This document shows positions 1 through 26,030 of a DNA stretch of 26,030 bases, one piece after another. Within the stretch, counting starts at the first letter, position 1, and every line of letters starts with the position of its first letter. Origin of the DNA: a virus. The translations under genes were made by a program, and so were the position numbers. The DNA lies in IMG/VR virus record IMGVR_UViG_3300009418_000104, positions 1 to 26,030 of that record; one strand, written 5' to 3'. A model generated the notes under the pieces. The model had not been told where the DNA came from and ran no database searches. It worked only from the letters and a program-made list of their open reading frames with translations.

Positions 1-254
1 GATCTGGACAGGCCCAGCTGGCGATAGCACATGGAATGGAGGGTGCGAAAGTAGGGGAGGTCGTCGCGGTCTTTAATCTTGAACTTCGTCATGGCCCGGG
101 CGGCAGCTTCAGCCACAGCGGCCCGGGTGAAACTGACGAAGGCGATCCGGTCTGGTGGCACCCCACCCGCCAGGGCTTCTTCAACCACCTCCAGAAGCCG
201 AGTGGTCTTGCCGGCGCCGGGTCCACCCAGGATGAGGTTGGTACTGAGGCTCAT
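1..254 (-). CDS. UvrD/Rep-like superfamily 1 helicase, N-terminal fragment (runs off the left edge)
   Basis: Translating the minus strand from the ATG at 254 gives 84 residues with no stop before the window edge. The protein opens with a Walker A motif, GGPGAGKTT (residues 10-18). It then has a motif Ia-like stretch, RIAFVSFTRAAVAEAA (about 37-52), and a motif Ib-like FRTLHSMCYRQLGL (about 69-82). This order is typical of UvrD/Rep/PcrA-type 3'-5' DNA helicases, which unwind duplex DNA during replication or repair. The start overlaps the stop of the upstream exonuclease by four bases (ATGA), so the two genes are probably translationally coupled in one replication operon. The missing C-terminal part holds motifs II to VI, so an intact helicase cannot be confirmed here. 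A Dda- or RecD-like enzyme is a less likely alternative. Confidence 0.85.
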   Translation of the reverse strand, partial: MSLSTNLILGGPGAGKTTRLLEVVEEALAGGVPPDRIAFVSFTRAAVAEAAARAMTKFKIKDRDDLPYFRTLHSMCYRQLGLSR

Positions 255-1063
255 GCCGTCAGCTTGTCACCGATCCGCTGGATGACATCCCACTGCTTCT
301 CAGACACGAAAACTTTATCACCGTATTTCTCACGCTTCTCAACGAACTCGTCGACGAAGCCACATTCCCACTCCGTCAGCAACTCGGGGGAACTCACCGC
401 GGCCGATAAAATTTGATCCAGCTTCGGCAGGTCCACCTTGGCTGTCTCCCACTTCGGTCCTGCCTTGGGTTGCTGCTTTTCATGATAGGCCAGGGGGTGG
501 CCGCCGGCCTCCAATGCCACCAGGACCAAATGGGTGGCCTTGGCATCAGCCAGCGCCCCGTGCGCGCCTTCGAAGCCGTCTTCATCCACTAGGGTGCGGT
601 ATGCCTCATCGAGGCTGGGCCATTTGAAACTACCCGGGAATTTTCCAGGCAGCTCGAGGACGTCCGTTGCTGATTGCATGGTGCAGATTTTGTCTTTGGC
701 CCGGACGGCTCCCCCTGTCCCGCCGGCCCGGCGGAACATCGGCAAAATCATCTTGAGGTCGAAGCCCATGTTGTGAGCAATCAAGCGATCAGACTTCCGC
801 ACCAGGGCATCGAACTCCTTGAGCACGGGCTTGGGCTCACGGCCCTTGGCCCGAGCGATCATGGTGGAGATGCCATGGACATCTTGGGCGGCCTTCGGGA
901 TCTTGACCCCCGTGTTGTAGATGATGGCTTCATACTCCTCGAGGATTTCGGCACCATCAAATAGCACCGCCCCCAGTTGGCACACATGCGCCTGCTTCTT
1001 GTCATCCTCAGCCAGGGCATCATCCCAGAAACCCGTTGTCTCCGTGTCGAATGCGAGGTCCAT
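251..1063 (-). CDS. DEDDh-family 3'-5' exonuclease (DNA polymerase III epsilon / RNase T-like)
   Basis: This is a DnaQ-like nuclease expected to remove 3'-terminal nucleotides from DNA, as proofreader or processor. Counting from the ATG at 1063, ExoI is FDTETTG (D6, E8), ExoII is LIAHNMGFD (D102), and ExoIII is GAHGALADA (H168, D173). These are the four acidic residues and the histidine of the DEDDh class. A GTG at 1069 is in frame, but the GGAG of GAGGAG lies only 2 nt from it and 8 nt from the ATG, so I chose the ATG. The C-terminal ~70 residues extend beyond the nuclease fold and include TEWECGFVDEF followed by SEKQW, a helical motif I associate with phage replication proteins. No DNA polymerase is visible in the window, so its partner may lie beyond the left edge. 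Confidence 0.9.
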   Translation of the reverse strand: MDLAFDTETTGFWDDALAEDDKKQAHVCQLGAVLFDGAEILEEYEAIIYNTGVKIPKAAQDVHGISTMIARAKGREPKPVLKEFDALVRKSDRLIAHNMGFDLKMILPMFRRAGGTGGAVRAKDKICTMQSATDVLELPGKFPGSFKWPSLDEAYRTLVDEDGFEGAHGALADAKATHLVLVALEAGGHPLAYHEKQQPKAGPKWETAKVDLPKLDQILSAAVSSPELLTEWECGFVDEFVEKREKYGDKVFVSEKQWDVIQRIGDKLTA

Positions 1064-1065
1064 AG

Positions 1066-2577
1066 TCACATCTCCTCATTGTCAAATGGTCTCGGCACGT
1101 CGAAACCCTCGTCTTGCCGGTCGAAATCTGGTACGGACCAGCAGCGAACGCATTTGCCTTTCAGCTGGAATTGATGATGGGCCGCATCGCGACGTCGCAA
1201 GGCCGCCCATGCTGACTTACTGGTGATCCGAAAACGGTTCTGCTCCAGGAACCTCAGCAGATCGGTGGACCGGAAATAAACACGGCCCTTGTTCAGCCAT
1301 GGCTTGCCAACGATCAATTCATCCTGGCTCTTGGCCATACCGCGCTCAGTACAAAATTGCTCAACGAATTGCATGAACTGGCCCTCGATGCCAGCATCAT
1401 CCGGTGCCTCGACGACGTCCACCGTCTCCAGTAAATCCTGGATGGCCAGCCGCCACGTCGCATTCTTTATCTTGTTCGGTAATCGGTTGAGGGTTTCCAT
1501 GCACAACACATGGAAGCGGTCTTGAGAAATCAAGTCGAAGGTCGATTGGATTTCTACCCGCACCCCGTCGACATCAACGATCCATGTGGGTGGCTTCGTT
1601 TCGATCTTGGTCAGGTTGGCCAGCACCACCCCGGGATCATCCAAGGCCCCTGCGATCCCGTGCGGACGCGTCAGGCATATCTGCCTATTGCAGGCATCCA
1701 CGATCGGGCTTTGGTCACACATGAAGCCATAATCTTTCTTGGCCAACGATCCAATGATCGTCTGCATCTCGCTGGAGGTCACGGGCGGCTCCATGTAAGC
1801 CCTATTCATCTCCTCCAGTTTCTGCTTCCACTCGTCCGGCCATTTCTTCTTCGCGAGAACGCCCAAGTTGAATAGGGCCTTGTTCCGTGACCCCTCAGGG
1901 AACCCACGAAGCGCGAGCACTTGAAGGCACGGGGGACCATCCGACAACACCTCGTCGGTGGCTGGTTTGATCTTTTTGATCTTGGTCGCGGTGGTCCGAC
2001 GGGATTTGGCTAATGCCAAAAAGTCCTTTGGCCCCAAGGATTTACCCTTTGCGACCGCATATCGGTCCGTGTCACCCCCGGCGAAGTAGGGCATGTTGAT
2101 CCAGTTGCCCACATCGTCCTTGGACGCCAGCGTCGTTTGCTTGGGGAACACCTCCACACCAGCATGGCCAAGGACCACGGCCCACTCCATCAGCTTCCCG
2201 CGGACGATATTGGCCGGGACAGGTGGGGAGCAGAATAAGTAAAGATGTGCTCCCCCTGACTTGGTGCGGCAGACGACCAGGGGAAGGCCCAGATCTAAAA
2301 CCTGCTTCTCGAGCCGGTCCAGATCCAGGCCATCGTAGACGTCGATGTCGATGGCACCGAAATGGCACTCGCCATCGTCATCGATCGGCACGATGCCAAG
2401 GCCTTGCTCACCGACGAGGTGCATCGACCAGAGTGCGTCAGTGACATCGCCCATGAGCGTGCGGGCTTTGCCACCAACCTTGTTCTTGGAGGCACTCCGA
2501 CGACCTACACTATAGACGCCGTAAGCTCGTTCGAGCCCACGGAATAGGTCGTGGAATGCCTCCGCCAGTGCGTGCAC
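1066..2577 (-). CDS. Archaeo-eukaryotic-type primase (TOTE-like AEP) with C-terminal helical and Cys-containing region
   Basis: A 503-residue protein from a GTG start, 11 nt after the SSB-like gene stop. The N-terminal ~180 residues carry AEP primase signatures: hhhDhD as AIDIDVYD (D77, D79), the histidine motif SGGAHLYLF (H111), and a later acidic/basic segment VEVFPKQ (142-147). Residues ~225-285 (FPEGSRNKALFNLGVLAKKKW, read as two parts) resemble a PriCT-type helical domain. They are followed by a cysteine set, FMCDQSPIVDACNRQICLTR (C287, C296, C301), which may bind metal or an Fe-S cluster; that role is inference. The family synthesises primers and sometimes longer strands. It sits between an SSB-like protein and an exonuclease, as expected for a phage replication operon. 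The last ~180 residues are unassigned. Confidence 0.85.
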   Translation of the reverse strand: MHALAEAFHDLFRGLERAYGVYSVGRRSASKNKVGGKARTLMGDVTDALWSMHLVGEQGLGIVPIDDDGECHFGAIDIDVYDGLDLDRLEKQVLDLGLPLVVCRTKSGGAHLYLFCSPPVPANIVRGKLMEWAVVLGHAGVEVFPKQTTLASKDDVGNWINMPYFAGGDTDRYAVAKGKSLGPKDFLALAKSRRTTATKIKKIKPATDEVLSDGPPCLQVLALRGFPEGSRNKALFNLGVLAKKKWPDEWKQKLEEMNRAYMEPPVTSSEMQTIIGSLAKKDYGFMCDQSPIVDACNRQICLTRPHGIAGALDDPGVVLANLTKIETKPPTWIVDVDGVRVEIQSTFDLISQDRFHVLCMETLNRLPNKIKNATWRLAIQDLLETVDVVEAPDDAGIEGQFMQFVEQFCTERGMAKSQDELIVGKPWLNKGRVYFRSTDLLRFLEQNRFRITSKSAWAALRRRDAAHHQFQLKGKCVRCWSVPDFDRQDEGFDVPRPFDNEEM

Positions 2578-2588
2578 GATCCTTGCCT

Positions 2589-3404
2589 TCAGAAGGCTTC
2601 GTCATCGCTGCTTCCTTCATCGGGGGGAGGCGCCACATTGGCCACCCCGGACATGACCTGTTCGCGGAAACCCTTGGCGCCCTCGTACAGAGCGACGTCA
2701 GCATCCCGCTGCTTTTTGTCCGAACCCAGCTGCCGCTCGAGTTCGATCTTCACGCCTTTCCAAGTATAGTCATCTTTGGCTTCGCCGACGGTCGTCACGC
2801 GGTACATGTGACTATACGTCGGTGGCGTAAACTTGGACCCATCCGCACGCTCGATCTTGAGGTGTTGCATCTGGGTCATCCAGTCCCGCGACTTTTTGAT
2901 CTGGGTGGAGGCCAACGAGAAGACGACTGGTTGGGTGTTGCCGTCATCATCGATGAGAATGCAGAAGTGATAACGGGTGTCGGCCAGGTAGGCCTCGTCG
3001 TCCTTCAGCCAGAACTTGCCGCTCTCATCCCGCCGGCATTTGGCGATGATGGGATCGTTAGCCGGCCGACGGCCACGGAAGCCCCCACCGGCCTCGCGGG
3101 GTGTCCATTCCACGAACACCCGTTCGAAATGTGCCGGCACAACGAGCACGCCTTCTTCGCCGCTGTAGACGTCCTTGGTCGCACTGTTATAAAGCATGCC
3201 GGCCCGCGCCCCCTTGATGTAGGACCCGTGATCCTCGTCAACCTGTGGGCTGCCCTTCTGCAGGATTTGCAGATACGGGATGGCATAAGAGTCGACGTCC
3301 GCGTTCTCGAAGCCCCCTCCAGCATCTTCTTCGAATGGTAGTGCCACTGCACCACCGGATTTCTGCTTAGCGGGAACCTGCGTCTTCTTTCCTTTTTTCG
3401 CCAT
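2589..3404 (-). CDS. Probable single-stranded DNA-binding protein with acidic C-terminal tail
   Basis: A 271-residue protein with a strong AAGGAG site before its ATG. The N-terminus is basic (MAKKGKKTQVPAKQKSGG), and the central region is β-rich and charged. The last 17 residues are acidic and end in SSDDEAF. An acidic tail closed by phenylalanine is the hallmark of phage gp2.5-type and bacterial SSB proteins, where it recruits partner proteins and competes with DNA. The replication context (SNF2 helicase, primase, exonuclease) supports the call. The core does not show an OB-fold signature I can recognise by eye, so the assignment rests on the tail, length and neighbours. I recall similar proteins annotated only as hypothetical phage proteins. 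Confidence 0.55.
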   Translation of the reverse strand: MAKKGKKTQVPAKQKSGGAVALPFEEDAGGGFENADVDSYAIPYLQILQKGSPQVDEDHGSYIKGARAGMLYNSATKDVYSGEEGVLVVPAHFERVFVEWTPREAGGGFRGRRPANDPIIAKCRRDESGKFWLKDDEAYLADTRYHFCILIDDDGNTQPVVFSLASTQIKKSRDWMTQMQHLKIERADGSKFTPPTYSHMYRVTTVGEAKDDYTWKGVKIELERQLGSDKKQRDADVALYEGAKGFREQVMSGVANVAPPPDEGSSDDEAF

Positions 3405-3445
3405 GTCGCAATTCTCCTTAATAAGCCCATGGACCTGGGCTGGTT

Positions 3446-4027
3446 TCAGCTTTCGATTTTCGCTTGGTCGAATGTATAGATGCCGAAGATATTCTTGGGG
3501 ATATCCCGACCGGCCTCCATCTGCTCACGGACGTAAGCAGATAGGGTGTTCCAGGGCACGCTTTCTTTTCGGGCATGCTCCACTTTTTCTTTCAGCAGCT
3601 GCTTGGCCAAGGCCGCCGCCTTCTTATCTTCCTTGGCACCAAACTTTGCGACCACCTCATTCTTGATGAGGGAGCCGGCCTTGTGTTTCCGCAGCCACGC
3701 CATGGCTGCGCCTTGGTGCTTCTTGGGAATGTTCGCCCGCACGAGGTGCTCAACCGTCACCTTCTCGCCGGTGCTCAGTTTGATTTGGTCCACCCCGGCT
3801 GCGGCCATGGCCGCCGGCAAGTCGACTTCTTTCACCTGCTTCAGCTCCGCCTGCAGATCGGCAACGAAGGCCTGACCATGAACCACCTTCTCGTCGAGTT
3901 CGATCTGCTTCTGAGCCAAGTCCGCAATGGTCTTGATTTTCTTGCCATCGACATTGCTTAGATTGTCGTCAGCATCCCCTTCGAAATCCATTTCGTCGGG
4001 GCCGAGCTTGTCACTACCTTTTGCCAC
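3446..4027 (-). CDS. Conserved phage replication-region protein of unknown function
   Basis: A 193-residue protein from a GTG start with GGAG eight bases upstream, inside the end of the previous gene. The N-terminal ~25 residues are acidic. A predicted coiled-coil segment follows (about 30-75, IADLAQKQIELDEKVV and onward). Next comes a conserved-looking core: LPAAMAAAGVDQIKLSTGEK, then IPKKHQGAAMAWLRKH, then SLIKNEVVAKFG. The C-terminus has VPWNTLSAYVREQMEAGRDI and then a short NIFGIYTF. I recall this arrangement from many podo- and siphovirus replication regions, where it is annotated as hypothetical. I assign no function. A nuclease inhibitor or DNA-associated role would be a guess. Confidence 0.75.
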   Translation of the reverse strand: MAKGSDKLGPDEMDFEGDADDNLSNVDGKKIKTIADLAQKQIELDEKVVHGQAFVADLQAELKQVKEVDLPAAMAAAGVDQIKLSTGEKVTVEHLVRANIPKKHQGAAMAWLRKHKAGSLIKNEVVAKFGAKEDKKAAALAKQLLKEKVEHARKESVPWNTLSAYVREQMEAGRDIPKNIFGIYTFDQAKIES

Positions 4028-4030
4028 AGT

Positions 4031-4402
4031 TTATGCTCCTTTCCTGACTTTCGTATCCCTCATGTCGAATTGGACCCGTATATAGTTGCGGGTCTCACGA
4101 TCCCACTTCAACATTGCCACTCGCCCACGGTTGGCATCCGCCGCCATAGCGGACGCAATACCGATAGCAATGGGATCACCCATAGCGAGAATGTGGTCGT
4201 CATCGCAGAAATTCCTTAGCCGTTTTCTCATCTCAAAAACGACTGGCCCAGGAGACAAGATCGACGTTCGTGGATCAAGCAACACCTCGAGCTTGCCATA
4301 GGCCGCCGCCGGCGACAGATCATAAATGGGCTCCCACGAACCATTGGGCTGTCGGCGCATGGGCTCTTGCGTCACGAACACGGTGCCCTGGTCATTGCTC
4401 AT
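4031..4402 (-). CDS. Conserved small phage protein of unknown function
   Basis: A 123-residue protein. I chose the ATG at 4402, which overlaps the helicase stop as ATGA and has GGAG five bases upstream. The in-frame GTG at 4408 would sit directly on that ribosome binding site. The sequence has no membrane segment. It contains AAYGKLEVLLDPRTSILSPG, a short helix around MRKRLRNFCDDDHILAMGDP, and a closing ANRGRVAMLKWDRETRNYI. I recall similar proteins beside phage helicase and primase genes, without known function. It lies between the SNF2 helicase and the conserved replication-region protein and is probably co-translated with them. Confidence 0.7.
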   Translation of the reverse strand: MSNDQGTVFVTQEPMRRQPNGSWEPIYDLSPAAAYGKLEVLLDPRTSILSPGPVVFEMRKRLRNFCDDDHILAMGDPIAIGIASAMAADANRGRVAMLKWDRETRNYIRVQFDMRDTKVRKGA

Positions 4403-5892
4403 AGCCACTCCTCTGGGTCATCCCCCGTCAATAGGTCGGCCATGCTTTTCTTATCCCGCAAAGCCGTCACAATTTTCTCGTCGACAGTATTCTCAGCAAT
4501 CAGGTCGATGTAGACCACCGTATTCTTCTGGCCGAGCCGGTGCGCCCGATCCTCGCTCTGCAGCCGGGCCTCCAGCGAAAAGTCATTCGAGAAGTAAACG
4601 ACCGTGTCGGCCACTTGCAGGTTCAGCCCCCGTCCACCAGCATGGGGATTGCCCACGAACACCCTGGCCTTACCTTCACGGAACGCCTTGAGGGCCGCTG
4701 GCCGCTTATTTTGGGGTACAGCCCCATCGTATCTCACGGCGGCCACGTCAGCCTGGCTGAAGGCCTCACAAAGAGCATCCACGTCATGTCGGAACCTGCA
4801 CCAGACGATAGTTTTGCCTGGAGAGTCCAGGATGGCCTCCATGGCCATTTCAATCCGTGGCTGCTTGTCGCCGACGTCTTCCCACCCAGCATCCGGATCG
4901 TCGAAGTCGGCTGGTAAGAAACCGCATGTAATCTGCTGAAGCCGGGTGATCCTAGTCAGCACCATGGGGATACCGACTGAGCCCCCGGACAGCTCAATTA
5001 AGAACTCATCCCGCAGCCGATTGTAGATTTTGCGCTGATCGGAGGGCAGGGGGTAATACCTTTTCTTGTAGATTTTTGGTGGCAGATCTACGGCACAATC
5101 CTTCTTCGTCAGGCGGACGGAATGATCGGCGATCATGTCCCGCAACTCGCTCAGATTTCTGTACTCCGTCAGGCTGTCGTACTGATGCCCGGTGGACCCA
5201 CCAGCGAACTTCCGCTCGAAAGAACCGAAGTGGTGTTTGAACACATAAAAAGAGTCGAAGCCCAGGATCGACGGACTGAGGAAACGGAACTGCGAGTAGT
5301 AGTCAAATGGTCCTTGGGGTGTTGGGGTGCCGCTCATGATCCGGCGGTAGTCCGCGTATTTCCTGGCGGCGGACAGCAGCTTCGTTCGTGACGTGCCAGG
5401 GTTCTTGATCGTTGTGCTCTCATCGATGACCATGAGCGTGCGGCGGGCTAGCAAGAATTTCTTAAGGTATGCCTTGCCGGCCTTTGTGATGACGGCTTCG
5501 ACATTGATTAGGAAGACCGCCAGCCCCTCATGCCCGATCAGGTCATTCAGCTCCTTGGTGTAGGCCTTCCCACCAACCCGGCCGGAGCGCCATATCAAGG
5601 AGCACGCGCGTACACGGTCGGGTAAGTGCTCAGGGATCTGATCCGTTGCCCATTCCCGGTGGATCCCGTTCGGCGCCGTCACCACCAGGGCATTTATCTC
5701 CCCCGTGTCATACAGCCACGCCGCGGTGTCCAATGCGATCTTGGTCTTGCCGAGACCCTGCTCCAGGAAGATGGCATACCATTCCCGATCACGCGACTGC
5801 TCAAACACGACTTGCTGGTAAGGTCGCGGGGTGGACTTAAATTTATAGTCAGCTGTGCTGACCACTCGCCGTCGTTTGGTCCGCTTAGCCAA
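4399..5892 (-). CDS. SNF2-family (superfamily 2) DNA helicase/translocase
   Basis: An ATP-driven DNA translocase, probably acting in replication or recombination. Counting from a TTG at 5892 (about 497 residues), motif I is LEQGLGKTK (K50), motif II VIDESTTIKN (157-160), motif III MSGTPTP (about 186-192), motif V GNPHAGGRGLNL (GGRG 419-422), and motif VI QSEDRAHRLGQ (445-455). The SEDRAHRLGQ signature is diagnostic for Swi2/Snf2 enzymes. The frame opens at a GTG (5946), and an ATG lies at 5919. However, GGGAG at 5900-5904 sits seven bases before the TTG, and starting there gives a basic MAKRTKRRR N-terminus and removes an odd hydrophobic leader, so I prefer it. It is the first gene of the replication operon after the gene-free region. 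The stop overlaps the next start by four bases. Confidence 0.93.
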   Translation of the reverse strand: MAKRTKRRRVVSTADYKFKSTPRPYQQVVFEQSRDREWYAIFLEQGLGKTKIALDTAAWLYDTGEINALVVTAPNGIHREWATDQIPEHLPDRVRACSLIWRSGRVGGKAYTKELNDLIGHEGLAVFLINVEAVITKAGKAYLKKFLLARRTLMVIDESTTIKNPGTSRTKLLSAARKYADYRRIMSGTPTPQGPFDYYSQFRFLSPSILGFDSFYVFKHHFGSFERKFAGGSTGHQYDSLTEYRNLSELRDMIADHSVRLTKKDCAVDLPPKIYKKRYYPLPSDQRKIYNRLRDEFLIELSGGSVGIPMVLTRITRLQQITCGFLPADFDDPDAGWEDVGDKQPRIEMAMEAILDSPGKTIVWCRFRHDVDALCEAFSQADVAAVRYDGAVPQNKRPAALKAFREGKARVFVGNPHAGGRGLNLQVADTVVYFSNDFSLEARLQSEDRAHRLGQKNTVVYIDLIAENTVDEKIVTALRDKKSMADLLTGDDPEEWL

Positions 5893-6184
5893 GTCAATTC
5901 TCCCATTCGTATGGACCATGAACCATACCAGGGAAATAAGGAACACCCCCCGGGGGCGACAAAAAGCGGAAGTATCCGATTATCAGTACACGCCCGCTAG
6001 GTGATACGCCTAACCCCCTGATCTAGAATGATATTATCAGCATATCAGTATTATCAGCTTTTTTCGACCTTTCGCCACCGTCACTAAATCCTCCCGCGCG
6101 GGGATGCGGATATGGTGATATGCATAGACGGACCGTGACGCGCCTCGTGGTCCCATGGCACCCCCGGCCACGGTCATGGTCCGT
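5893..6184. other. Gene-free boundary between lysis/late and replication modules
   Basis: About 290 bases with no convincing gene on either strand, in a genome where other gaps are 0 to 80 bases. From the lysis side it holds a long hairpin touching the stop codon of the upstream gene (6125-6187), a 10-bp GC palindrome (6093-6102), an AT-rich stretch with three TGATAAT repeats (minus strand, 5979-6057), a C/G-rich GCCCCCGGGGGG tract (5946-5957), and the leader of the helicase gene. The arrangement fits a terminator for the late operon followed by a promoter for the replication operon. I see no good -35 TTGACA-like box at the right spacing, so the promoter is inference. An origin is another possibility. 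Confidence 0.6.
5979..6057. repeat. Short AT-rich direct repeats (ATTATCAG on +, CTGATAAT on -)
   Basis: ATTATCAG occurs at 5979-5986, 6033-6040 and 6050-6057, with a variant CATATCAG at 6041-6048. The last three units form a tight cluster with TATCAG cores 8 to 9 bases apart. On the minus strand each copy reads CTGATAAT, which also resembles a bacterial -10 box. Possible roles are a repressor or activator operator, overlapping promoters for the replication genes, or origin iterons. The sequence alone does not decide between them. Confidence 0.4.
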
Positions 6185-6187
6185 CTA
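6125..6187 (-). terminator. Long stem-loop after the late operon, possible terminator or processing site
   Basis: Arms at 6125-6139 and 6173-6187 match at 14 of 15 positions (TAGACGGACC core). The stem continues with five more pairs (6146-6150 with 6168-6172) after a six-base bulge, closing on a 17-base loop. The hairpin begins exactly at the TAG stop codon of the YiiX-like gene, as expected for the end of a transcript. No U-run follows on the minus strand, so it is not a textbook intrinsic terminator. It may be a Rho-linked, processing or RNA-stabilising structure. Confidence 0.4.
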
Positions 6188-6811
6188 GCCCCCATCTTTG
6201 GGCCTCAGGATGCACACTTGATCGATGGGCTCCCACATGGCAATATTGGCCGGCGAGACAAATCCCCGACCATCCCACAGATCTGAAAGGTCCAGACCGT
6301 ACTCAGCATCGAGCTCAGTCGATGCTTCCGAGCAGATGAAGGTATCATCCCGCACGAGGTCAGGTTCAACGCCCATGACCGCAGCAGCGATCCGCCACGC
6401 AATGCGGCCAATCTCTGCGCCATCATAAGGCCGGCCTTGGTGCTTGCCGATGAAGCGGCCCGCCCGTTCCATGCGATCTGGATAAGCGTCAGACAGATCG
6501 TAATCCGGGTGTCGGCCAACGAGCAACCCACCAGGGTAAGGTTCGCCGGTGCCGCTGTAGTCCCTCATGTATGAACTAAGGGGAACAAGTCGTACCCCGA
6601 TGCTTTCAACGCTCTCGAAGACCATGAGATTGTCGAACTTCGGAACCCAAATGAGCCTCGCCACATGGGACCATACCGCGCCGGTTCCCAATTGGATCAA
6701 CTTAGAAAATGCGGCGTTCCCTGAACAAAGCAGATAATCCATGTCCCGAAGGTCCGAGCGAACAGCGCCGTACTTGACGACGCCGCCCTCCGGAAAATCT
6801 GGCCCGATCAC
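6185..6811 (-). CDS. YiiX/YycO-like permuted NlpC/P60 cysteine hydrolase
   Basis: A 208-residue protein if it starts at the GTG at 6811, which overlaps the holin-candidate stop by four bases (GTGA). The reading frame stays open upstream to 6922, but that part lies inside the neighbouring gene and looks like shadow translation. The order is permuted relative to classical NlpC/P60. The catalytic histidine comes first (VWSHVARLIW, H49), then a glutamate (VFESVESIGV, near E66), and the cysteine last (DTFICSEAS, C160). This is the YiiX/YycO-type papain-like fold, usually assigned amidase or peptidase activity on peptidoglycan or lipids. It lies next to the endolysin and holin candidate, so it may be a second lytic or envelope-acting enzyme. 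An ATG at codon 24 of this frame would cut into the fold. Confidence 0.7.
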   Translation of the reverse strand: MIGPDFPEGGVVKYGAVRSDLRDMDYLLCSGNAAFSKLIQLGTGAVWSHVARLIWVPKFDNLMVFESVESIGVRLVPLSSYMRDYSGTGEPYPGGLLVGRHPDYDLSDAYPDRMERAGRFIGKHQGRPYDGAEIGRIAWRIAAAVMGVEPDLVRDDTFICSEASTELDAEYGLDLSDLWDGRGFVSPANIAMWEPIDQVCILRPKDGG

Positions 6812-7038
6812 TTCGATCGCTCTTTGCTGATCATGCCCCAGGCCAACAGGCCTGCGGATGCCCAAAGAACCCACGGGCTTGTGCCGGCCGCGGAACCGAG
6901 GACACCCTGCAGGGTTTCCCACCCGCCTTTTTCAGCGAGCTGGTTGAGTATGAGAAGGCCGACACCGCCACCGACTTTGGTGGATGGTTCGCTGCCTCGT
7001 TCCGCTAGCCATTTCTTCAGTGCCATAAAGATTTCCAC
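6808..7038 (-). CDS. Putative holin-like small membrane protein
   Basis: A 76-residue protein with a GTG start and GGAG eight bases upstream. An ATG four codons in (7026) is an alternative. A basic N-terminus (MALKKWLAERG) is followed by two hydrophobic stretches, about residues 23-35 (VGGGVGLLILNQL) and 54-69 (PWVLWASAGLLAWGMI), and a short charged tail ending KERSK. The size, two hydrophobic segments and position directly after a lysozyme-like gene fit a class II-type holin or similar lysis membrane protein. Holins have little sequence conservation, so this is inference from topology and context. The first hydrophobic segment is short and glycine-rich, so a single-pass protein is possible. 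Confidence 0.55.
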   Translation of the reverse strand: MEIFMALKKWLAERGSEPSTKVGGGVGLLILNQLAEKGGWETLQGVLGSAAGTSPWVLWASAGLLAWGMISKERSK

Positions 7039-7051
7039 GATGTCATCTCCT

Positions 7052-7558
7052 CTATAGTTGAAGTGGTTTGACGAACTTGCCGTAGTTAAGAACCCACTGT
7101 TCGATCGTTCCTTTTCCTAGGTGCGTGTTCCAATGCTCCTTCCAGTAAGCGGCAAGGGCTTCGACGTCATCAGCCGAAGGTAAATTCTGGGGAATGCGAC
7201 GATACTGGCACCGTGCAACAGCCGTTGCGTACCAGAAATTTCCAGCCATTTGCTCGACGGGATCTGTGGGCGACCTTGATCGATACGCCAGGACCTTGAC
7301 CTCGGGCACCTGGTTATAGCGTAACCAGTTGTCGAACAGATCATCATGGGTTGCCCGTTCCATCTGATACAGGCCGAACCCTGGCCCCAGGGTCACATCC
7401 CCTGGCCCAGTGATCTGATCAATGAATGCCCCCAGACTCTCCTGGGCGATGGTCCCGAGCATCAGGTGCAAAGCTGCTGGGGAGTTCATCCCCAGCTCAG
7501 ACATGACTGGCTTAACGACGAAGCGAGCCAACTGTCCCAGATCTAAACCGGGCAACAT
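7052..7558 (-). CDS. Lysozyme-like endolysin (lytic transglycosylase-type fold)
   Basis: A 168-residue single-domain protein. The segment MLGTIAQESLGAF (33-45) places a catalytic-type glutamate at E40. It is followed by GPGFGLYQME (58-67), a pattern matching the E...GxGLYQ signature of transglycosylase/lysozyme-like phage enzymes. This enzyme would cleave peptidoglycan glycan strands at the end of infection. No signal peptide or signal-anchor is visible, so release should depend on a holin. The start overlaps the preceding stop by one base (TAATG), and the holin candidate follows. The C-terminal part has WKEHWNTHLGKGT, which I recall from similar phage proteins annotated only as hypothetical or glycosidase. 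Confidence 0.7.
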   Translation of the reverse strand: MLPGLDLGQLARFVVKPVMSELGMNSPAALHLMLGTIAQESLGAFIDQITGPGDVTLGPGFGLYQMERATHDDLFDNWLRYNQVPEVKVLAYRSRSPTDPVEQMAGNFWYATAVARCQYRRIPQNLPSADDVEALAAYWKEHWNTHLGKGTIEQWVLNYGKFVKPLQL

Positions 7559-7878
7559 TAGGTCTTCTCCCTTTTCATCGACGCCATGTCCTTGTTCAGC
7601 TCATCAATGCGGTCATGGATACGGCTGATCGAGTTATCTGTCTTCTCGTACTGGACATCGGCTCGTCTGATCCTATCCTTCAATTTCTCCTCGATGCCCT
7701 CAAGCTTCTGCTTAGTGAGGGCGATACATTTATCCATGTCCGTAAGCGTGTTGCCATTCAGAACTTTCGTGATCCGCCCTAGCTTGTAGCGGGCTTCTCC
7801 AATGGCTAACACCACGCCGATGATTGCGAAGAGCATTGCCCACACGAGACCAGGGCTAATTAAAGACGCTTCCACCAC
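7558..7878 (-). CDS. Small protein with N-terminal TM segment and coiled coil (lysis region)
   Basis: A 106-residue protein starting at one of two adjacent GTG codons with GGAGG just upstream. Residues ~9-27 (PGLVWAMLFAIIGVVLAIG) form one membrane segment. The remainder is charged and helical with heptad character (KQKLEGIEEKLKDRIRRADV, then ISRIHDRIDELNKDM), so a coiled coil facing one side of the membrane is likely. The topology resembles inner-membrane spanin subunits or a small holin/antiholin, and the position beside the endolysin supports a lysis role. No o-spanin lipobox was found nested in it or next to it, so I leave it as unassigned. Its start overlaps the end of the upstream gene by 23 bases. 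Confidence 0.6.
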   Translation of the reverse strand: MVEASLISPGLVWAMLFAIIGVVLAIGEARYKLGRITKVLNGNTLTDMDKCIALTKQKLEGIEEKLKDRIRRADVQYEKTDNSISRIHDRIDELNKDMASMKREKT

Positions 7879-8188
7879 GAGGCCCTCCCTCTTTCAGTTT
7901 TGGTTGGTCAGCAGATTTCCAGTCTTCACCTGCCGTGAGTAAACACATCATGCCATTCAGATAGACCACTGCAATGGTCCAGGAACTTCCGTCCGGCTTT
8001 CTGAAGAGCCCAACATAACTGCCGCCATGATTTGTCGGCCCACCTTCGTACAGCGTTTCGTTGTGCTTGCTTTGAAGGAACGTGATCATCTGCGCCTTCT
8101 TCCCGCAGGGAATTTGCGGCGGCCTTTCTTGCGCGCTCAAGCTTAGGGGGAAGACGACGGATAGCAGTATGACAAGACATCTGATCAT
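7856..8188 (-). CDS. Small exported protein with two cysteines
   Basis: The frame is open from 8332, but that upstream part lies inside the neighbouring gene. The ATG at 8188 is two bases after the previous stop and starts a clear signal peptide, MIRCLVILLSVVFPLSLSAQ, with probable cleavage after LSA. The 110-residue precursor would give a periplasmic protein of about 90 residues. C28 and C82 (IPCGKK and MMCLLTAGEDW) could form a disulfide. The pattern SSWTIAVVYLNGMMCLLTAGEDW resembles a small periplasmic protein family that I recall as common in alphaproteobacterial genomes, with unknown function. Its position between fibre and lysis genes is compatible with an envelope role at lysis or a host-derived accessory gene. 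Confidence 0.7.
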   Translation of the reverse strand: MIRCLVILLSVVFPLSLSAQERPPQIPCGKKAQMITFLQSKHNETLYEGGPTNHGGSYVGLFRKPDGSSWTIAVVYLNGMMCLLTAGEDWKSADQPKLKEGGPRGGSVFN

Positions 8189-8190
8189 AA

Positions 8191-8859
8191 CTATTCCGGT
8201 GCGTTGTTGGGCCACCCCGTTGTGTAATCGTACCCCAGGACCCTCGCAGGGTCCGTCAGAGCGGCCAAGGCCGCTTCGTGTGTGGTTTGGGCCACATAAC
8301 AATCTTCCATGTGCTGAGCGAGCGTCTCCCACATGGACTTGAAATCGGCCGCGGACAGGGAGACCAGCTGGTTATCCCTCATGCGCCAGACCTGGGAGGT
8401 TAGCCCGAGGCTTTCGATCCGGTGCTGTGCTGCTCCCATCCTTGAGTATGAGACCTCGGCCGTTTGAACGGTGTAGGTCGTCACCCCGCCATCCGGCGAC
8501 CACTCGATGTCGCCATGGAGCACGGTGTTGCGCTGGCTGGTGATCCGTTGGGAGATGGCCGGGCGCACCTCCTCAACCGTCTTGGCCACAGTCCCAGGAA
8601 CCCGAGTGACGACAGTGCCAACGAGTTGATCATTGGACGTGCCATCTGGCTTAAGCAGTTTATCATCGAAGGTGCCGTTGGCGAAGTCAGCGATCCCGAT
8701 GGCCAGGCGTTGCGCTGCCGTCCACGCATTGCTGAAGACCTGCGGTGAGTGTTTCACGCCAGTGTTGGCCTCCACAAAACCTTTCTTCACAGGAAGCAGC
8801 CTCACCACGGGAAGCCCGAAGGTCTCAGCAACATTGTCCCACGTCAGTTCACAAAACAT
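8191..8859 (-). CDS. Fibre-region protein with DUF4376-like C-terminal part
   Basis: A 222-residue protein immediately after the tail fibre gene (3 bases). The C-terminal half (about 85-200: VEEVRPAISQRITSQRNTVL, then SRMGAAQHRIESLG, then WRMRDNQLVSLSAADFKSMW) resembles DUF4376. That domain is attached to or encoded next to phage tail fibres and may help fibre assembly or form a fibre segment. No membrane segment or signal peptide is present. The N-terminal ~80 residues are not recognised. The call rests on pattern memory and on position next to a receptor-binding fibre. Confidence 0.5.
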   Translation of the reverse strand: MFCELTWDNVAETFGLPVVRLLPVKKGFVEANTGVKHSPQVFSNAWTAAQRLAIGIADFANGTFDDKLLKPDGTSNDQLVGTVVTRVPGTVAKTVEEVRPAISQRITSQRNTVLHGDIEWSPDGGVTTYTVQTAEVSYSRMGAAQHRIESLGLTSQVWRMRDNQLVSLSAADFKSMWETLAQHMEDCYVAQTTHEAALAALTDPARVLGYDYTTGWPNNAPE

Positions 8860-8862
8860 ATC

Positions 8863-11034
8863 TCACCTCGCTTTCGATCTTGGAAAGGGATTTTCACCAA
8901 TAGCAATAAATACCATGCGCTGGCTCGCATTATTATACTCGCCATCGGTCCCTCTAATTTTGAACCCGTTAGATAGAATGTCCATTATTGTTCTGGAAGC
9001 CTCTGCTACAGTAATATTGAGGATAAACTCTTCACCATGAGGGTTAAATGTATTACGGGCAGTATCATGCACCATCCACCCACTGGTTCCACTTGCCGAA
9101 TTTTTTAACATGACGAAGCGTGGACGAAACCCGCAGTAGATAAATGGTCCGTCTAGATTGCCGTTGCCGAAGTAGTAGCTGCAAAATAAAAAGCCTTCCA
9201 CATTAGCTAGTAGCCATGCAATATGACTGTCACCGCTATCATTCACATTAGCACTGGTCCCCAAGGAGAAGACGGATGATGTTGGTGCTGTGTCATTCCA
9301 GATTGTGGCGTCATCTGCTACTGCCGAAGCGGCGCTAAAAAGTAAGTAATCAGTTTCAGGATCAGAAGCCACACCCGAATGATAGGCGTGGATATGCCTA
9401 TCATCAGGACGGTTTGCGGCGATTATAACTTGGGGGATGATGCCGAGGCTATGTGCAATAGTTCTGTTCGCGCCATTCCCGGTATAAGCAACGATATCGA
9501 ACCCGGCCACTGGGTCTTCTTTGAGCGTATACGCAACAAATGCCTCGCCTGTATCGTTGTAGCCTCCTGCTCCAGTTCCAAGCCGAATGTTATTGGCGAC
9601 AGTCCCAAACGCCGTCACGCCATCTGCTTCCGTTACTTCCGACAGGTTGGCAAATGCAGGACTAAGTGCTAAGGTTGCGCCGCGAACTGTATCGACCATC
9701 CTACCAGCATCAGCCTGGTCCCGGTTTTTGATCAAAGCAAGGCAGTTGGTAACATCGAAGCCAACGTCGATGTCGGTGTCGGCAGAAGCGTTACCCGTAT
9801 AAAGAGTGACACTGAAATAATCGCTGCCCTGGGTGATCGCCCAGGCACGATCCGTTGCAAGGGATGCCTCGTTCAGCGCCCGCGCATTAGCTGGCGGAGC
9901 CGTATTCCAGGCATGTTGCCCAAAATTCCAAGAGCCGGTCCAGCTACCAGACGTATTGTTGGCGCGGCTGACGAAATAATATTCCCGTCCACTTACAAGG
10001 TCGGCATTGCGTGCCGATGTATCACCAGCCTCAACTTCGGCATTTGACCCTGCGCCACTATCGGCTCCAGTCTGGTAGGTGCCATCTTTAGTCACCCACA
10101 GGACATTGTTCGCGCAATCAACTATGAAGCCGAGAACATCCCCAGCCGTATGAGTGGCGAGGCTTGTATTGGCATGCCAAGAACCACCTTTAGTCCCGTC
10201 ATGGTGCCAGCCAATGTCAAAGCCTGTTCGTATGCCATCCCCAAATAAGCCGGATATTCCACCAACAGGGTTGCCACTGGAATTACTAGCAATAGTCAAT
10301 TCAGCGTAGTAAATCGCGCCGCTCGTTGCGTTAGCCAACATGCCCATCGTGGACACCATGTCTCCACGATTTGGGGTGGAAGCTGCGGAAGTAAAATCGA
10401 GGTTGCCATTAGCATAGGTCTGCCCGGCGGAGTATGTGCCGCTGGTATCGGACATTTCCTTCCAGACACTATTAAGAGTGCAGTAGTTGTTCGTTGGTGA
10501 ATCGGCAACTTGATCGTTGGCTGCAAGTCCGCTGTCGGTGAAGTGGTTGGCTCTACCCGAAACATCAGTGCCTGCACCGTTGCCGGTGCCGGGAGCAACT
10601 TTGAAATCCAGATAAAAGCTTTCGTTCGCAAATGTCAGTCCGCTAACGTCTTTTGGAACCCAGATGCCGTCATCATTGGTCTCACCGAAACTGGCAGCAG
10701 TAAGCTGGTCGCCATCAATGAAAACAAACTCTGCGAGATAACCGTCATGCTCAATATTTCCAGCGGGACGTGCGCTAATAGCTATTGTGAAGTTTCCGTT
10801 AAGCCTTGAAGCATAGGCGGAATCTGGATAAGTTGCCGTAGAGAACGCCGTGACTTGGGTTCCGTTGACGTAGAGTTTAATTCGATTAGCCGCGGTTCCT
10901 TGGTCACTATCATATGCATATACAATGTGATACCAAGCGGAAGGATCGCGAAAAAGGCGAGTTGTAACAAGCTTGTGTTTTAAAACTCCTCCGACGTAGT
11001 CCCACCACCACAAAGCATCGTCTATGAACTCCAT
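8863..11034 (-). CDS. Tail fibre/receptor-binding protein, main part (LamG remnant + SPRY-like + DUF7483-like)
   Basis: A 723-residue protein starting at an ATG that overlaps the previous stop by one base (TGATG). Residues 1-115 are the second half of a LamG/concanavalin-like domain (FRDPSAWYHIVYAYD, RIKLYVNGTQVTAFST, GYLAEFVFIDG). About 200-390 is SPRY-like (GFDIGWHHDGTKGG, VDCANNVLWVTKDGTYQ, FGQHAWNTAPPANARAL). The C-terminal ~310 residues match a DUF7483-type pattern I know from aquatic phage proteins. They contain three related units near 411-450, 515-550 and 620-660, each with a Y-x-GN-style strand, a G-x-x-P/C turn, and hydrophobics before K/R-N. This probably binds a surface glycan on the host. 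The first half of its LamG domain is encoded in another frame in the upstream gene (11034-11363). Confidence 0.85.
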   Translation of the reverse strand: MEFIDDALWWWDYVGGVLKHKLVTTRLFRDPSAWYHIVYAYDSDQGTAANRIKLYVNGTQVTAFSTATYPDSAYASRLNGNFTIAISARPAGNIEHDGYLAEFVFIDGDQLTAASFGETNDDGIWVPKDVSGLTFANESFYLDFKVAPGTGNGAGTDVSGRANHFTDSGLAANDQVADSPTNNYCTLNSVWKEMSDTSGTYSAGQTYANGNLDFTSAASTPNRGDMVSTMGMLANATSGAIYYAELTIASNSSGNPVGGISGLFGDGIRTGFDIGWHHDGTKGGSWHANTSLATHTAGDVLGFIVDCANNVLWVTKDGTYQTGADSGAGSNAEVEAGDTSARNADLVSGREYYFVSRANNTSGSWTGSWNFGQHAWNTAPPANARALNEASLATDRAWAITQGSDYFSVTLYTGNASADTDIDVGFDVTNCLALIKNRDQADAGRMVDTVRGATLALSPAFANLSEVTEADGVTAFGTVANNIRLGTGAGGYNDTGEAFVAYTLKEDPVAGFDIVAYTGNGANRTIAHSLGIIPQVIIAANRPDDRHIHAYHSGVASDPETDYLLFSAASAVADDATIWNDTAPTSSVFSLGTSANVNDSGDSHIAWLLANVEGFLFCSYYFGNGNLDGPFIYCGFRPRFVMLKNSASGTSGWMVHDTARNTFNPHGEEFILNITVAEASRTIMDILSNGFKIRGTDGEYNNASQRMVFIAIGENPFPRSKAR

Positions 11035-11363
11035 CAGGCTGAGTTAGAGCCATCAGTTAATTGGCTAATAACAGTCTGTGTCGTGGCGAATGCTAAGTTG
11101 GACCGCTTCACCCAAAAGGAAACAGTAAACTCTGTCTGGTCACCTCCCGCATTCGTGCGTGTCATGTGCGCGCTATCAGCCGCGTTAAATCGGCATGAGT
11201 TATCGATGGTGTACGAGTAGTACGCACCGCCAGCAGCGCCCGCTGCCCCTGCCATGGCACCGCCAGCAAGCCAGCTGCACTTCCCTCTTATGGGCAGGTC
11301 TTCGAAGTTGAAATCCAGATCATCCCAATCCAGATCGAATGGGGCATCAACAATCTTTGCCAT
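11034..11363 (-). CDS. N-terminal part of the tail fibre protein, separated by a frame break in the LamG domain
   Basis: A 109-residue protein with AAGGA before its ATG. The N-terminus is acidic (VDAPFDLDWDDLDFNFED) and may attach to the tail. A small-residue-rich stretch follows (LAGGAMAGAAGAAGG), and then the start of a LamG domain: YYSYTIDNSCRFNAADSAHM, then FTVSFWVKRSNLAF. It stops after LTDGSNSA at TGA (11036-11034). The next frame begins at the overlapping ATG and continues the same domain (MEFIDDALWWWDYVGG), so together they would read as one LamG fold. No slippery heptamer or ribosome binding site is visible at the junction. A frame-shifting mutation, a sequencing or assembly error, or stop-start coupling are all possible. 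Confidence 0.75.
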   Translation of the reverse strand: MAKIVDAPFDLDWDDLDFNFEDLPIRGKCSWLAGGAMAGAAGAAGGAYYSYTIDNSCRFNAADSAHMTRTNAGGDQTEFTVSFWVKRSNLAFATTQTVISQLTDGSNSA

Positions 11364-11373
11364 AGCGCAATCC

Positions 11374-11952
11374 TTACTTCACATCGAGGCTTAACACCAA
11401 CTGAACGACATTCGCTGCGCTCACATAATAGTCCAGCCGATCCTTCGCCGAGGCTGTCGTGGTAAGCACACCAGCAGTTCCTCCAGCCCACTTGTAGTCG
11501 CCGTGGTAGGCGAGGGTACGACTTCCCGTTCCATCCTGGGTGACGGTAATCGATCCGTGCTGACCTACGACTTGATTCGAGGGCTGACCAAGGGTTCGGT
11601 TGCCAGCGATGGTTAGGGAGAAGTTGTTGCTGTTCTCAAAGTCAACTGCGACCGTCGCCCCATCCGACAGGACAGTGATCGCGCCGGTCTGTGACTTGGT
11701 CCAGTTGCCCACCTTCCCAAGCTGTCCAATGATGAGCCCAATATCGTAAATCGTGACCCAGGCCGAATTCGCTGCGTTGCGCTGCTTGAGGACATCAGTG
11801 CCGGACGTATCAATCCACAGCTGGAAAGCGAATGTGGTGGCTGGCGCCGAAGCTCCGTTGTGCAACCCTACCAGCGCAACAAGGGCTGAATTGATGTCAG
11901 CACGGACGGTGGCGCCGTCCGCATTCGCAATATCCATATCATGGTCTGACAT
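11374..11952 (-). CDS. Tail fibre-like structural protein
   Basis: A 192-residue protein with AAAGGAG before the ATG. The N-terminal part (ANADGATVRADINSALVALV, then WIDTSGTDVLKQRNAANSAW) and the C-terminal part (NNFSLTIAGNRTLGQPSNQV, then GSITVTQDGTGSRTLAYHG) match a pattern I recall from phage tail fibre or collar-like proteins of aquatic phages. The first motif looks like a short attachment domain. The second is a β-rich strand repeat with G-T-G-S-R-T turns. It lies between the J-like protein and the LamG fibre, so it is probably a minor tail or adhesion component. No enzymatic motif is visible. Confidence 0.7.
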   Translation of the reverse strand: MSDHDMDIANADGATVRADINSALVALVGLHNGASAPATTFAFQLWIDTSGTDVLKQRNAANSAWVTIYDIGLIIGQLGKVGNWTKSQTGAITVLSDGATVAVDFENSNNFSLTIAGNRTLGQPSNQVVGQHGSITVTQDGTGSRTLAYHGDYKWAGGTAGVLTTTASAKDRLDYYVSAANVVQLVLSLDVK

Positions 11953-11955
11953 AAT

Positions 11956-12321
11956 TTACTCCTTTGGCTGCGGGACTGCGCCCTTATGTTCCTTGTTCCA
12001 CAAGTCTAGCTGACCGGAGCGTTCCCAGATTTCGATGAACTGAAGGGTCTCATCTGGCAGCTGAATATCGCTTTGATCGCGGACAGCCTGTAGTCCAAGG
12101 ATGATTGCTCGAATAGTCAGGCCAAGAGGATCGGTCTGGAGCTTCCGCATTGGAAGCCAAGCAGATTTCTCGATGCTCCAAACATATTCGCCTGGTTTAA
12201 GATCGCAGCCTTCCGGGACGCCGACATGCTCTCCAAACAGGACGTTCTCAGGGACGTCCTGCTTAATGACATCAAACCCCTGAAGGATCAACTCTTTGTT
12301 CACAATTGCAACGTGGCCCAT
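11956..12321 (-). CDS. Small tail/fibre-region protein of unknown function
   Basis: I chose the ATG at 12321 because GAGGAGGG lies just upstream, embedded in the end of the J-like gene. The upstream in-frame start at 12357 lies inside that gene and has no support. The resulting 121-residue protein reads MGHVAIVNKELILQGF at the start and has PEGCDLKPGEYVWSIEKSAW in the middle, with the helical segment TIRAIILGLQAVRDQSD after it. The C-terminus is QFIEIWERSGQLDLWNKEHK. No domain is recognised. Its place between the J-like hub and the fibre suggests a minor tail-tip or fibre assembly role, which is inference. Confidence 0.65.
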   Translation of the reverse strand: MGHVAIVNKELILQGFDVIKQDVPENVLFGEHVGVPEGCDLKPGEYVWSIEKSAWLPMRKLQTDPLGLTIRAIILGLQAVRDQSDIQLPDETLQFIEIWERSGQLDLWNKEHKGAVPQPKE

Positions 12322-12331
12322 TCTTCCCTCC

Positions 12332-15316
12332 TCATATTCGTGCTGCGACAACTTCAAGCTTCGTGCAATGGACGTTGTATGCGGGATCGGTCGTCAATAA
12401 TTGTGCTCGCATCTCAACGCCCCAGGCACTAACCTCGGTGACTGAAAAGCGGTTCCAATCAGTCCAGACTGGTGCCCCTGTCGGATCGGTCTGGGTGGTC
12501 CTGAACTCTGTTTCAAGATCGGCGAAGCCGGATGTGTTTCCATCGAAGTCATCCCACGTGTCGATGAGGGATGTCCTGCTATCGATCTGATCAAGGACGT
12601 TGACAACGGTGATGGCAACTTCATTTGTGAGCCTTCGCTGGACCACCGATCCGAAATCAAACCTGGCAGCAAACGTATATGTGCCGGATAAGGCCACGCC
12701 ACCTTCACTATCCCAATCAGCAACTAGATCAACATCAGCCCAATCATCCATATTATCTTGACCAACAAGCTTCAGAAGGCCGCCGTCCTCGATCGTAGAA
12801 GCATGTGTGCCTGTGAAGGCCGTGCTCTCTGTAATGGTGTCCGTATTAGTAAAAGCGAGGATGGTCGCCTGAGCCGATGTGATGGACGTCGTCGCTGTAC
12901 TGAGGATGCCACTGCTATCACGCGTACGTAGAAGATAGGTGCCAACTTTCAACGGTACAAAAGCGACAGTTGTATCACCAGGGATCGGATCGGATAATGA
13001 CGTGGACGTCTGCCATGTCACTCCACTGACTGGTGTGGCGTGACGGATCAGCACGTCACCTCCAATCAACACATCCAGATCTGGCGATTGGTCCCATTGC
13101 AGAATGGCAATGCCACCCAACTGAAAAATCGTGACGCCCTGGGGTGCTGTCGGTGGTGAAAGCAGACCAAGGATTTCTTGCGTGATAACGACACCATCAC
13201 TTCTAACGCCCAACTGATTAACGGATTGAACTTTGAAATCGTAACGGCCTGGGTTCAGATCATTGATTTCCACCTTGAGGCCTGGTGTCGCTGCCAACGT
13301 CAGATATGTAGTATCTGTCGTCAGTTTAAAGCTGACCTGATATTCGTCAACGAACTTATCCGTTGCTGCTGTCCATGTGACATTCGCCCGGGCTTTTACC
13401 CCTGCGCTGTTCCGCGTATTATACAGCTCCTCAGTAATGGTGATTGCCGAGGGCTCGCCGATTGTCGTGGGGTCCAGGGGGTTGACCCGTGGTGCCGGAT
13501 CGACAGCTGTCTCTTCAGCAGTAGCATTGAAGTCAAATACGGTGGAGACCGTTTCTCGTGCGATCAGATTGATGATATAGGCAGGACCCTCCTCGCTTTG
13601 AACGGAGGTGAACACCCACTCAGCAATTTCGAATACCTTAGCAGACCAGTTGCGGCGGGTGGTGTCCAGGGCGAATGTCCCACCGGCCTGCAGCTGGAAA
13701 GCCGCCATGGAGCAAACGAGCTCGATCGTTTGTTCTTGCCGATGACGCTGCAGAGCGATTTTTGCAAGTCGCTGGGCGGTATTTGATCGTGAGGTGAAAG
13801 GCAAATCCAGTTCGGCGAAGACCCGGCTGCCACCGTCATTCGTCTGGAATGTGCTGTCGGTCACGGGTGGATAATCTGTTGCGATGCCCGCGTTCAATGG
13901 CGAAACATAAATGCCCTTGACGGCATTGAACCGCTCACGGCGGGAATGCCGACCACGACGCCGGATCGATCCCCGCATGTCACTCTCATCCAGTGTCACG
14001 GTCGGGGCAACATAGACACCAGCGTCGATGGTCCACTTCGGGCCGATAGGATAAATGCGCCCGGCCATCGCGGATTTAAGATCCTCCAGTGCTTCTGCCG
14101 GCGACCGCTTGAAATCGATCACACCGTTCGCTGTATACCGAGGCTCACCATTCTTCGTTAGAGTATGGGTGCCCGTGCCAGCATCGGTAATGTCGATCTG
14201 AGTTCCAGTCAGCGCATTGTCATAAGTCGTCGCCAGTTGATAAGTGACATTCTGAGTAACGGCATCGTCGTCAGTGCTATCGACAGATTGAACTTCTTGG
14301 ACGACGATCACATAGTAATTCGTCGCAAGAGAAAGGCCTGCCGGCAGGGTTCCCGTTGTAGTTCCTTGGACCCGATCCCCGGTTTGAAATACAGCCCGCT
14401 CATCAGTCGTGATGAGGAGGTCACTAGCTGCCGTCGCCGTCACGACGTGGGTAGATAGATCTACCGTCGTTGTTGTCGTAGCAACGAATTCATCGCAGGT
14501 GTTCGCGGCAGACATTGTCGTAGCGTCATCAAGATCGTTGACGGCATCCACACCCCGGCCCCACCGTGTATTCGTAAGATAAAGACGAGCAGCCAAGGCA
14601 GGACTTGGTTGCCAGCGAGTGGTGCCATCCCGCGGGTCAAATAACTTTGCCCCACGCACCCACGCGCTGATATTCGTAGGAATGACATTGGGGAAGATGT
14701 CACGGTCCGTCTCCGTTCGAACATAGATATAAGCGACGTCCGTTCCTTTGAAGTTGCCATCGAGAGCTGTAATGGCGCCGGTTAGATCTGAGTCGGCTGC
14801 CTGCCCAGATGCCCCCAGATGTTTCTTGATCCTCACAAGGTTCGCATACTTCCCCGAAGTGACATTCCCGCTGCCATCGAGCATGGTGTCATAGACGGCA
14901 TCGGTCCCTAAATAAACGGTCTTAATTGCATCAACCTCACCATCAGAAAGCGGGATCACCATATGATGGAACTGATTATCGTCAGTGCTTTCAAGAAACA
15001 CCAACGGCCCAGACACACGAGCCTCACCGATGACCACACGGCGCTCAGTGATCGGTTGCCGGATGAGGGTCGAATTATCACGGGACTGAACCTGGAAACT
15101 TGGCGAAGTGAAATTAGGAACCTTTGGCGTGGGGGCGAGTGCCAGCTCGAGCGCTCCCAGGGCCGCTGAACCGACAGCCGACAAAGCAATAGACGTACCA
15201 AGCCCGATACCACCAGGCACCAGTCCACCAAAAGTGAACCCACCGGCCGGCCCAAAGAAGAACGTCGCTGAAGCAGCGACAGCGGCCTTGAAGATTATGC
15301 CAAGTGCGTTGCCCAT
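12332..15316 (-). CDS. J-like tail tip/host specificity protein with inserted domain and FN3-like region
   Basis: A 994-residue central tail-tip protein. The N-terminus has hydrophobic and glycine-rich segments (about 8-60). A β-rich hub follows, with PITERRVVIGEARVSGPLVF (88-107) and the diagnostic run RYTANGVIDFKRSPAEALED (393-412), KWTIDAGVYVAPTVTLDESD (427-446) and RRERFNAVKGIYVSP (459-473). About residues 279-389 form an insertion, between CDEFV and GEPRYTANGV, that these proteins usually lack. About 620-715 is fibronectin III-like (VTWTAATDKFVDEYQVSF, LNPGRYDFKVQSVNQLGVRS), and a second β-domain follows (725-830). The C-terminus is β-rich and probably outward facing. The gene starts at TAATG after the peptidase gene and closes the tail module, as in lambda-like and GTA-like tails. 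Confidence 0.88.
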   Translation of the reverse strand: MGNALGIIFKAAVAASATFFFGPAGGFTFGGLVPGGIGLGTSIALSAVGSAALGALELALAPTPKVPNFTSPSFQVQSRDNSTLIRQPITERRVVIGEARVSGPLVFLESTDDNQFHHMVIPLSDGEVDAIKTVYLGTDAVYDTMLDGSGNVTSGKYANLVRIKKHLGASGQAADSDLTGAITALDGNFKGTDVAYIYVRTETDRDIFPNVIPTNISAWVRGAKLFDPRDGTTRWQPSPALAARLYLTNTRWGRGVDAVNDLDDATTMSAANTCDEFVATTTTTVDLSTHVVTATAASDLLITTDERAVFQTGDRVQGTTTGTLPAGLSLATNYYVIVVQEVQSVDSTDDDAVTQNVTYQLATTYDNALTGTQIDITDAGTGTHTLTKNGEPRYTANGVIDFKRSPAEALEDLKSAMAGRIYPIGPKWTIDAGVYVAPTVTLDESDMRGSIRRRGRHSRRERFNAVKGIYVSPLNAGIATDYPPVTDSTFQTNDGGSRVFAELDLPFTSRSNTAQRLAKIALQRHRQEQTIELVCSMAAFQLQAGGTFALDTTRRNWSAKVFEIAEWVFTSVQSEEGPAYIINLIARETVSTVFDFNATAEETAVDPAPRVNPLDPTTIGEPSAITITEELYNTRNSAGVKARANVTWTAATDKFVDEYQVSFKLTTDTTYLTLAATPGLKVEINDLNPGRYDFKVQSVNQLGVRSDGVVITQEILGLLSPPTAPQGVTIFQLGGIAILQWDQSPDLDVLIGGDVLIRHATPVSGVTWQTSTSLSDPIPGDTTVAFVPLKVGTYLLRTRDSSGILSTATTSITSAQATILAFTNTDTITESTAFTGTHASTIEDGGLLKLVGQDNMDDWADVDLVADWDSEGGVALSGTYTFAARFDFGSVVQRRLTNEVAITVVNVLDQIDSRTSLIDTWDDFDGNTSGFADLETEFRTTQTDPTGAPVWTDWNRFSVTEVSAWGVEMRAQLLTTDPAYNVHCTKLEVVAARI

Positions 15317-15783
15317 TAGGCGTTAATCCTCCAAGCACGGACAAGTGAGGTCAGGGGAAACGCAAGCCAGCCAGGATCATTAGCGACTAGCACGGACTTC
15401 CCGTCGAGGTGGACAATACCCAAGACCCGATCGACGCCGAGTTCTGGGTCCACCTGATCGCCCTGAACCACCCCCACGTCTCCCCGTTGCGCGCGTAAGG
15501 GGGTAGGCCACTCGGCCCACCCATACTGCCCCGCAATCAACTCAGCTAGGCCCTCCAGGCCGCCGTATTTCTGGAACATCTCCAGCGAACCACGCAAGGA
15601 CCCCAGGTGTTCGGCTTCCAGATCAGCCGCCACACTGTCACTGCCCACCATTCGGCGAATACACTCTACCACGGCGAAGCAACAATCCCGTCGGCCATAC
15701 TCGAAAGGCAACGTGGACTGACGCAAGAATTCGGCCTCCAGTAAGTGTGGCCAATCTTCACGGCGGGGAACGGGAGCTGTCAT
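15316..15783 (-). CDS. DUF6950 / NlpC-P60-like tail-tip peptidase
   Basis: A 155-residue protein from the ATG at 15783 (GGAGG seven bases upstream, TGATG junction with the hub gene). A TTG one codon earlier is also open. The N-terminal part, LPFEYGRRDCCFAVVECIRR, holds the double cysteine typical of the DUF6950 branch of NlpC/P60-like proteins. A histidine candidate lies late in the protein (GIVHLDGKSVLV), followed by GWLAFPLTSLVRAWRI. In tail modules this slot is taken by a cell-wall peptidase that helps the tip cross the murein during infection. Neighbours on both sides (hub and J-like protein) support that role. Catalytic activity is inferred from the family. Confidence 0.8.
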   Translation of the reverse strand: MTAPVPRREDWPHLLEAEFLRQSTLPFEYGRRDCCFAVVECIRRMVGSDSVAADLEAEHLGSLRGSLEMFQKYGGLEGLAELIAGQYGWAEWPTPLRAQRGDVGVVQGDQVDPELGVDRVLGIVHLDGKSVLVANDPGWLAFPLTSLVRAWRINA

Positions 15784-16346
15784 CAATCGCCCTCCTTCCC
15801 GATGATATTCTTCTGCTGGAGGTCAACGACGAAGTCGCAGAAAGTGTCGGTGCTGTCGATCAACTTCTGATCCTCGCTGGTGTAGCGAAACAGCACGGGC
15901 TTCTCCAAATCGATCAGCACGCTTTCGACGCTAAGAGCCACTGTCGTGGTCTCTCCTGTCTCCTCGTCATTCATGGTGTCGGCCTTGCCGCGGTGTAATT
16001 CATAGGGGTCCGCAACGATGGCGCCGGCTGCGGTCATGGCGCCAAAGTACAACTTGACTATTCGCCCCTGGTATTGCTCAACATCAACCAGGGCCAAGAT
16101 GGCTGCGTCCAATCCCGACAAGGTGTAATTCAATCCCGTTGCAATGATGTCCGCTGTCTCCTGCACGGGAGAGAATTGAAGGAGCCGACCAGTGCCGACC
16201 CAGGTGTTGCTGTTCCAGGTCAGTGTCCCAAGCCCAGACCAGAGCCGCAATGCCCCCGTGTCGAATAGTGCTTCGATCAAGAAAATCGGACGCTTAACCG
16301 TGGCCAGCAATTTCGTATTCAATGCAGCTGTGATCGAGCGGGCCAT
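15783..16346 (-). CDS. DUF2163-like tail-tip (baseplate hub) protein
   Basis: About 187 residues from the ATG at 16346, one base after the previous stop (TAAGATG). A GTG at 16358 is in frame but would overlap the Dit-like gene, with no better ribosome site. The pattern RPIFLIEALFDTGALRLWSG, then LTWNSNTWVGTGRLLQFSPV, then ETADIIATGLNYTLSGLDAA is characteristic of the phage/GTA DUF2163-type hub protein. It ends with TVALSVESVLIDLEKP. Such proteins form a ring at the tail tip between Dit and the J-like protein. The strict gene order and TGATG junctions support assembly in stoichiometric amounts. Confidence 0.85.
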   Translation of the reverse strand: MARSITAALNTKLLATVKRPIFLIEALFDTGALRLWSGLGTLTWNSNTWVGTGRLLQFSPVQETADIIATGLNYTLSGLDAAILALVDVEQYQGRIVKLYFGAMTAAGAIVADPYELHRGKADTMNDEETGETTTVALSVESVLIDLEKPVLFRYTSEDQKLIDSTDTFCDFVVDLQQKNIIGKEGD

Positions 16347-16347
16347 C

Positions 16348-16977
16348 TTAGGGCTCACTAATCGCTGTGAAAGCTTGACCTGTCAGGATCGGCGTTGGCG
16401 CTAAATCCCACGGCATCTTGTTCGAGGCCAATCGGAACAGGCCCACACAACTCGCTGTCGTCACCGTGGCATTATTCGCAGGTGAGTTGTTCAGTGTGAT
16501 CGCTGGCCAAAGGGTCAAAGTCGTCTCTCCAGAACCGTTGGTGTTGCTATCAACCAACGACTTATATAGGCGAGCCGTAGACCCAGAACCCAGCTGAATA
16601 TAATCGCCTTTCTTCAACCACCCAGTAATATCGTTTGAGCAGCCATCAATGTTGAGGTCCTGGCCGGTCTGACTTGCGCCAGCCACCAAGGGAGTTCCAC
16701 CCAAGGCACCACGCGCCGTCGCGCCTGTAGGATCGCCCATGGTGAATGTCCCTTCCATCCCATTCAGGCTGAGAAGGAAGCTAATGAGCTTGTCCTCGGC
16801 GTCTGCCCGATTAAAGGGTGGCGGTTGGATCATCACCACCCACACCTGGCCCTGATGGACGAAGACTTCTGGGTCTTGTGTAAATGGCGACCGCGTCGAT
16901 CCGACAATGGGTATAGCAGCGAAGCTGACTTCCGCCGAGATATCTGTTGGGAAGGTCAGGGGAAATGAAATGGTCAT
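16348..16977 (-). CDS. Distal tail protein (Dit-like)
   Basis: A 209-residue protein whose ATG overlaps the tape measure stop (TGATG). The start MTISFPLTFPTDISAEVSFA, then STRSPFTQDPEVFVHQGQVW, then MIQPPPFNRADAEDKLISFL and GMEGTFTMGDPTG match tail proteins at the distal end of the tube. These join the tape measure and tube to the tip complex. The middle section (AGASQTGQDLNIDG through SGSTARLYKSLVD) looks like the usual β-barrel extension. The GTA equivalent in this slot is often DUF2460, but the sequence here fits the Dit-like group better. Confidence 0.75.
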   Translation of the reverse strand: MTISFPLTFPTDISAEVSFAAIPIVGSTRSPFTQDPEVFVHQGQVWVVMIQPPPFNRADAEDKLISFLLSLNGMEGTFTMGDPTGATARGALGGTPLVAGASQTGQDLNIDGCSNDITGWLKKGDYIQLGSGSTARLYKSLVDSNTNGSGETTLTLWPAITLNNSPANNATVTTASCVGLFRLASNKMPWDLAPTPILTGQAFTAISEP

Positions 16978-18992
16978 CAGGCCCTGCCTCTCAGCCGTGG
17001 GTCACGACGTTGTGCTTCGACGACGGCACCGACAGCCCGCCGTTCGAATGTACCATCCAGTGCGAGCACGATCGTTTCGAGCCGGTTGATGGCTGCACTG
17101 TCGGCCCCACGCGCGTCAATGAATACTGTCGAGCCAACCCTCTTCGTTTGTTGATTGGTTGGCGTGACATCTACTTGCTCGCCTTTGGTGGCCTGGAACT
17201 GCACGAGGTTTGCATCTGTTCCACCACGACCGGCCACTTTGAAGGAGCCACCCTGAGCGAACCGGGGGAATGTCGTACCACCGAATTCTCCCAGGCCGCT
17301 AGTGACGCCCGAACCAGGACCGATCGCAGCAGGTGTTCCACCGCCACCAAAGCCAATGGCGCCTAAGATACTCCCGAAAATGCTACCACCCCCAGCCTTG
17401 GCCGCACCGCCTAAGCTATCAAAGAATGCTGACTTGGCCTGGGCAAAGAGGAAATTCTGAACATCAGCCAGCAGCCCCCGCAATGTCCCACGGAGGTCCT
17501 CGCCAGACTGGATGGCATCCAAGAAGGAACTTGACATTCGCTCACCCAGGACGACCACGACTTTTTGGAACTCCTGCGTTTTCTTCTTGGTCTCAGTCAA
17601 GATGTCATTGGCCTTCACAAGTGACCGCTGGTAAGTATCGAAGTCGATGAGGTTGTTCGCGAACAGATCCTGAAGCTCGAGCAGTCGGGCCTGGTAGTTC
17701 TCCATGGGTGTACGCGTCTCAGTGAATGCGGCCTTGGCCGCGGCCCGAAATTCGTTGTTCTTGTCGATCACCTCCTGCATGACGGCCAGCCCCTCCTGCT
17801 GGGCAGCACGAAATGATCCCCCGGCAGGTCGGCCTACGGAAGGAAAGCCAAGATCCGCCGTGGCATCAGCAAATGGGCTTAGCCCACTCGTCGCAGCAGG
17901 AGCCTCCCCTGCAGCACTGGCGCCGGCAACCCGCAGCCGTTCGGCCTTGCGAAGTGCGGCCAGCATGGAGTTATTCAACCGTTCGATGGCGGCCTGGGTC
18001 TCATCAACTCGTTGCTGTAGCTGGCCACCCAGCCCACTTACACTATCGGCCCAACTCTTCAGCGCACTTTGGTCTTCCAGTTCTTCCCGCAAGCCAACGA
18101 GCTTGGCCTGCAGTTCAGCCATCTTGGCCTGAGCACTCTGGTCAATGATGTTGAAGTATACAGCCCACTCCCGCCCCCAAGTAATGATCGCAGGAATGGA
18201 ATTCGTCAGGGCCGTCGCCAGATCAGCAATGGCGTCCGCATTTTCCAGCACGGCCTGCGTCACCTTCACCTTGATCAAGGTGAACAGCAACGTAAGCTCA
18301 TCCTTAGCCTTCTCAGCCGACCGTAGCAGGTCCTCCTCCAGCACCAGCCCCAGATCTCTGGCCCGTTGTATGGCGGCCTCCATGCCCCCGATGCCATTCT
18401 TAATCAGGTTGGTCATGTCTACGCCCATGGTCCGCCCAAAGGCCGCAGCGAACAGCGCAGCCCGATCCAGTTGGGAGGTCAGGGAAGCACCCTTTTTGAT
18501 AATGAGGTCGAAAGCGTCGTCGACGTTCTGGGCGGCTTGGACATTCTTCAGCAGCTCCGTATCCATGCCTTTCAGGATGGTGATTAAGGTACCCGTGCCC
18601 GCGCGGGCTTCACCGATCCGCTTGGCGAAGGCCGACAGGCCACCGGCCATGGCCCCAACATTAACGCCGGCTAGATCCGCTGCCACACGGAGCTCTTGCA
18701 GCTTGGTTGTAGTGAACCCGGTCTTGTCTGCTGTCTTTGCCAGCTCGTCACCGAAATCAATGGATTTTTTGATGAGCAATCCAAGACCAGTGACACCTGC
18801 CGCGAGGACCATGGCCCCACGGAAGGACGCCATCTTCTTGACGGCACCCCCGACGGATTTCCCAACACTGCGGAAGGTTTTACCGACGCGGCTCTGGAAT
18901 GTTCGCAAGCGCCGTTCGGTCTGATCGATGCCACGATTAAATGGCTTCATGTCAGCCTCGAACCGAATGGCCAATGTGCCTAATGTTGCCAT
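16977..18992 (-). CDS. Tail tape measure protein
   Basis: A 671-residue protein starting MATLGTLAIRFEADMKPFNR, a typical tape measure opening. Residues ~20-55 are helical with RTFQSRVGKTFRSVGKSVGG. A hydrophobic stretch follows (58-74, FRGAMVLAAGVTGLGLLI). Long helical, coiled-coil segments fill the middle (for example MAELQAKLVGLREELEDQ and AAIERLNNSMLAALRKAERL). A glycine-rich hydrophobic part follows near 555-600. The C-terminus carries GRGGTDANLVQFQATKGEQV and DARGADSAAINRLE, motifs I associate with phages of this type. It sets tail length and is ejected into the host envelope. The start overlaps the stop of the frameshifted chaperone by one base (TGATG), and Dit follows directly. Confidence 0.92.
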   Translation of the reverse strand: MATLGTLAIRFEADMKPFNRGIDQTERRLRTFQSRVGKTFRSVGKSVGGAVKKMASFRGAMVLAAGVTGLGLLIKKSIDFGDELAKTADKTGFTTTKLQELRVAADLAGVNVGAMAGGLSAFAKRIGEARAGTGTLITILKGMDTELLKNVQAAQNVDDAFDLIIKKGASLTSQLDRAALFAAAFGRTMGVDMTNLIKNGIGGMEAAIQRARDLGLVLEEDLLRSAEKAKDELTLLFTLIKVKVTQAVLENADAIADLATALTNSIPAIITWGREWAVYFNIIDQSAQAKMAELQAKLVGLREELEDQSALKSWADSVSGLGGQLQQRVDETQAAIERLNNSMLAALRKAERLRVAGASAAGEAPAATSGLSPFADATADLGFPSVGRPAGGSFRAAQQEGLAVMQEVIDKNNEFRAAAKAAFTETRTPMENYQARLLELQDLFANNLIDFDTYQRSLVKANDILTETKKKTQEFQKVVVVLGERMSSSFLDAIQSGEDLRGTLRGLLADVQNFLFAQAKSAFFDSLGGAAKAGGGSIFGSILGAIGFGGGGTPAAIGPGSGVTSGLGEFGGTTFPRFAQGGSFKVAGRGGTDANLVQFQATKGEQVDVTPTNQQTKRVGSTVFIDARGADSAAINRLETIVLALDGTFERRAVGAVVEAQRRDPRLRGRA

Positions 18993-19563
18993 CAGTGCTT
19001 ACGCCCCTTCTTTGTCTTGTCCATGACCCGCTGGAGCAGCTGACCCTGAATGGCCCCTTCGTCGTCGAGTTCGTTCTCGATCTGCTTGAAGGCCAGCCAT
19101 TCAGTAATCTCCTCGCTGGTCAATTCACACAACAGCGCCCTGACGCTGGGATATCCTAACTCGCGACAGAGGGCGAGGTACCTAATCCGCTCGGGGCGCC
19201 GCCTAAGTTTCCCACCACTTCCTCGATGTCCTGTTCGGTCAGACCATTCAATCGAGAAGCAACGGCAAAGACACGGTCGAGGGCTTTCGCATTCTTCTTG
19301 CCCAGTTCGATCATGTCTGCAGCAGTGAACATCAGCTCGCCGTCGCCATTGATGGCGGTCAGAGCAATGAGACGTGCCCGCATGTTCTGGAACACCGACT
19401 TACGGCTTTCACCGTCCTCCGGCATCAGCGAAGCCTCCCACTTGTCTCGCTCCGTTCCGGTCATCATACGGACAGTCACCTTACCATCCCATTCGGGTAC
19501 TTCGACATCTTCAGTACGAAGGTCGTCCGCACCCAAGATGTCCTCCTTGGATAGGGTTCTCAT
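18992..19563 (-). CDS. Tail assembly chaperone, -1 frameshift fusion (gpGT-like)
   Basis: A predicted 190-residue fusion made by ribosomes slipping back one base at GGGAAAC (19213-19207). Residues 1-119 come from the unshifted frame. The shifted frame then reads LRRRPERIRYLALCRELGYP, continues through LTSEEITEWLAFKQIENELD, and ends QRVMDKTKKGRKH. This gives 71 more codons to a TGA at 18994-18992 that overlaps the tape measure ATG. In lambda, gpG and gpGT bind the tape measure and recruit tail tube subunits. The shifted segment LAFKQIENEL resembles the T-like part of other phages. The location, exactly between tail tube and tape measure, is the expected one. Product ratios cannot be read from sequence. 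Confidence 0.88.
19156..19563 (-). CDS. Tail assembly chaperone, unshifted product (gpG-like)
   Basis: A 135-residue protein with a strong AAGGAGGGAGG site before the ATG. It starts MRTLSKEDILGADDLRTEDV and has a β-strand segment VEVPEWDGKVTVRMMTGTE (20-38). A helical core follows (ALTAINGDGELMFTAADMIE and KALDRVFAVASRLNGLTEQD). The overall shape is like other siphovirus gpG-type tail chaperones. After the slippery site it adds only 16 residues, ending LGTSPSVAS. This is the abundant form expected when no frameshift occurs. It helps keep the tape measure soluble and starts tail tube assembly. Confidence 0.88.
   Translation of the reverse strand: MRTLSKEDILGADDLRTEDVEVPEWDGKVTVRMMTGTERDKWEASLMPEDGESRKSVFQNMRARLIALTAINGDGELMFTAADMIELGKKNAKALDRVFAVASRLNGLTEQDIEEVVGNLGGAPSGLGTSPSVAS
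19207..19213 (-). promoter_or_regulatory. Programmed -1 ribosomal frameshift slippery site GGGAAAC
   Basis: The minus-strand heptamer G GGA AAC is in exact X XXY YYZ register: the first G is the third base of codon 117 (GTG), GGA is codon 118 and AAC is codon 119. The -1 frame is then open for 71 codons to the TGA that overlaps the tape measure start. Lambda uses GGGAAAG at the same genetic position. I did not find a convincing downstream pseudoknot by eye. Confidence 0.9.
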
Positions 19564-19584
19564 GCCTCCCTCCTTTCCTAAGGG

Positions 19585-19992
19585 TTATGATGTGGCTCGC
19601 GTGAGTGTGCCAGCCGACTGGATAGTGATATTGGTCGTCGCCAAATCACCCACGGCCCCACCCATCGGCGGGTAGGTTTCCAGCACACCATTGCCGGTGA
19701 AGCTGGGGTTGGTCGCGCTAACGGCCGAACTCGTCGGCACCAGGACACAAGCGAACACGGTTCCAACGATGCTGAAGAGGGTGGCATCGACCTTGGACGC
19801 CGCGAAGTCCTGGGCAAACTCAATGTCGATAGACCAATCCAACAGGCCACCAATGCGTGACCGGGTAGTATCGCTCATCACAGTATCATCTTGCAGCTCC
19901 GCGCTATAGTTCAGAACGCAAGACTTCACGTGGTCCGACAAATCGACCGTGTTGAGTGTGACAGAGTAATCAGTTGCAACGAAGATCGCCAT
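19585..19992 (-). CDS. Tail tube protein paralog (short form)
   Basis: A 135-residue protein with AAGGAG before its ATG. It shares with the upstream gene the order DLSDHVKSCVLNYSAELQDD, then TVMSDTTRSRIGGLLDW; the counterpart there reads DLSGHLNQMALEYAAELQDD, TVFGDDTRSRIGG. The similarity is strongest over about residues 17-50 and is also visible at the DNA level. It lacks the ~100-residue C-terminal domain of its neighbour. A tail tube or tube-like fold is inferred from this and from position just before the chaperones. It may be a second tube component, a tube cap or terminal ring protein, or a duplicated copy that has diverged. Confidence 0.75.
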   Translation of the reverse strand: MAIFVATDYSVTLNTVDLSDHVKSCVLNYSAELQDDTVMSDTTRSRIGGLLDWSIDIEFAQDFAASKVDATLFSIVGTVFACVLVPTSSAVSATNPSFTGNGVLETYPPMGGAVGDLATTNITIQSAGTLTRATS

Positions 19993-20007
19993 GATGGCTC
20001 TCCTTCC

Positions 20008-20739
20008 TTAGACGATACCAATAGCGCAGATGAACTCAAAGCTCGGTCCTGCGCCACCAATGGTGTAGTTGACCCTCCACCAGTCGTCATTGGCAATCGC
20101 GCCCGCAAGAGACTTCCATTCGGACGTGATCCCGGTCGCCTGGGTGAAGGTCAGGCGATTGGTTGCTGAAGTCATCCCCGAGTTGTCGTCACTTTGAACG
20201 ATCACATCGAGGGTGTCGCCAGAGCTGGCAGTGATAACATGGAGCGAGGCATACACACTTTCCCCAGCAGCCACAAGGCCAAGCTGACGAGCAGTGCCAT
20301 TCCCAGTCGTGGTCCGGGTGGCATTGTGCATGACCGTCCCTGAGACCAACGGACCCTCACTAGCTTCTGCACGAGCGCTGAAGCTGAGAATTTCTCCCAG
20401 CACTGCCTCGTGATTGTACTCGCCTTCGTTGGCTTGGAAGAAATAAGCCGGCGAAGCATCCGCGCCGTCGGTGGGTCCAACCGTGGTGACGATACCTTGC
20501 GTCCCGACCTTCGGGAATATGTGACTGTCGATGTCGGCTGGTGCTGCTGCCGTATCATAGAAGCCTTCCAGGTTGGCTTGGATCGTCTTGAGCCCACCGA
20601 TACGCGACCGAGTATCGTCACCGAACACCGTGTCGTCTTGAAGCTCCGCAGCGTACTCCAGAGCCATCTGGTTCAGGTGCCCGGACAGGTCATGATCACC
20701 CAGCCAAAACTTGCAGTTCGTAAGGACGTATAGTGCCAT
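20008..20739 (-). CDS. Major tail tube protein (long form, with C-terminal β-domain)
   Basis: A 243-residue protein with GGAGG seven bases before the ATG. The first ~140 residues carry the tail tube-like part, including LEYAAELQDDTVFGDDTRSR (about 28-47) and SPAYFFQANEGEYNHEAVLG. The last ~95 residues form a separate β-rich domain, with TVMHNATRTTTGNGTARQLG, then VIVQSDDNSGMTSATNRLTF, then WWRVNYTIGGAGPSFEFICA. Such extra domains decorate the outside of siphovirus tail tubes. It lies after the tail terminator gene and before its shorter paralog and the chaperones, as expected. I consider this the major subunit because of its position and domain content. Confidence 0.82.
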   Translation of the reverse strand: MALYVLTNCKFWLGDHDLSGHLNQMALEYAAELQDDTVFGDDTRSRIGGLKTIQANLEGFYDTAAAPADIDSHIFPKVGTQGIVTTVGPTDGADASPAYFFQANEGEYNHEAVLGEILSFSARAEASEGPLVSGTVMHNATRTTTGNGTARQLGLVAAGESVYASLHVITASSGDTLDVIVQSDDNSGMTSATNRLTFTQATGITSEWKSLAGAIANDDWWRVNYTIGGAGPSFEFICAIGIV

Positions 20740-20741
20740 GA

Positions 20742-21152
20742 TCAGGCCTCCATCAATATTGCTCGGAACCGCTGCACACCGTGCCGGGTCAGCCCATCGG
20801 GCTCAAGCAATGATTGTGAGAATTCGAAGACAATTCCCACGTGAACAAATGTCGCTGGTGTCAGCGTCACCTCGTGCAGTGCTCCGTGGACTGCACTCAT
20901 AATATCAGAAACTTCCTTGCGGCCACGGTAGCGAGACCACGAATGGATTTCGAGTGTGTGCTCAAATCCATTCTTCGCGAACGTACTCTCATCAATCGTG
21001 GTCCCCTCGCCAATGGTCACATAAGGGAACGTCGGATCTTGAGGCACATGATCATAGACCCGTGCCGTGCTGCCGATGAGCCCCTGCACAGTGGCGTCAT
21101 TACGGATGGCGTCATAAATCTCGACCTGCAGTTCCCACTCAGATGAAGCCAT
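20742..21152 (-). CDS. Tail terminator / tail completion protein (DUF3168-like)
   Basis: A 136-residue protein beginning MASSEWELQVEIYDAIRNDA with VQGLIGSTARVYDHVPQDPT and FPYVTIGEGTTIDEST. This opening, an N-terminal helix followed by 'vyd.vPq...yPYv.iG', is the DUF3168 tail terminator signature. A later strand, LEIHSWSRYRGRKEVSDIM, and the closing HGVQRFRAIL also fit. It would cap the tail tube and join it to the head. The ATG overlaps the stop of the gp10-like gene (TGATG), and the tail tube gene follows after two bases. Confidence 0.88.
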   Translation of the reverse strand: MASSEWELQVEIYDAIRNDATVQGLIGSTARVYDHVPQDPTFPYVTIGEGTTIDESTFAKNGFEHTLEIHSWSRYRGRKEVSDIMSAVHGALHEVTLTPATFVHVGIVFEFSQSLLEPDGLTRHGVQRFRAILMEA

Positions 21153-21604
21153 CAGCCTTTCCCCGCTGATCTGGTGAACTTCTTAAGGAAGACCTTGCGG
21201 CGTTTCTTAAAGCCATCCTTAGCGTGTTCGAAGGCCGGTGTCATAAACGGCCGTGCCCCCATGCGGCTGGTCCCGAATTCCAGCATGTCCGAATACTCGG
21301 CGCCACTCACGGCCTCGGCTGCAAGCCGCTTCCCCCTGGCCATCGATGCCCGGATGTGAGCAGCTAAGAAGCCAGTGTCAGTGGCAGGGGGTTGGCCGGG
21401 AGCGGAAGCCCTGTGGATCACGCTGCGGCGCCGGTACATACGGCCTGACTTGGGTCCACGTTGCACCAGACGCTTGGCCTCCGTCGCAGTGTCCACAGCC
21501 GCGGACAATAACAGATCGGCCATGGGCTTACGAGCCTTCTCCGGCAGTTTTTTGAGCCGGCCCTTCAGCTCCTTCATGCCGATGATTTTGCTGGCTTGCG
21601 CCAT
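21152..21604 (-). CDS. HK97 gp10-like head-tail/neck protein
   Basis: A 150-residue basic protein starting at TGATG. It begins IIGMKELKGRLKKLPEKARK with an N-terminal helix, then RLVQRGPKSGRMYRRRS, then APGQPPATDTGFLAAHIRAS. A closing motif AEYSDMLEFGTSRMGARPFM (about 101-120) is the clear HK97 gp10 family signature 'Ya..lEfGts.~.arPfl'. These proteins help complete the neck or tail. It lies between head closure and tail terminator, where gp10 members usually are. Confidence 0.9.
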   Translation of the reverse strand: MAQASKIIGMKELKGRLKKLPEKARKPMADLLLSAAVDTATEAKRLVQRGPKSGRMYRRRSVIHRASAPGQPPATDTGFLAAHIRASMARGKRLAAEAVSGAEYSDMLEFGTSRMGARPFMTPAFEHAKDGFKKRRKVFLKKFTRSAGKG

Positions 21605-21936
21605 CAGGTGGCTACCCCCTCATCGCACAGCATGACAAGGTACCGGGCTTTATCATCCTCAGGATCGAAGATGCCCTTGATGTTGAATGCCCGCGACCCC
21701 ACCACGAACCGGTTCTCCGTCGTGATGTCCGTCCGATGCCGAATCGTCACCTGGTGGGTGACTACATCTTCGAGGCCCTGCTGGGCAAGACGCTCGCCCG
21801 CGGACATAGGTTTAATGTGGCCCCACACGCTGGCGACTGCATCCCAGGACAACGTACCACCGGCACCGCCACCAGCATCCGGTGTCATGTTCTTAACCTG
21901 CAGGTCGAGCTGTGTTCTCATCTTGCCGATGTTCAT
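21604..21936 (-). CDS. Head closure / head-tail joining protein (PF05521-like)
   Basis: A 110-residue β-rich protein: MRTQLDLQVKNMTPDAGGGA, then LSWDAVASVWGHIKPMSAGE, then QVTIRHRTDITTENRFVVGS and FNIKGIFDPEDDKARYLVML. The order 'L.lq......D..Gg....w..va.vwa.i.pl.g.E' followed by 'H.v.iRyr.di...~r...~~r.f.I..i.d' is that of the SPP1 gp16 / HK97 head closure family. It plugs the connector after packaging. It starts with a four-base ATGA overlap with the adaptor gene and ends as TGATG with the gp10-like gene. Confidence 0.88.
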   Translation of the reverse strand: MNIGKMRTQLDLQVKNMTPDAGGGAGGTLSWDAVASVWGHIKPMSAGERLAQQGLEDVVTHQVTIRHRTDITTENRFVVGSRAFNIKGIFDPEDDKARYLVMLCDEGVAT

Positions 21937-22610
21937 CCGACTTCTATGATCCGTTTGCTATCCCAAAGGGATCTGACACCCCAGGGCATTTGATTGGCAT
22001 TTGTCTCCTGGACTTCCGCACGGTTCTCGTACAGATGCCCGATGAGCATAAGCATTCCCGACATGAGGTCATCGGGTATGCTACCAGCGACGCCATAGCC
22101 ACAGACGAATTGGACTTCAATGCCATTCGCTACACGCGAGGGGTTCGGCCAACTGGAGCCAGATCGCAAAACAATCCGCCCGGGTTCGGTCGCTGTATCG
22201 ACGAAGTAATTACTGGCAGCGAATGTCGTCGCTACATCGGCATCATCGTAAGTTTTGATGTGCGTTACTGATGCTAAAGGTGGCTTGGGTAACACGATCC
22301 CTTCCGCTCGGCCGGTAATGATGCTCTCAGGACCGGTGCGAGTGCCTTCCCACAGCGCATCGGCATCATTGGAGAACGGCCATTGGTCCATGAACGCTTG
22401 CCACGTCTGAGTGATCAGCGCCCGCCCCGTGTAATCCTCACAGCGTTGACGAGCCGCCACGATGAGATTGGTGATGAGGGTATCGTCTGCTGTATCGGTC
22501 ACCTTCAGATGATCCTTGGCAGTCGCTACCAACATCGGCTCAACGGTGGGAGCGCCCTGTTCCGTAAGACGGAGCGGGAGCTTAATCAGTCGAGTTGGAC
22601 TGAGGGACAA
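21933..22610 (-). CDS. Head-tail connector/adaptor protein (gp6 / phiE125 gp8-like)
   Basis: A 225-residue protein. The only sensible start is the TTG at 22610, with GGGAG about eight bases upstream, opening MSLSPTRLIKLPLRLTEQGA. Typical adaptor motifs follow: AKDHLKVTDTADDTLITNLI and AARQRCEDYTGRALITQTWQ, then 'P.pPl.sVt.I' as LPKPPLASVTHIKTYDD. Near the C-terminus come GSIPDDLMSGMLMLIGHLYE and MPWGVRSLWDSKRII. These are characteristic of the phage adaptor that binds beneath the portal. Its neighbour is the head closure gene, overlapping by four bases, as expected. The rare TTG start is worth noting. Confidence 0.88.
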   Translation of the reverse strand: MSLSPTRLIKLPLRLTEQGAPTVEPMLVATAKDHLKVTDTADDTLITNLIVAARQRCEDYTGRALITQTWQAFMDQWPFSNDADALWEGTRTGPESIITGRAEGIVLPKPPLASVTHIKTYDDADVATTFAASNYFVDTATEPGRIVLRSGSSWPNPSRVANGIEVQFVCGYGVAGSIPDDLMSGMLMLIGHLYENRAEVQETNANQMPWGVRSLWDSKRIIEVG

Positions 22611-22613
22611 TGA

Positions 22614-22826
22614 TCAGTCTCCCTTGTCCTCGGGGGCGCCGGCCTTGGCCTTGTTGTCCTTCTTTTCTTTTTTGGCCTTGGGGGCCGTGGTGTCTTCGGC
22701 CAGGCCACCTTCGACGAACACATCCCGCAAGCGTTCGGGCACGTTGTGCTTATCGCCCTCCTTGAAGTGTTCGACTTTGGCGCCGTCTGGCGAGCCGTCA
22801 CAGTCCTGTTTCATCTTGACCCACAT
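22614..22826 (-). CDS. Small charged protein of the head region
   Basis: A protein of about 70 residues. The ATG at 22826 has GGAG eight bases upstream; a TTG one codon earlier is also possible. The first half contains KMKQDCDGSPDGAKVEHFKE followed by DKHNVPERLRDVFVEGGLAE. This resembles small phage head-region proteins with the pattern '...y..Gd.~~vpe~la~~~i~~G~a~~'. The rest is a lysine-, alanine- and acid-rich tail (APKAKKEKKDNKAKAGAPED) that is probably disordered. Function unknown. It lies between the membrane enzyme gene and the adaptor. Confidence 0.6.
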   Translation of the reverse strand: MWVKMKQDCDGSPDGAKVEHFKEGDKHNVPERLRDVFVEGGLAEDTTAPKAKKEKKDNKAKAGAPEDKGD

Positions 22827-22843
22827 CAAATTCTCTCCTTCCG

Positions 22844-24298
22844 TTATTTAAGATGACCACGCATGGCCGCATACTCCAATGTCGTGAGCACCACCGGATT
22901 GGATCGGGGAGAAGCGAGTGTGCTCACGAGCATTGCCTCCCCGAATTTCTTCGGCGGGACACCGTGCTTCGGGTCCAACCTCACCCACCTCATTAGCGCC
23001 GGGAATAGAACGATCCGACGCAGATTATAGAAGGGATACTCCCTGAGGGCCATCCGCTCAAGCTGGTAAGCCAGCTTCGGCACCTCCCGTTTAACGTTCT
23101 CAGCGATCATGTGCATCTGTTCGGCCTTGGCCTCCTTGATGCCATAGTAGCCAACGATCGCTATCGTCACTGCCATCAACCCAGGCAACACCAGCCGACG
23201 CAGCGCGCTCCTTCGCGCACGCCCGAAGGCGGGTGCCATTACTCCCAGGCCCACGACCGCCATGAAGGCCGTCGCTGGGTTCTGTAAGGGGAAGGACACC
23301 AGGGCCAGGGTTGCCAGGGCGGCCAGGGAAAAACAATGGGGGCCGATGCCCACACATCGCTTTAGGACCATGACCGCAAAAATGGTGACGATGCCAAATC
23401 CCACAAGACCCAGGTCGCTCAACAGCTGCAGATATTCGTTGTGCGCTGCCTCGACCACGGTGCCCGGCGTCACCACTTCCGTGAATGGTGCCGTCGCGAA
23501 AAAAGGATACTGGTACAGATACCCACCAAATCCCTGCCCGATCAATGGAGCAGCCCACCACATCCGCAGCGTGGTCTGAGCGAATTCCCAACGGAAGCGT
23601 AAGGACGTCTGGAGCTCCGTACTGCTCCACAGGACGACCAAGAGGACAACGGATAGGCCCAAGGCTATGATAAGAAGATCAGTGGTCATCACACGGCGTC
23701 TCCAGGCGCATATGGCGAAGGCGACCATGCCCGCAAAAGCGACGAACTCGCTATGGCTGGGGTTGTCCCAAAGCTGGTAGGCGGCAGCAATGACCACGGC
23801 ACTGCGGATAACCCAGGGCACTCGCCACACGGCCCAGGGCAGCGCCACCAGGATCATCTCCGAGACCAAGTTGTCATTCCCAAAGCCCCCTCGCCAATCT
23901 GGCCGGAGGATATCACTAACGCTAGCAACGATAATTGCCGCAGCGGCAGCCCAACTCATCGCAGTAATCAAGAAATCTTGGTCCACTCGTCGGACCAAAA
24001 TAAACAATATGAGCAACGCCGTGGCATGGAACATCTGATGTGTGTACTGAGCAACGTCGGGGGTCCATGCAATGGAGGCTGCAGCCCAAGCGAGCATCAT
24101 CCCGGCCACCATATCGACGACATCCAGGCGAGCCCGATCGGTAATCAGCAGCACGCACCCCACGGCAGCCAGCACTTCAATCGCCAGCCATTTGGGTGCT
24201 ACCACTAGACCCCAACTTGGAACGTGGCCCGCCATCGCCGCGGTCGCAAGGACCGCAGCAATGACGAGCGCACATCCCTTGTAGTACGTGGTCAGCAT
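22844..24298 (-). CDS. Polytopic O-antigen ligase/polymerase-like membrane glycosyltransferase (Wzy_C type)
   Basis: A 484-residue protein with about 11 to 13 hydrophobic segments. A polar loop (about 226-294) holds the family signature: RFRWEFAQTTLRMWWAAPLI, then GQGFGGYLYQYPFF, then EAAHNEYLQLLSDLGLVGFG (H286). An upstream GGFGNDNLVSE (137-147) matches another conserved site. WaaL, Wzy and PglL/PilO-type enzymes share this layout and move lipid-linked glycans to lipid A core, to growing polymer or to protein in the periplasm. Which acceptor is used cannot be told from sequence. The last ~95 residues (390-484) are soluble. The ATG follows the TAA of the exported protein gene with no gap and no separate ribosome site, so translation is coupled. 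The location inside the head operon is unusual. Confidence 0.8.
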   Translation of the reverse strand: MLTTYYKGCALVIAAVLATAAMAGHVPSWGLVVAPKWLAIEVLAAVGCVLLITDRARLDVVDMVAGMMLAWAAASIAWTPDVAQYTHQMFHATALLILFILVRRVDQDFLITAMSWAAAAAIIVASVSDILRPDWRGGFGNDNLVSEMILVALPWAVWRVPWVIRSAVVIAAAYQLWDNPSHSEFVAFAGMVAFAICAWRRRVMTTDLLIIALGLSVVLLVVLWSSTELQTSLRFRWEFAQTTLRMWWAAPLIGQGFGGYLYQYPFFATAPFTEVVTPGTVVEAAHNEYLQLLSDLGLVGFGIVTIFAVMVLKRCVGIGPHCFSLAALATLALVSFPLQNPATAFMAVVGLGVMAPAFGRARRSALRRLVLPGLMAVTIAIVGYYGIKEAKAEQMHMIAENVKREVPKLAYQLERMALREYPFYNLRRIVLFPALMRWVRLDPKHGVPPKKFGEAMLVSTLASPRSNPVVLTTLEYAAMRGHLK

Positions 24299-24880
24299 TT
24301 ACCGATCGATGGTAATGGTGAACACGGCCTTGGCAGTCGTTGACGAGGCACCATCGCTCTCGATGACAATACGTTCACCCGCGGCCACTGTGTTAAGCGC
24401 AGTGGGTGTCGCGGTTCCCGTATCGCCGACCGAGATTGGTGAGGCCACATCGACCTCGCCACCAGTGATCGGTGTCTTTCCGGTAGCGTCCTGGATGTAA
24501 GCGACGAAGGTTAGGTCACTCGCCGACCCTTCCGTGATCGCTGTATCAATGGACACGCGGATCGAACTGATATCACCGGCAACGGGCATCGGGACGTACA
24601 CCGTTGAGGAGGCCGTCTGAATATCTGCCAGTGTAAATGACAGATACGCTTCGTCCAGCTCCGCACCGGTTGCCGATACCGTGGTGCTCGCAATGGAGAA
24701 CGTGCCACCGCTTTCGATGTCCAGGTCACCGCCGCTGGCGATATCGAGCGATCCACCGATCACCCAACGCGCACCACCTTGCTCCGAATAATTGCTGACA
24801 TTCTGAGCAATAGCGGCACCAGCGAAGATGCACAGGCCAACAAACAATCCTGACAAGGCTTTCTTCAGAAGATTTCGCAT
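24299..24880 (-). CDS. Exported, virion-like β-repeat protein with signal peptide
   Basis: A 193-residue protein with AAGGAG before the ATG. It starts with a clear signal peptide: n-region MRNLLKK, hydrophobic ALSGLFVGLCIFAGAAIA, and probable cleavage AIA/QN. The mature part opens NVSNYSEQGGARWVIGGSLD and continues IASGGDLDIESGGTFSIAST. This NYxEQGGA...IGG...SGG pattern I recall from phage head-decoration or fibre-like proteins, normally without a signal peptide. The rest is β-rich (RVSIDTAITEGSASDLTFVA and so on), with no enzymatic motif. It is directly coupled to the membrane glycan enzyme gene. It may be a glycosylated or envelope-located product, or a virion protein with a helical N-terminus that only imitates a signal. 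Confidence 0.7.
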   Translation of the reverse strand: MRNLLKKALSGLFVGLCIFAGAAIAQNVSNYSEQGGARWVIGGSLDIASGGDLDIESGGTFSIASTTVSATGAELDEAYLSFTLADIQTASSTVYVPMPVAGDISSIRVSIDTAITEGSASDLTFVAYIQDATGKTPITGGEVDVASPISVGDTGTATPTALNTVAAGERIVIESDGASSTTAKAVFTITIDR

Positions 24881-24907
24881 TGCGTTTCTCCTTCCAATGG
24901 GTCAGGC

Positions 24908-24941
24908 CTGGGTGGCACCAGGGAGGCAGTACACCACCCAG
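24908..24941 (-). promoter_or_regulatory. Stem-loop in the 80-base gap before the exported protein gene
   Basis: The gap 24881-24960 is the widest in the head region. It holds a perfect 8-bp inverted repeat (CTGGGTGG at 24908-24915, CCACCCAG at 24934-24941) with an 18-base loop. There is no U-run afterwards on the minus strand. It may separate the abundant capsid transcripts from the downstream genes by attenuation or RNA processing. It could also be chance in a G/C-rich stretch. Confidence 0.3.
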
Positions 24942-24960
24942 ACCATCCCACTCGCCCTGG

Positions 24961-25383
24961 TCAGGTGGCTTGCGCCGTGACCGGAGCGTGCCTGGCCTTG
25001 CCGGACAGCCAACAGGCGCAGAAGAACGCGACGCCCGCATTGCCGGCCGGTGTGATGGTTGCCCTCAGATACCGCTCCGGAGGCACGATGCCGATACGAC
25101 GGACGGTGTTGTCGTCGGCTTCGTCGAACGAGACATTGGCCTCGTCCACCTGCAGGAAGGCATCGTCGACCGCGACGTTATCCGACAAGCCGCTGTCGTC
25201 GCCGCTTTCGATGAGAACGGTGAAGGTGGCAGCCGCGTCCGCCAGGGACCCGATGAGAATGAGGAGCAGAACTTCCTCGAACCCCTGGGTGTCCAGGATC
25301 TCAGACACGAGCACCGTGTTGTCGCTGCTGTCGGCAATGGGGCTAATCGCCCGAGCCGGCAGAAGATTGTTATAGAGGTTCAT
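24961..25383 (-). CDS. Conserved small head-region protein, possible capsid decoration
   Basis: A 140-residue protein with AAGGAGGG before its ATG, directly after the capsid gene. It reads MNLYNNLLPARAISPIADSS, then LDTQGFEEVLLLILIGSLAD, then FTVLIESGDDSGLSDNVAVD, and ends ERYLRATITPAGNAGVAFFC followed by HAPVTAQAT. I recall this pattern ('...RYLRv......G.......l..~~rhAP') from proteins found next to HK97-type capsid genes, with unknown or decoration function. The SGDDSG...RYLR pattern resembles the C-terminal domain of the major tail protein in this phage (SDDNSG...WWRV), so a shared β-sandwich fold is possible. Confidence 0.65.
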   Translation of the reverse strand: MNLYNNLLPARAISPIADSSDNTVLVSEILDTQGFEEVLLLILIGSLADAAATFTVLIESGDDSGLSDNVAVDDAFLQVDEANVSFDEADDNTVRRIGIVPPERYLRATITPAGNAGVAFFCACWLSGKARHAPVTAQAT

Positions 25384-25398
25384 GATGATGAGCCCTCC

Positions 25399-26030
25399 TT
25401 AGGCCGAGATGGTGTTGAGGCGAAGCGCCTCGGCGAGCACCACCTGCCCACCGACACGGCGACGGGCAATGAAGCGGACGTTGCCGCTCGCGGCTTGCGT
25501 ATAGGGATCACGCAGAACCGACAGGCGAATGCGGTCCACGATGAGATAGCCCCGACGGAAGTCGCCGAAAGCGACCGAGTTGGCGGCCGCGGCTTGGTTG
25601 GGCATGTCCGTTGCCTCGACATACGGTGCCCCGATGATCGTGTTCGGAACGCCGTTCGCAATGCCGGCCATCCACAAGTACTGACCGTTGCCGTCCTTCA
25701 ACTTGCGGACGGCGCCGATGGAGTTCCTGTTGAGGACCCAGACAGCATTGCGGGCATACGCCGACTTGATGGCGTGGAATGTGTCGATCAGACCGTCGGC
25801 CTGGATCAGCGTTGCGTGCCCGGAGTTCGTAGTGCCGACGTCGCCGTTCTGCAGGAAGCCCTCGGGCTGTCCCACGGCGTCGCCGTTCACGAACGCTGTG
25901 CCTTCGGAGACGCCGAACTGTTCGGCGAACTCCATGTTGAGTTCGGCCTCAAGGTTGAACGCACTGTCCTCGAGGTCTTGCTCGGAGATGTCCACCAGCG
26001 CATAGTGCTCGTGCGTGGGGATTTCCTCCA
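25399..26030 (-). CDS. Major capsid protein (HK97 fold), C-terminal part, cut by the right edge
   Basis: The frame is open to the window edge. Reading in, it gives EEIPTHEHYALVDISEQDLE, then DSAFNLEAELNMEFAEQFGV, then EGTAFVNGDAVGQPEGFL, a familiar HK97-type order ('~~~e~~A~~~vs~~lLeDs~~~l~~~l~~~~~~~~a~~e~~afi~G~G~~qP~Gil'). The remainder has the expected NAVWVLNRNSIGAVRKLKDG, then PYVEATDMPNQAAAANSVAF and GDFRRGYLIVDRIRLSVLRD, and ends with RVGGQVVLAEALRLNTISA. About 210 residues are present. The N-terminal part, including any scaffold domain, lies outside. An internal GTG at 25995 is not the start. Confidence 0.93.
   Translation of the reverse strand, partial: EEIPTHEHYALVDISEQDLEDSAFNLEAELNMEFAEQFGVSEGTAFVNGDAVGQPEGFLQNGDVGTTNSGHATLIQADGLIDTFHAIKSAYARNAVWVLNRNSIGAVRKLKDGNGQYLWMAGIANGVPNTIIGAPYVEATDMPNQAAAANSVAFGDFRRGYLIVDRIRLSVLRDPYTQAASGNVRFIARRRVGGQVVLAEALRLNTISA

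Follow-up and report, generated by a model that had tools for sequence, protein, structure and literature searches.

The window analysed here, a 26,030-nucleotide stretch of viral DNA (positions 1 to 26,030 of IMG/VR record IMGVR_UViG_3300009418_000104) forming part of an uncultured-phage genome, carries in its late head operon a gene for a Wzy_C/WaaL-like polytopic membrane enzyme, directly preceded by a gene for a head-fibre-type protein (A) with a predicted Sec signal peptide. Similar pairs recur in phages with unrelated capsids. The export of A, and of a second protein (B) in some of those phages, and their pairing with Wzy_C are well supported by sequence comparison. On balance, we favor the reading that the enzyme belongs to the WaaL/PglL/TfpO superfamily as a periplasm-facing O-oligosaccharyltransferase (O-OTase) whose protein substrate is encoded in genetic linkage with it.

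The open reading frame (22844..24298, minus strand) is a real gene encoding 484 aa. An earlier note, made from the sequence alone, had proposed a Wzy_C/WaaL-type polytopic enzyme from motifs that are indeed present in the frame (e.g., AHNEYLQ...DLG), and Pfam bore this out: the protein matched Wzy_C (PF04932) above the gathering score (E = 2.7e-12, 47.1 bits vs a cut-off of 31.7). It had 8 strong hydrophobic segments on a simple scale, and an AlphaFold model (pTM 0.84), built on 28 aligned sequences from phage and cellular relatives, contained about 12 transmembrane-length helices and a C-terminal helical (TPR-like) region at approximately residues 407-479. The top Foldseek match in the PDB was WaaL (7tpg_B; E 3.6e-5, probability 1.00, TM 0.55 by target length), followed by the glycosyltransferases RodA and FtsW; the AlphaFold model and Foldseek together thus give the WaaL-like GT-C fold that the earlier note had expected. 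No match to the enzyme was found in the PDB by phmmer or among PHROG families.

Functional residues are established for E. coli WaaL (R288/H338) and PglL (R298/H349) (PMC3643930). By position and spacing, their equivalents are R236 (codon 23591..23593, minus strand) and, 50 residues further on, H286 (codon 23441..23443, minus strand), both of which were invariant across the 28 phage and cellular sequences. The enzyme thereby shares two of three functional residues with WaaL (PF04932; 7tpg), but the equivalent of R215, assigned by alignment only, was mostly lost: the SR of cellular members is replaced in the focal enzyme and most of the phage clade, which on the sequence evidence appears to be a real departure from WaaL. 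PglL differs in carrying PglL_A (PF15864) and Wzy_C_2, neither of which was detected in the phage enzyme at E<=1 in the Pfam scan; of the HMM checks proposed earlier, the one for Wzy_C was thus positive and the one for PglL_A negative. Both domains are also missing from TfpO and TfpM (PMC12645811). The TfpM model of NCBIfam (NF058641) scored 15.8 bits (E 0.005), far short of its curated cut-off of 600.

The surrounding genes confirmed the late head operon. On the minus strand they run from the HK97-type major capsid protein (25399..26028; PF05065, 5.5e-60; its 5' part lies beyond the window) through a 140-aa phrog_5707 protein directly after it (24961..25383; 2.4e-18; kept in relatives), the 193-aa protein A, the Wzy_C gene and a 71-aa phrog_1020 protein (22614..22829; 8e-11) to the head-tail connector (21933..22610; PF05135, phrog_442), which forms the downstream edge of a variable slot; head closure (PF05521) comes next. 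The earlier placement between capsid and connector genes therefore holds for the overall order but not for the immediate neighbors, which are A upstream and the phrog_1020 protein downstream. Five further IMG/VR contigs from this phage carry the frame intact at ~100% identity; these sister contigs, uncurated like all IMG/VR contigs, were about 99.8-100% identical to the window, and one of 52.8 kb (G002), which spans the genes from prohead protease around to capsid, is near-complete by gene content. No tyrosine integrase (PF00589) was found in G002, and lysogenic conversion was rejected on this ground and on the head-operon position. The Wzy of Pseudomonas phage D3 and VG_p25 of VarioGold are likewise phage-encoded Wzy_C membrane proteins, but their genes are located away from the late structural operon and they are thought to act during lysogeny, a distinction that the earlier note had rightly drawn for D3-type polymerases.

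Protein A (Y193; 24299..24880, minus strand), as read from its sequence, homologies and an AF2 model, consists of a signal peptide, a head-fibre-type N-domain and a jelly-roll-type C-domain, and its stop codon abuts the start of the enzyme (TAA-ATG, 0 nt). The position of a strong ribosome-binding site, GGAAGGAG (24888..24895, minus strand), fixes the start of A before the signal peptide, which was predicted heuristically as MRNLLKKALSGLFVGLCIFAGAAIA (24806..24880, minus strand). The adjoining N-domain, QNVSNYSEQGGARWVIGGSLDIASGG (24728..24805, minus strand), was 64% identical over 28 aa (E 5e-11) to a cytosolic homologue in locus L108 and matched phrog_12102 (1e-8). Head-fibre homologues in the capsid relatives lack a signal and begin at the mature start of A, and the signal peptide is predicted from these sequences to be a clean N-terminal addition. 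The C-domain (24302..24658, minus strand; residues 75-193 aligned) is homologous to A0, a post-capsid protein of SU10-type phages, with an HMM of 49 A0 sequences giving E 6.4e-16 in the candidate set. Foldseek returned only generic jelly rolls for A, including capsid chains of phages KHP30 and Pam1, all with TM <0.5 by query length.

Signal peptides were called by a simple home-made heuristic. A first, looser version gave 13 positives in the SU10 controls, mostly one conserved cytosolic protein, and the rule was therefore tightened; the tightened version flagged 12 of 619 upstream control ORFs. One of these was the focal phage's own 111-aa protein, encoded between terminase and portal (G002 2995-3330, minus strand; L030 4514-4846, plus strand). 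The match of this protein to phrog_12296 ('tail fiber protein', 9e-24) is confined to residues 26-110, which suggests that its signal is an addition to a family normally without one.

A motif scan and an alignment-based scan recovered a viral clade of the enzyme, and a capsid search supplied further loci. Members of this clade, only ~23-32% identical to the focal enzyme, occur in phages with an SU10-type capsid, a family unrelated to the focal phage capsid, and yet share the order major capsid protein, exported A, Wzy_C. Twelve such Wzy+ phages had an evaluable neighborhood, in addition to a partial one (L282). By eye, a signal-peptide A stood directly before the enzyme in 12/12; by the heuristic it was called in 11/12 (L184 being the case recognized by eye) vs 2/60 Wzy- phages (p 3e-10), and both of the latter look like false positives. 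Ten of the 12 also encode, after the enzyme, the second signal-peptide protein, B. A and B are homologous to A0 and B0, respectively, which lack signal peptides and occupy the corresponding two positions in most Wzy- SU10 phages. Homologues of A0 and B0 also occur in pelagiphage HTVC106P. A C-x3-C pair was present in 9 of 10 exported B proteins vs 0 of 40 cytosolic B0 proteins (p 4e-9), which mostly have one cysteine or none; since B would be expected to form a disulphide only once exported, the pair provides independent support for export of B. In the capsid tree the Wzy+ SU10 phages group as a single clade, and the A and cysteine-pair counts therefore reflect shared descent. Independence of these counts was rejected accordingly, and the within-group test shows co-retention over deep divergence rather than independent origins. 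In L178, L182, L183 and others, a conserved motif [IL][RQ]Q..DGT..W immediately follows the point where A is predicted to be cleaved and is a candidate capsid anchor or acceptor-recognition motif.

The pairing extended to other capsid families. Among motif-selected phage genes beyond the SU10 clade with an evaluable upstream gene, 22 of 24 were directly preceded by a signal-peptide gene, against a background of 22 in 238 non-neighbor genes, and the upstream partners were usually 156-255 aa long. Ten scanned upstream genes in the capsid position belonged to at least six head PHROG families (phrog_3437, phrog_334, phrog_9953, phrog_1328, phrog_1005 and phrog_4523/phrog_133). An out-of-sample set selected with a second motif gave an upstream signal peptide in only 6 of 14 vs a background of 28 in 150 (p 0.04), with several further cases in which the signal-peptide gene was downstream, so that the pairing is common but not universal. 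Signal-peptide partners beside Wzy_C in L129, L141, L142, L164 and L174 share a beta domain ('AEYWK...GDVVYIKGSDG.AYKADA..RPAVG') weakly like the head-decoration family phrog_122; the partner in L142 sits behind a protease-capsid fusion gene.

In bacteria, PF04932 comprises both LPS ligases and protein O-OTases (PMC3643930, PMC12645811), WaaL and O-OTases being inseparable by simple sequence comparison (PMC3643930), and substrate-specific O-OTases are encoded beside their substrate (PMC3643930, PMC12645811). The phage enzyme resembles TfpO/PilO, TfpM and PglS as a Wzy_C enzyme whose gene neighbors that of an exported protein, in the phage a candidate substrate, and it lacks PglL_A and Wzy_C_2 as TfpO and TfpM do. 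The partner of TfpO/PilO/TfpM is a pilin, whereas that of the phage enzyme is a beta protein of head-region type that bears a cleavable-type Sec signal; the phage gene also differs from that of WaaL in lying in a head operon beside such a protein. Because the phage arrangement thus repeats the pilin/O-OTase arrangement, except that a head-type protein replaces the pilin, an O-OTase with a dedicated exported substrate is favored. Of the two roles suggested earlier, 'glycosylating an exported protein' is now much better supported, through the abutting signal-peptide gene and the pairing over capsid families, and 'altering host surface glycans' received no specific support. Among the nearest cellular relatives of the enzyme, 9 of 19 have a type IV pilin gene directly upstream. 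In Nitrospira and related bacteria (L210, L211, L213, L217, L218, L202 and L203), Wzy_C directly follows a type IV pilin gene, and those Nitrospira-group enzymes that were scanned have C-terminal TPRs; they are probably uncharacterised pilin O-OTases.

The usual view is that tailed phages assemble their particles from proteins of the cytosol. Mechanistically, we suggest that late in infection the host Sec system would export A, in the focal phage possibly together with the 111-aa protein whose gene adjoins that of the terminase, and that the enzyme would then move a host glycan, linked to undecaprenyl pyrophosphate, en bloc onto Ser/Thr residues in the exported proteins. When lysis mixes cytoplasm and periplasm, these proteins could join the particles and yield capsids with host-type sugars. 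What was computed is the fold, the conserved residues, the operon position, the predicted signal peptides, the recurrence of the pair and the cysteine pair in exported B; catalysis, a protein as acceptor, a host glycan as donor and virion incorporation are what we infer. No GT1 or GT2 glycosyltransferase was found in the phage, so the glycan donor would be host-made, and the head-fibre domain kept by mature A suggests joining of the virion at lysis, which we regard as possible. More broadly, and only tentatively, many uncultured tailed phages with capsids of several families may encode Sec-exported capsid-decorating proteins that a phage enzyme O-glycosylates with host lipid-linked glycans and that are loaded at lysis. 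If true, this route of virion glycosylation by a periplasmic phage O-OTase would be previously undescribed, and literature searches found no precedent for a phage Wzy_C with an exported head-type protein. The mycobacteriophage enzymes proposed to glycosylate capsids are soluble glycosyltransferases that act in the cytosol. Glycosylation of capsids by phage glycosyltransferases, as proposed in mycobacteriophages (PMC11256854), would resemble the present proposal in its sugar-coated capsids but follow a cytosolic route, whereas the route proposed here would be periplasmic and lipid-linked.

Several observations count against an O-OTase that decorates virions. Because virion assembly is cytoplasmic, a periplasmic protein could be added only at lysis; the R215 equivalent is mostly lost, and PglL_A and Wzy_C_2 are missing. 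No Ser/Thr enrichment accompanies export either, Ser+Thr content being 0.221 in exported A vs 0.222 in cytosolic A0. The C-terminal Ser/Thr that serves as acceptor in TfpO/TfpM systems is absent from the focal A (which ends in ...TIDR) and from the other partners, and neither the focal A nor the other partners have a pilin motif. The enzyme might instead act late as an O-antigen ligase or polymerase and change host LPS so that superinfection, or re-adsorption to debris, is prevented; the exported proteins would then be separate envelope factors. WaaL as the best structural match, the Pfam Wzy_C assignment and the link of the D3 and VarioGold phage Wzy proteins to serotype conversion all fit such a role, but it leaves unexplained both the frequent pairing over capsid families and the signal peptides on cytosolic head-region homologues specifically in Wzy+ phages. 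Late expression would also leave little time for LPS replacement, and the GT1/GT2 search found no other LPS genes in the phage; we consider this role rather unlikely. The pair could alternatively produce a glycosylated surface or periplasmic protein outside the virion, such as a factor, descended from a former head protein, that blocks receptors or excludes superinfecting phages. Although export and the cysteine pair of B would suit any periplasmic destination, the head-fibre motif kept in mature A, the location in the head cluster and the weak resemblance of some partners to head-decoration families make this quite unlikely.

It is very improbable that the gene is functionless cargo captured by chance in the capsid-connector slot. 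Such capture would agree with the absence of the Wzy_C gene from about 90 capsid relatives, whose slot holds homing endonucleases and methyltransferase- and hydrolase-like ORFs, but not with the intact frame and conserved residues in the sister contigs, the abutting partner, or the reappearance of enzyme and exported partner together in unrelated phages. The earlier note had recognized neither the exported partners nor the recurrence elsewhere. Conservation of the slot content among capsid relatives was rejected, the slot being a variable cargo site: a GIY-YIG-like ORF, a methyltransferase-like fusion, LamG/SGNH-like proteins (identified by eye) and homing endonucleases were seen in L012, L015, L020 and L040. 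A recent cellular insertion was rejected as well because no close relative of the enzyme was found in 84,980 genomes; cellular matches by alignment were weak and mostly confined to the motif region.

With the focal enzyme and four other phage representatives as queries, tblastn found no match in 50,697 named phage records, so this arrangement may have been overlooked for want of a known cultured example. If the favored O-OTase reading is true, some phages would use the periplasmic space for processing their proteins and may carry host sugars, with consequences for adsorption, particle loss, grazing and immune recognition. The enzymes would also form a new group of compact glycosyl-transfer enzymes that come with their own protein partners. 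Elsewhere in the focal phage, a 459-aa asparagine-synthase-like protein (G002 18390-19769, minus strand; identified by eye) adjoins thymidylate-kinase-like and methyltransferase-like genes.
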